NCBI RefSeq assembly: GCF_019633745.1 | Contig: NZ_CP037968.1 | Location: 1,742,789-1,806,788 of the forward strand | Length of the DNA: 64,000 bases | Reading direction: 5' to 3' | DNA from: Methanofollis formosanus | Lineage (GTDB): Archaea; Halobacteriota; Methanomicrobia; Methanomicrobiales; Methanofollaceae | Part shown: piece by piece, positions 1-64,000 of the stretch | Layout: each line of letters begins with the position of its first letter | Position numbering within the stretch: the stretch's first letter is position 1 | The notes under the pieces: generated by a model | What the model saw: only the letters and a program-made list of their open reading frames with translations | Database searches by the model: none | What the model was told of the DNA's origin: nothing | Position numbers and translations under genes: made by a program

Positions 1-22
1 CTGCATCCCCAACAGATCACCA

Positions 23-1453
23 ATGCTCTGCGACGAGGAGATCGTCGCCAGGTTCCTGGACGCCTCCTTTCAGGTCACCCAGGACGTGGTGGACTACATA
101 AAGGAACAGGGCGACCCCGCGCTCATCGATCGGATCATCGCCGGAGCACCGCCCAACTCCTTTGTGATAGACCGCTCCTCGATACCCTCCACACCTCCTG
201 TCCAGACACCAAAAAAACTGCGCGACGGGATCCGATTCCTGGCAGATCCCGAGATCGAGGTCCTCCAGGGCAAAGAAAACACGGCCAAGGGGATCAGGGA
301 ATTCGAGGAGTATGTCAACTACTTCAAAGACCGGTACACCAAACTCTCGGCCGTCATGCGGGGCCGGATCCAGCCGGTCCCGATCGAAGCCCTGGGGAGA
401 AACGGACGATACCGGGAGGACGAAGCTTCGTTCACCGGGATGGTCGCCGAGATCCGGAACAGCGCCAAAGGCAACAAGATCGTGGAACTCGAAGACCCGA
501 CCGCCACGATGCGGGTGCTCTTCAACCGGTCCAGGGACGGTTTCGAAGAAGCCGAAAAACTCCTCCCCGACGAGGTGATCGGGGTCAAGGGCAAACTTTC
601 CAACGACGGCAACATCTTCTTTGCCGACACCCTGATCAGGCCCGACATCCCGATCAACAACGCACCCTTCCGTTCAGATCGCCCGGGCAAGGCAGTTTTG
701 ATCTCCGACGTCCACGTCGGTTCCGACACCTTCCTTGAAGACGCCTGGCACCGTTTTGCCGACTGGCTCTCCGACCAGGACGACATCGGCTACCTCCTCG
801 TCGCCGGCGACATCGTCGACGGGATCGGTATCTATCCCAACCAGGACAAGGAACTGGTTATCACCAACATCTACGGGCAATACCGCGCCTTCGGCGAGAT
901 GCTCGCCGCCCTCCCGCATAGGATCAAGATCGTCCTCTCACCAGGCAACCACGACGTGGTGCGGGGGGCGGAACCCCAGCCCGCCATCCCGCCGGAATTC
1001 AGGGAAGGGTACCCGCCGAACTGCATCTGGGTCGAGAACCCGGCCATGGTCAGTCTCCAGGGGGTGCGCGTGCTGATGTACCATGGCCGATCCTATGACG
1101 ACATGATCGGGATGATCCCGGGGGCGTCGTACCGCCACCCCGAAGAGATCATGGAAGAGATGCTGAAGCGCCGCCACCTCGCCCCGACCTACGGGATGCG
1201 GACTCCCATCGCACCCGGGAGGACCGACCACCTCGTCATCAACCCGGTACCCGAGGTACTCCACACCGGCCACGTCCACATCTCCGGGATAAAACGCTAC
1301 CGGGGCGTCCTGATGGTCAACGCCGGCACCTGGCAGTCCCAGACCGCCTTCCAGAAACAGATGAACGTGGTGCCCACCCCCGCACTGGCGGTCGTCCTCG
1401 ACCTCCAGACTCTGGAGCCCGAGGTCTTCGATTTTTCAGGCACACCGTCCTGA
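23..1453 (+). CDS. polB: DNA polymerase II (PolD) small subunit DP1
   Basis: Small subunit of the archaeal replicative polymerase PolD; with DP2 it forms the euryarchaeal replisome polymerase, and it carries the 3'-5' exonuclease. The 476-residue product has a short N-terminal region, an OB-fold-like part (about residues 130-210), and a C-terminal calcineurin-like phosphoesterase domain with metal-site motifs LISDVHVGSD, VAGDIVDG, LSPGNHD and HTGHVHISG. These motifs look intact, so the nuclease should be active. The frame is open to the window edge, so the true start could lie upstream; the ATG at 23 has no clear ribosome-binding site, but the text after it reads like the usual N-terminus. 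The large subunit is not in this window. Confidence 0.93.
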   Translation: MLCDEEIVARFLDASFQVTQDVVDYIKEQGDPALIDRIIAGAPPNSFVIDRSSIPSTPPVQTPKKLRDGIRFLADPEIEVLQGKENTAKGIREFEEYVNYFKDRYTKLSAVMRGRIQPVPIEALGRNGRYREDEASFTGMVAEIRNSAKGNKIVELEDPTATMRVLFNRSRDGFEEAEKLLPDEVIGVKGKLSNDGNIFFADTLIRPDIPINNAPFRSDRPGKAVLISDVHVGSDTFLEDAWHRFADWLSDQDDIGYLLVAGDIVDGIGIYPNQDKELVITNIYGQYRAFGEMLAALPHRIKIVLSPGNHDVVRGAEPQPAIPPEFREGYPPNCIWVENPAMVSLQGVRVLMYHGRSYDDMIGMIPGASYRHPEEIMEEMLKRRHLAPTYGMRTPIAPGRTDHLVINPVPEVLHTGHVHISGIKRYRGVLMVNAGTWQSQTAFQKQMNVVPTPALAVVLDLQTLEPEVFDFSGTPS

Positions 1454-1639
1454 ACCGGCACGGCGCCGGAAAATAGTTGCATACTGGCAGAAATTGGCCT
1501 CGAGTCGTCGGTCAGGACAGGATCGCCGAACGGCCATACCAATAAAATCGCTCTCTTTTTATCATTGAAACATCAGATACATAGAGGAACAGCAACCGGG
1601 TTTTGATGGAACAATCATCGCTCGGAGGATAGAAAAAAC

Positions 1640-3682
<2,043 letters not shown>

Positions 3683-3698
3683 TTTTTTTTCTTTTTTT
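3683..3698 (+). terminator. T-rich terminator after hppA
   Basis: Two runs of T (eight, then seven, separated by one C) start right after the hppA stop codon. Archaeal RNA polymerase terminates on such U-tracts without needing a hairpin. Confidence 0.7.
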
Positions 3699-3719
3699 CG
3701 AGATTTTAAGCATTATAAT

Positions 3720-3780
3720 ATCAGGCGTGAGCCGAGAGCGTACCTCAAGCATACGCTATGAAATTCTCTCATCGCGACAG
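3720..3780 (+). repeat. Interspersed repeat family A, partial diverged copy
   Basis: Contains the family core CTCAAGCATACGCTATGAAA followed by CTCTCATCG, here with ATGA/TCAT pairing across the small hairpin. It lacks the G/C-rich right half seen in fuller copies, for example at 46524-46800. Confidence 0.6.
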
Positions 3781-3829
3781 GGCAGGGGGGGCGGGATGCT
3801 GCCCAGTTACCGATGGAAACGAACATATT

Positions 3830-3929
3830 ACGAAATATTTTTAATATTAGACTATTTAAGAGATAAAAAATAATTTGAAACAAAAATTAAGACTAAAATA
3901 GGAATATTTATTAATTCACGGTGTGAATT
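3830..3929 (+). promoter_or_regulatory. A+T-rich promoter with palindromic operator candidate
   Basis: A very A+T-rich stretch (3830-3912) holds several TATA-like boxes, for example TTTTTAATATTA near 3838. It is followed by a perfect 17-bp dyad, AATTCAC-GGT-GTGAATT, at 3913-3929, directly before the first gene of the transporter operon. The position suggests a repressor site, but no known regulator was matched. Confidence 0.55.
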
Positions 3930-3936
3930 TGATTCC

Positions 3937-5088
3937 ATGGGTTCGTGTTATGAATCTGCCATTTTGTACCAAAAAAAATGCCCAAAATGGAGCATATATC
4001 TCACCATGCTCATCTTTATGGTCGCTCTCATCATATGCCCAACCAGTGCGGGGGAGCACCCTGTTATCAGAGAGGTTTCAGACACCTGCCCCCCCGCAGG
4101 CACTGAGATCGAGGTGATACTCTCCATCTCAGATATGAAAACAGGGGGAATCGTCGAGACCATCCCGTCCGGGTGGACTTTTACCGGCACCGATCATCCT
4201 GAAGACCGGAGTAAAATCTCAGGGTCAAATATCGTTTTCTCGGTAATAAACGATGCAGAGATCGTCTACCATGTGCGGATAGGCCCACGCAGTGGGGTCA
4301 TTACCGGGGAGTGGGACGATGTACTCAACTGCACCAACGGCACCGTTCCCGAGACTTCGATTATGATCGCCGGGAGCGACGGTGGAGGCACCAGCACCTG
4401 GGAAACTTATGAAAATCGTATCGAAAACACTTCAGACAACATTCTGCTCTTCTCGAAAGATGAAACGAAAGGTCACCCCTTCACTCACAACGACGGGGTT
4501 GTGACCGGAATCCGTCTCTCAGGAAATCGTACCCTCGAAGACGTGAATCTCAGTGTCAGAAAGATCTCACAACCGTCAGACCTCCCTTCCCCTGAAGGCG
4601 TTCCATACACCTACCTGAACATCACACCCTCGGGCCACGACACCGGCAACATCACCAGGGCCGCGATCACCTTCGAGGTGAACGTCTCCTGGATGGATCA
4701 AAACTGGATTGAACCGTCATCGATCGTTCTGATGCGCTACAACTCGACATGGACGGCGCTCCCCACAAACCGTTCGGGGAAACACGGGATCAATCCGGTG
4801 TACACCGCCGTCTCCCCCGGTTTTTCCACCTTTGCGATCACCGGCACAGCGATCGAGAGAGGCGCCACAACCACCTCTGCCGCCGTGGAGAAAGACGAAG
4901 CAAAAAAACCTGTCACCATCGCAACACCGAAACAACAGTCCAGACCCGACCTCAAAACCGCAAACACAGATAAAAATTCTTCTGGACTGCTGGTCCCGGG
5001 ACTGCTGACACTCCTCGTAATCTGTGGCGTTGTGGGCTATCTCCTGTACCGCAGGCGTGAAGACAGACCTGAGGAGAAGAAGGAGTGA
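3937..5088 (+). CDS. Membrane-anchored PGF-pre-PGF surface protein
   Basis: Exported 383-residue protein. It has a signal segment (basic QKKCPKW stretch, then a hydrophobic run to about residue 38), an extracellular part with many N-glycosylation sequons, a PGF-pre-PGF domain (about residues 190-310, ending PVYTAVSPGFSTFAITG), a low-complexity linker, and one C-terminal membrane span (about 345-367) with RRRE after it. The PGF-pre-PGF domain is common in methanogen S-layer-associated proteins; its biochemical role is unknown. The stop overlaps the ribosome-binding region of the substrate-binding protein gene, so it is the first gene of the operon and may help present substrate at the cell surface. 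An internal Met at 4006 is an alternative start but would lose the basic n-region of the signal. Confidence 0.8.
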   Translation: MGSCYESAILYQKKCPKWSIYLTMLIFMVALIICPTSAGEHPVIREVSDTCPPAGTEIEVILSISDMKTGGIVETIPSGWTFTGTDHPEDRSKISGSNIVFSVINDAEIVYHVRIGPRSGVITGEWDDVLNCTNGTVPETSIMIAGSDGGGTSTWETYENRIENTSDNILLFSKDETKGHPFTHNDGVVTGIRLSGNRTLEDVNLSVRKISQPSDLPSPEGVPYTYLNITPSGHDTGNITRAAITFEVNVSWMDQNWIEPSSIVLMRYNSTWTALPTNRSGKHGINPVYTAVSPGFSTFAITGTAIERGATTTSAAVEKDEAKKPVTIATPKQQSRPDLKTANTDKNSSGLLVPGLLTLLVICGVVGYLLYRRREDRPEEKKE

Positions 5089-5093
5089 CCATC

Positions 5094-6857
5094 ATGATGA
5101 AATCTTTGAAATACATTTTTTCATGCCTCTTCCTGGCCGCCATGGTCCTTGTTCCCGGTGCATCGGCGGCAGGGATCCCCGGCGATCTGGACGGAGACAC
5201 TACGGTATCAGACGAAGAACTCTCGCAGGCGATCATCCCCTACATGGAGGCATCCTATCTTGACCTGGACACAGAGTCCCTTGACCGGGAAAGTCTCTCC
5301 CTTGCCGCCCATAACTGCATACGCATACCCTATGGGAAGGTCATTATCCCGGTCTCATCGGCAGGCGATCTCATGCAGGGCAACATCCTCAAGAAGGGTG
5401 GGGCACCGACCGGTTCCCTGATGTACGAGGGCCTGATCACCAGAAATAGTTATGAAGGCGTCTACGACTGCTGGCTTGCGGAAGACTGGGACGTCTCCGA
5501 CGACGCAACCGTCTGGACTTTCTACCTGCCCGAAGACGCGACCTGGCACGACGGCGTTCCGGTCACATCAGAAGACATACAATTCACCCATGACTACATC
5601 AAATCCAAGAAATTATGGATCTCATCGGTGCTCATGGCCGTCGACCATGTCGAATGTCCTGACGAGCATACCGTCGAATACCACCTGAAAGAACCCTACC
5701 TGATGTTTGGAGACAAAATCTCCCACTGCCCCGGCATCTGCGTCATCCCCAAACATATCTGGGCAGATGTCGATGACCCCGACCACTGGCAGGACAATAA
5801 ATTCATCGGGTGCGGCCCGTTCATCTTCAAGAATCGGGTCTCAGACCAGTCAATGCTTCTGCAGGCAAACTGCGACTACCACGGCAACGTCCCCTATGTG
5901 AACAATGTGGTGCTCACCGTCATCCCGGACATGGGCTCCAGGATTCTTGCCTTCAAATCAGGCGAGGTCGACGTCGTCGGGGATCTTGACGCGGCAACAG
6001 CAACAGACCTCGCTGGCGAGGAAGATATCAACGTGTACTCCATCCCTGACACCCGCGGCATAGAACTCAGTTATAACACCCTGACCTATCCGGCAAACAT
6101 CACCGGTTTCAGGCAGGCAATGTGTCACGCCGTTGATCGTGATACCATCATCAACCTCGTCTTCGGTGGCTACGCCACACCGACCACAACCACGTTCCTG
6201 ATGCCCGGCGTCGCCCATGATTATGTCAACCCCGAGATCCCGCCGTACGACTATGACATCGATAAAGCCGCGGCCATGCTCAAGGAGGCAGGTTTCGACG
6301 ACATCGATGACGACGGCATTCTCGAAGGCCCGGACGGAAACGACCTCTCTCTCACCTTCCTGATCTGGAGCTCAGGAAATGAAGCACGGATCGCCGAGGT
6401 GCTCAAGAACGACTGGAAGAACCTCGGCATCGATCTGGAAATCAAGCAGATCGATTCGAGCCAGTGGCAGAAGGAAGTCCATAATTACCCGATGTTCTTC
6501 TCCGGTATGCCCTACCTGATGCATGACGACCCCGAGGATATGACCCACTTCGGTTCGAACGAGTTCTTTGGAAAACCGAACTGGTACGATTACAGTAACC
6601 CCGAGTTCGACCGGTTGATCTCCGACCTGCGCTCCACTGCCGACGACAGTGAACGCAAAGAGATCGGCTATCAGATGCAGGAGATCTTCGCAAAAGACGT
6701 GCCGTGCGTACCGATCTGTAGTATCGACTCGATCGTCGCATACCGTTCGGACCGTTTTACCGGATGGGAGTCGGTGAACCCGATGTACTGGAATGTCGTG
6801 GACATCAAACAGCTCTCGAACATCAAACCGGTTTCGCCGGTCAAAAAAGAAAAATAA
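5094..6857 (+). CDS. ABC transporter substrate-binding protein, family 5 (peptide/nickel type)
   Basis: Extracellular solute-binding protein of the SBP_bac_5 family (DppA/OppA/NikA-like), 587 residues with a Sec signal ending near ASAA. Right after the signal is GDLDGDTTVSDEEL, a calcium-binding dockerin/EF-hand-like loop found before many methanogen surface domains. The body has family features such as LYEGLITRNSYEGVYDCWLA, LPEDATWHDGVPVTSEDI and FRQAMCHAVDRDTI. It has no lipobox Cys, so how it is held at the surface is unclear. The ATG at 5094 has a well-spaced GGAG; the in-frame GTG at 5085 is too close to it. Substrate class is not readable from sequence; the neighbouring CooC-type ATPase favours nickel or a nickel complex. 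Confidence 0.88.
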   Translation: MMKSLKYIFSCLFLAAMVLVPGASAAGIPGDLDGDTTVSDEELSQAIIPYMEASYLDLDTESLDRESLSLAAHNCIRIPYGKVIIPVSSAGDLMQGNILKKGGAPTGSLMYEGLITRNSYEGVYDCWLAEDWDVSDDATVWTFYLPEDATWHDGVPVTSEDIQFTHDYIKSKKLWISSVLMAVDHVECPDEHTVEYHLKEPYLMFGDKISHCPGICVIPKHIWADVDDPDHWQDNKFIGCGPFIFKNRVSDQSMLLQANCDYHGNVPYVNNVVLTVIPDMGSRILAFKSGEVDVVGDLDAATATDLAGEEDINVYSIPDTRGIELSYNTLTYPANITGFRQAMCHAVDRDTIINLVFGGYATPTTTTFLMPGVAHDYVNPEIPPYDYDIDKAAAMLKEAGFDDIDDDGILEGPDGNDLSLTFLIWSSGNEARIAEVLKNDWKNLGIDLEIKQIDSSQWQKEVHNYPMFFSGMPYLMHDDPEDMTHFGSNEFFGKPNWYDYSNPEFDRLISDLRSTADDSERKEIGYQMQEIFAKDVPCVPICSIDSIVAYRSDRFTGWESVNPMYWNVVDIKQLSNIKPVSPVKKEK

Positions 6858-6871
6858 CAGGAGAATCTACT

Positions 6872-7639
6872 ATGAAAACCGTAATCTGTGGGAAAGGAGG
6901 GAGCGGGAAGAGCACCATCACCGCTCTCCTTGCAAAGAAGATGGCAGCGCGCGGGAAGAGCGTGCTGGTCATCGACACCGACGAATCAAACCTCGGCCTC
7001 CACCGCCAGCTCGGCCTGGAAGCCCCCGACGACTTCATGGCATATATTGGCGGGAAAAAAGCATTTGTTCAACAAATGATGGAAAAGATGCCGAAGGGCG
7101 AACCCATCACCCTGTTTGAAGATTCGTGGAGCATTGCCGATGTCCCCGATCAGTACCTCTCGAAAAAAGACGGCATCGGACTGATCGCCATCGGAAAGAT
7201 CCACGAATTCGGCGAAGGATGTGCCTGCCCCATGGGAGCACTCTCAAAGAACCTCATCGACCGTATCGGCGCAAACGATGCCGACCACATATTCATCGAC
7301 ACCGAAGCGGGAATCGAACACTTCGGCCGCGGTATCGAGCAGGGATGCGATCAGATCCTGGCGGTCGTCGAACCCTCGTACGAGTCGCTCCTGCTCTGTT
7401 CGCAGATCGAAAAAATGGGCAGGAATATCGAAAAACCGGTCTCTTTCATCCTGAACAAAGTCGAGGGCGACAACCGGGAGACCCTCTCCAGATCCCTCGA
7501 TCCCTCCCATATTGTCGGGTGCATCCCCAGGAATGCCGGGGTTGCCAGTGTCGGTCTCAACGGCAGTGAGATGGACCTTGACCTTCAGGAGATCGACGAG
7601 ATTGCAGACTATATTGAGACCGCATCAGGAGGCATCTGA
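6872..7639 (+). CDS. cooC: CooC-type P-loop ATPase (nickel insertion)
   Basis: 255-residue SIMIBI-class ATPase with a deviant Walker A, GKGGSGKST, at the N-terminus, IDTDESN after it, and FIDTEAGIEHFGRG as switch/Walker B-like sequence. The motif C117-A-C119 in GEGCACPMGALSK matches the CxC pair that binds Ni(II) at the CooC dimer interface and separates this family from MinD/NifH. CooC proteins load nickel into the C-cluster of CO dehydrogenase. Here the gene sits inside an ABC import operon rather than beside CODH genes. The ATG at 6872 has AGGAG eight bases upstream; an upstream in-frame ATG at 6764 lies inside the previous gene and is rejected. Confidence 0.85.
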   Translation: MKTVICGKGGSGKSTITALLAKKMAARGKSVLVIDTDESNLGLHRQLGLEAPDDFMAYIGGKKAFVQQMMEKMPKGEPITLFEDSWSIADVPDQYLSKKDGIGLIAIGKIHEFGEGCACPMGALSKNLIDRIGANDADHIFIDTEAGIEHFGRGIEQGCDQILAVVEPSYESLLLCSQIEKMGRNIEKPVSFILNKVEGDNRETLSRSLDPSHIVGCIPRNAGVASVGLNGSEMDLDLQEIDEIADYIETASGGI

Positions 7640-7640
7640 T

Positions 7641-8678
7641 ATGAAAGAGAGACTCGCAACATTCAAGCCACCCATCGAAGACCACAGTCATTTTCTCCGC
7701 GAGATCTGCGGAGGCTTTGAGACGAGCCAGATCTTCATGACCTCCCATGAGATGGGCGTCTTCAACCATCTTGCAGAAAAAAAGACCGCAGACGCAGTAG
7801 CCAACGAACTCTCCATCACCCCCAGGGCCACTGCAAAACTCCTCGACATCCTTGCGGCAATGGAAGTCCTCGATAAGACGGGGAACGAGTATGTCGTAAA
7901 ACCCACACTCAAACCCTTCCTTGTAGAGGGAGAGCCCTACTATGCCAGGTACCTGAACTTCAACAGAGAGTCCAGAAAGATCTGGATGGATCTTCCCGAC
8001 CTCCTGAAAAACGGGTCCGCAGAAAAAACCGGAACACACAAACACGACTATGGGCGCGAAGACATCGAGTGGATCGCCCGCGGCTGCATGCTCGGCAGAC
8101 TCCAGTCCACGCTCAAGATCGTCTGCGGTCTCCCTGAGTTCAGATCTGCACGGCGCCTCATCGACTTCGGCGGCGGACACGGGCTCTTCGGGATCGCGAT
8201 GGCCCAGGAAAACCCTGATCTTGAGGTGTTCATCTTCGATCAGCCCGGCATCACCGAGGTGACCGAAGACTTCATCAAAAAATACGACCTCGAAGATCGC
8301 GTCTCAACGATCACCGGAGACTACCTTGTCGACGATCCCGGAGACGATTACGACATCGCTTTTGAGGCCTGTTCCTTTGGCGGCACACCGGACGAAGCAC
8401 TGAAGTTCTATTCAAATGTTTCAGACTGCCTGAAAAAAGGAGGACTGTTTGTCAGTCAGACCTTCACCATCGACGACGACAGGACACAACCCCTCTCTTC
8501 CCTCATCTGGGATCTCAAAGAGTCCCTCACCGGAGAGGGGCACATGAACATGAAGACCAACAGCGAACTCTTCTCTCTCTTTGAAAAAGCAGGGCTTCAG
8601 GGCGAAAACGTATTTACAATGTCTGAAATGTCGATGCCGATGCGGATCGTGACCGCACGCAAGCCTGAAGACGTATGA
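7641..8678 (+). CDS. SAM-dependent O-methyltransferase-like protein
   Basis: 345 residues in two parts: an N-terminal dimerisation/winged-helix domain (about 15-110, FMTSHEMGVFNHLAEKKTAD) and a class I SAM domain with motif I LIDFGGGHGLFGIA, then FIFDQPGI and a GD loop. This is the layout of the methyltransferase family that acts on small aromatic or natural-product substrates. Where active members carry the His general base (LHDW), this protein reads EACSFGG, so it may not be a classical O-methyltransferase. The gene starts one base after the cooC stop and overlaps the next permease gene by four bases, so it belongs to the transport operon. Possible roles are modification of an imported ligand or of a metallophore; this is inference. 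Confidence 0.75.
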   Translation: MKERLATFKPPIEDHSHFLREICGGFETSQIFMTSHEMGVFNHLAEKKTADAVANELSITPRATAKLLDILAAMEVLDKTGNEYVVKPTLKPFLVEGEPYYARYLNFNRESRKIWMDLPDLLKNGSAEKTGTHKHDYGREDIEWIARGCMLGRLQSTLKIVCGLPEFRSARRLIDFGGGHGLFGIAMAQENPDLEVFIFDQPGITEVTEDFIKKYDLEDRVSTITGDYLVDDPGDDYDIAFEACSFGGTPDEALKFYSNVSDCLKKGGLFVSQTFTIDDDRTQPLSSLIWDLKESLTGEGHMNMKTNSELFSLFEKAGLQGENVFTMSEMSMPMRIVTARKPEDV

Positions 8679-9661
8679 ATACTTTCAAAAATTATTATTT
8701 TTTTAAACGAATCTTATATTGTGCTGTTGTTTTCCTGATCAGCGCGAGCATCACCTTTGCGGTGCTCCACCTCATGCCAGGTGACTACATCCAGTCCCTC
8801 ATGCCGTACATCGCCGAGATCAACCCCGAGTTCTCCGAACTTTTCAAAGAGAAATTCGGGCTGGACCGATCTCTCTTCGAACAGTACGCCCTCTATATCA
8901 CCAACATCTTCCAGGGAAACTGGGGATATTCTTTCCAGTATGGAGCACCGGTCTTTGATATCATCGCTGAAAAACTGTTCTGGACAATGGTTATCCTCCT
9001 TCCGGCGACCGTCCTCTCGGCCGTTGCAGGCATCGTCATCGGATCCTATTCTGGCTGGAAAAACGGTTCAAAGACCGACGTCTGTCTGCTCAACGCGATG
9101 GTCTTCATCGGGGCCGTACCGTCATACTGGTGGGCGATCATGGCAATCCTGGTCTTCAGTTATTCCCTGGGACTCTTTCCGCTGGGGGGATTCGTCAGCC
9201 TGGACGCCCTGACCTCTGGTATCGACCCCCTCGACGTCCTGCATCACGCCGTCCTCCCCATCCTTGTCCTGACCGTCTCCTCGATCCCTGGCACCTATTA
9301 TTTCATGAGAAACTCGATGCTCATGACCCTCGGCGAGGGCTACATCCTCACGGCACGAGCGAAAGGGGTGGAGGAGAAGAACATTCTCAGGCACCACGCC
9401 CTGAAAAACGCAATGTTGCCCATGATCACCGTCGTCAGTCTGCAGTGCGCTCACATGATCACCGGGAGCATCTTTATCGAGACGATCTTCTCCTGGCCCG
9501 GCCTGGGCCTGCTCACCTTCGACGCCCTCTCGGCCAGAGATCTTCCCCTCCTCGAAGGAATATTTCTGATGGATACGCTGGTCGTGATTGTGGCAAATTT
9601 TGCCGCAGACCTGTTGTACAGCATGGCGGATCCCCGCATCCAGGTGGGATCCCATGAATAG
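8675..9661 (+). CDS. ABC transporter permease, DppB/OppB/NikB type
   Basis: 328-residue inner-membrane permease of the binding-protein-dependent transport family, with about six spans. The N-terminal span and the conserved ITFAVLHLMPGDY are typical of the B subunit. The cytoplasmic EAA loop (GEGYILTARAKGVEEKNILR...KNAMLP, about 225-250) contacts the ATPases. The start overlaps the methyltransferase stop as ATGA, indicating translational coupling. It pairs with the C-type permease encoded next. Confidence 0.9.
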   Translation: MNTFKNYYFFKRILYCAVVFLISASITFAVLHLMPGDYIQSLMPYIAEINPEFSELFKEKFGLDRSLFEQYALYITNIFQGNWGYSFQYGAPVFDIIAEKLFWTMVILLPATVLSAVAGIVIGSYSGWKNGSKTDVCLLNAMVFIGAVPSYWWAIMAILVFSYSLGLFPLGGFVSLDALTSGIDPLDVLHHAVLPILVLTVSSIPGTYYFMRNSMLMTLGEGYILTARAKGVEEKNILRHHALKNAMLPMITVVSLQCAHMITGSIFIETIFSWPGLGLLTFDALSARDLPLLEGIFLMDTLVVIVANFAADLLYSMADPRIQVGSHE

Positions 9662-10487
9662 AGAGATTTTTTTCCAGGCCGGCATGGGGATCGTCGTCGG
9701 TGCCGTACTCCTCGCTCTCTTCGCCCCCTTCGTCGCCGGGTACGCCCCCGACGAGTTCAGCGGCCCGCCCCTTGCAAAACCCTCCGCCGACCACCTCCTC
9801 GGGACAAACGACCTCGGGCAGGACATCCTCTCGCGCCTGATCTACGGCACACGGGCGACATTGATCATCGGGTTTCTTGGCGCCCTCGTCGCCGTGGCGA
9901 TCGGGACGATGATCGGCATTGTTGCAGGATACTATGGGGGGAAGATAGACGAGATGATCTCCAGAATCGTCGATGTGATGATGACCATCCCCACCTTTCC
10001 CCTCCTGCTCGTCCTCACCGTTCTTCTCTCACCAGGGATCTATGTGATCAGTCTGTTGATGGGCGTGATCGGGGGGGCCCATTCGTGCAGGGTGATCAGG
10101 TCCCAGGTGCTCTCGCTCGCAGAGACCAATCATATCCTTGGAGCGAAAGCGCTGGGACTCTCAAACCCATATATCATGGCCCGCCACATCCTCCCGAACG
10201 TCCTCCCCCTCATCATCGTGAAATATGTCTTTTCAGCGCAGGGGTTCATGCTGATGGGGGTGGGGCTCGGTTTCCTGGGCATCGGCGACGCTGCCGTCAT
10301 CGACTGGGGACAGATGATCAACCGCGCCTATTCGAGCGGTGCATTTGCCCTCGGCATGTGGTGGTGGATCGGTCCGCCGGGTCTGGCGGTGACGGTGCTC
10401 TCAATCGGTCTTGCCATGATAGGGTTCGGCCTTGAAGACCGTTTGAATCCCAGACTCAGACATAAAAATGTCGAGGCGATAGCATGA
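9654..10487 (+). CDS. ABC transporter permease, DppC/OppC/NikC type
   Basis: 277-residue partner permease. Family marks are the N-terminal HLLGTNDLGQDILSRLIYG motif and the EAA loop (ETNHILGAKALGLSNPYIMA). Spans are predicted at about 8-28, 75-100, 115-140, 190-210 and 240-262. The chosen ATG at 9654 overlaps the upstream permease by eight bases; the longer in-frame start at 9588 would put a Trp/Cys-rich segment before the first span and is unlikely. Confidence 0.9.
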   Translation: MNREIFFQAGMGIVVGAVLLALFAPFVAGYAPDEFSGPPLAKPSADHLLGTNDLGQDILSRLIYGTRATLIIGFLGALVAVAIGTMIGIVAGYYGGKIDEMISRIVDVMMTIPTFPLLLVLTVLLSPGIYVISLLMGVIGGAHSCRVIRSQVLSLAETNHILGAKALGLSNPYIMARHILPNVLPLIIVKYVFSAQGFMLMGVGLGFLGIGDAAVIDWGQMINRAYSSGAFALGMWWWIGPPGLAVTVLSIGLAMIGFGLEDRLNPRLRHKNVEAIA

Positions 10488-11434
10488 ACGGGACAAATGG
10501 CGAAGGACTGACGATACATGGCCTGAAGGTCTCGTTCAGGAGCGGACAGGAGACGGTCAGGGCGGTAAACCACATCGACCTCACCGTGAAGAACGGGGAG
10601 AGATTGGGACTGATCGGGGAGACCGGGTGTGGAAAAACCGTTCTCGGCATGGCAATCATGCGCCTGCTGGAGCCAGACACCCTCATCAGCGGCGAGATCC
10701 TCTATAACGGCACGTCTATCCTTGAGGCGGGCACTGAGGAGATGCGGCGCATACGGGGCGGAGAGATCGCCATGGTCCTCCAGAACTCGGTCACCTCGCT
10801 CAACCCGGTCGTCACCGTCGGACGGCAGATCGCCGAAGCGGTCGAACTCCACCGCGACCTCTCAGATGATGAGGCCCGTGCCGAAGCGATACGTCTGCTC
10901 GACGAAGTGGACATCCCCGATCCAAAACGGCGTTTCAACTGCTATCCCCACGAGTTCAGCGGAGGTATGAATGAGCGGGTTATGATCGCCATGGCCCTTG
11001 CCGGGAACCCCTCGTTTTTGATCGCGGACGAACCTACCACCGGCCTCGACACCACGGTAAAAAATCGGATCATTGCTCTCCTGGATGATGTCAGCCGCGA
11101 ACGGTCCATGCTCTTCATCACCCACGACCTCGCCGCGGCGGCACGGGTCTGCGATCGTATCGCTGTCATGTACTGCGGGGAGATCGTCGAGTGCGGCGCG
11201 ACGGAGGAGGTCTTCTCCACGCCGCTCCATCCCTACACACGGGGTTTGCTCAGGTCGATGCCGCAGAGAGGGCTTCACCCCATTCCCGGGATGAGTCCGT
11301 CCCTCCTTGCCGTACCGCCCGGTTGCCGCTTCCGCGACCGGTGCGAATTGGGCAATGAACGTTGTATGACAGACCATCCGCAGTTGAAAGAGGTCCGGAG
11401 GGATCGATATGTCAGGTGTATCTACCATGATTGA
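10484..11434 (+). CDS. ABC transporter ATP-binding protein, DppD/OppD/NikD type
   Basis: 316-residue ATPase with Walker A GETGCGKT, Q-loop region, signature FSGGMNERV, Walker B FLIADEPTTGLD and the switch His in FITHDL. The C-terminal oligopeptide/nickel extension ends in a Cys-rich segment, PGCRFRDRCELGNERC...C, a pattern that binds an Fe-S cluster in some family members. It overlaps both neighbours by a few bases. Confidence 0.9.
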   Translation: MNGTNGEGLTIHGLKVSFRSGQETVRAVNHIDLTVKNGERLGLIGETGCGKTVLGMAIMRLLEPDTLISGEILYNGTSILEAGTEEMRRIRGGEIAMVLQNSVTSLNPVVTVGRQIAEAVELHRDLSDDEARAEAIRLLDEVDIPDPKRRFNCYPHEFSGGMNERVMIAMALAGNPSFLIADEPTTGLDTTVKNRIIALLDDVSRERSMLFITHDLAAAARVCDRIAVMYCGEIVECGATEEVFSTPLHPYTRGLLRSMPQRGLHPIPGMSPSLLAVPPGCRFRDRCELGNERCMTDHPQLKEVRRDRYVRCIYHD

Positions 11435-12287
11435 AGTCTCAGACCTGAACAAAACCTACAGGAGAGGTCTGTTCGGATCGACGGCCACCCCGGCGGTCAG
11501 CGATGTGTCATTCAAGATAAACAGAGGAGAATGTCTCGGCCTGATCGGCGAGAGCGGTTCGGGGAAGACGACGCTTGGAAAACTTCTTCTCAGGTTGATC
11601 GAACCTGATTCCGGCACGGCCACGTTTGAAGGCACCGATCTCTTTGCATTGAAAAACCGGGATCTCAGACGTCTGCGCCTGAAGATGCAGATGGTGTTTC
11701 AGGACCCGACCAGTTCTCTCAATCCCTGTATGACCGTGGAGTCGTGCATCGATGAGGCCCTGAAGCGGCGGGGGGTGCGTGACCGGAAGGAGAGAGAGAG
11801 GGAACGGCTCGGACTCATGGAAAAAGTCGGGCTCGGACCTGAATTTCTGCGCCGGTACCCCTATGAACTGAGCGGTGGACAGACCCAGCGGGTGGTGCTC
11901 GCGAGGGCGCTTGCGGTGAAACCGTCATTTATCGTAGCAGATGAACCGACGTCCGCACTCGATGTCTCGGTTCAGGCACAGGTTCTTCACCTGATGAAAA
12001 ATCTCCAGGCGGAGTACGGGATTACGTACCTTTTCATCTCGCACGACCTCGACGTGGTCAGGTACATGTGCGACCGGGTGGCAGTTATGTCGGGCGGACG
12101 TATCGTCGAGATCGGGGAGACCGAATCGGTCTTCAACCGGCCGCAACACTCTTTCACCGCCTCACTGATCCACCAGAACAGTGAACTCGATACTTTTCTC
12201 AAGGAGAAAACCGACTCCATCTCCAGAACTCCTTCACAGGATCTGATCTCTGATCAGCGCCAGGAAACAGAATCGCTGACCCAATAA
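11427..12287 (+). CDS. ABC transporter ATP-binding protein, DppF/OppF/NikE type
   Basis: 286-residue ATPase with Walker A GESGSGKT, signature LSGGQTQRV, Walker B FIVADEPTSALDVS and FISHDL. The ATG at 11427 overlaps the upstream stop in an ATGATTGA arrangement; an in-frame ATG at 11409 is the alternative start. The C-terminus lacks the Cys-rich extension of its partner and ends in a short polar tail. It is the last gene of the operon, with a T-tract following the stop. Confidence 0.9.
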   Translation: MIEVSDLNKTYRRGLFGSTATPAVSDVSFKINRGECLGLIGESGSGKTTLGKLLLRLIEPDSGTATFEGTDLFALKNRDLRRLRLKMQMVFQDPTSSLNPCMTVESCIDEALKRRGVRDRKERERERLGLMEKVGLGPEFLRRYPYELSGGQTQRVVLARALAVKPSFIVADEPTSALDVSVQAQVLHLMKNLQAEYGITYLFISHDLDVVRYMCDRVAVMSGGRIVEIGETESVFNRPQHSFTASLIHQNSELDTFLKEKTDSISRTPSQDLISDQRQETESLTQ

Positions 12288-12300
12288 ACATTTTTTTTAT
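12288..12300 (+). terminator. T-rich terminator after the ABC operon
   Basis: A run of eight or nine T residues a few bases after the last operon stop codon. Confidence 0.65.
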
Positions 12301-12316
12301 AACTAAAATGATGTAG

Positions 12317-12487
12317 CAATTCGCCTGCTTCCTCACGAGCGGGACACTGATCGGGATCGATATCCTGGCCGTGAAATCGGGCCTTGGATGCGGCCTCTCA
12401 GGACTGAACTGGAAGGAGATGATCAGATTTGCCGCGATATACGGCATCGGCGCCGTCTTCGCCGGCGTCTGGTGGAAGAGAACCTGA
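12317..12487 (+). pseudogene. 3' remnant of a membrane protein gene (DUF2162-like?)
   Basis: An open frame of 56 codons reads as a hydrophobic protein tail: FLTSGTLIGIDILAVKSGLG, CGLSGLNWKE, then a second span ending GVWWKRT and a stop. It begins directly after an in-frame TAG at 12314 and has no convincing start or ribosome-binding site, so it looks like the end of a truncated gene. The style resembles DUF2162-type predicted transporters of methanogens, but this is recognition by eye only. The rest of the 12288-12611 gap shows nothing further. Confidence 0.45.
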
Positions 12488-12611
12488 GATCCAACCCCCC
12501 ATTTCTTTTTTTGCGATGGCGTTCTATACTTGCCAGCCTATAGTATCACATTCATCCCGATCAAGACCGTTCCATCGGTAAGAGAACAATTTCTCAACTG
12601 AACGTGATTTC

Positions 12612-13556
12612 ATGCTCCAGATCTTCAAGACGCACCAGGACGAGCGCGGGACATTCATCGAACGACTCGACGTCATCGAGCCCGGGGCCTGGATCCTCTG
12701 CACGGCGCCCGAGGAGGGCGAGATCACCCGTGCGGCAGGGATCATGGAGATGGCCCCCGAGGACATCAGGGCCGCCCTCGACGAAGAGGAGCGGCCGCGG
12801 ATGGAGAGCGAGGAGGGCAGAACCCTTGTACTCATCGACGTGCCGGTGCGGATCCCCGGCAAACCGGCCGGCACCTTCTCGACAATCCCGCTCGGGATCG
12901 CGATCAACGATCAATACATCCTGACCATCTGCCTCCAGGAGATCCCCATCCTCCAGGACTTCGTCGCCGGAAAGGTCAAGACCTTCTATACCTTCAAAAA
13001 GACGCGGTTCCTCCTCCAGATCCTGTACCGCAACGCCTCCTACTATCTCACCTACCTGCGCCAGATCGATCGGCGTTCCTCCGAGGTGGAACGAGAACTC
13101 CACGCCTCGCTGCGCAACGAAGAGTTGATCCAGCTCCTGAACCTGGAAAAGTCGCTGGTCTACTTCTCGACCTCGCTGAAGAGCAACGAGGTGGTGCTCG
13201 AAAAGATCATGCGCTTCAAACCGGTGCGGATGTTCGCGGACGACGAAGACCTCCTGGAGGATGTCATCATCGAGAACAAGCAGGCGATCGAGATGGCGAA
13301 CATCTACTCGAACATCCTCTCGGGAACAATGGACGCCTTCGCCTCGATCATCTCGAACAATCTCAACATCGTGATGAAGTTCCTCGCCTCCATCACCATC
13401 GTCCTCGCGATCCCGACGATGATCGCGAGTTTCTTCGGGATGAATGTCGGCCTCCCGTTCGCGGACGAACCCCTGGCCTTTGCGATCGTCCTCGTCTTCT
13501 CGATGGTGATCTCGGCGCTCCTCGCCATGGTGCTTGTCAGGAAAAAGATGCTTTAA
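12612..13556 (+). CDS. corA: CorA-type magnesium/divalent cation channel
   Basis: 314-residue CorA family protein. It has a large soluble N-terminal domain with a long acidic/helical segment (about 130-240) and two C-terminal membrane spans (about 255-275 and 287-307). The selectivity motif is present as FFGMNVGLPFADEP at the end of the first span. CorA pentamers carry Mg2+, and some carry Co2+ or Ni2+. The gene stands alone, with a short T-rich stretch and a repeat copy after it. The nickel-related operon upstream may be coincidence. Confidence 0.93.
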   Translation: MLQIFKTHQDERGTFIERLDVIEPGAWILCTAPEEGEITRAAGIMEMAPEDIRAALDEEERPRMESEEGRTLVLIDVPVRIPGKPAGTFSTIPLGIAINDQYILTICLQEIPILQDFVAGKVKTFYTFKKTRFLLQILYRNASYYLTYLRQIDRRSSEVERELHASLRNEELIQLLNLEKSLVYFSTSLKSNEVVLEKIMRFKPVRMFADDEDLLEDVIIENKQAIEMANIYSNILSGTMDAFASIISNNLNIVMKFLASITIVLAIPTMIASFFGMNVGLPFADEPLAFAIVLVFSMVISALLAMVLVRKKML

Positions 13557-13562
13557 TTTTCA

Positions 13563-13805
13563 GGCTTTGTAGAATTGGGTATGATCCCGGGGTTCAAGCA
13601 TACGCGATGAATATTTCTCGTCGCTTCATCGCCGCCCCCGCCTATCTTCTTCGTGGGGGGTCCGGGGGGCACTCGCCCCCCGGTGCGAGACGGCGGGAAA
13701 GGGTCTGCGATTGTGGGCGGCATGCCTGATCATCACGCCTTCCCATATCCTTGCGCCGGGGGCTCTGCCCCCGGACCCCGGGATGAAGATAGAGTCGAGA
13801 AGGCA
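13563..13805 (+). repeat. Interspersed repeat family A, nearly full copy
   Basis: Reads as TTCAAGCATACGCGATGAA, the TTTCTCGTCG hairpin arm, a CATCGCCGCCCCC block, then CTATCTTCTTCGTGGGGGG with G-rich inverted arms and a closing CCCCGGACCCC...GAAGATAG. It fills the gap between corA and the receiver gene; no ORF is credible here. Confidence 0.75.
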
Positions 13806-13867
13806 GAACGGAGACCCTGAAGAGGGAGGTGTCATCTCCGGCGCCCTCTTCACGCGAGGACTCGCCA

Positions 13868-14269
13868 TCAGGTCAGGTCGCCGAGCGCCACGGCTGCCCG
13901 GACAGCATGGGCAAGTTCGACCAGTTCGGCCCTGGTCCCCACCCCTTTTCGTACATAGAAGGAGGCGCCCGCGGCAAGAGCGGCCTCAAGAACCGAGTCA
14001 CGGCCCATGCCAGTGTACAGGACGCCGGGGATCCGGGAACCCTGCGCCCGCAGGGTTTTAAAGAAGGTGACCCCATCCATCCCGGGCATCTGAAAGTCTG
14101 AGACGACGGCGTCGAACCCCCCGCCGGGCAGAAGGCCGAGGGCGTCCTCTGCAGAGGGCGCGGTGGTACAGAGGAACTCCCCGGTCTCCTCAAACCAGCG
14201 TTTTGTCCTTTCCAGGACCTCGGGATCGTCGTCGACCAGGAGGACCAGAAGACGCTCGTTCCGGATCAT
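13868..14269 (-). CDS. Stand-alone response regulator receiver domain
   Basis: 133 residues, a single CheY-like receiver: acidic pocket LLVDDD near the N-terminus, phospho-acceptor Asp in DAVVSDFQMPGMDG, the Thr position in LYTGMG, and Lys in FYVRKGVG. No output domain is present. Adjacent genes do not encode a kinase on this strand, so the cognate kinase is unknown; the HisKA_2-type kinases in this window are candidates. The ATG at 14269 sits unusually close to a GAGGAGGG sequence, so the true start could be slightly different. Confidence 0.85.
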   Translation of the reverse strand: MIRNERLLVLLVDDDPEVLERTKRWFEETGEFLCTTAPSAEDALGLLPGGGFDAVVSDFQMPGMDGVTFFKTLRAQGSRIPGVLYTGMGRDSVLEAALAAGASFYVRKGVGTRAELVELAHAVRAAVALGDLT

Positions 14270-14437
14270 CCCTCCTCTATTGGTGGACGCAAGGGAAATA
14301 ATCCGCTCCGACCCCTGCACCATCGGGAGCGCTCCCCCCGCGCCGACCAGGAATCGGACGGAGATCTCGCTCCATCCCGACGCCGACTGGAACCGATCTC
14401 TGAAAAGTATTTCTCCGCGGATCGAGTACAGAGGATA

Positions 14438-15028
14438 ATGGACAATCCTCTCTCTGTCCTCTTCTATGCATTCGCCACGCTCTTCATCATCCTCGACCCC
14501 CTCCTTTCCATCCCGATCTTTGTCGGGCTCACCGAGGGATGTCGGCCTGAAGAGAAGGCACAACAGGCCTGGCTGGCAGTCAGAGTAGCCGGTGCCATCC
14601 TCACCGTCTTCCTCTTCTTCGGCCTTGCGATCTTCGACCTCCTCGGGATCTCCCCGGCGAGTTTCAAGGTAGCGGGCGGACTCCTCCTGCTCATCCTCGG
14701 GATGCAGGTGGCACTCGGCATCGAGTTGCCCCACGATCTGAAAGGACAGCAAAATATCGCCGGCGTCCTCATCGGCACTCCATTGCTCTGCGGGCCGGGC
14801 GCGATCACGACCATCACCCTCCTCTCGACGAAGTGCGGCATCCCCATCACCGCCGCCGCCCTCATCCTCTGCCTCGCGGTCACCTGGCTTATCCTGCGGT
14901 ACGCCGCAGATATCCTGCGCATCCTCGGCGAGACGGTCACCGACATCATGGGGAAGGTGCTCGGGATGTTTCTCGCGGCGATCGCCGTCAGGCTCATTGC
15001 CGAAGGAGTGACTGGACTTGCCGGATAG
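14438..15028 (+). CDS. MarC family integral membrane protein (copy 1)
   Basis: 196-residue, six-span membrane protein of the MarC/UPF0056 family, recognisable from FATLFIILDPLLSIPIF, GGLLLLILGMQ and the conserved GTPLLCGPGAITTI loop. The function of the family is unsettled; the original link to multidrug resistance was not upheld. A close paralogue follows after 27 bases, so the pair is probably co-transcribed and may form a heteromer. It is divergent from the receiver gene. Confidence 0.88.
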   Translation: MDNPLSVLFYAFATLFIILDPLLSIPIFVGLTEGCRPEEKAQQAWLAVRVAGAILTVFLFFGLAIFDLLGISPASFKVAGGLLLLILGMQVALGIELPHDLKGQQNIAGVLIGTPLLCGPGAITTITLLSTKCGIPITAAALILCLAVTWLILRYAADILRILGETVTDIMGKVLGMFLAAIAVRLIAEGVTGLAG

Positions 15029-15055
15029 ACGAGCATATCCAGTTGGAGCGTGAAG

Positions 15056-15643
15056 ATGGAAGACCCCCTCACCGCCTTTCTGTACGCCTTCGCCACGCTC
15101 TTCATCATCCTCCACCCCCTCCTGGTGATCCCGGCCTTTCTCGGGCTCACCAGAGGGTACACGAGCGAAGAAAAGCGGCGGCAGGCAAGCATCGCCACAG
15201 CCGTAGCCGGCGGGTTGATGATCACCTTCCTCATCCTCGGGCTCCCGATCTTCAATCTCCTCGGGATCACCCTCCCGAGCTTCGAGGTGGCGGGTGGCCT
15301 CCTCCTCTTCATCATCGGGATGCAGCAGGCGCTCGGGATCGAGTATTCTCCGGACGCAGCAGGCCACCAGAAGAACATCGGGGTCATCATCGGCACGCCC
15401 CTCATCTGCGGGCCCGGAGCGATCACGACGGTGATCCTCCTCTCGACCAAGTGCGGCATTCTCGTGACCCTGCCTGCCCTTCTCATCACGCTCGCCTTCA
15501 CCTGGTTCACGCTCAGGTATGCCGGGACGATCCAGCGGATGCTCGGCGAGACGGTCAGCGGCGTCCTGACCAACGTCTTCGGCATGGTCCTCGCCGCCCT
15601 CGCGATCACCCTCATCGCCGAGGGGATCGAGGGACTGGTCTAG
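15056..15643 (+). CDS. MarC family integral membrane protein (copy 2)
   Basis: 195 residues, clearly paralogous to the gene just upstream: FATLFIILHPLLVIPAFLG, GGLLLFIIGMQQ, GTPLICGPGAITTV and LSTKCGI are shared. The ATG at 15056 has TTGGAG at a suitable distance; the GTG at 15050 is too close. Note the D-to-H change in the first span (ILDP versus ILHP). It is the downstream half of a tandem duplication. Confidence 0.88.
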   Translation: MEDPLTAFLYAFATLFIILHPLLVIPAFLGLTRGYTSEEKRRQASIATAVAGGLMITFLILGLPIFNLLGITLPSFEVAGGLLLFIIGMQQALGIEYSPDAAGHQKNIGVIIGTPLICGPGAITTVILLSTKCGILVTLPALLITLAFTWFTLRYAGTIQRMLGETVSGVLTNVFGMVLAALAITLIAEGIEGLV

Positions 15644-15670
15644 GGTCGCACCGACTTTCAAATCTCAAAT

Positions 15671-15930
15671 CGGCTCTATAGAATTAGTCATGAACCTGCG
15701 TTTCAAGCATACGCGACGAAAATTTCTCGTCACGTGCTCTCTCTTTTCAAGACAGGAGAATCGGTGGGGATCGTGTTCCATCGCCGCCCCCACCTATCTT
15801 CGTCGTGTGGGGGGTCCGGGGGGTAATCGCCCCCGGCGCGAGATGGCGGTGAAGGTTCAGTGATAGGGGCGGCACGTCGGATCGTCACGCCTCCCCACAT
15901 CAATCGCGCCCGGGGCCCTGTTCTTGACCT
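15671..15930 (+). repeat. Interspersed repeat family A, full copy
   Basis: Starts near CTCTATAGAATTAGTCATGA, then TTTCAAGCATACGCGACGAA with a perfect GACGA / TCGTC hairpin, CTCTTTTCAAGACAGGAG, CATCGCCGCCCCC, CTATCTTCGTCG and G/C-rich inverted arms. It occupies the whole gap between marC copy 2 and the next receiver gene. Confidence 0.75.
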
Positions 15931-15942
15931 CCTGTCAGGGGA

Positions 15943-16332
15943 TCAGGTACGCCGCCCCTTCAAGAACTCTTCTTCCGCCGCTGCAAGCACTTTCTCCAGA
16001 TCGGCTTCCCTGATCGGCTTGACGATATAACCGAGAGGGCGGGTGGCAAGGGCCCGTTCTTTCATTTCCTTATCCGAATATGCAGTGATGAAGATACTCC
16101 TGATCCCGAGTTCCTCCGCAATTCTGGATGCAGCCTCGATGCCGTTCTGCTCCCCCTTGAGGTTGATGTCCATCAGGACCAGATCAGGACGGGTCTCACG
16201 GGCCTTCTCCCATGCCGTCTCTGCCGTCGAAGCAACGCCGGCAACTTCGTGCCCCAGTCGCTTCACCCGGTTTGCAATATCAAGCGCGATGATCGCGGCA
16301 TCTTCCACGACAAGAACCCGCAAAGTGGTCAT
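15943..16332 (-). CDS. Response regulator receiver protein
   Basis: 129-residue single receiver domain: VLVVEDAAIIA, phospho-acceptor Asp in LVLMDINLKGEQNG, Thr in FITAYSD, and Lys in GYIVKPIRE. The MDINLKG...GI version is typical of receivers paired with HisKA_2 kinases. Its start overlaps the end of the kinase gene by four bases, so the pair is a two-component system. It has no output domain; the DNA-binding part is instead on the kinase. Confidence 0.92.
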   Translation of the reverse strand: MTTLRVLVVEDAAIIALDIANRVKRLGHEVAGVASTAETAWEKARETRPDLVLMDINLKGEQNGIEAASRIAEELGIRSIFITAYSDKEMKERALATRPLGYIVKPIREADLEKVLAAAEEEFLKGRRT

Positions 16333-17558
16333 AGTGCTTCACCTCCGAGAGGGAAGGTGACCCGAACACCCGCCCCGGTGCCGTCGGAAATCTTCATCGA
16401 ACCCCCAAGTTCGCCCTCGACAATGTTCCTGGCAAGATTGAGACCAAGGGGCCCGGAGGCAGCGAGATCAAAGTCTTCGGGCATCCCTATACCCTCGTCC
16501 TGCACCAGAAGCGTGAACTCCCCGCCCTCAACCACGCCTTCCACCCTCACTATGCCGGGTCTGTCTTCAGGATAGGCATGAGAGATCGCATTTGAGACAA
16601 GTTCGTTCACGACCAGACCAAGGGGGATCGCAGCATCAAGCCTGAGGAGGATACGGGGGGGGTTGAATATAGTAATGATCTGTTCGGCAGGGAATGAAGC
16701 GGTCTTCGCGAGGTCTTCAACCAGATCGGCGAGATAATCTCCGAGGTCGACATGCGCGTGATCAGGGGAGCGGTCGAGGTGGTCGTGAGCCCGAGCCAGG
16801 GCCCCAATACGTCCCTCGGTCTTTCTGATCATCTCACAGCCCATTCCCTCCCCCATGCTGGATGCCTGGAGGGCAAGGAGGCTCGATATGATCTGAAGGT
16901 TGTTCCTCACTCTTTGGTGGATATTTGCAAGGAGAGCCTCCTTCTCCTTGAGCGCTTCTCTGAGCTCGATCTCTGCCTGCCGCGCCGCGGTGACGTCTTC
17001 AAAAAGGATCATCATGCCCGGATCACCGTCCTCGAAGACCGTCAGAACACGTTTTTCCACAAAGAAAAAGATCTCTCCGTCCTTCTCAAATTCCAGTTCC
17101 CGGATCTTTTTTCTTCCGTTGAGCACATCGCGTATCAACCCCTCTTCCCGAAGATGTGAGAGGAGGGGAGCATCAAGGCAGTGCACATCCTTACCAAGCA
17201 CATCATCACGTTCCATGCCGATGAAGGAGAGGAAGTTTTCATTGAGCTGCACCACTTTCCCGGCCCCGTTGAGCACGAGGATGAGATCCGAAGAATAATC
17301 GAGCATGGCAGAGATGGGAACCCGGTGAGAGAGATAATAGACCTTTGCGACGGCGACCTCCTGCATCTCGAGATGGCCGGATACGACAAGCATGTTCAGG
17401 TATTTCGCCACCGAATTCCGGTTCATACCAAGCCTTCGCGAGATTTCAGAGGTAGAGAGACCTCTCGGTTCCTCGCGGAGAAGCTCGATGATCCGCGAAC
17501 ACTCCCCGGTCGATCTCTCAGGATATCCAGACAAACAAATTCCCTTCCCTTTTCCCAT
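16329..17558 (-). CDS. Histidine kinase with N-terminal winged-helix, PAS and HisKA_2 domains
   Basis: 409-residue soluble kinase. Residues about 15-75 form a helix-turn-helix (IIELLREEPRGLSTSEISRR, then NRNSVAKYLNMLVVSGHLE), about 85-195 a PAS domain, about 205-280 a HisKA_2 dimerisation/phosphotransfer region (His in NIHQRVRNNLQIISSLL), and about 300-405 a HATPase_c domain (NELVSNAISHAYPE and DEGIGMP). It has no membrane span. A DNA-binding domain fused directly to a kinase is unusual outside methanogens and suggests that it acts on promoters itself. It is divergent from the chemoreceptor gene; a palindrome lies between them. Confidence 0.88.
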   Translation of the reverse strand: MGKGKGICLSGYPERSTGECSRIIELLREEPRGLSTSEISRRLGMNRNSVAKYLNMLVVSGHLEMQEVAVAKVYYLSHRVPISAMLDYSSDLILVLNGAGKVVQLNENFLSFIGMERDDVLGKDVHCLDAPLLSHLREEGLIRDVLNGRKKIRELEFEKDGEIFFFVEKRVLTVFEDGDPGMMILFEDVTAARQAEIELREALKEKEALLANIHQRVRNNLQIISSLLALQASSMGEGMGCEMIRKTEGRIGALARAHDHLDRSPDHAHVDLGDYLADLVEDLAKTASFPAEQIITIFNPPRILLRLDAAIPLGLVVNELVSNAISHAYPEDRPGIVRVEGVVEGGEFTLLVQDEGIGMPEDFDLAASGPLGLNLARNIVEGELGGSMKISDGTGAGVRVTFPLGGEAL

Positions 17559-17628
17559 TTTTCAACCCTTCTAAGTTAAAGGTATTACGAAAGATCGCTA
17601 TCAACCCAGTGCACAACATGGAAATCTC

Positions 17629-17686
17629 TATATATAAAATAGATCTACAATCTGTCATCAGATCTGCCTACCAATATTGATAGGCA
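17629..17686 (+). promoter_or_regulatory. Promoter and near-perfect palindrome upstream of the chemoreceptor gene
   Basis: A strong TATA box (TATATATAAAAT, 17629-17640) is followed about 25 bases later by a 22-bp near-perfect palindrome at 17665-17686 (arms TGCCTA / TAGGCA around CAATATTG). The palindrome covers the expected transcription start, a good repressor position. The divergent HTH-kinase is a possible binder. Confidence 0.55.
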
Positions 17687-17836
17687 ATGGTCATAACCTT
17701 GTGGGAGATCTCCGGATGTCCTGCAATCGCTGATGACAGCAGAATCTATGACAGAAAAGATGATTCCTTGCGATCTGAACCGAAAATCGACTCCATCATG
17801 CTTAAAAAATCATTCATTTCATCTAGAGGTGCCATA

Positions 17837-19993
17837 ATGGAGGCAAAAGACACAGAATTCAATTTAAACGGACATGACGACGTAAAGCCTGAAGAAGGAC
17901 CATCGAAGTCTGAGATCGTCGTGGAAGGGATCGATCTCATCCCCCTCCCATTGCACATCATCGACACCGACTATCGGATCCTCTATATGAACCAGGCGGC
18001 ATCCGAGATCCTCGGAAAAAGTGAGGACGAATGCCTTGGAAAACATTGTTACGACCTCTATAACACCAGAGTCTGCAGATCAAAGGACTGTCCGTGCCGG
18101 ATGGCGATGGAGGCGGGCCTGACAAAGAACACCGATATCGATCTCTCGGACGGCAGGTGGATCAACAGTACCGGTGTTCCCTTCAGGGACAGGAACGGAG
18201 CGATTATCGGGGCGATCGAATATTTCCCTGAGATCACCGCCCAGAAACAGACCATCCAGGACCTCCTCAGGGTCGGTGATGAAGCACGGAATGGAAACCT
18301 CTCTGCCCGAGCAAGCCTCGAAACCGATGGTGATTTCCTGAAGATCGCAGAGAGTGTCAACGCTCTCCTCGAGGCCGTCATCGTGCCCCTCCAGACCGCC
18401 GCACGAGATGCCGAACTCATCGGAAATGGTATAATCCCTGAAAGGATTGATACCTCGGTTTACGGAGGAGAATTCAAAAAGCTCGCAGAGAGTTTCAACA
18501 ATTGCATCGAAGGGCTTGAAAGTCTCAAGGAGGGTCACGACGTCCTCCAGAGAATGGCACAGAACGACTACACCAGGAAAGTCGAAGGAAACTATCGGGG
18601 CGGGTTTGCGAAGATCGCGGAGGCGATCAATGCCGTCCAGGACCGTCTCCTCCACATCCAGGCAGGGATAATCAGCATCAGCAGGGGCGACCTGAAAGAA
18701 CTTGATAATCTCAAGCGCACCGGGCGGAGATCAGAGAACGACCAGATGATCCCGGCCTTCATCACCATGATGGAGAACCTTCAAGCTCTCGTGGACGACG
18801 CGGAGATGCTTGCAGAGGCAGGTAGAGAAGGAAAACTCTCGACACGGGCCGACGCATCGAAACATCAGGGGGAGTACGTCAACGTCATCGAAGGTATCAA
18901 CCACCTGATGGATGCCGTCGTCGCTCCGGTTCACGAAGCGATGCAGGTCTCGGCACACTTTGCAGAAGGAAATTATACCGCTAGGTTCTCCGATGATATC
19001 TCAGTCGCAGGGGATTTCCAGAAGTTTAAACACTCTTTGAACGATATGGCCGAAAAGACTGCGACAGTGGTGACTCAGATCCAGCAGGCGGTCGAGCAGG
19101 TGGAGGCCGGAGTCTCGGACGCGAGCAGGGGGTCCGGCGAGATCGCAAAGGCCGCCGAACAGGTGGCAATCACGAGCCAGCGGTGCGCGGACCTCAACCG
19201 GGATCTTCTCACCAGAATGGAAGAGATCAGTCACCGCATCGGCGACCTCTCGGCATCGAACGAGGAGATGGCGAGCACCTCACAGGAAGTCCTCGAACGA
19301 GCAGAAAACGTGGCAAAGATGGGTGGTGACGCCCAGGGCCTCGGCAAGGAGGCAAACGAGAAGATCGCCGTAGTCGACGAGATCGCCACCGAGAGTGTGG
19401 AGGATATCACTCAACTCAATGAGGAGATGCACGAGATCAACAAGATCGTCAAACTCATCACCGACATCTCAAACCAGACCAACCTCCTCGCGCTGAACGC
19501 TGCGATCGAAGCGGCAAGAGCGGGCGAACATGGCAGAGGGTTCGCTGTCGTCGCAGGCGAGGTACGAAACCTTGCAGGCGAATCAAAGAAGGCCACGAAC
19601 GACATCGAAACTCTGATCACCTCCATCCAGGCAAAGAGCGAGAAGACAGCGACAGCCATCAAGTCTGCGAACAACGAGATCACCGCAAGTGTCGAGAGTG
19701 TGAACAACGCGATCCTTGCCCTGAACAAGATCGTCGAGGGTGCCGTGGCGGTGACCCACGATATGAGCGAAATGGCGAAAGCCATCGAAGACCAGGCAAA
19801 CACGAGTAATGCTGTCGTTCATACCGTCGATGAAGGTACGAGACTGACGCAGGAGACGCAAAAAGAGGTGAGCGACCTTGCCGCCCTCGCCGAGGAGGCG
19901 AGCGCCTCGACCGAAGAGATCGAGAGTGTCACCAACGAACTCGGTTCCATGGCACATGAACTGAAAGAGACGATGGCACAGTTCAGGGTATAG
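17837..19993 (+). CDS. Soluble methyl-accepting chemotaxis protein with PAS and tandem HAMP domains
   Basis: 718-residue receptor without any convincing membrane span. An N-terminal PAS domain (about 45-150, with [12 protein letters not shown] giving a Cys-rich stretch) is followed by several HAMP-like repeats (about 170-430) and a methyl-accepting coiled-coil domain. The hairpin tip [20 protein letters not shown] is intact for CheW/CheA binding. The four Cys near residues 85-100 could bind a metal or redox cofactor. The ATG at 17837 is preceded by AGAGGTG; an in-frame ATG at 17687 abuts the palindrome and is less likely. It is followed after nine bases by cheW. Confidence 0.88.
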
Positions 19994-20002
19994 GCGAGCG
20001 AG

Positions 20003-20473
20003 ATGGATATCACAGATGTCGTCGAGTTTGAGATCGGGGGCACTCACTATGCCCTCGACATCACTCTCGCACGGGAGATCGTCGAGATGGTGCCGATCAC
20101 GCCGATACCAAGGGCGGCGTCACATATCGCCGGGATCATCAATCTTCGAGGCGAGATCACCACCATTCTGAACCTGAACAGGCTCCTCGGCCTCCCTGAA
20201 AAGACAAATGCAGAAACAAGAAAGATCATCATCCTGGTCTCCGAAGCCGCAAACGGGTCGAACACCGGGATCATCGTCGACGACGTGCATGCCGTCCTGC
20301 GGGTCGGCAACGATGATGTGGTCGAGATGGATGAGACGATGGCAAAAGAGGCCTACGTCAAAGGGATCATCAGGGCGAGTACTGACGAAAAAACGACGAA
20401 GACGCAGGATGAGAACCTCATCATCTGGATCGATCTCCAGAAGGTGATCGAAGAAGAAGTGAAGAAAATCTGA
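20003..20473 (+). CDS. cheW: CheW-type chemotaxis scaffold protein
   Basis: 156 residues, one CheW domain: EFEIGGTHYALDITLAREIVE, then GIINLRGEITTILNLNRLL and GIIVDDVHAVLRV. CheW bridges chemoreceptors to the CheA kinase. The gene is in one operon with the soluble receptor. No cheA, cheY or cheB is in the window, so the pair must feed a system encoded elsewhere or another kinase. Confidence 0.93.
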   Translation: MDITDVVEFEIGGTHYALDITLAREIVEMVPITPIPRAASHIAGIINLRGEITTILNLNRLLGLPEKTNAETRKIIILVSEAANGSNTGIIVDDVHAVLRVGNDDVVEMDETMAKEAYVKGIIRASTDEKTTKTQDENLIIWIDLQKVIEEEVKKI

Positions 20474-20538
20474 ATCATAAATCTCTTGATTCCTTAAAGA
20501 AAAGGTATTATCCCTCGGAAAGCGACATATGACATGAA

Positions 20539-23007
20539 ATGTCCTGGAATGATCGGTGGAATATTCACGGGGTCTGCAGCCCTGCTGTTGACTTCTGGAC
20601 TATATTCCCCATTATTTTGACAATATTGAGTTTCGGGATCGTCATATTCGGGTTTTTGAATGGTGTAAAGGGCATAATTCCTGTAGTTCTGTACCTCCCG
20701 ATTATTCTCATCGCCTATCGACAGCCGAACTGTGGCATTCAATTTTCATTTCTTATCGGCACCTCATACCTGCTAATCCATCTGATCTATTTCCCGGCCC
20801 TCACCGAGGTGCCGGTGGCCCTCATCAAAGCAACAGTCCTCACCGGGATCGGTACCCTCACTTCCATCCTCTCATACAGACTGAATGTTAAAGAGAGTAA
20901 CCTCCGCAGCATCTATGATGCATCAGCCGCCGGGATCTTCCTTCTGAAACGTGACGGTGCGATCATCGAGGCAAACAGCCGCCTTCTCTCGATGCTCGGC
21001 TATCGCGAAGACGGCGAACTCCATCATCTGGATCAGATCTGGGAGGACGAGCGGGCCGACGAACTCTTCGAATCGACGACGAAAGACGGAAAAAATCAGG
21101 AGATCGAGACGGTGTTTCGATGCCGCAACAAGAAGTCTCTTCCGGTCCTGATCTCCGCGGGACCGGCACCGGATGAACGGATCGTCTGCACCGTCGTCGA
21201 TATTAGCAGAATAAAAACGGCCGAACAAAAACAACAGGAGGAACGTTCCAGGACAAGGCATTACCTCGACGTGGCGGGCGTAATCCTCCTCGTCATAGAC
21301 GATCAGATGGTCGTACGGATGATCAACCGAAAAGGTTGTTCAATCCTTGGCTACCCCGAATCCGAGATCATCGGGAAGGAATGGACCGGACACTTTATCC
21401 CGGGACATGTAAAGGAAAAGGTAAAAACAGCCTGTTTTACGATCCTTTCCGGCTCCCAGATAAGCATCAAGGAATTCGAAAACCCTGTTCTGACCAGAGA
21501 TGGAAAGGAACGTCAGATCTCATGGGATCTCCGCCCGCTACGGGATGAAAACGGGGTGATATACTCCATCCTCGCCTCAGGAGAGGACGTCACTCAGAAA
21601 AAAAAGACACTTGAGGCCCTCAAAGAAACTGAAGAGCGTTATCGACGCCTCATTACCCTGACTCCGGAAGCGATCGGGATCGCCTGTCAGGATAAAATTC
21701 TCTATCTCAATGCTGCAGCACAGAAGGTGCTGAGAGTAACCTCCCTCGAAGCGTTCGAAAAACGCCCCTTCTGGTCATACATCCATCCCGAATCTCGCGA
21801 AAAAGTCCGAAACGAACTCCAGAAGATCCACACTGGAGTCTGGTCTTCCTATTTCAACGAGATCAGACTCCGTCTGGAAGATGGAACGAGTCCATATATC
21901 GAAGCGACGATGATTCCGATCACCAACCAGGGATATCAAGCCGTTCAGTTCGTTTTTCGTGATATCACCACAGAGAGAGAGATGGAGGAAGAACTTCGAA
22001 GGTCCGAAAATCTCTACCGGACCCTCTTCGAAGCCTCAGGCGCCGCCACGGTGATCATCGAGGAAGATCTCACGATTTCCCTTGCCAATTCAGGTTTTGC
22101 CGAACTCTCCGGATATGCAAAGAATGAGATCGAAGGATCCGTCAAGTGGGAGCGCTTCTTTAACGGGGCAGAACTGGACCAAATGCTTGTATACCATCAG
22201 AAGAGATGCAAAGAGAGTGGCGATGTACCTCAGGTTTATACTTCCCGCTTTGTCGCAAAGGGAGGGTCTGTTCACGACGTCATCGTGACCATCGCCCTTA
22301 TTCCAAAAACAAAGAAGAGTGTGATATCACTCGTCGACATCACGGTGCAGAAAGAATACGAGACGAAGTTGAAAAATTCTCTCAAGGAAAAGGACGTTCT
22401 TCTTAAAGAAATCCATCACCGGGTCAAGAACAACATGCAACAGATCGCAAGCCTTCTCTCCCTCCAGGAATCGTTCATCAAAGATGCGGATGCCATCGAA
22501 CAGCTCAAGAGCTGCGAGAACCGGATCATTGCAATGGCCCTTGTCCACGAGAACCTCTACCGGTCAGAAAATCTCGCTTCGATCGAGGCAAAGACCTATA
22601 TTTCCTCCCTCTGTTCTGAGATTCAGAACTCTTATGCCACCGGGCCCGGATTCGCCATTGAAATCGGCATCGACGATTTTACCCTCGATATCGACACCGC
22701 TATTCCGGTTGGGTTGATCGTGAACGAACTTGTTTCAAACGCCTTTAAACATGCATTTTTGGGGAGAAGAACCGGAACAATCCGGGTCGGCCTCCAAAAA
22801 AAAGCGACGAATCTGTGCCTCACCGTGGAAGACGACGGGATCGGGTTCCCTCCAGACATTATCGAACAAAACGAGGGGAAACTCGGGATCAGGTTGGTCA
22901 AGGTTCTTTCCGAACAGATCGACGGCGTTCTTGAAGTGTGCACCGGAAAAAGAACCATATTCACGATATTCTTCCCATATCAATCATCAGATCCTAAAAA
23001 CGAATAA
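20539..23007 (+). CDS. Membrane sensor histidine kinase with multiple PAS domains
   Basis: 822 residues. An N-terminal membrane region of about three to four spans (to about residue 115) is followed by roughly four PAS domains (about 120-220, 235-355, 360-480, 485-600; DITTERE and DITVQKE mark domain ends). A HisKA_2 region follows (EIHHRVKNNMQQIASLLSLQ, about residue 620), then a HATPase_c domain (NELVSNAFKHAFLG, then DDGIGFP). The signal is unknown. No receiver gene is next to it; the stand-alone receivers at 13868 and 15943 are possible partners. Confidence 0.9.
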   Translation: MSWNDRWNIHGVCSPAVDFWTIFPIILTILSFGIVIFGFLNGVKGIIPVVLYLPIILIAYRQPNCGIQFSFLIGTSYLLIHLIYFPALTEVPVALIKATVLTGIGTLTSILSYRLNVKESNLRSIYDASAAGIFLLKRDGAIIEANSRLLSMLGYREDGELHHLDQIWEDERADELFESTTKDGKNQEIETVFRCRNKKSLPVLISAGPAPDERIVCTVVDISRIKTAEQKQQEERSRTRHYLDVAGVILLVIDDQMVVRMINRKGCSILGYPESEIIGKEWTGHFIPGHVKEKVKTACFTILSGSQISIKEFENPVLTRDGKERQISWDLRPLRDENGVIYSILASGEDVTQKKKTLEALKETEERYRRLITLTPEAIGIACQDKILYLNAAAQKVLRVTSLEAFEKRPFWSYIHPESREKVRNELQKIHTGVWSSYFNEIRLRLEDGTSPYIEATMIPITNQGYQAVQFVFRDITTEREMEEELRRSENLYRTLFEASGAATVIIEEDLTISLANSGFAELSGYAKNEIEGSVKWERFFNGAELDQMLVYHQKRCKESGDVPQVYTSRFVAKGGSVHDVIVTIALIPKTKKSVISLVDITVQKEYETKLKNSLKEKDVLLKEIHHRVKNNMQQIASLLSLQESFIKDADAIEQLKSCENRIIAMALVHENLYRSENLASIEAKTYISSLCSEIQNSYATGPGFAIEIGIDDFTLDIDTAIPVGLIVNELVSNAFKHAFLGRRTGTIRVGLQKKATNLCLTVEDDGIGFPPDIIEQNEGKLGIRLVKVLSEQIDGVLEVCTGKRTIFTIFFPYQSSDPKNE

Positions 23008-23024
23008 ATAGCCCATTTCAATTA

Positions 23025-23180
23025 CCCATTAGGCTAAAGAATACCTCAAGCACACTTAATGAAAATTTCTCCTCACTTGATCGCTCTTTCTCAAGACTGA
23101 AGAACTGACGGGGATTGTGTTCCATCGCCGCCCCCACCGATCCTCGTCGCGGGGGGTGCACCCTCCCAGCGCGAGATTAC
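23025..23180 (+). repeat. Interspersed repeat family A, diverged copy
   Basis: Carries CTCAAGCACACTTAATGAAA, a TTTCTCCTCACTTG arm, TCAAGACTGAAGAACTG, CATCGCCGCCCCCACC and a shortened G-rich arm. It lies directly before the second repeat type at 23187. Confidence 0.65.
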
Positions 23181-23186
23181 GGTGAA

Positions 23187-23385
23187 AGGGCTCTGTAGAA
23201 AACATCCTCTTTTCATCACCTCAACCCCCTGTGACCTTCATCCATCGCCTTCCCTCCTGCTCACGCCAGGGGGAGAGTCTCCAGCCCCCCACGATGAAGA
23301 TTGGGGCGGAAGGCGGAGAAATGAACATGAAAGGGGGGGTGCAGTCCACCGCCTATCTTCGCGTGGGAGGTTCGGGGGGCGGCGC
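23187..23385 (+). repeat. Repeat type B, copy 1 (about 200 bp)
   Basis: Begins GGGCTCTGTAGAAAACATCC and runs through CCATCGCCTTCCCTCCTGC and GGGGCGGAAGGCGGAGAAAT to CTATCTTCGCGTG. The same segment recurs almost unchanged at 28389-28586. No ORF in it looks real. Confidence 0.75.
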
Positions 23386-23461
23386 ATCGGATCGACGTAC
23401 CTTTCCGCACGCTCGTGAACGGAGGGTCACATTCAGAGCCAAAAAGAAAATAGATGCCCTC

Positions 23462-24031
23462 TCAGAGAGCTTCGAGGAAGGTCCGGTGCAGCCTGAGATC
23501 GCCGCCGAGTTCGGGGTGGAAGGAGAGGACCATATGCTTCCCGCACCTGACGGCAACGATCCCCTGCTCAGTCCTGCCGAGCACCTCGACACCGGGGCCG
23601 GCAGCCGTCGCCATCGGGGCCCTGATAAAAATCGCGTGGAAGGGCTCGTCGAGCCCCTCGATCGCCAGACCGGCCTCGAAAGATTCGCGCTGCCGCCCGA
23701 AGGCGTTGCGCTCGATGGTGATGTCGACGATACCGAGGGGTTCAAACCTCGAATCGTTGATCTCGGTCGCGACCAGCACCATCCCGGCACAGGTCGCGAA
23801 GATCCCGCCCTTGAAGGTCTGGATCGCTTCACGAAGACCGCTCTCGGCGATCAGTCGGGCAAGGGTCGTCGACTCGCCGCCGGGAATGGCAAGGGCGTCG
23901 CAGCCCTCAAGGTCGGCCGGCGTGCGGACCGGCACGACCTCGCCGTCCCCTCCGAGGGCGGCCTCGAAGGCGCGGATATGTTCGCTCACGTCCCCCTGCA
24001 GGGCGAGGACGCCGACCTTCTTACCAGCCAC
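23462..24031 (-). CDS. pdxT: Pyridoxal 5'-phosphate synthase glutaminase subunit PdxT
   Basis: 189-residue class I glutaminase that supplies ammonia to PdxS for vitamin B6 synthesis. The motif PGGEST (about 50-55), the nucleophile Cys in [11 protein letters not shown], and the His/Glu pair in [10 protein letters not shown] are all present. It overlaps the end of pdxS by eleven bases and so is coupled to it. Confidence 0.95.
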
Positions 24032-24917
24032 GCTCCTGCAGCCTCTCTTCTCCCTTGAGTTCGTGGATGTCCAGGCCCTTCATCGGGTCGCCGATCCCGC
24101 GGCTCACTTCGGCGATGACCTTCGCATCGGTGTAGTGGTGGACCGCCTCGACGACGGCCTTCGCCATCTTCTGGGGGTTGGTCGACTTGAAGATCCCTGA
24201 GCCGACGAAGACGCCGTCCGCGCCCATCTGCATCATGAGGGCGGCATCCGACGGCGTGGCGATCCCGCCCGCGGAGAAGTTCACGACCGGGAGACGACCC
24301 ATCTTCGCCGTCTCGGCAAGCACCTCATACGGGGCCTCGATCGCGCGGGCACGGGCGCGGAGTTCCTGCTCGTCCATGCCGGCGAGTTCCCTGATCTCGC
24401 CCTGGATCGCCCGCATGTGCCTGACCGCCTCGACGACGTTGCCGGTCCCGGCCTCGCCCTTCGTCCTGATCATCGCCGCGCCCTCGTTGATCCGGCGCAG
24501 GGCCTCGCCGAGGTTGCGGGCGCCGCAGACGAACGGCACGGTGAACTTCATCTTCTCAATGTGGTACTCCTCGTCGGCCGGGGTGAGCACCTCGCTCTCG
24601 TCGATCATGTCGACGCCGACCGCCTCGAGCACCTGGGCCTCGACAAAGTGACCGATCCGCACCTTGCCCATCACCGGGATGGAGACGGCGTCGATGATCT
24701 CGATGACCTTCTCGGGGTCGGCCATCCGCGCCACCCCGCCGGCCTTCCTGATGTCGGCCGGAACCCGCTCGAGCGCCATCACCGCAACGGCGCCGGCTTC
24801 CTCGGCGATGCGTGCCTGCTCGGCGTTCACCACATCCATGATGACACCCCCCTTCTGCATCGACGCAAAGCCCCGCTTCAGGAGCTCGGTGCCGTACCTC
24901 AGTTCCTCAAGTTTCAT
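24021..24917 (-). CDS. pdxS: Pyridoxal 5'-phosphate synthase lyase subunit PdxS
   Basis: 298-residue TIM-barrel subunit of the DXP-independent PLP synthase. It converts ribose 5-phosphate, glyceraldehyde 3-phosphate and ammonia into PLP. Family motifs include [32 protein letters not shown], the catalytic Lys in MGKVRIGHF, and [20 protein letters not shown]. Length is standard. It is followed by pdxT; the cbiB gene ends 21 bases upstream on the same strand, so the two groups could be read together. Confidence 0.97.
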
Positions 24918-24937
24918 TATTCCTACCTATTGGACAG

Positions 24938-25858
24938 TCAACCCAATAAAAATAGTGCGATGATCGCAAACGAGCAAAATCCAAGCGTAATACCCCGAAC
25001 TGCCCCGATAATTTCCGGACCTCCGTCCAGAAGGCTCCGCTCTCCAGGACCGATGGTGTAGATCCAGGGCTTGACGAACCTGACCCCGGTCCCCCCGGCG
25101 ATGACCCCCATCGGCCACCCGCCATTGGGTCCGGGCCGCTTTCTCCGGTCTGCCTGGAGGGTCTGCAACGCCGGCGCGAACCGTCCTTTCACCCCGAAGT
25201 AGACGAGACCCACCAGCGCGGTCAGCCTCGAAGGGACGAGGTTCGCGAGGTCGTCGGCCCTCGCGGGCCACCACCCGAGCCTGATACGTTCGTCAGGATA
25301 CCCGAGCATCGCGTCCATGCAGTTGACCGCCCGGTACACTGCGGCCGCCGTGAGCCCCAACCCGAACGGAGTGAAGACGACGAACCAGAAGAGCGGGGCG
25401 ACGACCGAGTCGGAGAGATTCTCGGCGACCGACTCATAGGCTGCGGAGCGGATCTCCTCGGCACCCAGGGCGGCGGTGTCGCGGGAGACCAGCATCCCGG
25501 CGGCCCGCCGGCCTTCTTCCAGGCCCCCACTCGAGAGTGCCGTCTCGACGGCGGAGGCGTGCTCCTCAAGCGAACGCCAGGCAAAGGTCACCTTGAGAAG
25601 GAACGGCGAGAGGACGAGGAGGACAAGAGGCGGAAGATAACTCTCGGCCAGCCAGAAGGGGAAGGCGAAGAGCAGCACCGAGACAGTCCAGAGAACGACC
25701 CCCACCACACGCTGAAGATGTTTCGGGTAGTGTGTTGGCCGGCCCCACCACCCGACGAACCGGCCGAAGAGCGCGACCGGATGAAACGGCGTGTGGGGAT
25801 CTCCGAAGCACCGGTCAAGGACCAGGGCAAAAAGGAGGGTCAGGGCCGCAGGAACCAC
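24938..25858 (-). CDS. cbiB: Adenosylcobinamide-phosphate synthase CbiB/CobD
   Basis: 306-residue membrane enzyme that attaches aminopropanol phosphate to adenosylcobyric acid in cobalamin assembly. Conserved stretches are LDRCFGDP...HPVALFGR, VSRDTAALGAEEIRSAAYES, VAENLSDSVVAPLFWF, NCMDAMLGYPDERIRLGWWPARADDL and NGGWPMGVIAGG. Several membrane spans are visible. Methanogens need corrinoids for methyl transfer (Mtr). It overlaps the neighbouring membrane protein gene by 19 bases. Confidence 0.93.
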   Translation of the reverse strand: MVPAALTLLFALVLDRCFGDPHTPFHPVALFGRFVGWWGRPTHYPKHLQRVVGVVLWTVSVLLFAFPFWLAESYLPPLVLLVLSPFLLKVTFAWRSLEEHASAVETALSSGGLEEGRRAAGMLVSRDTAALGAEEIRSAAYESVAENLSDSVVAPLFWFVVFTPFGLGLTAAAVYRAVNCMDAMLGYPDERIRLGWWPARADDLANLVPSRLTALVGLVYFGVKGRFAPALQTLQADRRKRPGPNGGWPMGVIAGGTGVRFVKPWIYTIGPGERSLLDGGPEIIGAVRGITLGFCSFAIIALFLLG

Positions 25859-26358
25859 GCCGCGAGCACCCCTGCAACGAGGAGAAGAAAGGCCGAAGCC
25901 TCGAAGACCGTGAGCCCGGTCCCCACATAGACGATGAAGAGGAGGGCCGCCGCGGTCACGATCGCAAAGGAGACCACCGGGAGTTTTGGCGCGGCTTCCG
26001 GTTCGGGCTGCACCACCACCGGTTCTTCTTCCTTCGGGGCTGGCAGATCGCGCACATAGACCTCGAGATCAGAGCGGTTCGCCCCATACCCCGTGATCAC
26101 CTGGAGGGTGAAGGTGCCAGGGAAGATATCGTTCCTGAGATAGACCTGAACCTCTGCATCCTCTTTCAAAAAAACATTTTCGTGAACAAAATCAGTGAAC
26201 CGCCCACCATCAGGAGCCGATATGGTGAGATGGAGAGGAGAGCCCTCGTTGAAGAGTTCCAGTATGATGATATCCCCTGGTCTGGCCTCCACCGATTCGG
26301 GGAGGTCGATAGAGTTGATCCTGTACCTGTTCAGCCGGATCTCACAGGGGACGTCCAT
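25840..26358 (-). CDS. Conserved membrane-anchored protein with beta-domain (DUF7524-like)
   Basis: 172 residues: a predicted beta-rich domain (about 1-105, with LPESVEARPGDIIILELFNE), a Pro/Glu linker (PAPKEEEPVVVQPEPE), and two C-terminal membrane helices (about 125-145 and 150-168). It has no N-terminal signal, so the beta-domain may face the cytoplasm or be inserted by the helices. It resembles a family found in methanogens and haloarchaea without known function. It lies between trm112-like and cbiB genes in the same operon. Confidence 0.7.
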   Translation of the reverse strand: MDVPCEIRLNRYRINSIDLPESVEARPGDIIILELFNEGSPLHLTISAPDGGRFTDFVHENVFLKEDAEVQVYLRNDIFPGTFTLQVITGYGANRSDLEVYVRDLPAPKEEEPVVVQPEPEAAPKLPVVSFAIVTAAALLFIVYVGTGLTVFEASAFLLLVAGVLAAWFLRP

Positions 26359-26366
26359 ACTTCACT

Positions 26367-26549
26367 TCAGTCCTGATCGGTCGGAGGGAGGAGGTTGGGG
26401 ATCCCTTCCCTGATGGGGTACTCGACCTCGCACGCGCCGCAGAAGAGAGCACCCTCGATGATCTCATCGTCTTTCTCCTCGGCCACCCTGAGTTCAAGGT
26501 CACCCTTGCAGACCGGGCAGCAGAGGATGGGGAGGAGTGAGCGCTTCAC
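26367..26549 (-). CDS. Trm112-like small zinc-ribbon protein
   Basis: 60 residues with the Trm112 pattern: LLPILCCPVCKGDLELRV, FCGACEVEYPI, REGIPNLLP. Two CxxC pairs could bind zinc. Trm112 proteins activate tRNA, rRNA and release-factor methyltransferases in archaea. Its ATG overlaps the purA stop by four bases. Confidence 0.85.
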   Translation of the reverse strand: MKRSLLPILCCPVCKGDLELRVAEEKDDEIIEGALFCGACEVEYPIREGIPNLLPPTDQD

Positions 26550-27556
26550 AGTTCATCCCTCAGGTCGATGATCTGGGAGAGGTCAGGACCGGTTGAGATC
26601 AGTCCGATCGGGGCACCGATATCCTTCTCTGCCTGTTCGAGGAACTCGATGGCCTTGGGGGTGAGGGCATCATAGGAGGTCGCCCCGAAGCAGGTCGGGT
26701 CGACGTGGTCGATCCCGGTGATCGCGGCGATCGTGCATCCGTTGATCATCGCCGAGTACCTGGCCATCTTTCCGTCCCACCCGCCGATCCTGCGGAGACG
26801 GTGGGTGACGGTCCCGAACTCCTGGAAGCCGAGAGAACTCGACTCTTCCGCGGACATCTCGGTCTGGAACGGACCTTCGCCGACCCTGGTCGGGTAGGCC
26901 TTGAAAACCGCGATGACATCGTCGACCTTCGTCGGGCCCACACCGTTGTCGGCGGCGATCTGCGAGGCCGAGGTATCTTTGCTGGTCACGTACGGGTAGG
27001 TGCCGTAGTACAGGGAGATCCCGAACCCCTGGGTTCCCTCGAGCAGGACGTTCTCGCCCCGGTCGATGGCGCCGTTGACATCTTCAGCCACGTCGATGAT
27101 ATAAGACGAGAGTTCAGGGACGTCCTTCGCCTGTCTTGAGGTTCTCAACACCCGGTCGGAGTTTGCCGGTCCGCACCCGGTACCGGTCGACCCGATCTTC
27201 TTGGCCAGGTGATCGCTGCCCCGGTCCCGTGCCACATGCTCTTCTTCGATGATTCCGCAGCGACCGTCCACGAAGACCCGGCCTTCGACGCCAAGCAGAT
27301 CGATCTCCTTGAGGAAGACCCGCGGGTCGACGAGCACGCCGCTCCCGATGCAGAGTTTTGCGTCAGGATAGACAAAACCCGACGGGATCATCCGGACACC
27401 GTAGTTCTGGTCTCCGACCGTCACGGTGTGCCCGGCGTTCGGGCCCACGCCTCCCCGTGAAATAATAGAGGGATGGTCCTGGTGGGCAACGTGCGCGACG
27501 ATTTTGCCCTTTCCTTCATCCCCAAAAAATCCTCCGACAATGATGGTGCACGACAT
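26546..27556 (-). CDS. purA: Adenylosuccinate synthetase (short archaeal form)
   Basis: 336 residues, the compact archaeal length (bacterial forms are about 430). It condenses IMP and aspartate with GTP on the way to AMP. Visible motifs are the P-loop GGFFGDEGKGKIV, NAGHTV, and GTQGFGISLYYGTYPYVTSKD. I place the start at 27556 (MSCTIIVGG) because the glycine-rich loop begins there; an in-frame ATG at 27586 is the alternative. First gene of the purA/trm112/cbiB operon. Confidence 0.93.
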   Translation of the reverse strand: MSCTIIVGGFFGDEGKGKIVAHVAHQDHPSIISRGGVGPNAGHTVTVGDQNYGVRMIPSGFVYPDAKLCIGSGVLVDPRVFLKEIDLLGVEGRVFVDGRCGIIEEEHVARDRGSDHLAKKIGSTGTGCGPANSDRVLRTSRQAKDVPELSSYIIDVAEDVNGAIDRGENVLLEGTQGFGISLYYGTYPYVTSKDTSASQIAADNGVGPTKVDDVIAVFKAYPTRVGEGPFQTEMSAEESSSLGFQEFGTVTHRLRRIGGWDGKMARYSAMINGCTIAAITGIDHVDPTCFGATSYDALTPKAIEFLEQAEKDIGAPIGLISTGPDLSQIIDLRDEL

Positions 27557-27621
27557 GTCTATATCATGTAATTTGGGGCGATACATGATGATAAAAGTAT
27601 ATCATCAGGTGCCCCGACCCC

Positions 27622-27942
27622 TCACTCCCGGTCGCACTTCTCATTTCCCGACCCTGAGAGGCAGCGCCTGATGGTGCGGTAGAAGGGAATGTGCAGGACG
27701 ATATGGACGATCATCAGCACCATGAAGATGAGACCGGTGATATTATGGAGATCCACCCATTGGCCTCTCGTCACCCCCAGGAAGACCCTGAGGTTGGTGG
27801 CGCCGGTCCCGGCATGGACCCAACCGAAACCCCCTCCACCCGAAGGAAGGAAAAAGAAGAGGACGACTGAGGTTAAACCCACAATAATGAACGCTACCAG
27901 CAGTGCAAGATCAATGACGGCGTTGATCTGTCTTTTCTGCAT
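27622..27942 (-). CDS. Small membrane protein, DUF4405-like
   Basis: 106 residues with two hydrophobic spans (about 8-31 and 68-88) and His residues in VDLHNITG and IVHIVLHIPFY, a pattern typical of DUF4405/cytochrome b-like small membrane proteins that may hold haem or act in electron transfer. An in-frame ATG at 27963 is an alternative start. It stands upstream of purA on the same strand with a 65-base gap. Function unknown. Confidence 0.7.
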   Translation of the reverse strand: MQKRQINAVIDLALLVAFIIVGLTSVVLFFFLPSGGGGFGWVHAGTGATNLRVFLGVTRGQWVDLHNITGLIFMVLMIVHIVLHIPFYRTIRRCLSGSGNEKCDRE

Positions 27943-28060
27943 GATAGGGCATGCAACGTTCAACGATATATAAGATTTCCCGGGAACCGAAGCGGCAGGT
28001 TTCTGATGAGAGCCTCATATTTTCCTGATATGAGAACCTCATAGAGACGATCCTTTTTTC

Positions 28061-28275
28061 GGCTCTGTAGAATCGGGCATGAGCCGCGGGCTCAAGCATA
28101 CGGGATGAAAATTTCTCGTCACTTGCTCTCTCTCTTTTCAAGACAGGAGAACTGGTGAAGACTTCGTTCCATCGTCGCCCTCATCGCAGACTCTTCACCG
28201 CCTTCTCACGGCGGGGGACTTTGCCCCCCGGACCCCCCACGACGAAGATAGCCGAAGGGCGGCATGATGATCGAC
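28061..28275 (+). repeat. Interspersed repeat family A, full copy
   Basis: Reads CTCTGTAGAATCGGGCATGA, CTCAAGCATACGGGATGAAA, CTCGTCACTTGCTCTCTC, TCAAGACAGGAGAACTG, and closes with CCCCGGACCCCCCACGACGA followed by AGATAGC. One of several copies in the 27943-29081 gap, which holds no credible gene. Confidence 0.75.
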
Positions 28276-28324
28276 TTCGATTCGCACCTCGAACGCACGG
28301 ATGAGGGTCAAGAATCGATCCAGT

Positions 28325-28395
28325 TCTGAGATGATATTTTCATCACGTATGCTTGAGGCGGGCGCTCGCCTCATGAAAATTCTACAAAGGGCTCT
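28325..28395 (-). repeat. Interspersed repeat family A, left-end fragment, inverted
   Basis: Reverse-strand copy of the core (plus-strand text TTTCATCACGTATGCTTGAG) ending in ATTCTACAAAGGG. It is inverted relative to its neighbours and abuts repeat type B. Confidence 0.65.
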
Positions 28396-28586
28396 GTAGA
28401 AAACATCCTCTTTTCATCACCTCAACCCCTTGTGAACTGAATCCATCGCCTTCCCTCCTGCTCACGCCAGGGGGAGAGTCCCCAGCCCCCCAGGATGAAG
28501 ATTGGGGCGGAAGGCGGAGAAATGAACATGAAAGGGGGGGTGCAGTCCACCGCCTATCTTCGCGTGGTGGGTTCGGGGGGCGGCAA
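28389..28586 (+). repeat. Repeat type B, copy 2
   Basis: Almost identical to 23187-23385 over about 195 bases, differing in scattered positions such as CCCCTTGTGAACTG versus CCCCCTGTGACCTT. Confidence 0.75.
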
Positions 28587-28628
28587 GCCCCCCGTCGAAG
28601 AGAACCATCAAGATGATTTCTACAAAGC

Positions 28629-28800
28629 CCTTTTTTCACCTCTGTTGAATCGAGTATGAACTCTGGGCTCAAGCATACGCGATGAAAGTTTTCTGAGCAG
28701 CGCTTCGGCGTGTGGGTGGATCTCCATCCTCGCAACAGGGCATCTGGAAGATCCGGTTTTATCCCCGAACCCTCGCGCCGGGGGCGCTGCCTCAGAACTC
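28629..28800 (+). repeat. Interspersed repeat family A, partial copy
   Basis: Carries TGTTGAATCGAGTATGAAC and GGGCTCAAGCATACGCGATG; after this the usual middle is replaced by other sequence, ending in GCGCCGGGGGCGCTGCC. Confidence 0.6.
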
Positions 28801-28976
28801 CGAATGGCGAGTGAGGGGGGAAGGCGTGGAAAACAATTCTGATCCATATGACGAGAATTTTCCGCGAAATTGGGGGTCGGCACCCCACCCTCAAAAATGT
28901 CGGCGACTGAAAAAAACCGCCCGACATCTTCAACATAATCCGTTATGAAAATAATATATAAAATACAATATCGACA

Positions 28977-28999
28977 TCTCCAGTGGAAACAAAGGGGTT
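28977..28999 (+). promoter_or_regulatory. Origin recognition box-like site (distal left)
   Basis: TCTCCAGTGGAAACAAAGGG followed by GTT matches the archaeal Orc1/Cdc6 ORB consensus. It lies 3 kb from the main origin, next to an A+T-rich stretch (28950-28970). Confidence 0.65.
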
Positions 29000-29081
29000 C
29001 AGCAGGTCAGAATTGTCAGACAAAGGTCATACACAACAGATCGGGATCTGATGAACCGACAAAAAAGGGATCGCGCGGATC

Positions 29082-30245
29082 TCAGCCGCGGAGACGGGCC
29101 ACAAATTCGCCCATCCGCTCGACCGCGACCGAAAGATCCTCACGACTCGTGGCGTACGAACACCTGATATGGCCCTCGCCGGCCGGACCGAAGGCGCTGC
29201 CGGGCACGACCGCGACCTTCTCCTCCTTCAGGAGTTGCTCGGCAAACTCCTCGTCGGAAAGCCCGGTTGTCTTCACCGACGGGAAGGCATAGAAGGCCCC
29301 GAGAGGCATGTGACACCGCAGCCCGATCCGGTTCAGTCCCTCGACGAAGAGGTTGCGGCGGAGGCGGTACTCCCGCACCATCTCGTTTTTGTCCTCCTCA
29401 GCCTGCCGGAGGGCCGCGAGGGCCGCCACCTGGCCCATCACCGGGGCACAGAGCATCACATACTGATGGATCTTCAGGGCGGCGTCGCAGATCTCTTTGG
29501 GAGCACAGAGGTACCCGATCCTCCACCCGGTCATCGCGTAGGCCTTTGAAAAACCGTTCAGGGTGATCGTGCGCTCGCGGAGTTCCTCGATGGAGGCCGG
29601 CGAGCAGTGGGTGCCTTCATAGGTCAGTTCCGAGTAGACCTCGTCGGAGATGAGAAGGAGGTCGTGGTCCACCAGGATGTCGGCGATCGCCCGGTAGTCG
29701 CTCCTGTTCATGACCCCGCCGGTCGGGTTGTTCGGATAATTGAGCAGGATCGACTTGGTCTTCGGGGTGATCCGTTCCATCAATGCTTCGGGAGTGATCT
29801 TGAACCGGTCCTTCTCCAGACAGGGAAGAGGGACCGGGCGACCGCCTGCGAGGGTGACGCACGGGGCATAGCTGACATAAGCCGGGTCCATGACCAGGAC
29901 CTCGTCGCCGGGATCGGTGACCGCCCTGATCGCGATGTCGACTGCTTCTGAGACCCCGGTCGTGATGATGATCTCGTCCTCGGCAGAGTAGTCGGTCCCG
30001 TACCGGCGCGCGAGGTCGGCGGCAAGCGTGTCGCGCAGGGCCGGAAGCCCCTTGTTCGAGGTGTACGAGGTGACGCCCTGTTCAATCGAGTAGATCCCGG
30101 CCTCGCTGATGTTCCATGGGGTGGAATAATCGGGTTCCCCGACACCAAGGGAGATCACGTCGTCCATCCCGATGCAGAGATCGAAGAATTTTCTGATCCC
30201 CGAGGGCGGGATCTCCCGCGCCCGCTCAGATACGAAGTTGCGCAT
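29082..30245 (-). CDS. PLP-dependent aminotransferase, class I (aspartate/aromatic type)
   Basis: 387-residue fold-type I aminotransferase. Visible motifs are LGVGEPDYSTPW, YPNNPTGGVM, SDEVYSEL, and the PLP Lys in LNGFSKAYAMTGWRIGYL. This subgroup in methanogens covers aspartate, alanine or aromatic aminotransferases; specificity cannot be read. An Lrp-type regulator gene lies nine bases upstream on the same strand, which fits amino-acid control. Confidence 0.92.
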   Translation of the reverse strand: MRNFVSERAREIPPSGIRKFFDLCIGMDDVISLGVGEPDYSTPWNISEAGIYSIEQGVTSYTSNKGLPALRDTLAADLARRYGTDYSAEDEIIITTGVSEAVDIAIRAVTDPGDEVLVMDPAYVSYAPCVTLAGGRPVPLPCLEKDRFKITPEALMERITPKTKSILLNYPNNPTGGVMNRSDYRAIADILVDHDLLLISDEVYSELTYEGTHCSPASIEELRERTITLNGFSKAYAMTGWRIGYLCAPKEICDAALKIHQYVMLCAPVMGQVAALAALRQAEEDKNEMVREYRLRRNLFVEGLNRIGLRCHMPLGAFYAFPSVKTTGLSDEEFAEQLLKEEKVAVVPGSAFGPAGEGHIRCSYATSREDLSVAVERMGEFVARLRG

Positions 30246-30253
30246 GCGACACC

Positions 30254-30745
30254 TCAGAACGAGTACGGAAGGCGTTCGCCGGCGATGCGCTCGTCGTACG
30301 GCGTCCCATTCTCCTTGTAGGTCTTCATCACGAACTGGGTCGACGTCTCGTTGATCTGCTCCATGGGGGCGATGTGTTCTGAGACAAACCTGGCGACCTC
30401 CTGCATCGTCCGCCCGGTGACGAGGATGATGAAGTCGTACCTCCCTGAGACCAGACGGAGGGTCTTCACCTCTCTAAAGCGCGCGATCCGCTCGGCGATC
30501 CTGTCGTACCCGTAGTCGCGCTCTGGTGTGACTTTGAGAGCGATGATCGAGGTGACCTCACTGTCTCCTGCCTTTTCCCAGTCGATGACCGCGCAGTATT
30601 TTCTGATGACCCCTGCTGCCTCGAGGGCCCTGACCCGGTCCGCGGCCTCGTGTACAGGGAGCTCTACCATGGTCGCCAGTTCCTCGATCGGAACATGGCT
30701 GTTTTCCTCCAGGATATGGAGGACCAAACGATCTTTGTCATCCAT
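30254..30745 (-). CDS. Lrp/AsnC family transcriptional regulator
   Basis: 163 residues: an N-terminal helix-turn-helix (about 1-60, VPIEELATMVELPVHEAADR) and a C-terminal RAM/AsnC ligand domain (about 70-150, DYGYDRIAERIARFREVKTL, then GRYDFIILVTG). Such regulators sense amino acids. It sits between orc1/cdc6 and the aminotransferase with almost no spacing. The start at 30745 is preferred; the upstream in-frame ATG at 30754 overlaps the orc1 stop by four bases. Confidence 0.92.
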   Translation of the reverse strand: MDDKDRLVLHILEENSHVPIEELATMVELPVHEAADRVRALEAAGVIRKYCAVIDWEKAGDSEVTSIIALKVTPERDYGYDRIAERIARFREVKTLRLVSGRYDFIILVTGRTMQEVARFVSEHIAPMEQINETSTQFVMKTYKENGTPYDERIAGERLPYSF

Positions 30746-30750
30746 TGCAA

Positions 30751-32034
30751 TCACCGAAACGATGCCTTCAGGCGGTTGAGGTCTACCTGGGCGAGACGTT
30801 CCTCAGAAAGCCTCGGGTCTTTCGCGAGGACTTCCTGTATTTTCTTCGTGTTGCTGTCAAACCACATCTCTTTTGTCCTTCCATATCGTCCTTTCGAGAC
30901 GACGCGGGTGTTGATCACCCCGAGCATGTTCAATTCGGAGATGAGGTCGGTGATCCGCCGGTGGGTGAGCGGGTCGATGTTGACGATGCGCGAGACCTCA
31001 CGGTAGACCCTGGTCACCTCGCCGGAGGTGAAGATCTTCTTGTCCATCTCCTCCAGGAGCAGCATCGAGTACAGGACGACTTTGCTCTGGGTAGGCAGGG
31101 TCGAGATGCACTCGATCATCGAGTCGGTCTCGATCTTCTCGAGGGCCATACGGACGTGCTTCTCTTTCACCTGTTCGGCGTTCTCCCGATCCGCAAGTTC
31201 GCCGGAGACCCGGAGGAGGTCGAGGGCGCGGCGGGCGTCGCCGTGTTCCTGCGCGGCGAAGGCGGCGCAGAGCGGGATGACCCCTTCTTCGAGGCTTCCT
31301 TCGACGAAGGCCATCTCAGCGCGCTGGGCGAGGATGTCGCAGAGTTGCGGGGCGTTGTAAGGGGGGAAGACGATCTCCTCTTCGGAGAGGGAGGAGAGGA
31401 CGCGGGGGTCGAGGAAGTCGGTGAACCTGAGGTCATTGGAGATCCCGATCATCGAGACCTTGGCGCCCTGCAGGTCGGCGTTGATCCTGGTGAGGTTGTA
31501 CAGGGTCTCGTCCCCGCTTTTTTTGACGAGTTTGTCGATCTCGTCCAGGACGATGACGAGCACCCCGCCGGTTGCCTCAAGCTGGTTCTTGAGTTCGGTG
31601 TACACCTGGTCGGTCGGCCACCCGGTCATCGGGATGTGAGCGCGGGCGCGGTCACTCGCGCTGGCGTCGAGGTCCTCAAGGCTCTTGGCGATCTGCGCGA
31701 GTACGCGGTACTGGGTGTCGATCACCTCGCAGTTGAGGTGGACCACCCGGCACCCGGTCCCCACACCGGCGCCGACCTTCTCGAGTTCGCTCCCCACGTA
31801 CCGGACACACGCCGTCTTGCCGGTCCCGGTCTTCCCATAGATGAGAATGTTCGAGGGGGTCTCGTCCTTGATAGCAGGTGCGAGGATGGAAGCGATGGCA
31901 TCGATCTGGGGGCGCCTATGAGGGAGGATCTGCGGTCGGTACGAGTGCCTGAGCACCTCCCGATTCTTAAAGATCCGGTTGTTGCTGAGGAATTTTTGAA
32001 AAAGACCAAGGGGTTGATCATCGTTTTCGGCCAT
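30751..32034 (-). CDS. cdc6: ORC1-type DNA replication initiator Orc1/Cdc6
   Basis: 427-residue AAA+ initiator with Walker A IYGKTGTGKTA (about 60-70), Walker B VLVIVLDEIDKL, sensor 1 region SMIGISNDLRF, sensor 2 arginine in HGDARRALDLLR, and a C-terminal winged-helix DNA-binding domain (about 330-415). It binds origin recognition boxes and loads MCM. It is transcribed away from the origin region that starts just upstream of its ATG, the usual archaeal arrangement. The downstream lrp and aminotransferase genes may be co-transcribed. Confidence 0.96.
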   Translation of the reverse strand: MAENDDQPLGLFQKFLSNNRIFKNREVLRHSYRPQILPHRRPQIDAIASILAPAIKDETPSNILIYGKTGTGKTACVRYVGSELEKVGAGVGTGCRVVHLNCEVIDTQYRVLAQIAKSLEDLDASASDRARAHIPMTGWPTDQVYTELKNQLEATGGVLVIVLDEIDKLVKKSGDETLYNLTRINADLQGAKVSMIGISNDLRFTDFLDPRVLSSLSEEEIVFPPYNAPQLCDILAQRAEMAFVEGSLEEGVIPLCAAFAAQEHGDARRALDLLRVSGELADRENAEQVKEKHVRMALEKIETDSMIECISTLPTQSKVVLYSMLLLEEMDKKIFTSGEVTRVYREVSRIVNIDPLTHRRITDLISELNMLGVINTRVVSKGRYGRTKEMWFDSNTKKIQEVLAKDPRLSEERLAQVDLNRLKASFR

Positions 32035-32090
32035 GGTATCAACTGCAGAAGTAAGGGGTGAACACTGATCTCATGGGGGTGAGGGGATAT

Positions 32091-32114
32091 AACCCCTTTG
32101 TTTCCATTGGAGAT
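32091..32114 (-). promoter_or_regulatory. Origin recognition box (left 1)
   Basis: Minus-strand text reads CTCCAATGGAAACAAAGGGG, an ORB with one change in the dyad. It lies 57 bases upstream of the orc1/cdc6 ATG, so it may also autoregulate that gene. Confidence 0.8.
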
Positions 32115-32177
32115 ACTATATAAATATGATCTCCGGTTTCTGAGAAAGGTTCAGAAACGCCGAGATCGCGAACGATC

Positions 32178-32203
32178 ACCCCCACCCCTTTGTTTCGAGT
32201 GGA
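32178..32203 (-). promoter_or_regulatory. Origin recognition box (left 2)
   Basis: Minus-strand text TTCCACTCGAAACAAAGGGG, followed by a G-rich TGGGGGTG tail, the long-ORB form. It has the same tail as the right-hand box at 32912. Confidence 0.8.
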
Positions 32204-32211
32204 ATCAAAAG

Positions 32212-32231
32212 GAAAACAGGATCCTGTTTTC
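32212..32231. repeat. Perfect 20-bp palindrome in the origin
   Basis: A perfect inverted repeat centred on GGATCC with arms GAAAACAG / CTGTTTTC, followed by a T-run. It starts the A+T-rich stretch; it could be a protein site or a cruciform, or act as a terminator. Confidence 0.7.
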
Positions 32232-32410
32232 TTTTTTAATTGTGAAAAACAGCTTGTTGTATGGTTCGCGACTTGTACTATATATCCGATCTGATCAGAG
32301 ATCAGCGATCACGCCGATCTGACTAGATCGTGATCAGGGATCAGGGATCGGCGCGAGATATGATCGCGGATCCCACATTGGTGATGATGATGATCTGAGA
32401 TCCCGGATCC

Positions 32411-32640
32411 GGTAGAATCGGGATCAGTCGATCTCGGATCCCGGATCGGTGATCACAGATCCTCGATCAGGCAGAATCGGGATCAGTCGATCTCGGATTT
32501 CGGATCGGTGATCTCAGATCCTGGATCCGGTAGAATCAGGATCACCCGATCTTGGATCTTGAATTGGTGATCACAGATCCTCGATCAGGCAGAATCAGGA
32601 TCAGTCGATCTCGGATCGGTGATCACAGATCCCCTCGATC
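32411..32640. repeat. Four 59-bp GATC-rich tandem iterons
   Basis: Units start at 32411, 32470, 32529 and 32588, each opening with GGTAGAATC or GGCAGAATC and containing the succession GGGATCAGTCGATCTCGGAT; the last is shortened. The surrounding 32288-32880 has about 54 GATC sites by hand count against about two expected by chance. Confidence 0.8.
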
Positions 32641-32717
32641 TTCTCTGATCGTTCTTGATCCTCACCTGATCTCTTCATGATCCTCACTGGATCGGAGTTG
32701 ATCACGCTGATCGTAAA

Positions 32718-32731
32718 GGGAAACAATGGGG
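32718..32731 (+). promoter_or_regulatory. Degenerate mini-ORB
   Basis: GGGAAACAATGGGG differs from the mini-ORB core TGGAAACAAAGGGG at two positions. Confidence 0.4.
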
Positions 32732-32911
32732 AGTACAGGGGAGATCAGGGTGTGATCTCAGGGGATCCGGATCTTGGATTCGGGTTCAAATATCTTGTTT
32801 CATCTGATTATCTCCCAGGATCTTCGATAAAATGATCGGGGAGTGCCGGAGGAGATCCGGTGGCAGAAGAGCGTGATCCCTCCTCGTTTTACTCAGGTCT
32901 TCTCCGCCTTC

Positions 32912-32940
32912 GTTCCACTGGAAATAAAGGGGTGGGGGTT
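32912..32940 (+). promoter_or_regulatory. Origin recognition box (right)
   Basis: GTTCCACTGGAAATAAAGGG followed by GTGGGGGTT; opposite in orientation to the two left boxes, so the central region is bracketed by inverted ORBs. Confidence 0.8.
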
Positions 32941-33000
32941 CTTCCCTCTCCCACAAGAAGTATCTGGGGGAAAGGATCAATCTCTCACTGAGGATTCTCA

Positions 33001-33489
33001 ATGAAACCAGAACATATCAAAGAGATCGAGGTGACCGTCGCGGTGGTGACCGTCTCCTCGACGCGGACCGAGGAGACCGATACGAGCGGGAAAGCGATCC
33101 GCGATCTCCTTGAGGCCGCGGGGTATCATGTCGTCCACCGGGCGATCGTCAAGGACGACACCGCGGCGATCCGGGCCTCCCTCTTCGAGTCGCTCTCGCT
33201 GGCGGATGCCGTCATCTTCAACGGAGGGACAGGGCTGACCCCAGACGACTGCACCATCGAGGCGGTGGAACCATTCTTTGAGAAGAAGATGGAGGGGTTC
33301 GGAGAACTCTTCAGGATGCTCTCCTATGACGATATCGGGACCTCGGCCCTCCTCTCGCGCGCCGCTGCCGGTGTCGCGGGCGGAAAGGCGATCTTCTGCG
33401 TCCCGGGATCGACCGGTGCGGTCACCCTCGCCACCGAGCAGATCATCATCCCCGAACTGCTCCATATCATCTCGCACGCCCGTGGGTAG
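33001..33489 (+). CDS. moaB: Molybdenum cofactor biosynthesis protein MoaB/MogA family
   Basis: 162-residue molybdopterin-binding fold protein. It adenylylates molybdopterin before metal insertion (tungstopterin is likely in a methanogen with formylmethanofuran and formate dehydrogenases). Motifs are AVVTVSSTRTEETDTSG, the loop FNGGTGLTPDDCTIEAVEP, and FCVPGSTGAVTLATEQII. The gene reads away from the origin. Confidence 0.92.
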   Translation: MKPEHIKEIEVTVAVVTVSSTRTEETDTSGKAIRDLLEAAGYHVVHRAIVKDDTAAIRASLFESLSLADAVIFNGGTGLTPDDCTIEAVEPFFEKKMEGFGELFRMLSYDDIGTSALLSRAAAGVAGGKAIFCVPGSTGAVTLATEQIIIPELLHIISHARG

Positions 33490-33547
33490 ATCGCGTCAAT
33501 TCATTTTTTGGCTCTGTAATTTTCTCGACTCCTTTCGATCGTCAGCG

Positions 33548-34800
33548 AAAGCCGATGGCTCGTGATCAGATCGTGCCGTCTCCGATTACTGAATTTGTTC
33601 TGGTATTTCGCGAGAAGATAGGACGGGAGACGGCGACAGAGATCAACCTCCTCCCGTCCGGTTCTATCTTCGGGGTCATGAGACCGGAACGGCGTTGTGA
33701 TCGGATGTGCCGTCCTCCCCCACTGAATTTGTTCTGGTATTTCGCGAGAAGATAGGTGAGGGACGGCATGGGGTGGTGTGCTCCTCGGGGTAATGATCGC
33801 CCTCTTCCCGTCCGGGTTCTATCTTCGGGGTCATGAAACCGGGACAGCGTGATGATCCAAATATGCCGTCCCTCATCACTGAATTTTGTCTGATATTTCG
33901 CGAGAAGATAGGTGAGGGACGGCATGGGTGGTGTGCTCTTCCTCGTCCTGCTCCAATCTTCGGGGTTATGAAAATAGAACAGCGTCGTGATCAAAATGTA
34001 CCCTCCCTCATCACTGAATCTGTTCTGCCGTCTCGCGAGAAGATGGGACGGAGGATGGCACGGGGTGGAGTGCTCCTCGGAGTAATAATCGCTCCTCTCC
34101 CTTCCCGCTCCAATCTTCGGGGTCATGAGAACAGGACGGCATCGTGATCAAAATGTGCTGTCCCTCATCACTGAATATTTTCTGGTATTTCGCGAGAAGA
34201 TAGTGCGGGGGACGGCGACGGAGATCAACCTTCTCCCGTCCGGTTCTATCTTCGGGGTCATGAGAACAGGACGGCATCGTGATCAAAATGTGCCGTCCCC
34301 TCATCACTGAATCTGTTCTGCTCTCTCGTGAGAAGATAGGACGGGGGACGGCACGGGGTGGTGTGCTCCTCGGGGTAATAATCGCCCTCTTCCCATCCGG
34401 TTTCTATCTTCGGGGTCATGAGACCGGAACGGCGTTGTGATCGGATGTGCCGTCCTCCCCCACTGAATTTGTTCTGGTATTTCACGAGAAGATAGGTGAG
34501 GGACGGCATGGGGTGGTGTGCTCTTCCCCGTCCCGCTCCAATCTTCGGGGTCATGAGAACAGGACAGCGTCGTGATCAAAAAATGTGCCGTCCCTCATCA
34601 CTGAATCTGTTCTGATATTTCGCGAGAAGATGGGACGGGGGACGGCACGAATTGGTGTGCTCCTCGGGGTAATGATCGCCACTCTTCCGTCCCGCTCCAA
34701 TCTTCGGGGTCATGAGAACAGGACGGCATCGTGATCAAAATGTGCCGTCCCTCATCACCGAATTTATTCTCCCATCCCATCTTGTGAGAAGATAGCCGGT
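33548..34800. repeat. Satellite-like tandem array with two alternating unit lengths
   Basis: Nine units are marked by GAGAAGATA/G at 33612, 33746, 33902, 34037, 34194, 34330, 34486, 34624 and 34786. The spacings are 134, 156, 135, 157, 136, 156, 138 and 162, so short and long units alternate and the higher-order repeat is about 291 bp. Each unit carries two inverted repeats: GGACGGCA / TGCCGTCC, and GAAGATAGGACGGG pairing with CCCGTCC...CTATCTTC. Short ORFs inside are frame artefacts of the repeat. The array fills the gap between moaB and cgi121. Confidence 0.85.
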
Positions 34801-34893
34801 GCGGCACCTTCGGTGAAAGATGTGGGAGGCTCGGTTGTTTCACGTTTGCATCTCGAAAAAATTGGGGATTTTACAGAATAGAGTTTTCAATTA

Positions 34894-35400
34894 TTATCGG
34901 TTGATCTCGAGGAGGGCCACCCGTTCGTAGACAAGAAGCCTGATCCGTCCGCCTGCGGCCTCGAGTTCCTCCTCGGTGATCCCGAAGCGCTCCATCAACC
35001 GCTTCTGCCTGGCGGCGTCGATCTCCTCCCAGTCCTCGTCCACCCATTTGACCACTCTGGCAAGGGCCTCGGCGGCCGTGGGGGAGGGCGGGCAGAAACA
35101 GACATAGGAGCGGTTCGTCCCCTCGTGAAGCCCGATCTCGGTCCCGATCCGGCACTGTCTTGTCCCTGCGGCGTACAGGAGGGCCTCCATCTCCAGCGAC
35201 CTGGAGATCGCCCGGCCTTCCCGGCACGACCGCACCGCATGCCTCACCGCCTTCTCGACGTGCCCGCGCCCGGCCATCTCGTCGGCGTCGAAACAGATGA
35301 TATGGGTCTGGTGCGCCGCCGCAATCCCGGCCATCGTCCTGAGGAAGGCAGGCAGCGAGTCCACCTCGATGACTGCCTCCCTCACGTCACACTCATTCAT
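34894..35400 (-). CDS. KEOPS complex subunit Cgi121
   Basis: 168 residues. Cgi121 binds the tRNA 3' end for the KEOPS complex, which makes the t6A modification. The family stretch [20 protein letters not shown] followed by [18 protein letters not shown] is clear, and [15 protein letters not shown] precedes it. Cgi121 is often encoded beside hel308 in archaea, as here, with an eight-base overlap. The ATG at 35400 is preferred over an in-frame ATG at 35421. Confidence 0.85.
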
Positions 35401-37588
35401 TCTCGGTTCCTCCGAATGCACTCAACGAAGTCTGGTGTTCGCCCGGGCCCTCGGCGAGGGGTTCGTCGTCGACCGACTCCGGTTCCGGCACCTCGTCCAC
35501 CTTACCGCCGGCCTGGGCGACGACCCTGGCCGCGGTCTTCTCGCCCAGGATGGGAGTGAGTCTCCCCACGCCTGCGGTCCTGAGATCCTCGGGAGTGACA
35601 AGCCCGGCGTTGAAGAGCCTTCTTGCGCGCACCCGTCCGATCCCGCGCAGCCTGATCAGCGGGAGGAGTTCGCGTTTGATCCCGTGCTTCACCCTGATCT
35701 CCAGTTCAGCGATTGGTTTCTCGAGGTCGGGGGCGAAGAGATGCGCGAGACGCGAGGTTGCGTGGATGAGCCAGACCGCCGTCTCGACCTTGTTGTGGAT
35801 GTCGCCCGGCCCCACATTGAAGCGTTCGCAGATCATCTCATCGGTCACCTCCTCGGCCCAGTTGAGGAGGAGCATGGCGGTCTTGACGCTCTGGAAGAAG
35901 CCTTCGAGGTCGTCGTAGCCGTACGGCACGCCGGTCCAGAGGTCGTCCCGGCGCTCCGCGAGGAACCGGTCGACGACCTCGTAGTCGTCCTTGCGCAGGA
36001 AGAGGGTGAGCATGTCAGGGGTCTCGCAGAGGAGTTCGAGCACCCCGACGTCGGCGTACGCGGGCCGCAGCCTCAGCGCATCGACGACCGCTTCGGCAGT
36101 CCTCGGGTCGATGTACAATCTGGAGACGAGGGTTCCATACTCGGTTCCCTCGAGCCACTCGTCGAGTTCGTCGACCATCTCGGCCGCGATCAGGTCGTCG
36201 ATGACCCGTTCGACCGTCTCCTGAATGGTGGAACGGCGGCCCTGGTGCTCGTAGGCGTAGAAGGTCGTCTCCATAAAGCCGAGCACCTCGGTGCGGCTCC
36301 TGGCAAACCCGGTGGCGACCAGCGAGAGGATATGGGAGCGGAGGGCGTTCTCGGCATTGCACTGCGAGTGGACCTCTTCAGGCAGCGCATCGATATAGGT
36401 CTCGAAGAGATCTTCACTGTCGCTCTCGCGTTTGGCGATGAGCACCGCCTCGCCGTACGGGTCGAGGTGCGGCCGCCCGGCCCGCCCGGCCATCTGTTTG
36501 TATTCGCCGACCGGGATCCTGGCCATCCCGTTCTGGCCGAACCTCAGGTAATCGCGCACGATCACCCGCCTGGCCGGGAGGTTCAGGCCCGCAGCCAGGG
36601 TCGGGGTCGAGGAGATGACCTTGATCGCGCCTGTCCTGAACCCGTCCTCCACCTCGCGCCGCTCGGCGGCGGCGAGACCGGCGTGGTGGAAGGCCGCCCC
36701 CCCTTTCACGCACCGCGCGAGCGTCCGGCCCAGTTCGGTCGTCGCCCCCTGTTCGATCCGCTCGGCCGCCGCGTCAAGAGTGGGGTCGGAGAGTTTCAGT
36801 TTTGACGCCGCCCTCTTTGCAAAGGCCTCGGCGTTCCGCCTGCTGTTCACGAAGACCAGACACTGCCCCCCCTCGGCGACGGTATCCAGGCAGAGGTTGA
36901 GGTCGTTGTCCTTCGAGACCGCCGGCACCGCCCGGGTATGGTCCTCGAAGTGGACCGCACCCTGCCAGTAGACCCCCTCGCGCAGGTCGACCGGGCGCCA
37001 CTCACTGGTCACCAGTTCGGCGTCAAGCCAACCGGCCAGGGCACCGGGGTTCCCGACCGTGGCCGAGAGGGCGATCACCTGCATCTCCGGGTTCTTATGC
37101 CTGAGTTTGGCGATCACCATCTCGAGGGTCGCCCCCCGGTCCTCGGAACCGATGAGATGACACTCGTCCACGACCAGGAGCGTGATCTCCGCGAGCCAGG
37201 GGGCCCTGTTCCTGAGGAGAGAGTCGACCTTCTCCGAGGTCGCGACGACGATATCGTTTCTGCCCAGGTACGCGTCCCGGCGGTCCAGGTCGCCGGTCGC
37301 CACCCCGACTGAGAGGCCCTTCCCTGAGAAGTCGTCGTACTTCTCGGTGGCAAGCGCTCTGAGCGGGACGATGTACAGGCATTTGCCGCCGTCGGCCACC
37401 TGACGGTGCATCGCCATCTCCGCGACAATGGTCTTCCCGCTGGCGGTGGGGATGGCGCAAAGAAGGTTTTTGCCTTCGAAGATCCCGCGCCTGACCGCCT
37501 CCTCCTGCGGCGGGTAGAGGGCCTCGATACCCTTTGTGGTGTACGATTTTTTGAGGGGTTCCGGGATGGGGAGGTCAGTCACTTTCAT
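35393..37588 (-). CDS. hel308: ATP-dependent DNA helicase Hel308
   Basis: 731-residue superfamily 2 helicase for stalled-fork repair. Motif [16 protein letters not shown], motif [11 protein letters not shown], motif [21 protein letters not shown], and motif [21 protein letters not shown] are intact. The C-terminal part has the winged-helix, ratchet and helix-hairpin-helix region ([20 protein letters not shown]). Length is standard. An ORB-like site lies three bases upstream of the ATG. Confidence 0.96.
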
Positions 37589-37590
37589 AT

Positions 37591-37612
37591 AGACCCCTTT
37601 GTTTCCACTCCA
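37591..37612 (-). promoter_or_regulatory. ORB-like site at the hel308 start
   Basis: Minus-strand text GGAGTGGAAACAAAGGGGTC matches the ORB core exactly. It sits directly before the hel308 ATG, so Orc1/Cdc6 binding there could block hel308 transcription or translation-start DNA, or form a secondary origin element. The A+T-rich hel308 promoter lies at 37620-37670. Confidence 0.65.
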
Positions 37613-37688
37613 CGCTCGATCATATGTTTCCAGATCTCAAGAAATATAGAGAAATTTGTATATCTCTCTCCACCGGCAATAGTCCGGG

Positions 37689-38231
37689 TCAGTAGTAGTA
37701 CCCCAGCATGTCCTCGCGCTCCTCGCGCCGCTTCTTCTCGAGGAAGGAGAAGACCGTCTCGTGCTGGGCCCCGTTGATCAGCATCTCGATGGCGGTGCGC
37801 GCGGTCCTGAGTTTCTCGGGCATCCCGATGAGCGCCACCGTCTTCCCCTGGACCGAGATCTCGACCCCGGTCATATCCTCGATCTGCTGGCGGCCTTTCC
37901 CGGCCTTTCCGATGATCCGTCCCCGCAGGCGTTCCTGCTGTTTGGGGGAGGGATCGATCTCGGAGAGATCGATGACCTCGAGGGTCATGTCCTCGTCCTC
38001 GAAGAGGGCGAAGGCCCGTTCGGGGGAGAACCCGCGTGCAATGGCGGTGACCACGTCGGCGGCCCGCAGCACCCCGAAGGCGTCTTCACCTTCGATGAAG
38101 ACGTCACCCTCGTCGCTGTCGATCCTGATGGCGCTCCCGGTCTGCTCTTCGATCTTTCTCTTTATGGCTCCTCTTTTTCCGATGAGGGCGCCGATCCGTC
38201 GTGCTCCGATCCTGATCTCCTGTACAGTCAT
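37689..38231 (-). CDS. KH-domain RNA-binding protein (archaeal Dim2/Krr1-like)
   Basis: 180 residues with two KH domains (about 1-75, GARRIGALIGKRGAIKRKIE; about 85-165, RGRIIGKAGKGRQQIEDMTG). Each has the GxxG loop. The family works in small-subunit rRNA maturation and is regularly next to RIO1, as here (five-base gap). The start at 38231 is preferred; the in-frame ATG at 38240 overlaps the rio1 stop. Confidence 0.9.
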   Translation of the reverse strand: MTVQEIRIGARRIGALIGKRGAIKRKIEEQTGSAIRIDSDEGDVFIEGEDAFGVLRAADVVTAIARGFSPERAFALFEDEDMTLEVIDLSEIDPSPKQQERLRGRIIGKAGKGRQQIEDMTGVEISVQGKTVALIGMPEKLRTARTAIEMLINGAQHETVFSFLEKKRREEREDMLGYYY

Positions 38232-38236
38232 ATGTA

Positions 38237-39031
38237 TCACCAGTCTTTCTTCTCGCGGAGCGGTCTGATCGCTCCCCCGGTCACCTCGTCCATCAACATG
38301 TCCTCGTCCTCCACCTCGCAGAGCGAGGAGAAGAAACGGTTGACGTTCCTGATATCCCTGATCAGGAAGGTGCCGGCATTCGGGTGCTCGCGGGTGACCG
38401 CCTGGCCCATGTCGATGATATAGGGTCTGTCCATCCAGAGTATATTGAACTCGCTCAGGTCACCATGGACGAGGCGTGCCTCCTGGTACAGCGTTTTGAT
38501 GCATCCGATAACCTCCCGGTACGTCGCTTCCGGGTCGGGGAGGTCGACGTACCGGATCTGGGGTGCCGGCACCTCGTCCTCGCCGAGGAACTCCATGATC
38601 AGGATGTTGCGGTCGAAGGCGTAAGGCTCAGGGACCGGAACCCCGGCCTCATATGCCCGTTTGAGGTTTGCGAACTCCTTTCTCGTCCAGGTGAAGACGA
38701 TATCCTTTCGAGTCCGGCGCACCGACGCAAACCTGGGATCGCCGAGAATATAATCGGCCATCGCCTTGAAGTTCGCCGTCCTCATCCGGTAAATCTTGAT
38801 CGCGACCGTTTTTTCGTTCCGCTCGCCCAGGAAGACGTTTGCTTCTTTCCCGGTGGAGAGGGATCCGCCCACCGCCGAGAGTTTTTTCTTGTGGACAAGA
38901 CGGTACAGGGCGAGGAGGGTCACCTCGTCGAAGACCTCTCCCCTGACCTTCCTGGTGTCCTCGTCTTTGATCCTGACGCCCAGTTCCTCGAGTTTCCTGT
39001 CGAACTCGCGACCGTCTCTGTCCTTACTCAT
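38237..39031 (-). CDS. rio1: RIO1-type serine protein kinase
   Basis: 264-residue atypical kinase for 40S-type ribosome maturation. Motifs: the P-loop-like STGKEANVFLG, catalytic VHGDLSEFNILW, and metal-site IDMGQAVTREHPNA. Same strand as the KH-protein gene downstream and tyrS upstream, so one translation/ribosome operon is likely. Confidence 0.95.
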   Translation of the reverse strand: MSKDRDGREFDRKLEELGVRIKDEDTRKVRGEVFDEVTLLALYRLVHKKKLSAVGGSLSTGKEANVFLGERNEKTVAIKIYRMRTANFKAMADYILGDPRFASVRRTRKDIVFTWTRKEFANLKRAYEAGVPVPEPYAFDRNILIMEFLGEDEVPAPQIRYVDLPDPEATYREVIGCIKTLYQEARLVHGDLSEFNILWMDRPYIIDMGQAVTREHPNAGTFLIRDIRNVNRFFSSLCEVEDEDMLMDEVTGGAIRPLREKKDW

Positions 39032-39045
39032 AGGTCTGTCTCACC

Positions 39046-39987
39046 TTATGCGACCGCGTCGTGGACCCCGGCGAGCATCTCGACGAGGTAGTCGGTGGTC
39101 ATGTTCTTGAGGTCCAGCGGGTGGATCTTGCCGCCTGCGTACGCCGCCTCGACCTCCGCGTAGGAGGCGAACTCCAGGTCGCCGCCGAACTTTTCCGGCC
39201 GGTGCATCGTGATCGTCTCGAAGCGGGGGAAGATATGATACTGAAGCACCTGGAGCACCGGGTTCTCATCGATCTCAGGCGGGCAGAAGGCCTTCTTCAT
39301 CCGCTTCCTGATCGTCTCTTCGGAGTCGGCGACCGAGATGAGGTTGCCGGCAGAGGAGGACATCTTCTTCCCGTCCAGGCCGTTGAGGATGGGGGTGTGG
39401 ATGCAGACCGGCGAGGGGTAGCCCATGCCCGGGAGGTGCTCGCGGGCGAGCATGTGGATCTTTCTCTGGTCGATCCCGCCGGCGGCGGCGTCGACGCCGA
39501 GGAGGGCGATGTCGGCCATCTGCATGATCGGGTAGACCATCTGCGAGACGGCCGGGTGGTCCATGCCGCGCCCGACCTCGTCCATCGAGCGGTGCGCCCG
39601 GTTGACGGTGACTTCCTGAGAGAGCTGGAGGACCAGGAGTTCATACTCGGGGTTGAGCTGGAGGTCGGTGCCCATCACGTACTTCGCTCCTTTCAGCCCC
39701 AGGGCCTCGAAGCACCGGCGGTTATACTCCGCGATCTCCCGCACCTCGTCCAGGGTGCCCTTGTGGTTGAGGAAGGCGTGGAGATCGGCGAGGAGGACGG
39801 TCACCTCGAACCCGGCCTTCTGGAGGTCCATGAGTTTGTTGACGGTCACCAGGTGGCCGAGGTGAATCTCCCCGCTCGGCTCGTACCCGGCGTAGACTCG
39901 CTTGACGGGCTTTTGAAGGAGAGCCCGCAACTCCTCGTCGGTGACGATCTCGACGGTATTGCGTGTTGCAAGAGAGTAGGGATCCAT
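39046..39987 (-). CDS. tyrS: Tyrosyl-tRNA synthetase
   Basis: 313 residues, the compact archaeal TyrRS. The HIGH motif appears as GEIHLGHLV, the KMSKS motif as GKKMSSSAGNLISV, and the Tyr pocket as YAGYEPSG. There is no C-terminal S4 domain, as usual for archaea. Confidence 0.96.
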   Translation of the reverse strand: MDPYSLATRNTVEIVTDEELRALLQKPVKRVYAGYEPSGEIHLGHLVTVNKLMDLQKAGFEVTVLLADLHAFLNHKGTLDEVREIAEYNRRCFEALGLKGAKYVMGTDLQLNPEYELLVLQLSQEVTVNRAHRSMDEVGRGMDHPAVSQMVYPIMQMADIALLGVDAAAGGIDQRKIHMLAREHLPGMGYPSPVCIHTPILNGLDGKKMSSSAGNLISVADSEETIRKRMKKAFCPPEIDENPVLQVLQYHIFPRFETITMHRPEKFGGDLEFASYAEVEAAYAGGKIHPLDLKNMTTDYLVEMLAGVHDAVA

Positions 39988-40022
39988 AAAAAGAGTTGGG
40001 GTGCGATGAGGATTAAACTTCT

Positions 40023-41042
40023 TCAGATGGCATGGAAGCCGAGGGCCTCGTTGGTCATCTGGATCGAGGTTGCGGCGTCGGCAGCGCCGTTCATCATCGC
40101 CCGGATGGCATCGACGTTCTCGACGACGACGTCGGCTTCCTGGTGAATGGCCTGGAAGAGGAAGAGTTCGTTCCCGACGAATCCGACCGAGTCGGCGAAG
40201 ATGCAGTTCTCGTACAGGTCCGCGCGCTGCCGGCCCATGTCCTGCGCGAACTCTTTGAGTTCCGCGGTGCTCTTGATCCCGGTGGCGCCCCTGACCAGTC
40301 CCATCCGCGGGTGGGCCTCGATGATCTCGATGATCTCTTCCTTCGTGGCTTCCTTTTCGAGGTCCATCTGGATGGCGTGCATGTGCATGAAGGTGGTCGG
40401 GACGATCATCGCCATGGTCGTGATGTCGATCTCAGGGAGGACGCTCTGGACGTCGGGGCCGTGGTGGCTCGGGATCTCCACGGGGTTGAGAACGATGGCG
40501 TCGACCGGTCCCTTCTTCACTTCGCCGGGGTCGGAACCGCGGCGGACCATCGTTGCCCTGACTCTCTTCACGCCGAAGGCCTCGTCCACTGCATGGATGA
40601 TCCGGCAGAGCCCGGTGGTGTTGCAGGAGACCACCCGGGTGAACTGGCGCCCCTTCGCCTCTTCGAAATTGCAGCTCGAGCAGAAGGAGAAGCCTGCGAC
40701 CTCGTGGTCCTCGCCGCCCTGCCAGATCGCTTTGACGCCGTGGAGTTCGTAGAGTTTTTTGTTCTTGACTCCGATCCCGCCGGGAGTGGCGTCGACGACG
40801 ACGTCGGCCTGCTTGATCATCTCGGTGACGTCGCCGGCGACCTCGATCCCGGCCTCATCGAAGAGTGGTTTGCGGTTGATCTCGGCAATGTAGAGCGGGT
40901 ACCCGCGCTGGTTCGCGACGAAGGCCTCGGCGCTCGGCTTCGTCTTCGAAACCCCGATCACCTCCATATCGGGCTGAGCGGCGACCGCATCGGCGACACG
41001 TTTCCCGATGGTGCCGTATCCGTTGATTGCGACCTTGATCAT
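40023..41042 (-). CDS. gap: Type II glyceraldehyde-3-phosphate dehydrogenase
   Basis: 339-residue archaeal GAPDH with the nucleotide-binding N-terminus VAINGYGTIGKRVADAV and the active-site Cys in VVSCNTTGLCRI. It uses NADP(H)/NAD(H), mainly for gluconeogenesis in methanogens. The start at 41042 (MIKVAING) fits the Rossmann fold; six extra codons to 41060 are unlikely. Confidence 0.96.
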   Translation of the reverse strand: MIKVAINGYGTIGKRVADAVAAQPDMEVIGVSKTKPSAEAFVANQRGYPLYIAEINRKPLFDEAGIEVAGDVTEMIKQADVVVDATPGGIGVKNKKLYELHGVKAIWQGGEDHEVAGFSFCSSCNFEEAKGRQFTRVVSCNTTGLCRIIHAVDEAFGVKRVRATMVRRGSDPGEVKKGPVDAIVLNPVEIPSHHGPDVQSVLPEIDITTMAMIVPTTFMHMHAIQMDLEKEATKEEIIEIIEAHPRMGLVRGATGIKSTAELKEFAQDMGRQRADLYENCIFADSVGFVGNELFLFQAIHQEADVVVENVDAIRAMMNGAADAATSIQMTNEALGFHAI

Positions 41043-41239
41043 GTAAAGCTTCAGTGACAACAGAACACCATAAAGGTTCCCTCTCGGGGGGTCTTCGGCC
41101 GTTGCCGTCGGTCGGTCTGTGGGAAAGGTAGTTCTGGTCGGCGATGTGCCGGGTTCCTGGCGTGAAGGAATTTTTTGTCTCTCTTCTCCAGGGGGCTGGC
41201 CGCTCGAAGATCAACGATCTTCTTGAATCCCTCCGGTCG

Positions 41240-41285
41240 TCCCGCCGGTCCCCCCGCGCGAAGATACGCGGAGGGCAGCAAACTA
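41240..41285 (+). repeat. Repeat family A right-end fragment
   Basis: CGGTCCCCCCGCGCGAAGAT followed by ACGCGGAGGGCAGCA resembles the right ends at 28235 and 42948. The rest of 41043-41373 shows nothing. Confidence 0.45.
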
Positions 41286-41373
41286 CTCTTTGTGGTCTCC
41301 AGAGCCGATGGTGGAGATGTGATCGAGGACGAGGATAAGATGGCCGGAGGGATCCTGCAGGTCCGGAGATCTA

Positions 41374-41712
41374 TGTTTCACCTTTGCGCCTGGTTTCCAC
41401 CCGACGATAAAATCTCCGAAAGCCTTCGATCGGGGATCGGGGCATGCAGGTGAGGTTCTCCATGACGTTTTCACTTTTTCACTCGCGCACGGATCACAGA
41501 GAGAGAGCCACCTCACGATCACCGGTACCGGGTGTTCTCTGAAATGGGTGAAAATGATCAGGGGTAACTGTACACACTTCTCTCTCTGTACTCTGTACGC
41601 AGATCAGGGCCAGGAATGATACTTTCTCCCGGCCATCCGGTTTTCACCCGGCAAGTGGAAACCGGGTGCAAAAGTGGAAACGTCGGGATCGTCGTCGTCG
41701 ATCCGACCGATC
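41374..41712. other. Gap with inverted repeats and hairpins of unknown role
   Basis: Two inverted arms (41374-41400 and about 41655-41681) match in most positions, based on GGTTTCCAC / GTGGAAACC. The right arm also forms a local hairpin with 41637-41647 (CCGGTTTTCAC / GTGGAAACCGG), and a further hairpin follows (41682-41707). Several TTTTCAC boxes lie between. No ORF is convincing. It could be a decayed small element or a structured leader. Confidence 0.45.
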
Positions 41713-41734
41713 ATCAAACGAAAAATCATGGTCC

Positions 41735-41820
41735 CCTGGCTCTGGAGAATCGGGCATGAACCCCTCTGGCTCAAGCATCCGGGATGAACATTTTCCGTTG
41801 CTTGCTCATCCTTCTCCCCG
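41735..41820 (+). repeat. Interspersed repeat family A, left part
   Basis: CTCTGGAGAATCGGGCATGA, then GGCTCAAGCATCCGGGATGA. It overlaps the apparent N-terminal extension of the acyltransferase ORF, which argues for the later start. Confidence 0.65.
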
Positions 41821-41870
41821 GTGCCCCGGAGCGAGAGGGCTTATATTCTTCGTGTGCACCTGATCTCTGG

Positions 41871-42908
41871 ATGACCTCTGTGCGGCATGAGAACAATTTC
41901 GATTTCCTGCGCCTTGCCTCGGCGCTGGTCATTATCGTCTCTCATGCCTATGCTCTCCAGATCGGGTACGGGTCGATGTACCGGTACGACCCGATGATCT
42001 TCATCGGGACCACCGCTCTCGCCTCCCTCTTTGTGATCAGCGGACACCTGATCTCACAGAGCTGGATCTATCAGCCTGATCTCAAACGCTATCTCTGGAA
42101 GCGGATCCTCAGGGTGTTTCCGGGCCTGTTTCCTGCGATTCTTTTCACCCTGTTTATCATCGGCCCGATTGCGACGATCTTCTCGTTGCCTGATTATTTG
42201 GGGGCGCTTTTATCGCCGAGCACGTTGATGGCGATGCCGTTCTTCATGAACGGTGCGTGCATCGGCCTCTTCGACCAGAACCCGGTCACTTTTGTCAACG
42301 CCTCGCTCTGGACGATCCCGGTGGAGTTCTCGATGTACCTCGTTGTCGCTTTCCTCGGGGTCCTGGGGTGCCTCAGGAAAAAATGGATCCTTCTGAGCAT
42401 GATCGCGGCGAATTTCCTGGTATGGATCCTGTTCTATCAGGACCCGAGTCTTGCGAAGGTGCGGTTCATTCTCTACTTCCTTATCGGGACCTATCTTGCC
42501 ATCCATCATCCCGACCACCGGTACCGTCCGGTGACGGCCGGGATCCTGGGTTTTCTTCTTGTCCTGACCATATTCTCTCCGGTTTATGAGTTTGTTGCCC
42601 TCGTCGCCGTTCCGTACATCGTCCTCTGCATCGCGCATCTCAAGATCGCGCCGCTCAACAATTTCGGGGAGAGGGGCGATTTCTCCTACGGCGTCTACAT
42701 CTATGCCTACCCGATCCAGCAGACGATCGTGGTTCTGCTCGGCCCCTCTCTCCCGCTCTGGCTCTACTGCTCCCTCTCGATAGCCCTCACCTTCCCGCTC
42801 GCGTACCTCTCCTGGCATCTCATCGAGAAGAAGGCGCTTGCCCTGAAACAGATCGACCTCTCCCCGGGCCGTTTTCCGTGGCCTTCGGAACGCCTGTTCT
42901 TTAAGTGA
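41871..42908 (+). CDS. Acyltransferase 3 family membrane protein
   Basis: 345-residue multi-span membrane protein of the OafA/NodX acyltransferase family. It opens with NNFDFLRLASALVIIVSHAY, where the conserved Arg and His are present, and later has NASLWTIPVEFSMYL with the WTIPVE motif and GDFSYGVYIYAYPIQQ. Such enzymes O-acetylate surface glycans. The ORF extends back to 41784, but the extra 29 codons lie partly in a repeat. It is a single gene with repeats on both sides. Confidence 0.88.
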   Translation: MTSVRHENNFDFLRLASALVIIVSHAYALQIGYGSMYRYDPMIFIGTTALASLFVISGHLISQSWIYQPDLKRYLWKRILRVFPGLFPAILFTLFIIGPIATIFSLPDYLGALLSPSTLMAMPFFMNGACIGLFDQNPVTFVNASLWTIPVEFSMYLVVAFLGVLGCLRKKWILLSMIAANFLVWILFYQDPSLAKVRFILYFLIGTYLAIHHPDHRYRPVTAGILGFLLVLTIFSPVYEFVALVAVPYIVLCIAHLKIAPLNNFGERGDFSYGVYIYAYPIQQTIVVLLGPSLPLWLYCSLSIALTFPLAYLSWHLIEKKALALKQIDLSPGRFPWPSERLFFK

Positions 42909-42924
42909 ACGCGGGAGATTCCGT

Positions 42925-43075
42925 GCCGGGCACGGCTGCCCCCGGACCCCCACGATGAGGATAGCCGGAGGGCGGCAATTGAGCGATCCCCCCCACACGC
43001 TGAAGCGCGGTTCAGAATATTTTCATCCCGTATGCCTGAGCGCGAGGTTCACGCCTGATTCTACAGAATCGTGAA
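42925..43075 (-). repeat. Interspersed repeat family A, inverted partial copy
   Basis: On the plus strand it reads CCCCCGGACCCCCACGATGA, GATAGCCGGAGGGCGGCA, then TTTCATCCCGTATGCCTGAG and GATTCTACAGAATC; this is the family read in reverse, with the middle missing. Confidence 0.65.
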
Positions 43076-43137
43076 TCTCGATATTTGAGTTCGGCGTGTT
43101 CTCCCCGGTGTGAAATCTCGGGAAAGATGCTGCAATC

Positions 43138-43191
43138 GGGACGGCACGTTTTGATCACGACGTCGTCCCGTTCTCATGACCCCGGGGATAG
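43138..43191 (-). repeat. Solitary copy of the satellite unit core
   Basis: About 54 bases match the reverse complement of the array core (CTATCTTCGGGGTCATGA... GTGCCGTCCC) at about nine positions in ten, 8.3 kb from the array. Confidence 0.65.
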
Positions 43192-43254
43192 ACCTCGACG
43201 GAAGAGGGCCGATCGATTTTGAGTAAGAACACGCGTGATGCCGTCCCCCGCTGA

Positions 43255-43345
43255 ATCTTCGTCATGGGGGGTCCGGGGGGGCCTCCCTCCCCCCGGTGGA
43301 AGACGACGGGAAAGATTTTCTGAACACGGGTGGTGCGTCTCCTCC
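43255..43345 (+). repeat. Interspersed repeat family A right-hand fragment
   Basis: AATCTTCGTCATGGGGGGTC, a G-rich arm, then CCTCCCCCCGGTGGAAGACG: the middle/right part of the family without the left core. Confidence 0.55.
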
Positions 43346-43429
43346 CCTGTTCCGCACACCCGAAAACCATGAGCATCCGACCCGGCGAAAAGTACAACTT
43401 CCCCCCGGGTACATCACCGGGTGAGAGGG

Positions 43430-44338
43430 ATGCAAGAGGTCATCCGGGCGGAGAACCTGGAAAAACGGTTTGGGGATTTTGTCGCCGTGAAGGGGGTCGA
43501 CTTCTCTATCACCGAAGGCGAAGCCTTCGGCTTCCTGGGACCCAACGGTGCCGGCAAGACGACGACGATGCGGATGGTCCAGTGTGTCTCGCCCCGGAGC
43601 AGAGGAGATCTGGAGGTCCTGGGGATGGACCCGGCCACCCACGCGAGGGAGATCAAGGCGCTCCTCGGGGTCGTTCCCCAGGAAGACAACCTCGATCCCG
43701 AATTGACCGGGTATGAGAATCTCCGCACCTATGCGCGGTACTTCGGGATCCCCGGCGAGGAGGCTGAGGAGCGGATCGCCCGGTTGCTCGCCTTTGTGCA
43801 GATGGAGAAGAAGCAGGACGTCGTCATCGAACACCTCTCAGGCGGGATGAAACGGCGACTGGTCCTCGCGCGTGCCCTGGTCAACGACCCCAGACTCCTC
43901 GTCCTCGACGAACCGACCACCGGTCTCGATCCCCAGGCCCGCCACCTTATCTGGGACCAGTTGCGCGGACTCCAGGCCGAAGGGCGGACGATCGTCCTCA
44001 CCACCCACTATATGGAGGAGGCGGAACGCCTCTGCGACCGCCTCGTCATCATGGACCACGGCGGGATCCTCGTCGAAGGCTCCCCTGCCGACCTCATCGG
44101 CCGGACGATCGGTCGCCAGATCCTTGAGGCCGAGGCGGTGCCGTTGGTCCTCTCCTGCCTCGAGCGGCATGGGATAGAGTACGACCTCGTCGGCGGATCG
44201 GCTCTCGTCCCGACCGACGAGCCGGTACGGGTGACCGAGGCCCTCCTCGAAGAATGCGGGGCGATCAGGCTTGCAACCAGACCCGCCACCTTGGAAGACG
44301 TCTTTCTCAAACTCACCGGCAGGAGGTTGCGGGAATGA
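43430..44338 (+). CDS. ABC-2 type exporter ATP-binding protein (DrrA-like)
   Basis: 302-residue ATPase with Walker A GPNGAGKTT, signature LSGGMKRRL, Walker B LLVLDEPTTGLDPQ and switch His in LTTHYMEEAERL. The C-terminal region (about 225-300) is the DrrA/NodI-type extension. It works with the membrane protein encoded next, overlapping it by four bases. The start at 43430 is preferred to the GTG at 43421. Such exporters move lipids, drugs or glycans; no substrate is evident. Confidence 0.92.
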   Translation: MQEVIRAENLEKRFGDFVAVKGVDFSITEGEAFGFLGPNGAGKTTTMRMVQCVSPRSRGDLEVLGMDPATHAREIKALLGVVPQEDNLDPELTGYENLRTYARYFGIPGEEAEERIARLLAFVQMEKKQDVVIEHLSGGMKRRLVLARALVNDPRLLVLDEPTTGLDPQARHLIWDQLRGLQAEGRTIVLTTHYMEEAERLCDRLVIMDHGGILVEGSPADLIGRTIGRQILEAEAVPLVLSCLERHGIEYDLVGGSALVPTDEPVRVTEALLEECGAIRLATRPATLEDVFLKLTGRRLRE

Positions 44339-45105
44339 TGAAGAACCTCAGCGGACGGGCATGGGCGGTCTGGCGCAGAAACCTCGATGTTTTCTCCAAG
44401 ACCTGGCGGGTGAACCTCATCCCACCGGCGATCGAACCGGTTCTCTACCTCCTAGCCCTGGGGTTCGGGGTCGGGGCATTCATCACCGATATCGACGGCG
44501 TCCCGTACATCAGGTTCATCGCCCCGGCTCTCTTTGCCGTCTCGGTGATGAACGCCTCTTTCTTCGAGTGCACTTACGGGAGTTATGTCAGGATGTACTA
44601 TCAGAAGACCTTCGACGCCATCGTCGCCACGCCGGTCACGATCGAGGAGGTGATCGCCGGGGAGATCCTCTGGGGTGCCACCCGAAGTCTCATCTCCGCC
44701 GCGATCATCCTCCCGGTCCTCATCCTCTTCGGCGTCGTCGACCTTCCGGGCTCTCTCCTCCTCGTTCCCTTCGCCTTCGTCGCCGGTCTTCTCTTCGCCT
44801 CCATCGGGATGTGCTTCACCGCCGTCATCCCGAACATCGAATCGATCAACTACCCGGCATTCCTCTTCATCACCCCGATGTTTCTCTTCTCAGGCACCTT
44901 CTTCCCCATCGACCTCCTGCCCGAGCCTCTTCAGGCCCTTGCCCTTGCCGTTCTGCCGCTTGCCCATGTCGTCAATGTTGCACGAGCCCTCACTCTCTCG
45001 ACAGGATGGAACCTCCTCGTTCTCGGTCTCCTCTGGATGGCGGCCGCCACTCCTCTCATCTTTCTCCTTGCACTTCGGCTGATGAAAAAGCGGCTTATCG
45101 TATGA
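44335..45105 (+). CDS. ABC-2 type permease (DrrB/NodJ-like)
   Basis: 256-residue membrane protein with six spans of the ABC-2 family, including TFDAIVATPVTIEEVIAGEILWGATR and FLFITPMFLFSGTFFPID, marks of the NodJ/DrrB branch. The ATGATG start overlaps the upstream stop. It is the partner of the preceding ATPase. Confidence 0.92.
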   Translation: MMKNLSGRAWAVWRRNLDVFSKTWRVNLIPPAIEPVLYLLALGFGVGAFITDIDGVPYIRFIAPALFAVSVMNASFFECTYGSYVRMYYQKTFDAIVATPVTIEEVIAGEILWGATRSLISAAIILPVLILFGVVDLPGSLLLVPFAFVAGLLFASIGMCFTAVIPNIESINYPAFLFITPMFLFSGTFFPIDLLPEPLQALALAVLPLAHVVNVARALTLSTGWNLLVLGLLWMAAATPLIFLLALRLMKKRLIV

Positions 45106-45154
45106 GATGCCGATCAAAGCGGTTAATTGCCGGCACCGTGACTTCTTGAGAGAC

Positions 45155-45814
45155 ATGAGCACCGACCCTGCATGTGCTGGATGGATTGGTTTTTCCAAGA
45201 GCCGGTTCGAGGCACTCACCGACGGGATCTTCGGGATCGCCATGACGCTCCTGGTACTGGGGCTCAGCGTCCCGGCGGTGGAAACGATCAAAACTTCCAC
45301 CGAGATCATGGAGATACTCCGGTCCCTCTTCCCGGACTTCGTCCATTACTGCATCGCTTTCCTCCTCCTCCACGGGATGTGGGTCTCCCACCACGGCCTC
45401 TCCCAGAAGATGCAGTTCATCGATCATCGGTTCCTCCACCTCAACTCCTTCCTCCTCCTGAGTGTAGCGGTCATCCCGTTCTCCACCTCGTTCGCCGGCG
45501 ATTTTCCCGTCTCGATCATTCCGGCGATGGTGCTCGAAATAAATCTCCTTGCCGTCGGAGGTATTCTCCTCGCTCAGTGGATCTATGTCGCCTCCACTCG
45601 TGATCTGCTCAGGCCGGGTAGCCGTGAGGACGACTTCTCTCTGGCGATACCCATCACGGCGGTCATCCCGGCCCTCTCCTTCTGTGGGATCGTCGCCGCG
45701 ATGCTGGGATCGCCCTGGAGCATGGGGATCTACCTCCTGGCTCCTCCGATAATTTTCGTGATAAAACGGATTAACAATATGAATGGGAGTGAAAACAGCC
45801 TTTCCCCGGTCTGA
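45155..45814 (+). CDS. TMEM175-family (DUF1211) potassium channel-like protein (copy 1)
   Basis: 219 residues with six spans. The first contains SRFEALTDGIFGIAMTLLVL, the RxxxxTDGxFxIAxTL signature of prokaryotic TMEM175 channels. These are K+-permeable tetramers that lack a classical selectivity filter. A paralogue follows after 58 bases. The start at 45155 has TGAGAG upstream; an in-frame ATG at 45107 would add a Cys/Arg-rich leader. Confidence 0.88.
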   Translation: MSTDPACAGWIGFSKSRFEALTDGIFGIAMTLLVLGLSVPAVETIKTSTEIMEILRSLFPDFVHYCIAFLLLHGMWVSHHGLSQKMQFIDHRFLHLNSFLLLSVAVIPFSTSFAGDFPVSIIPAMVLEINLLAVGGILLAQWIYVASTRDLLRPGSREDDFSLAIPITAVIPALSFCGIVAAMLGSPWSMGIYLLAPPIIFVIKRINNMNGSENSLSPV

Positions 45815-45872
45815 TGGTCCAAACCTGCGGGATCGGATCGTTTAAGAACAGGCGGGTCGATCTGGCTCATGG

Positions 45873-46502
45873 ATGGGCCCGAAACCGGATACCAGGATCC
45901 TGTTTTCCAGGAACCGCTTTGAGGCACTCACCGACGGGATCTTTGCGATCGCCATGACTCTCCTTGTCCTGGGCCTCGGGGTTCCGGCGGCATCGAGTGT
46001 CTCGACCGAGGCCGCGCTTGATGACGCGCTTCTCAATCTTGTCCCCGACTTCGTCCACTACTGCATCGCCTTTCTGATTCTTCACGGGATGTGGGTCTCC
46101 CATCACATCCTCACCCGGACGATGGAATTTATCGACCGACGGTTTCTCAGTATCAACACTCTTCTCCTGATGGGCGTGGCGGTGATTCCCTTCTCGACCG
46201 CATTTTCCGGGGACTTCTCCGACGCCCCGGTCGCCGCGATGGTCCTGGAAGGGAACCTCCTCTTCGTTGGCGGTCTGCTTTTTCTTCAGTGGGTCTATGT
46301 GGAAAGAAACGAGTATCTCCTCAAGTCAGACGTCATGAAAAAAGATCTCTCACTCGGGAGAAGCATGATCGGTGTCATCCCGCTGCTCTCGTTTCTCGGG
46401 ATTCTCCTCGCTCTGCTCGGAACTACATGGAGCACGGCGATCTATCTCTTCATACCCCTGATCTTTTTCTGGATCCGGTGGCGGCACCGATCGTCCAGAT
46501 AG
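45873..46502 (+). CDS. TMEM175-family (DUF1211) potassium channel-like protein (copy 2)
   Basis: 209 residues, paralogous to the gene before it: NRFEALTDGIFAIAMTLLVL, VPDFVHYCIAFLILHGMWVS, and AVIPFSTAFSGDF are shared. The tandem pair may build a heteromeric channel. Repeat family A follows its stop. Confidence 0.88.
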   Translation: MGPKPDTRILFSRNRFEALTDGIFAIAMTLLVLGLGVPAASSVSTEAALDDALLNLVPDFVHYCIAFLILHGMWVSHHILTRTMEFIDRRFLSINTLLLMGVAVIPFSTAFSGDFSDAPVAAMVLEGNLLFVGGLLFLQWVYVERNEYLLKSDVMKKDLSLGRSMIGVIPLLSFLGILLALLGTTWSTAIYLFIPLIFFWIRWRHRSSR

Positions 46503-46523
46503 TCCGGACTATTTTTGGATTTG

Positions 46524-46800
46524 TGGCTCTGTAGAATCGGGCATAAACGTGGGGTTCAAGCATACGGGATGAAAATTTCTCGTCACGTGCTCTCTCTCAT
46601 TTTAAGAGAGGAGAATCGATGGGGATCGTGTTCCATCGCCGCCCCCACCTATCTTCGTCGTGGGGGGTCCGGGGGGTGAAACCCCCCGGTGCGGGATTCC
46701 AGGAACGATTCTACGATGGGGGCGGCACATCGGATCATCACGCCTTCCCAAACATCGGTGCCGGGGGCGCTGCCCCCGGACCCCCGGGACGAAGATAGGG
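46524..46800 (+). repeat. Interspersed repeat family A, best full-length copy
   Basis: Reads in order: CTCTGTAGAATCGGGCATAA, TTCAAGCATACGGGATGAAA, CTCGTCACGTGCTCTCTC, GAGGAGAATCGATGGGGATC, CATCGCCGCCCCCACC, CTATCTTCGTCGTGGGGGGT, then a middle, then GCCGGGGGCGCTGCCCCCGG and GACGAAGATAGGG. The CTATCTTCGTCG and CGACGAAGATAG ends form terminal inverted repeats of an internal ~150-bp section. Confidence 0.8.
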
Positions 46801-46937
46801 CCGGGAAGGCAGAGGCCCGATCATTCAGGAGATGCATCTGCAATCTCTGTATCAGTCCTGAAGGCGGGTGGTGGATTCAAACCATTATGGAAACCTGGAG
46901 AGATGATCGTCAGGATCATTTTCATGGTAATTGCTCA

Positions 46938-46985
46938 CGAAGCGAAAGCACGCCTCAAGCATACGGGATGATAATATTATACCAG
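46938..46985 (+). repeat. Repeat family A core fragment
   Basis: GCCTCAAGCATACGGGATGA followed by an A+T-rich ATAATATTATACC that itself is palindromic. The remaining part of 46503-47094 holds no gene. Confidence 0.55.
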
Positions 46986-47094
46986 AACTGGATCGATTCT
47001 CGATCCTCCTCCTTGCGTTCGAGGAGTGAATCGAAGTCGAGCATCATGCCGCCCCTCGGCGAAGAAAACGATCAAAAGGACTTCTCCGGATCCC

Positions 47095-47463
47095 TCAATT
47101 CAACACTTCTTCATCTGCGGCATCCCAGGCAGGGTCGACGATCGCGAGGATGACGAGATCGTCCTCGCCGGTGTTCTCCACGCTCTGCACCGCACCTGGC
47201 GGGATGTAGACAACCTGTCCGGCACCGACCGGCGCCGATTCATCGCCGATATGCATCATTCCCTCACCTGCAAGGATATAATAGGTCTCGGAGGAGGTCT
47301 TCAACCGGTGAGGGAGGGAGGCCTCGCCCGGGCCGAGGAAGGCATGGGCGATGGAGCATCGATTGCAGCACTCAGGTTCGTTTTTTGGGTGAAGAATTTC
47401 CCTCAGACGCGTACGATCTCCGGCAGTGAAGAGTGGGGTGCTCGTGATGTCTCTGATCAACAT
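47095..47463 (-). CDS. Cupin-domain protein
   Basis: 122-residue single-cupin protein: ASLPHRLKTSSETYYILAGE, then VYIPPGAVQSVENTGEDDLV and IVDPAWDAADEEVL. The classical metal ligands are reduced (HRLK for HxHx and Gln in the second motif), which appears to be the norm for this methanogen group. The Cys cluster ECCNRC near residue 32 could add a metal site. Function unknown. Confidence 0.82.
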   Translation of the reverse strand: MLIRDITSTPLFTAGDRTRLREILHPKNEPECCNRCSIAHAFLGPGEASLPHRLKTSSETYYILAGEGMMHIGDESAPVGAGQVVYIPPGAVQSVENTGEDDLVILAIVDPAWDAADEEVLN

Positions 47464-47544
47464 GGCACTATACTGTCTGTGGACAGCAGGAATAGATTTG
47501 GATCCCTTGCAGAGGAGAATGGAAAAGAGAAGAAAAAAATGGTT

Positions 47545-50016
47545 TTATGGCCGCCTCGCCTTGAGAACGACAAACCCGACAACTACCAGGGCCGCTGCCG
47601 CCCCCACAACCCCCAGGGGGGAGGGCTGAGGAGTAGTCGCGGTCTCGGTGGCGTTTCCGGCTGGTTCAGACGGCACGGTCTCGGTCACGGTAGTCTCGCC
47701 CGGCCCTTCTGAGGTCGGGGTCTCCCCGGCATCGGCGCCAACCCGGGGGGCTGTATCCCCGGGGATGACCGTCATTCCTTTGCCGCCGGCGATCGCAAAG
47801 TACGAGAAGCCCGGCGTGACGGCCCGATAATACACCTTTGTCTCGGTCTCCTTCACCAGTTCGGTCTTGAGCGGGTTCCAGATTCCGTCATGGAATCTCC
47901 AGAGAACGACGTCTCCGACACCGATACCGTACTTCTGGAGCCACGACCAGGGGAGGTCGAAGAAGAAGACGATTTCATCGAGGTTCTCCCCCTCCGCGTA
48001 GGTCATGTTTGCAAGGAGATACTGGTAGACCGGCTCGCCAAGTCCTTCCGGCCCCTTGGATAATTTCTCAAGGGAGACCCTGATCCCGTCGATGCGGTCG
48101 GCGGCGGTGATCTCGATCTCTGAGACCCCCATCCCGCTGAAGCGGAAGACCGTCGAGTCGCCGGTCTTAAGGCCGCTGCTCACACCGATATTCGATCTGC
48201 TGCTGCTCCCTCCTGAACCCGAACCGCGTGACGACGACGACGAGGCTTTGACTATGATAGAGTCAGTGCGAGTCATGGTGTCGTTAGTCGTGCCGTCGGA
48301 GACGGTGAGAGAGACGGAGTATGTACCTGCTTTCTTGTAGACATAGGTCGGGTGCTGGAGCGATGACGTTGCCGTCCCGTCTCCGAAGGACCACTGCCAC
48401 GCGCTCACGTTCCCGGTCGAAGTGTCGGTGAAGTGGACGGTGAGCGGCGCCCTCCCTGAAGTCATGTCTGCGGTGAAGTTTGCCGCAAGCGGTTCTGGCC
48501 CTGGCCCGGCAACGACGATATAGTCCTTGAGGACGAGGGTGTTGTTGGTGGTGCTGTTCGAGACGGTGAGCGTGACATTGTAGGTTCCGGTCTCCAGGTA
48601 GGTATGCACCGGGTTCTGGAGAGAGGAGTTTCCGTCGTCACCGAAGTCCCATTCCCATCCGGTCGGGTTTCCGGTCGAAAGGTCGAGGAACTCTACGACA
48701 AACGGCGCATCGCCGGAGGTCTCGTTCGACGTGAAGTTTGCCGCAAGCGGCAAGGAAGACGGAGCGACATCGATATAGTCGGCTTTCAGGTGGGTGTCCG
48801 AGTTCGTACCGTCAGAAACGGTGAGGGAGACGTTGTAGGTTCCGGCCGTCTGGTAGTAATGCACCGGGTCTTTGAGAGAGGAGTTTGCGCCGTCACCGAA
48901 GTCCCAGGTCCATGTGATCGGTTTCCCGATCGAAGTGTCGTTGAACTGCACTCTGAACGGTGCCTCCCCTGCGGTTATGTCGGCAGTGAAGTTGGCCTCA
49001 AGAGATGCTGGGGCCGGTTCTGTGACTTTTATGTACGCGGTGCGGACTTCTTCCTTCTTCTCCTCGCCGCGTGAGACGGTGAGTGTGACATCATAGGTGC
49101 CGGCGGTTTCATAGACATGGATCGGGTTCTGTTCGGTCGAAGTGGCGCTGTCACCAAAGTCCCACCCCCATTTCAGGGGGTTACCGGTCGATTGATCGAT
49201 GAACTGGACGGTAAGCGGTGCCTCGCCCGAGGTCACGTCTGCTTCAAAGGCGACCTCAAGGGGGAGAGGTGCGGGTTGGTCGAGAGCGAGCGGGAGGAAG
49301 TCGACGTTCACCTCGTTCAATTCGTAGGCTTCGTCACAGAATCCGTCTTTATTGGTATCGGCACAGGTGTCTGACCACCCGTTCCTGGCAGGGTTCGTCC
49401 AGACGTTTCCGCCGATAAACGAACCACCAAGTATGTTGGTTTTTGTTGTGTTCGTCCGGTTCCAGAAGTTGCTCTGAACGGTACCGGTGAATTTGACGTT
49501 CTCTTCGTTCTCGAAGTAGTTGTTGGTAATCATGTTCAGGAGCCCGTTTATGATCTCCAGACCGGTGCCGTTGTTCTCGGTGATCCGGCAGCTATCGACG
49601 ATGCAGTTCGTGGCACCGTCGAGTTTGATCCCCACAGATCCACTGTTAAAGGCGTTTACGCCCCAGAGGGTAACCTCTGATCCGCCACTGACCACACAGC
49701 CTTCTTCAAAGTTGTTCAGGAGGGTACAGGCGATCGTGACGTTCTTCGCCCTGTCCACCAGAATGCCGGTGCCGGCAGGGCTGCTGCCATTGCTCTTGAT
49801 CATCCATCCGTGCCCGTCAAGGATCACGTCGTCAGCGGTTATCGTGATGAACGTATCATTGTAGGGGCCAAAGAAAGAGTGGTTCAGACAATAAATCCCG
49901 GGGCTATCAATGGTAGTTGGTCCGGTAATGTTTGTCGGTTCTGCGGCTGTTGCTGTACCTGCACAGCAACAGACGGCCATCAAGAGGTAGGCCACAAGAT
50001 GTAGCCACCTCCGCAT
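47545..50016 (-). CDS. Large surface protein: beta-helix, four PKD domains, PGF-pre-PGF, C-terminal anchor
   Basis: 823 residues. Signal sequence (to about 25, ending TATA), a right-handed beta-helix of the NosD/periplasmic copper-binding type (about 30-240, with GGSEVTLWGVNAFNSGSVGI), four PKD domains (about 250-590, each with the WxFGD motif such as WGWDFGD, WTWDFGDG, WEWDFGDD), a Ser/Gly linker, a PGF-pre-PGF domain (about 615-750), a Thr/Pro/Glu stalk and a C-terminal helix with a basic end (VVVGFVVLKARRP). Many N-glycosylation sequons are present. It is probably part of the cell surface or an adhesin. An in-frame ATG at 50031 is an alternative start. Confidence 0.88.
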   Translation of the reverse strand: MRRWLHLVAYLLMAVCCCAGTATAAEPTNITGPTTIDSPGIYCLNHSFFGPYNDTFITITADDVILDGHGWMIKSNGSSPAGTGILVDRAKNVTIACTLLNNFEEGCVVSGGSEVTLWGVNAFNSGSVGIKLDGATNCIVDSCRITENNGTGLEIINGLLNMITNNYFENEENVKFTGTVQSNFWNRTNTTKTNILGGSFIGGNVWTNPARNGWSDTCADTNKDGFCDEAYELNEVNVDFLPLALDQPAPLPLEVAFEADVTSGEAPLTVQFIDQSTGNPLKWGWDFGDSATSTEQNPIHVYETAGTYDVTLTVSRGEEKKEEVRTAYIKVTEPAPASLEANFTADITAGEAPFRVQFNDTSIGKPITWTWDFGDGANSSLKDPVHYYQTAGTYNVSLTVSDGTNSDTHLKADYIDVAPSSLPLAANFTSNETSGDAPFVVEFLDLSTGNPTGWEWDFGDDGNSSLQNPVHTYLETGTYNVTLTVSNSTTNNTLVLKDYIVVAGPGPEPLAANFTADMTSGRAPLTVHFTDTSTGNVSAWQWSFGDGTATSSLQHPTYVYKKAGTYSVSLTVSDGTTNDTMTRTDSIIVKASSSSSRGSGSGGSSSRSNIGVSSGLKTGDSTVFRFSGMGVSEIEITAADRIDGIRVSLEKLSKGPEGLGEPVYQYLLANMTYAEGENLDEIVFFFDLPWSWLQKYGIGVGDVVLWRFHDGIWNPLKTELVKETETKVYYRAVTPGFSYFAIAGGKGMTVIPGDTAPRVGADAGETPTSEGPGETTVTETVPSEPAGNATETATTPQPSPLGVVGAAAALVVVGFVVLKARRP

Positions 50017-50348
50017 TATGATCGTACTCATGATATCACCTCATCGGCAGAAGGGGCCTGACGCATGACCGGACCACAGGAGGCAAATGATGTGGAGTGG
50101 GAAATGAGAGATACCCGCAGCCCGGAGATGCGGTCTGAGCAATCCGCCCAGCAGGTATGGAATATCTTATACAATATATATCTTTTTTTATATTTTGGGG
50201 GGCGGACAAAAATCATCAGGAACAAAAAAAAATCCGGATCTAAATACCGATCCTTTATATATCACCTCGATGCCTTACCGGGAGAATTTTTTCAGAACTT
50301 ATTCTCTATAATTATTTTAGATTTCAGGCCAAATTAAGCTGGATTATC
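50017..50348. promoter_or_regulatory. Divergent A+T-rich promoter region
   Basis: The gap between the surface-protein gene (minus) and the NSS transporter (plus) is A+T-rich. TATA-like boxes are ATATATCTTTTTTTATATTT near 50176 (for the minus gene) and CTTTATATATCAC near 50253 (for the plus gene). No ORF or repeat was found here. Confidence 0.5.
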
Positions 50349-51830
50349 GTGAGTGAAAAGGCATTCTGGAGTTCGCGTATGGCATTCATCCTTGCCGCCA
50401 TCGGAGCGGCGATCGGGATCGGCAATGTCTGGCGTTTCCCGTACATGGCCTATTCGAATGGCGGTGGTGCCTTTCTCATCCCCTACACCGTCGCCCTCGC
50501 GACCGCCGGGATTCCTCTCCTGATCATGGAGTTCGGGCTTGGGTATAAGGCGAAGGCCGGGGCCCCCCTCTCCTTCCGGAAACTCCTGGGCGAAGGCCGG
50601 GAATGGATCGGGTGGATGGCGGTGCTGGTCGGTTTCCTGACGATGACCTATTACTGCACCATCCTGGCATGGGCCGCGGACTATACGGTCTTCTCGACCT
50701 CCCTCGCGTACGCCGGGAACACCGAGGCTTTCTTCTTCGGCGACTTCCTCGGCCTCTCAGACAACATCGGCCTCTTCGGCAATATCAACTGGCTCATCGT
50801 CGCCGGTGCGGCCTTCGCCTGGCTCTGGGTCTACGTCGCCGTGATCCGGGGCGTCAGGTCAGTGGAGAAGATGGCTTATGTCACCGTCGTCCTGCCCTGG
50901 CTTCTCATCCTCCTCTTTGTCGTAAGAGGAGTCACCCTCCCGGGCGCGATGGACGGGATCGCCTACTACCTCACCCCCGACTTCTCGGTCCTCCTTGACC
51001 CCCAGGTCTGGCTTGCCGCGTACGGTCAGATCTTTTTTACCCTCTCGCTGGGGTGGGGCGTGATGATCGCGTATGCGAGTTATCTGCCTGAAAAAAGCGA
51101 CATCGGGAAGAACGCCGTGATCATCGCGGTCGCCAACAGCGTCACCTCCATCGTCGCCGGGTTTGCGGTCTTCTCCACCCTCGGCTATATGGCGCACCAG
51201 GCCGACGTCCCGATCACCGAGGTGGTGCGGGGCGGGATCGAACTGGCCTTCGTCACGTACCCGGCGGCGATCCAGCTTCTGCCCTTCGGCGCACCGGTCT
51301 TCGGGGTGCTCTTCTTCCTGATGCTCCTCTCCCTCGGGATCGCCTCGGCCTTTGCGACGATCGAGGCGGTGAACCGCGCCGTCATCGACCAGACCGACCT
51401 ACCGCGTCGCCTCGTCGTCCCGGCGGTCTGTATCTCTGGCTTCCTCCTCGGTCTCTTCTTCACCACCAGTTCCGGATACCAGTGGCTGGATATCGCCGAT
51501 CACTATCTCTCCTTCTTCGCCCTCGTGCTGGTGGGGGCGCTGGAGGCGGTGGCGGTCGGCCATCTCTATGGCGCTGACCTGATGCGCCGGTTCATCAACG
51601 CGCACTCCGAGATCGTCGTCGGGCGCTGGTGGGATCTCTGCATCAGGTACGTCGCCCCGGTTCTCCTCTTCACCGCCCTGGGTTTCAGTCTTGTCAAGGG
51701 GGTCGCCGAACCGTACGGGGGCTATCCGCTCTGGGCCAACGCCTTCGGGTGGGGGCTGGTGCTCTTCGTTCCGATCGGGGCGGTGGCGATCGCATGGGCG
51801 GTACAGAAAAAGGAAAGAAGGACTTTGTAG
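50349..51830 (+). CDS. Neurotransmitter:sodium symporter (NSS) family transporter
   Basis: 493-residue LeuT-fold transporter with about 11-12 spans. The first span shows the Na+/substrate-site signature AAIGAAIGIGNVWRFPYMAY followed by NGGGAFLIPY. Prokaryotic NSS proteins import amino acids with Na+. The start is GTG. The C-terminus runs into a stem-loop shared with the convergent gene. Confidence 0.93.
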   Translation: MSEKAFWSSRMAFILAAIGAAIGIGNVWRFPYMAYSNGGGAFLIPYTVALATAGIPLLIMEFGLGYKAKAGAPLSFRKLLGEGREWIGWMAVLVGFLTMTYYCTILAWAADYTVFSTSLAYAGNTEAFFFGDFLGLSDNIGLFGNINWLIVAGAAFAWLWVYVAVIRGVRSVEKMAYVTVVLPWLLILLFVVRGVTLPGAMDGIAYYLTPDFSVLLDPQVWLAAYGQIFFTLSLGWGVMIAYASYLPEKSDIGKNAVIIAVANSVTSIVAGFAVFSTLGYMAHQADVPITEVVRGGIELAFVTYPAAIQLLPFGAPVFGVLFFLMLLSLGIASAFATIEAVNRAVIDQTDLPRRLVVPAVCISGFLLGLFFTTSSGYQWLDIADHYLSFFALVLVGALEAVAVGHLYGADLMRRFINAHSEIVVGRWWDLCIRYVAPVLLFTALGFSLVKGVAEPYGGYPLWANAFGWGLVLFVPIGAVAIAWAVQKKERRTL

Positions 51831-51862
51831 AAATCATCAAGATAATATCTACAAAGCCGTTA
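51824..51862. terminator. Bidirectional stem-loop terminator
   Basis: CTTTGTAGA and TCTACAAAG form a perfect 9-bp stem around about 18 bases, including the NSS stop codon. It lies between two convergent genes. The same stem words recur at 28610, so it may be a fragment of a repeat. Confidence 0.5.
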
Positions 51863-51869
51863 TTTCGTT

Positions 51870-52520
51870 TCAAGGAGTAGGTTCGGACCTGTCTTCCTCT
51901 CTGAGCCACCGCACCCCGAGGTAACAGAACGGCGTGTCCACGGCCGCCACCGCGACCTTCACCAGCCAGTACGGGATGGTGATGGAGATGACGAAGCCGA
52001 GGGTGTACTCCGGCGCCGCCCCGTAGAAGGCGATGAACATGAAGGCGAAGGAATCGATGAGCTGGCTGCCCATCGTCGAGAGGTTGTTCCTGAGCCAGAG
52101 GTGCTTCCCGTGGGTCTTCTCCTTCCAGAAGTGGAAGGCCCAGATGTCGTGGGTCTGGCTGGCGGCAAAGCAGATGATGCTCGCGACGAGGATCCGCGTC
52201 GACATCCCGAAGATATCGATGTACGCCTCGTTGTACGGGAAACGGTCGGCCGGCGGCAGGGCCACCGAGAGGGCTGTGAGGAGGAGGACGAAGACGAGCG
52301 AGGCGACGCCGGCGACGACGAGATCGGTGGTCTTCTTCTTCCCGAAGACTTCGGCGACGATGTCGGTGACCAGGAAGGTGACCGGGTAGGAGAAGATCGC
52401 CACCGAGACCACGACCCCGCCGATGACGGCGACCTTGTTCCCGACGAGGTTGGCGACGACGAGGGCCGCGATGTACAGCCCTGCGAGGAGGGCGAACTTC
52501 CGTTCCATTGACCATGCCAT
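51870..52520 (-). CDS. Queuosine precursor transporter, YhhQ/VUT family
   Basis: 216-residue membrane protein with six spans: LAGLYIAALVVANLVGNKV, FSYPVTFLVTDIVAEVFGKK, and the conserved HDIWAFHFWKEKT plus LRNNLSTMGSQLIDSFAFMF. YhhQ imports 7-cyano-7-deazaguanine (preQ0) in bacteria; in archaea preQ0 is needed for archaeosine. The longer ORF to 52742 has a non-membrane leader and no support. RBS-like GGTCCTG is weak. Confidence 0.92.
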   Translation of the reverse strand: MAWSMERKFALLAGLYIAALVVANLVGNKVAVIGGVVVSVAIFSYPVTFLVTDIVAEVFGKKKTTDLVVAGVASLVFVLLLTALSVALPPADRFPYNEAYIDIFGMSTRILVASIICFAASQTHDIWAFHFWKEKTHGKHLWLRNNLSTMGSQLIDSFAFMFIAFYGAAPEYTLGFVISITIPYWLVKVAVAAVDTPFCYLGVRWLREEDRSEPTP

Positions 52521-52674
52521 GGTATCAGGACCTGCTGAAGATACAGCGTTGGTCCTGCAGGGGCAAAGAGGTGACCCGGACGGCCGAAATATTCTCGATT
52601 CGCAATAAAATCTTCGGAGATCGGCTGACGGAACCCGGAAAATTCTGAAGAGAATGAGAAAAAGAAAAAAAAGA

Positions 52675-54123
52675 TCAGCGGCGCTGGTATTTCCTGAAGT
52701 AATACCAGACCCCGCCGGCGATCCCGATGAGCAGGAGGACACCGAGGACGGCCGCGAAGGACTGTTCCTTCACGACGATCCTGAACTCTTCCTCCTGTTC
52801 GCCCTGATCGGAGATCACCTTGACGCTGACCTTGTAATCAGAGGCGACGATGGAGGAGGGCGGGGCCACCGTCACTTTCACGGTGTCGCGCTCGCCCGGC
52901 TGAAGGCTCGTGATGTTGGTCGGCGTCACCGTAGCGCTCCACCCCTGCGGCGCCATCACTTTAAAGCCGATCCCGGTCAGTGCCCCGGCGGTACCCGCGT
53001 TCCTCACTTTGAGATCGAAATTGACCGTGCCGCCCATGTCGGTCTCGTACCGATAGCGGTCGGCCGAGACCCGCATCTCGTAACTTCCCCGGATCTTTGC
53101 GGTCAGTTCGTCGGAGTACTGCCCCGCCGCGGAGTCGATGAGGGTCTGGAAAGTGTAGTCGCCGGTCCCGGTACCGTACGGCGGGATCGCCTCAAGGTAA
53201 AGGGTCTTCTCCTCGCCGGCCCGCAGGAAGATCTCGGAGAGGTCGCCGGGGGCGCCGGCCGACTCTTTGTAGCGTGCGTACCATCCTTCAGGGAGGTCCT
53301 TTGTCGAGAGCACGTAGGTGTCGTCTCCTGTACCCGCGTTCTTCAGGCCCAGTTCGAAGACGGCGTTCCGGCCGACCGGGGTGGTGATAGTCGGGGACTT
53401 GATGGTGACCTCGGCCGCGTACGGGGACTTCTCCAGCATCACGGTCCCGGCGTCGGTGGTGATCCCGCACTTCACCTTGACGTCCTTTTTATCGGCACCC
53501 TTGTACCCGGCCTTCTCGATGACGAGGTCGTAGACTCCCTGCGGGAGGCCGGTGCTGATCTTGCCGTCCGCGGTGGTCATCACCTTATCGGAAGGTTCGG
53601 CATGTTTGTCCTCATAGATCAGGACAGACGCACCCTTCACCTTCTCGCCGTCCTTGTCGGTGACGGTGATTTCGAGGGTGCCGAGTTCCCCGGTATGGGT
53701 CCTGGAGATGCTGACATGGAGCCAGACCGACCCGTCGCCGATATGGGCTTTCACCGGGTACTCCCCGACCTGGGTGTCGGCCGCGGTCTCGACCTCGAGG
53801 GTGACACTCTTCGACCCACCCGCCGGGATGGAGACCTTGTTCACCTCGGTCTTGCCGTCGACGAAGCGCATCTCCCAGTCTTTGCACCCGGCAAAGGACT
53901 CGGTCCACATCTTCATCTGGTCGGCGTTGCCGTTGTTGGTCACCGAGAGGGTGAAGGTCGCCGTCTCCCCGGCCTCGATCACCTGGCCGGGAAAGTCGCA
54001 GTGGATGGAGACCTTCCCGTCTGCCTGGTTGTCCAGGGCCGCCGCGGGTGCGGCGACCAGAAGGGGCAGGAGCATGAGCACTGCACAGAGGGCTGCAAGG
54101 CCCCGTTCAATTTGTTTGTTCAT
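52675..54123 (-). CDS. Membrane-anchored NEW3/CARDB-domain protein (copy 1)
   Basis: 482 residues, exported: a signal (to about 33), an Ig-like NEW3 domain (about 35-140), a carboxypeptidase-regulatory-like beta-sandwich (about 145-215, DKDGEKVKGASVLIYEDK), two more NEW3 domains (about 225-340 and 345-440), a C-terminal span (about 453-475) and a basic tail FRKYQRR. The stop codon is followed by a T-tract on this strand. The ATG at 54123 overlaps the permease stop; an in-frame ATG at 54153 lies in the permease gene. NEW3 proteins in this setting may recruit or bind the ABC cargo. Confidence 0.85.
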   Translation of the reverse strand: MNKQIERGLAALCAVLMLLPLLVAAPAAALDNQADGKVSIHCDFPGQVIEAGETATFTLSVTNNGNADQMKMWTESFAGCKDWEMRFVDGKTEVNKVSIPAGGSKSVTLEVETAADTQVGEYPVKAHIGDGSVWLHVSISRTHTGELGTLEITVTDKDGEKVKGASVLIYEDKHAEPSDKVMTTADGKISTGLPQGVYDLVIEKAGYKGADKKDVKVKCGITTDAGTVMLEKSPYAAEVTIKSPTITTPVGRNAVFELGLKNAGTGDDTYVLSTKDLPEGWYARYKESAGAPGDLSEIFLRAGEEKTLYLEAIPPYGTGTGDYTFQTLIDSAAGQYSDELTAKIRGSYEMRVSADRYRYETDMGGTVNFDLKVRNAGTAGALTGIGFKVMAPQGWSATVTPTNITSLQPGERDTVKVTVAPPSSIVASDYKVSVKVISDQGEQEEEFRIVVKEQSFAAVLGVLLLIGIAGGVWYYFRKYQRR

Positions 54124-55244
54124 CTGATATCCTCCCGCATGAACCTGATCCATGCGAGCCCGAAGAAAGCGGCCGGAACCACGAAGAGAGCAACGATGTT
54201 CTTTGCAAGATCTCCCAGAAGCGTTGCCAGGATCCCGAGTCCGCTCTCAGGGAGGTCGTCATTCATGTCTGATCCGAAACCGCCGTCGCTGTGGATCGAA
54301 ACGGCAAGGCGCGGGTTGGTCACGGCCATCGCCATCTGCTGATAGTTGTTGGCGGGCGAGAGCAGATTGACCGCGTCGTTGAAGGTACGTCTCTTCTCCC
54401 AGTAGGCCCTGGACTTCTCCTCGTACTCCTCCCAGGCCCGGTCGATCTCTGAGGTTTCTGCCGGTTCATCTGTCGAAGAGGACACTTCGACACTTGTGAC
54501 GGCGAATGTATCGCCGTAATAGATTCTTTCCATATTAGGGAATTCTGGCGGTTCGCCGATGACGGCGTTCATCACGCTCTCGTTGGTGGCGATGGCCGGG
54601 ATGAGGGTGGAAAGGACGATGAAGATGATGAGGGTGTAGATGAGGGCGTTGCTGCTGTCCTTGGCGATCGTCGACATGAAGAGGGCGATCGCGAAGTACG
54701 AGAAGATGAGCAGGAACGAGAGCCCTCCGAAGAGCAGGATCCGTATGCTCTCGTCGAGGTCCGGGACGATCCCGAAGATGAGAATGACGGCAAAGGAGAG
54801 GGCGAGCACGATCCCCATCGCGAGGGCGATGGCCGCGATGCCGCCGAGGGCCTTGCCGTTGATCACTTCGTCGCGGTACACCGGGTGGGAGAGGAGGATC
54901 TTGAGGGACTTGCTCTCTTTCTCGCGCGAGATCAGGTCGAACCCCATCGCGCACCCGAGGATGATCCCGACGGTGACGATGAGCATGGACATCTTGAAGA
55001 AGGCCGAGAGGATGGAGGGTTTCCACCCAAAGTAGGCAGGCTTCATCTCCATCATATCGTCGTCCGAGGTTTCGGCCAGACGTTCGTTGTAATCTTCGAT
55101 CTGCTTGTTATACTGTACTGATCCGTCGATGAGGCCGACGGTGGCGATGACCAGAAAGATCGCAAGGAGGATGTGGAACCTCCTGCTCCTGATGTGGTCG
55201 CGGAACTCCTTGGCGGCGATCACCCTGAGGCCCTGGGTCCTCAT
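54120..55244 (-). CDS. ABC-2 type permease (copy 1)
   Basis: 374-residue membrane protein of the ABC-2 family (NosY/YhaP-like). It starts with a cytoplasmic amphipathic segment AAKEFRDHIRSRRFHILLAI, has a span, a loop (40-75), then spans around 85-110, 145-225 and 350-365. The extracytoplasmic segment (about 230-330) is predicted helical. FDLISREKESKSLKILLSHP is the conserved intracellular loop. The overlap with the ATPase and NEW3 genes is four bases on each side. Confidence 0.9.
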   Translation of the reverse strand: MRTQGLRVIAAKEFRDHIRSRRFHILLAIFLVIATVGLIDGSVQYNKQIEDYNERLAETSDDDMMEMKPAYFGWKPSILSAFFKMSMLIVTVGIILGCAMGFDLISREKESKSLKILLSHPVYRDEVINGKALGGIAAIALAMGIVLALSFAVILIFGIVPDLDESIRILLFGGLSFLLIFSYFAIALFMSTIAKDSSNALIYTLIIFIVLSTLIPAIATNESVMNAVIGEPPEFPNMERIYYGDTFAVTSVEVSSSTDEPAETSEIDRAWEEYEEKSRAYWEKRRTFNDAVNLLSPANNYQQMAMAVTNPRLAVSIHSDGGFGSDMNDDLPESGLGILATLLGDLAKNIVALFVVPAAFFGLAWIRFMREDIR

Positions 55245-56155
55245 GCAACGTCCTCCGCGGCGTGGTAATATGACAGGAAAACATCCTCGATGTCGGGGTG
55301 TTCTGCTTCGAGGCTCCTGATCGCGACGCCCGCCTGGGCGAGGGTGTCGGCAAGTTCGTCCCTGATGTCGACGGTTGCGACGAGTCGTGCGCGGTGTCGG
55401 TTCTCGGCGAACTCTGCGGCGAGGAGTGCGGGGCTCCGGAGGTCAGGCATGGGGGTGCGAGTCTCGATGCGGATGACGACTTTTTCGTCGCCGCCGACGC
55501 GTGCGAGTTCGTCCCAGGTGCCGTGTGCGACGAGTTTTCCGTGGGCCAGGATGGCCGCGGAGGTGCAGACCTTGCTCACCTCGGAGAGGATGTGTGAGGA
55601 GACCAGGACGGTGGTTCCCTGGTCGGCGACCTGCCTGATGATCCTCCGGTAATCCGCGACGCCCTGGGGGTCGAGGTTTGCGGTGGGTTCGTCGAGGATG
55701 ATGGCCCTCGGGTGGTTGATGAGCGCCTTCGCGATGCCGAGGCGCTGCCTCATCCCCTTCGAGAACCCGCCGACCTCCTTGGTAACACCTTCGAGCCCGA
55801 CGAGTTGGAGGAGTTCCTGGATCCGTTCTTTGCGCTCCTTTCCCATACCGTAGAGTTTCGCCGAGTACTCGAGGTTCTCCTCGGCGGTGAGGGTGGGATA
55901 GAACCCGACGTCCTCAGGCATGTACCCGATCTTCTTCTTCACCTCGATCGGGTGGGTGGCGACCTCGAGGTCGTCGATATAACAGGCGCCTGATGTCGGC
56001 TCGATGAGGCCGGTGAGCATGAGGATGGTGGTGCTCTTGCCGGCGCCGTTCGGGCCGAGGAGGCCGAAGACCTCCCCCTCGGGCACCTCCAGGCAGAGGT
56101 CGTCGACGGCCGGAACACCGTTGTAGACCTTGCAGAGATGTTCGCAACGTATCAT
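55241..56155 (-). CDS. ABC transporter ATP-binding protein (copy 1)
   Basis: 304 residues: Walker A GPNGAGKSTT, signature FSKGMRQRL, Walker B AIILDEPTANLDPQG and the His of LVSSHILSEV. It is first in the operon. The ORF extends upstream to 56323, but MIRCEHLCKVYNG is the family N-terminus. It differs from copy 2 at about three residues. Confidence 0.92.
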   Translation of the reverse strand: MIRCEHLCKVYNGVPAVDDLCLEVPEGEVFGLLGPNGAGKSTTILMLTGLIEPTSGACYIDDLEVATHPIEVKKKIGYMPEDVGFYPTLTAEENLEYSAKLYGMGKERKERIQELLQLVGLEGVTKEVGGFSKGMRQRLGIAKALINHPRAIILDEPTANLDPQGVADYRRIIRQVADQGTTVLVSSHILSEVSKVCTSAAILAHGKLVAHGTWDELARVGGDEKVVIRIETRTPMPDLRSPALLAAEFAENRHRARLVATVDIRDELADTLAQAGVAIRSLEAEHPDIEDVFLSYYHAAEDVA

Positions 56156-56202
56156 GGAATATTCAGTCCGTTTTTTTCTGGTCCGATGATCCTTGCGGGC
56201 TC

Positions 56203-56217
56203 TTTTATAATATAGAT
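56203..56217 (-). promoter_or_regulatory. Promoter of the copy 1 module
   Basis: Minus-strand TATA-like box CTATATTATAAAAG about 50 bases upstream of the ATPase start. The gap 56156-56401 is otherwise without genes. Confidence 0.55.
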
Positions 56218-56401
56218 TCTGTGTCAATTCTCTAAATGTGGGTGAGCTCCTGTGCGATGTGGCAAAAAAAGGCGTGTTGTTGAAGGGAGTATGAGTCGAG
56301 GAGGCGTCGCAGGGGTACTGCATGGGAGGGATCCGGGGGACAGGGTTCCCCCGGTGCTATCTTCGTGCTCTGAAAGAGGAATGCACCAGAGCAAAAAAAT
56401 A

Positions 56402-57850
56402 TCAGCGGCGCTGGTATTTCCTGAAGTAATACCAGACGCCGCCGGCGATCGCGACGAGCAGGAGGACACCGAGGACGGCCGCGAAGGACTGTTCCTTCAC
56501 GACGATCCTGAACTCTTCCTCCTGTTCGCCCTGGTCTGAGATCACCTTGACGCTGACCTTGTAATCGGAGGCGACGATGGAGGAGGGCGGTGCCACCGTC
56601 ACTTTCACGGTGTCGCGCTCGCCGGGCTGAAGGCTTGTGATGTTGGTCGGCGTCACCGTAGCGCTCCATCCCTCTGGAGCCATCACTTTAAAGCCGATCC
56701 CGGTCAGTGCCCCGGCGGTACCCGCGTTCCTCACTTTGAGATCGAAACTGACCGTGCCGCCCATGTCGGTCTCGTACCGATAGCGGTCGGCCGAGACCCG
56801 CATCTCATAACTCCCGCGGATCTTTGCGGTCAGTTCGTCGGAGTACTGCCCCGCCGCGGAGTCGATGAGGGTCTGGAAGGTGTAGTCGTCGGTGCCGGTA
56901 CCGTATGGCGGGATCGCCTCAAGGTAGAGGGTCTTCTCCTCGCCGGCCCGCAGGAAGATCTCGGAGAGGTCGCCTGAGGCGCCGGCCGACTCTTTGTAGC
57001 GTGCGTACCACCCCTCGGGGAGGTCCTTTGTCGAGAGCACGTAGGTATCGTCGCCGGTCCCTGCGTTCTTCAAGATCAGTTCAAAGACTGCATTCTTCCC
57101 GACCGGGGTGGTGATAGTCGGGGACTTGATGGTGACCTCGGCCGCGTACGGGGACTTCTCCAGCATCACGGTCCCGGCGTCGGTGGTGATCCCGCACTTC
57201 ACCTTGACGTCCTTTTTATCGGCACCCTTGTACCCGGCCTTCTCGATGACGAGGTCGTAGACTCCCTGCGGGAGGCCGGTGCTGATCTTGCCGTCCGCGG
57301 TGGTCATCACCTTATCGGAAGGTTCGGCATGTTTGTCCTCATAGATCAGGACAGACGCACCCTTCACCTTCTCGCCGTCCTTGTCGGTGACGGTGAGTTC
57401 GAGAGTGCCGAGTTCCCCGGTATGAGTTTTAGAGATGCTGACATGGAGCCAGACCGACCCGTCGCCGACATGGGCCTTCACCGGGTACTCCCCGACCTGG
57501 GTGTCGGCCGCGGTCTCGACCCGGAGGGTGACGGTCTTCGACCCGCCCGCTGGGATGGAGACCTTGTTCACCTCGGCCTCTCCGTCGACGAAGCGCATCT
57601 CCCAATCCCTTGACCCGACAAAGGATTCTGTCCACAAATTCATCTGGTCGGCGTTGCCGTTGTTGGTCACCGAGAGGGTGAAGGTCGCCGTCTCCCCGGC
57701 CTCGATCACCTGGCCCGGGAAGTCGCAGTGGATGGAGACCTTCCCATCTGCCTGGTTGTCCAGGGCCGCCGCGGGTGCGGCGACCAGGAGGGGCAGGAGC
57801 ATGAGGGCTGCACAGAGGGCTGCAAGGCCCCGTTCAATTTGTTTGTTCAT
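56402..57850 (-). CDS. Membrane-anchored NEW3/CARDB-domain protein (copy 2)
   Basis: 482 residues, the same length and layout as copy 1 at 52675. Differences are few and scattered: TESFVGSRDWEMRFVDGEAE versus TESFAGCKDWEMRFVDGKTE, with loss of the single Cys of copy 1, and some changes in the third domain and the C-terminal span. Most of the middle domain is identical. Confidence 0.85.
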   Translation of the reverse strand: MNKQIERGLAALCAALMLLPLLVAAPAAALDNQADGKVSIHCDFPGQVIEAGETATFTLSVTNNGNADQMNLWTESFVGSRDWEMRFVDGEAEVNKVSIPAGGSKTVTLRVETAADTQVGEYPVKAHVGDGSVWLHVSISKTHTGELGTLELTVTDKDGEKVKGASVLIYEDKHAEPSDKVMTTADGKISTGLPQGVYDLVIEKAGYKGADKKDVKVKCGITTDAGTVMLEKSPYAAEVTIKSPTITTPVGKNAVFELILKNAGTGDDTYVLSTKDLPEGWYARYKESAGASGDLSEIFLRAGEEKTLYLEAIPPYGTGTDDYTFQTLIDSAAGQYSDELTAKIRGSYEMRVSADRYRYETDMGGTVSFDLKVRNAGTAGALTGIGFKVMAPEGWSATVTPTNITSLQPGERDTVKVTVAPPSSIVASDYKVSVKVISDQGEQEEEFRIVVKEQSFAAVLGVLLLVAIAGGVWYYFRKYQRR

Positions 57851-58962
57851 CTGATATCCTCCCGCATGAACCTGATCCATGCGAGCCCGAAGAAAGCGGC
57901 CGGAACCACGAAGAGAGCGATGATGTTCTTTGTCAGGTCTCCCAGGAGACTTGCGAGGACTGCAAGCCCGTTATCCGGGAGATCTTCAGATGTGTCCGAT
58001 CCGAAACCCCCGTTTTTCATGAGTGTCGAAGCAAAGTTCGGCTCGGTCACAGCCGTTGCGATCTGCTGATAGTTGTGGGAAGGCGAAAGCAGGTTGACGG
58101 TGTCGGTGAAGGTGCGTCTCTTGTCCCAGTACGCTCTTGATTTTTCTTCATATTCCTTCCAGGCCTGGTCGACCTCGGAGTTTTCTGCTCCCTCCTCCGT
58201 CGAAGAGGACGTCGCGACAAATGAGACGAGGCCGCCGTTTCCGAAATAATCTCCATCCATATTTGGGAATTCTGGCGGTTCACCGATGACGGCGTTCATC
58301 ACGCTCTCGTTGGTGGTAATGGCCGGGATGAGGGTGGAAAGGACGATGAAGATGATGAGGGTGTAGATAAGGGCGTTGCTGCTGTCCTTTGCGCGTGCCG
58401 ACATGAAAAGGGCGATCGCGAAGTACGAGAAGATGAGCAGGAACGAAAGCCCGCCGAAGAGCAGGATCCGTACGCTCTCGTCGAAGTTCGGGACGATTCC
58501 GAAGATGAAAAGGACGGCAAAGGAGAGGACGAGCACGATCCCCATCGCGAGGGCGATGGCTGCGGTGCCGCCGATAGCCTTGCCGTTGATCACCTCGTCG
58601 CGGTACACTGGGTGGGAGAGAAGGATCTTGAGGGACTTACTCTCTTTTTCTCGTGAAATGAGGTCGAACCCCATTGCACATCCGAGGATGACCCCGATAG
58701 TGGTGATGAGATCTGACATTTTGAAGAAGGCCGAGAGGATGGAGGGTTTCCACCCGAAGAAACCCCCTTCGATATCGTCGTCAGAGACGTCGGCCAGGCG
58801 TTCGTTGTAATCTTCGATCTGCTTATTATACTGGACCGCCCCGTCGATGAGTCCGACGGCGGCGATGACCAGGAAGATCCCGAGGAGGATGTGGAACCTC
58901 CTGCTCCTGATGTGGTCGCGGAACTCCTTCCTGGCGATGACGTCAAGTCCTCCGGTTCTCAT
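57847..58962 (-). CDS. ABC-2 type permease (copy 2)
   Basis: 371 residues, same family and layout as copy 1. The membrane-embedded and cytoplasmic parts are almost identical, but the extracytoplasmic part (about 230-325) has many substitutions, and the first loop is shorter (DDDIEGG versus DDDMMEMKPAY). The divergence pattern suggests selection for a different external partner or cargo. Confidence 0.9.
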   Translation of the reverse strand: MRTGGLDVIARKEFRDHIRSRRFHILLGIFLVIAAVGLIDGAVQYNKQIEDYNERLADVSDDDIEGGFFGWKPSILSAFFKMSDLITTIGVILGCAMGFDLISREKESKSLKILLSHPVYRDEVINGKAIGGTAAIALAMGIVLVLSFAVLFIFGIVPNFDESVRILLFGGLSFLLIFSYFAIALFMSARAKDSSNALIYTLIIFIVLSTLIPAITTNESVMNAVIGEPPEFPNMDGDYFGNGGLVSFVATSSSTEEGAENSEVDQAWKEYEEKSRAYWDKRRTFTDTVNLLSPSHNYQQIATAVTEPNFASTLMKNGGFGSDTSEDLPDNGLAVLASLLGDLTKNIIALFVVPAAFFGLAWIRFMREDIR

Positions 58963-59873
58963 GCAGCGTCCTCCGCGGCGTGGTAATATGACAGGAAAAC
59001 ATCCTCGATGTCGGGGTGTTCTGCCTCCAGGCTCCTGATCGCGACGCCCGCCTGGGCGAGGGTGTCGGCAAGTTCGTCCCTGATGTCGACGGTTGCGACG
59101 AGTCGTGCGCGGTGTCGGTTCTCGGCGAACTCTGCGGCGAGGAGCGCCGGACTCTGAAGGTCGGGCATGGGGGTACGGGTCTCGATGCGGATGACCACCT
59201 TCTCGTCGCCGCCGACGCGTGCGAGTTCGTCCCAGGTACCGTGTGCGACGAGTTTCCCATGTGCGAGGATGGCCGCGGAGGTGCAGACCTTGCTCACCTC
59301 GGAGAGGATGTGTGAGGAGACCAGGACAGTGGTTCCCTGGTCGGCGACCTGCCTGATGATCCGGCGGTAGTCCGCGACGCCCTGGGGGTCGAGGTTGGCG
59401 GTGGGTTCGTCGAGGATGATGGCCTTCGGGTGGTTGATGAGTGCCTTCGCGATGCCGAGGCGCTGCCTCATCCCCTTCGAGAACCCGCCGACCTCCTTGG
59501 TAACACCTTCGAGCCCGACGAGTTGGAGGAGTTCCTGGATCCGTTCTTTGCGCTCCTTTCCCATACCGTAGAGTTTCGCCGAGTACTCGAGGTTCTCTTC
59601 GGCGGTGAGGGTGGGATAGAACCCGACGTCCTCAGGCATGTACCCGATCTTCTTCTTCACCTCGATCGGGTGAGTGGCGACCTCGAGGTCGTCGATATAA
59701 CAGGCACCTGATGTCGGCTCGATGAGGCCGGTGAGCATGAGAATGGTGGTGCTCTTGCCGGCGCCGTTCGGGCCGAGGAGGCCGAAGACCTCCCCCTCGG
59801 GCACCTCCAGGCAGAGGTCGTCGACGGCTGGCACGCCGTTGTAGACCTTGCAAAGATGTTCGCAACGTATCAT
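58959..59873 (-). CDS. ABC transporter ATP-binding protein (copy 2)
   Basis: 304 residues, about 301 shared with copy 1 (HPKAIILDE versus HPRAIILDE; PDLQSPALL versus PDLRSPALL; tail EDAA versus EDVA). All ATPase motifs are intact, so it should be active. First gene of its operon. Confidence 0.92.
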   Translation of the reverse strand: MIRCEHLCKVYNGVPAVDDLCLEVPEGEVFGLLGPNGAGKSTTILMLTGLIEPTSGACYIDDLEVATHPIEVKKKIGYMPEDVGFYPTLTAEENLEYSAKLYGMGKERKERIQELLQLVGLEGVTKEVGGFSKGMRQRLGIAKALINHPKAIILDEPTANLDPQGVADYRRIIRQVADQGTTVLVSSHILSEVSKVCTSAAILAHGKLVAHGTWDELARVGGDEKVVIRIETRTPMPDLQSPALLAAEFAENRHRARLVATVDIRDELADTLAQAGVAIRSLEAEHPDIEDVFLSYYHAAEDAA

Positions 59874-59910
59874 GGATCACTCATCTCGTTTTGCAGGTCC
59901 ACAATATGGG

Positions 59911-59926
59911 CCGGATTATAAAATTC
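59911..59926 (-). promoter_or_regulatory. Promoter of the copy 2 module
   Basis: Minus-strand GAATTTTATAATCCGG about 40 bases before the ATPase start. This sequence differs from the copy 1 promoter, so the copies can be controlled separately. Confidence 0.5.
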
Positions 59927-60029
59927 GTTGTGGCACAATCGTCTACACGTCGATCAGGAATTTGTGCTTGGCGAACGTGTAAATGACTGTGCCAGATCGT
60001 TTATTATCAGGGGAGGCAGAGATCTACCC

Positions 60030-60746
60030 ATGAAGTGGCGGGCTCTTCTCTGGATACTGGTGCTGGTCGTCGTTCTGACTCCATCGGTTGCCGGAGAGGC
60101 AGAACACTTCGAGACGGTGCCTGTATCGGTTCTCGATGTTTCCGCCGAGGAGATCACTCTCACTTCCATGGAAGAACCCCCGGATACTTTTGTCATTATC
60201 GCCGATGTAGCGACCTCCAACGATCCTCTCATGGGCTCGTATCCTGCTCTTTCGTATATGGGTTATGCATATCGGGTCGTTCCTGTTGAGGAATTAGTCT
60301 TTGTTTCTTCAGGGATCGTGACGGATGAAGATATAGGGGAGGAGAAGATTCTGGTTGGTGGAGAAATCCCGACCCGGGCCAATATCCTGCTCTCTCTAGC
60401 GTCCGGTGCAACAGAGAGCGTCCCGATCTATAATGTGGTCGACAGCAAGAAGACCTCTCCTTCGAGTGCCCCGGGGTATTATGTCCAGGAAGTGCCTGAA
60501 GGTACCAGAAACCACTGGGTCGATCTCAATTGGGGGAAGGGTGAGCAGAACCTCACCCTCACCGTCTGGCACCCCTCGGGCCTGCTCGGCACGTTCGAGG
60601 ACGGCGATGACGGAAAGATGAACCAGAGGATATTTCTGCGGATCTCTGACCCGAAGGGTGTCGAGGGCGGCGCATGGTACTACCGGGTGAGCGGTCCCAG
60701 GATCCCGGTGGCCCTCAACTATAGTTTCAGGACGTATGTGGGGTGA
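60030..60746 (+). CDS. Secreted protein of unknown function
   Basis: 238 residues with a clear signal peptide (MKWRALLWILVLVVVLTPSV, cleavage near AGEAEH). The mature part shows a conserved-looking C-terminal domain (about 150-235, GYYVQEVPEGTRNHWVDLNW, then RIFLRISDPKG and AWYYRVSG). I do not recognise the family. It overlaps or abuts the following membrane-anchored regulator gene, so the two are an operon and possibly a sensor pair. Confidence 0.75.
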   Translation: MKWRALLWILVLVVVLTPSVAGEAEHFETVPVSVLDVSAEEITLTSMEEPPDTFVIIADVATSNDPLMGSYPALSYMGYAYRVVPVEELVFVSSGIVTDEDIGEEKILVGGEIPTRANILLSLASGATESVPIYNVVDSKKTSPSSAPGYYVQEVPEGTRNHWVDLNWGKGEQNLTLTVWHPSGLLGTFEDGDDGKMNQRIFLRISDPKGVEGGAWYYRVSGPRIPVALNYSFRTYVG

Positions 60747-60751
60747 ACCGC

Positions 60752-61486
60752 ATGGATCGACACGCAGTTCTGTTTCTTTTCGGTCTGATCGTGCTGGTCC
60801 AGAGTGCAGCCGGCGCTTATACCGTTACCCCCGGATATGACCATCCCCCGACAGGAGAGCCGCTTACTCCCGCGGAAGTCCCTCCCTGGGAACTCCCCCT
60901 TTATGTCCTGGTGTACTCCCTCTGTCTCGCCCCCCTTGAGATCCTGACCTGGTCGGGTGCCTGGTTCTTGCTCCGGTCTCGTCAGAGTAGGCCTTCGCTT
61001 CTCGATCATCCGCTGAGGGGTGCGATCTATCAGTGTATCAGGGCGCGCCCCGGCATCCACCTCCGCGCCCTCTCGGCCACCACCGGCACGCCGATGGGCA
61101 CGCTCAGGTACCATCTGGGCCTCCTCCACCAGAACCACAAGGTTACCGTCCTCCAGGAGGACGGTCGCCTGATGTATTATGAGAACAGTGGGACCTACAC
61201 CCTCACCCAGCAGCGTCTGCTCAAGCATCTCAGAAACCCGACCACCCGGCATATCCTCTGTGAAGTCCTCAGGCACCCGGGGATGTCGAGAAAAGAGGTC
61301 GCCGAGATCGTCGGGATCACCGGTCCGGCGGTCCACTGGCATATGAAAAAATTGGAGGAAGACGGGTTCGTCAGGCAGGAGCGTTCCGGCCGGACGACAC
61401 GGTATGCGATCGACGAAGGAGTCGCCGGCGACCTGACCGCGTGGACGGCGGACAGCGGCGACCTCAGTCGCGGGTCGTGCTCCTGA
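60752..61486 (+). CDS. Membrane-anchored winged-helix regulator
   Basis: 244 residues: a signal-like/TM segment (about 1-22), an external loop of about 25 residues, a second span (about 45-72), then two winged-helix domains (about 85-150, RGAIYQCIRARPGIHLRALS; about 155-230, RHILCEVLRHPGMSRKEVAE). Such one-component regulators bind DNA while held in the membrane. The ATG at 60752 follows GGGGTG; a GTG at 60743 is an alternative start. It ends convergently with the C39-like gene, overlapping it by 23 bases. Confidence 0.8.
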   Translation: MDRHAVLFLFGLIVLVQSAAGAYTVTPGYDHPPTGEPLTPAEVPPWELPLYVLVYSLCLAPLEILTWSGAWFLLRSRQSRPSLLDHPLRGAIYQCIRARPGIHLRALSATTGTPMGTLRYHLGLLHQNHKVTVLQEDGRLMYYENSGTYTLTQQRLLKHLRNPTTRHILCEVLRHPGMSRKEVAEIVGITGPAVHWHMKKLEEDGFVRQERSGRTTRYAIDEGVAGDLTAWTADSGDLSRGSCS

Positions 61487-62093
61487 TCACGACCGCGGTC
61501 CCGTCGGTCCAGCGTGCAATGAGTTCTTCAGTTTTCAGGTGGGTGCGTCCGCCGAGAACTGCCGGGTCTTCGAGAACGATTCCGCCATCTTCGATCTCGA
61601 CGACCACAACATACTCTTCTCCGTTGAGCGGGATGATCGCGGGGACGCCCGTCATGACCAGCGCCGTCAGTTCGTCGGTCCCGATCTCTCTCTCGACCTC
61701 CGCTTCAAAGCCCTCTGTTCTGGCCGCGTGTGCCATAGCGTCTGTCATTTCATCAACGCCCTTGGTCGGACCGATGGCCTCCTGCCACTCCTGTTCGCCC
61801 CGGTCGAGACCATAGAAAGCCATCACTGCCTGAAGGGCCGCAGCGGCCGATCGGTCCTCATTGCTCTGTCGTACATCCGGGACGCCCGCCAGTTCATCAC
61901 CGGGGGTGGGATGAGTTTGCAGAAAGAGATCAGGGAAGGCGCAGGGTACCGCCATCCCGATCATCGCGGAGGTCAACCCGATGAGAAGCACGATCGTCAG
62001 GAGCACCTTCTGCGTATGTCTTCCTCCCCCTGACGGGAGCGGCGGATGGGAGGTGAGTTTTGATTTTTGAAATTTTATATATGTCTTTTCCAT
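61464..62093 (-). CDS. Exported C39-like protein without catalytic residues
   Basis: 209 residues: a signal/anchor span (about 28-50) and a papain-like C39 fold (about 65-200). VPDVRQSNEDRSAAAALQAVMAFYGLD aligns with the C39 Cys box (VPxxxQ...CGPAALxMVLxYYG), but SAAAAL replaces CGPAAL, so the nucleophile Cys is Ser. The His box (typically GxHYVVVxG) reads NGEEYVVVVE, so His is Glu; DPAV is kept. It should not be a peptidase and may be a binding domain or a decayed relative. The third residue box GGRTHL follows. Confidence 0.75.
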   Translation of the reverse strand: MEKTYIKFQKSKLTSHPPLPSGGGRHTQKVLLTIVLLIGLTSAMIGMAVPCAFPDLFLQTHPTPGDELAGVPDVRQSNEDRSAAAALQAVMAFYGLDRGEQEWQEAIGPTKGVDEMTDAMAHAARTEGFEAEVEREIGTDELTALVMTGVPAIIPLNGEEYVVVVEIEDGGIVLEDPAVLGGRTHLKTEELIARWTDGTAVVIRSTTRD

Positions 62094-62229
62094 GGTCCTG
62101 CGATCCTTCCATCTGTTTTTATTTAAATTTGATTATTTGTAGTTCTGAACCGCCCTCCAAGGTCGAATTTCTGATAAACGCATAATTTGCCATACCTATA
62201 TATCACCTGGATGCATCCGAGCGATCCTG

Positions 62230-64000
62230 ATGAAGGGTGACCCGGTGGAGAGGGAACGGTTCGAACGGATCCCTGAGCGGATCGACGGACTCGTCGACCT
62301 CGCCTACAACCTCTGGTGGAGCTGGCACCCGGCGGCCCGCGTCCTCTTCAAGCAGGTGAACGGATGCGCCTGGAAGGAAAGCAGGCACAACCCGGTCAGG
62401 ATGCTCCTCGACGTCCCTGAGGGATATCTCTGGCGGGCTGCCAGGGACCGGGAATATATCAGGCGTTACGACATCATCATGGAGCGGTACCGGGACTATA
62501 TGGGAAAGAAAAGTTCCTGGTTCACCGAGGAGTACTCTGCCTGCCGCCCGGTCACCGTCGCTTATTTCTCTGCGGAGTACGGACTTCACCACTCTCTCCC
62601 GTTCTATGCCGGCGGCCTGGGTTTTCTGGCCGGTGACCATCTCAAGGAGTCCTCCGATCTTGGGGTTCCCCTCGTCGCCGTGGGGTTCATGTACTCCTCG
62701 GGCTACCTCCACCAGCACATCGGCCCCGAAGGGCTCCAGATGGATATCGAAGAGCCCCTCGACCGCGATGCCGCCCCGATCACGCGGGTGCTCGATCCCT
62801 CGGGCGGCCAGGTCGTCCTCAGGGTGCCGCACATCGATCCCCCGATCCATGTCGCGCTCTGGAAGGTCCAGGTGGGACGGGTGCTCCTCTATCTCCTGGA
62901 CACCGACATCGAAGAGAACCGGCCCGAACACCGGGGCATCTCTCACCGTCTCTATTATGGTGGGCGGGAGGAACGGCTCCTCCAGGAGATCGTCCTGGGG
63001 ATCGGGGGGAGAAAGGCTCTCTCGTATCTGGGTATCCATTATGCCGCCGTCCATCTCAACGAAGGTCATCCGGCCTTCGCCCTCGTGGAGCGCGTGCGGG
63101 AACGGGTGGGGAAGGGGATGAGTTATGAAGACGCCCTCGACCAGGTGCGCGGGACCACGGTCTTCACGACCCACACCCCGGTCCCCGCGGGGCACGACAT
63201 CTTCTCCACCGACCTCATCGACCGCTACTTTTCGGAATATTACCGGTGCCTCGGTCTGTCGCGCGAGGAGTTCCTCGCCTTCGGCACGCACCCGGAAGAT
63301 CCTGATGCGGGCTTCAACATGACGGTCTGTGCCCTCCGTCTTTCTGCCCACCACAACGCCGTCTCGCGCCGGCACGGCGAGGTGACGCGGGAGATGTGGC
63401 ATTCGCTCTGGCCCCGCCTCCCGGTGGAACGGGTGCCGATCGACGCGGTCACCAACGGTGTCCACCTGCCTACCTGGCTCAACCCCAGGATGGCGGCACT
63501 CTTCGATGAGTACATCGGGGCGGTCTGTCCGTACTGGCCGCTGGAGCATGACAACCCGGTCGTATGGGAACTCGTCGACGAGATCCCTGACGAGGAACTC
63601 TGGCGCCTCCACCTCTGGCTCAAGACCAAACTCTTCAACCGGGTGCGTGAGATGAAGCGGGCGAAGTGGGCGGAACATCTCGATATGCCGGAGAATGTCG
63701 TTGCCGAGGGGGTCTTCCTCGACCCGATGGTCTTTACGATCGGGTTTGCCAGGCGGTTCTCCACTTACAAGCGGGCCGACCTCATCTTCACCGATCTCGA
63801 GCGGCTGGTACGGATCGTGAACAATCCCTGGCGCCCGGTCCAGATCGTCTTTGCGGGCAAGGCGCATCCGGCCGACCGTGCCGGGCAGGAGGTGCTCGCA
63901 CGGGTCTACCGGTTCGCCCGGTCGCCGGAGTTCGGCGGGAGGGTCGCCTTTGTCGAGGACTACGGCGAGCGGGTCGCCCAGTACCTCGTCCACGGCGTCG
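62230..64000 (+). CDS. glgP: Alpha-glucan phosphorylase family protein (partial)
   Basis: At least 590 residues; the gene runs off the window end. Open from ATG at 62230 through to 64000 without a stop. It begins with a DUF3417-like N-terminal domain (ERFERIPERIDGLVDLAYNL, then WWSWHPAARVLFKQVNG), then the GT35 phosphorylase body (VAYFSAEYGLHHSLPFYAGG, LGFLAGDHLKESSDLGVPLV, and FTTHTPVPAGHDIF). FARRFSTYKRADLIF is the conserved part near the C-terminal half; the PLP Lys lies beyond the window. It releases glucose 1-phosphate from glycogen-like glucans. A full-length ORF on the opposite strand is a shadow. Confidence 0.92.
   Translation, partial: MKGDPVERERFERIPERIDGLVDLAYNLWWSWHPAARVLFKQVNGCAWKESRHNPVRMLLDVPEGYLWRAARDREYIRRYDIIMERYRDYMGKKSSWFTEEYSACRPVTVAYFSAEYGLHHSLPFYAGGLGFLAGDHLKESSDLGVPLVAVGFMYSSGYLHQHIGPEGLQMDIEEPLDRDAAPITRVLDPSGGQVVLRVPHIDPPIHVALWKVQVGRVLLYLLDTDIEENRPEHRGISHRLYYGGREERLLQEIVLGIGGRKALSYLGIHYAAVHLNEGHPAFALVERVRERVGKGMSYEDALDQVRGTTVFTTHTPVPAGHDIFSTDLIDRYFSEYYRCLGLSREEFLAFGTHPEDPDAGFNMTVCALRLSAHHNAVSRRHGEVTREMWHSLWPRLPVERVPIDAVTNGVHLPTWLNPRMAALFDEYIGAVCPYWPLEHDNPVVWELVDEIPDEELWRLHLWLKTKLFNRVREMKRAKWAEHLDMPENVVAEGVFLDPMVFTIGFARRFSTYKRADLIFTDLERLVRIVNNPWRPVQIVFAGKAHPADRAGQEVLARVYRFARSPEFGGRVAFVEDYGERVAQYLVHGV

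Follow-up and report, generated by a model that had tools for sequence, protein, structure and literature searches.

A dense GATC array at the predicted Orc1/Cdc6 replication origin of Methanofollis and its possible link to orphan DNA methylases

Introduction

Upstream of an orc1/cdc6 initiator gene of the methanogen Methanofollis formosanus lies a non-coding cluster of GATC words, at what is predicted to be a replication origin; why is this word so crowded there, and might DNA methylation give the cluster a role? How archaea keep each origin from firing more than once in a cell cycle is little understood, and control of such an origin by methylation has so far, as far as could be found, only been proposed, from the CTAG clusters of haloarchaea. 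In Escherichia coli, oriC carries 11 GATC sites in 245 bp, which are used by the Dam/SeqA system. No account of Methanofollis origins, or of GATC in them, was found in open-licence papers. The analysis described here concerns a stretch of 64,000 nucleotides (the window; positions 1,742,789-1,806,788) of the M. formosanus genome (2,965,921 bp, one contig), together with the corresponding loci of related archaea. Genomes are designated by G numbers (M. formosanus is G000), with C and L numbers for contigs and loci.

Layout of the predicted origin

The region is a predicted replication origin of the Orc1/Cdc6 kind in Methanofollis, with the features listed in Table 1. The array faces the start, and thus occupies the upstream side, of the leftward orc1/cdc6 gene, which is 91-99% identical to the orc1 genes of same-genus genomes and has matches in 119 of the 120 Methanomicrobiales genomes searched. 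The inverted ORB sites that the initial annotation had placed on either side of the array are borne out as a pair of 27-nt arms, with an extra ORB-like site further to the left that also occurs in Methanofollis and Methanoculleus loci. ORB-like sites surround the region in the Methanofollis loci and in most of those of Methanoculleus. Between left ORB-like site 2 and the array is an AT-rich module, a candidate unwinding element, which the Methanofollis origins compared share with slight variation. The GC skew around the locus is weak and noisy, too weak to confirm the origin. M. formosanus carries five Orc1/Cdc6 genes, and the GATC array was not found at the loci of the other four paralogues. 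Just past moaB (33560-34770) lies an origin-proximal family of about four imperfect 292-bp tandem repeats, in which the blocks ATCTTCGGGGTCATGAG and TTTCGCGAGAAGATAG recur.

Table 1. Features of the predicted origin and its flanks, in window coordinates.
Feature	Coordinates	Strand	Evidence
orc1/cdc6 initiator gene	30751..32034	-	Pfam Cdc6_C, Cdc6_lid, AAA
Left ORB-like site 1, ACCCCTTTGTTTCCATTGGA	32092..32111	+	repeat family D4
Left ORB-like site 2	32178..32204	+	inverted-repeat arm I1, 93% complementary to right ORB
Conserved module: AAAACAG..CTGTTTT inverted repeat, then AAAACAGCTTGTTGTA...ACTTGTACTATATAT	32207..32287	.	inverted repeat I6
GATC array, 54 sites	32288..32880	.	count; equivalent in 11 readable Methanofollis origins
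59-bp tandem repeat within array, 3.8 copies, lineage-specific	32391..32617	.	83% match
Right ORB-like site, inverted	32903..32939	-	I1 (arm 32913-32939) and D4
MoaB/MogA-like molybdopterin-binding protein gene, flanks origin	33001..33489	+	PF00994

Excess of GATC in the array

The initial annotation had counted about 54 GATC sites by hand and set them against an expectation of about two. The count is exactly right (54 in 593 bp), while the expectation is reproduced by mononucleotide composition (2.3) and is too low by the fairer measure of genome background (10.0 GATC/kb over 400 kb of sampled M. formosanus sequence), which gives about 6 sites and an excess of about 9-fold. The four tandem 59-bp units described in the same annotation exist as a repeat; as an iteron, however, the unit is specific to this lineage rather than general. 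No other stretch of 593 bp comes close to the array, the maximum being 16 GATC in the 400 kb sampled and 15 in the rest of the window. When the array is shuffled with its dinucleotides preserved, so that its biased composition is retained, the yield is 24.7 +/- 3.2 GATC (maximum 35, n=2000). A pattern of four GATC in close succession is found in the array and just once elsewhere in the genome; these genome-wide figures rest on the pattern search and on the 400 kb of sampled stretches. The excess also has an edge, as GATC density is 75/kb inside the ORBs and drops to near background, 17/kb, in the next kilobase beyond the right ORB.

Since GATC is self-complementary, many copies of it could endow the single strands with structure, and a structured element was among the readings first offered. 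The fold of the array does stand apart from dinucleotide shuffles (z = -2.8), but shuffles in which the GATC words are held fixed fold as well (z = +0.8), and an RNA element was rejected as Rfam gave no match at E values up to 0.1. Such secondary structure as there is follows from the density of GATC, and as an explanation of the array it is extremely unlikely.

Conservation within Methanofollis

The array is present in all 11 readable origins among the 12 Methanofollis genomes, the origin of the twelfth (G062) being cut off. The arrays comprise 11-86 sites over 220 to 1038 bp, at densities of 47-106 GATC/kb or one site per 9-21 bp, with figures that are partial for G015 (right end not located, cut at 700 bp), G045 (contig ends) and G051 (a 100-bp run of N). 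They start at the same left module and end at the right ORB wherever that ORB was located, and outside the ORBs the density is 8-22 GATC/kb.

What is conserved is the word and not the repeat that carries it. The repeat units are 59 bp in G000, 82 bp in G015, 67-74 bp in G051, 72 bp in G009 and 15 bp in G003 and G045, and some arrays have little regular tandem structure. The bases that flank GATC and the preferred spacing vary by lineage (best periods range from about 5 to 8 bp, and some lineages have none); GATC alone is common to all. A common helical phasing was considered and set aside: nothing stands out at 10.5 bp, and a pooled signal at 6.7 bp came from one clade.

Close pairs, which can be aligned reliably, suggest that GATC outlasts its surroundings. 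Between G033 and G039, 52 of 55 GATC in the array are kept compared to 156 of 234 other 4-mers (p = 8e-6), and between G033 and G051 the figures are 59 of 60 and 186 of 224 (p = 0.001). The more distant pair G000/G015 keeps 41 of 50 GATC and 44 of 199 other 4-mers, in an alignment that may itself anchor on GATC. In the orc1 coding sequences of these close pairs the contrast is smaller, and sites are few (for G033/G039, 14/15 GATC vs 972/1174 other 4-mers). As GATC is retained above other 4-mers in the close pairs, we read this as selection acting on the word GATC itself.

Distribution outside the genus

The GATC array is nearly confined to Methanofollis. The origins of other Methanomicrobiales usually have an inter-ORB density of 0-20 GATC/kb, mostly near background. 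Mild enrichment is noted in (i) Methanoculleus FWC-SCC1 (L084) and G119 (L238), which seem to be the same sequence (36.5/kb over 219 bp), (ii) G008 (29.4/kb) and (iii) G046 (L240, 25.9/kb). Weaker versions of the array may thus exist outside Methanofollis, and the enriched inter-ORB regions of G046, FWC-SCC1 and G119 are possibly incipient or decayed arrays. The prospect raised by the initial annotation, that a high GATC density would be conserved in the origins of relatives, holds within the genus and fails for most of the order beyond it.

The base composition of these loci bears on one alternative, in which dense m6A on both strands lowers duplex stability between the ORBs, such that full methylation licenses melting without any reader. 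It is known that m6A destabilises duplexes, and the array lies between inverted ORBs, the place of helicase loading. Some relatives are AT-rich in this interval (GC 0.24-0.35 in L101, L115 and L118) and Methanofollis is mostly about 50% GC, which speaks for this reading. Yet an AT-rich module already exists next to the array, and the inter-ORB regions of Methanoculleus are similarly GC-rich (0.45-0.55) and mostly lack an array, which makes a melting role rather improbable.

A pattern search of 393 genomes of the phylum identified a comparable cluster outside Methanofollis in G254 only. This cluster (L197, G254:C11:72797-72957) belongs to a genome of another order and is a 15-bp minisatellite with two GATC per unit, positioned next to a gyrA-like gene, away from orc1.

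That a comparable minisatellite has arisen elsewhere, and that tandem duplications in Methanofollis are clearly active and lineage-specific, would agree with a neutral origin of the array, in which a GATC-bearing unit was spread by replication slippage through tolerant non-coding DNA and has no function. Slippage of this kind does not readily explain why the differing units of each lineage are all dense in GATC, why GATC outlasts other 4-mers in the close pairs tested or why the array is bounded by the ORBs and occurs in every readable member of the genus. A functionless minisatellite is, thus, very unlikely.

GATC methylases of Methanofollis and their relatives

M. formosanus encodes a DpnA-type methylase (G000:C1:332059-332934), a predicted example of the GATC methylase gene that the initial annotation had recommended seeking; a Dam/DpnM gene was not found in this genome. 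The DpnA shares 49% identity with the second methylase of the Lactococcus plasmid pSRQ700, whose gene there forms a run of three with those for a Dam methylase and a type II nuclease, a set that we take to be LlaDCHI. LlaDCHI is listed as specifying a GATC system (PMC4190342). Based on the identity to the pSRQ700 enzyme and on its mutual exclusion with Dam, the DpnA of M. formosanus is predicted to target GATC.

The exclusion is apparent across the order. In 120 Methanomicrobiales genomes, DpnA occurs in 29 and Dam/DpnM in 76, with both in 2 (18 expected) and neither in 17 (Fisher p = 3.6e-13, a value that ignores shared ancestry and overstates independence). Such a distribution is expected of enzymes that do the same job and fits the possibility that DpnA and Dam/DpnM share one; across the order it looks like non-orthologous replacement. 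The Dam form is described as a persistent orphan GATC methylase (HG3) in 15 of 19 Methanomicrobiales (PMC10609329), and substitution by DpnA would account for at least some Methanomicrobiales genomes without Dam. Most Methanomicrobiales with Dam or DpnA have no such array, and the presence of a methylase does not predict one.

Each of the 12 Methanofollis genomes has one methylase type by homology: nine have DpnA (one of them broken) and three have Dam (G003, G009 and G027), the Dam of G003 being 38% identical to the first methylase of pSRQ700. The DpnII-family nuclease (PF04556) is absent from all 12, and thus the Methanofollis GATC methylases look like orphans from their gene content; no nuclease families were detected among the scanned neighbour genes of the methylase.

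The broken gene is that of G057. Of its dpnA (L207, G057:C13, 3239-3684, minus strand), the first half remains together with a short C-terminal piece that is out of frame, an internal deletion having removed the catalytic part. G057 also has the sparsest of the Methanofollis arrays (11 sites in 233 bp, 47/kb), and the coincidence of a broken DpnA with the weakest array is suggestive only. Dam was not found in G057, an 88% complete metagenome-assembled genome from whose assembly a methylase may be missing. As the orc1 tree places G057 among the three Dam carriers, it may also own a Dam gene that was not assembled. The broken dpnA is a possible relic of a DpnA-to-Dam swap.

The methylases also bear on a further alternative, that the origin is coated by a GATC-binding protein which acts independently of methylation, whether centromere-like, nucleoid-organising or an Orc1/Cdc6 paralogue. 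In its favour, conservation rests with GATC, which a protein could recognise in unmethylated form; five Orc1/Cdc6 genes are present in the genome; and the variable spacing is as for short independent sites. However, this explanation turns two matches into coincidences: that the word bound is one predicted to be methylated by an orphan enzyme, which is either of two unrelated kinds, and that the weakest array accompanies the broken DpnA. A methylation-independent binding protein is, thus, unlikely, though it deserves more weight than the melting role.

Proposed mechanism

The explanation preferred here, with slightly better than even confidence, is that the GATC cluster is a methylation-target array that couples the methylation state of the origin to initiation. 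A methylation-controlled switch and a GATC-binding array were both among the initial readings, and one or the other is still the best, given an array that is bounded by ORBs and upstream of orc1, a word that appears to be selected and a predicted methylase gene in the same genome. The sequence-based part of the case comprises the array, the ORBs, orc1, the genus-wide conservation, the selective retention of GATC, the single methylase type per genome and the lack of a DpnII nuclease; from these we infer the GATC specificity and activity of the methylase, methylation of the array, sensing of hemimethylation and an effect on initiation.

According to this methylation-target model, selection would have packed the stretch between the ORBs with sites for a stand-alone GATC adenine methylase, and the sites of the array would be fully methylated prior to initiation. 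Firing of the origin would render all of the approximately 50 sites hemimethylated together, a strong and transient mark. A reader protein, or the loading of Orc1/MCM itself, would tell hemimethylated from fully methylated DNA, and re-initiation would be blocked or permitted until the orphan methylase restores the array. The large number of sites may serve in two ways: dozens of them would make remethylation a multi-step timer and would also provide a binding platform that is independent of fixed spacing.

Known readers of GATC methylation were sought. SeqA (PF03925) has no match in the 12 Methanofollis genomes at E 0.1, with E. coli positive as a control; the search for MutH was empty; and that for DpnI_C returned sub-cut-off matches only, none credible. 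Any reader would, thus, differ in kind from SeqA, MutH and DpnI_C. A more specific proposal is that the array is part of an independently evolved archaeal sequestration timer, similar to Dam/SeqA, in which some protein with no relation to SeqA would recognise dozens of hemimethylated GATC sites at an Orc1/ORB origin, and either of two unrelated methylases could serve the array. This fuller version is plausible, though held with somewhat less than even confidence.

Relation to known systems

The Methanofollis origin shares with the E. coli oriC/Dam/SeqA system a GATC-rich sequence and a predicted GATC adenine methylase with no partner nuclease found. By contrast to E. coli, the initiator is Orc1/Cdc6 with ORBs rather than DnaA, SeqA and MutH are missing, the methylase of M. 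formosanus is of the DpnA type and not Dam, and the sites number 54 versus 11. As in plasmid iteron origins, tandem repeats lie within the origin; the difference is that the unit changes from species to species, with GATC alone kept. The methylases resemble those of DpnII/LlaDCHI, with the DpnA matching the second and the G003 Dam the first methylase of pSRQ700 at the identities given above, and differ in that no nuclease gene was found and each Methanofollis genome has one methylase. The description of HG3 suits the Dam/DpnM of G003, G009, G027 and most of the order; GATC origin arrays and replacement by DpnA are not mentioned in the passages of that account that were consulted (PMC10609329).

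Clusters of orphan-methylase motifs at origins were reported in four groups by Blow et al. in 2016: GATC in Gammaproteobacteria, TTAA in Arthrobacter, CTCGAG in Nocardia and CTAG at haloarchaeal orc1/cdc6 (PMC4752239). The Methanofollis arrays are similarly non-coding, composed of a predicted orphan-methylase motif and positioned at an origin, and the haloarchaeal clusters, too, lie upstream of orc1/cdc6. The initial remark that no comparable archaeal system is known must therefore be withdrawn in view of these CTAG clusters and their orphan CTAG methylase (PMC4752239). Methanofollis differs from the haloarchaea in its motif, and from the reported clusters overall in that (i) GATC is clustered in a methanogen, (ii) the arrays are nearly confined to one genus though the methylase is order-wide, (iii) the same array is found with two unrelated methylases, DpnA or Dam, and (iv) a site occurs every 9-21 bp.

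The functional case for the CTAG clusters is weak in Haloferax volcanii, as CTAG density is high at one origin only (oriC2) and removal of the methylases causes no growth defect (PMC5867850). H. volcanii does not need its origins, and the GATC enrichment noted around oriC2 as well is of uncertain meaning (PMC5867850).

Significance

That motif clusters of orphan methylases are found at origins is already known, with archaeal precedent. What is new is the lineage, a dense ORB-bounded GATC motif for archaea, the extreme density and the occurrence of the array with either of two unrelated methylases. Methanofollis is a much clearer case than those available before, with an ORB origin and the strongest motif saturation found; two unrelated methylases swap while the array stays, and one species combines a broken methylase gene with a weak array. 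The findings suggest that DNA methylation helps to control the timing of chromosome copying in Methanofollis, as it does in E. coli, and they make hemimethylation timing of archaeal replication directly testable in this genus.
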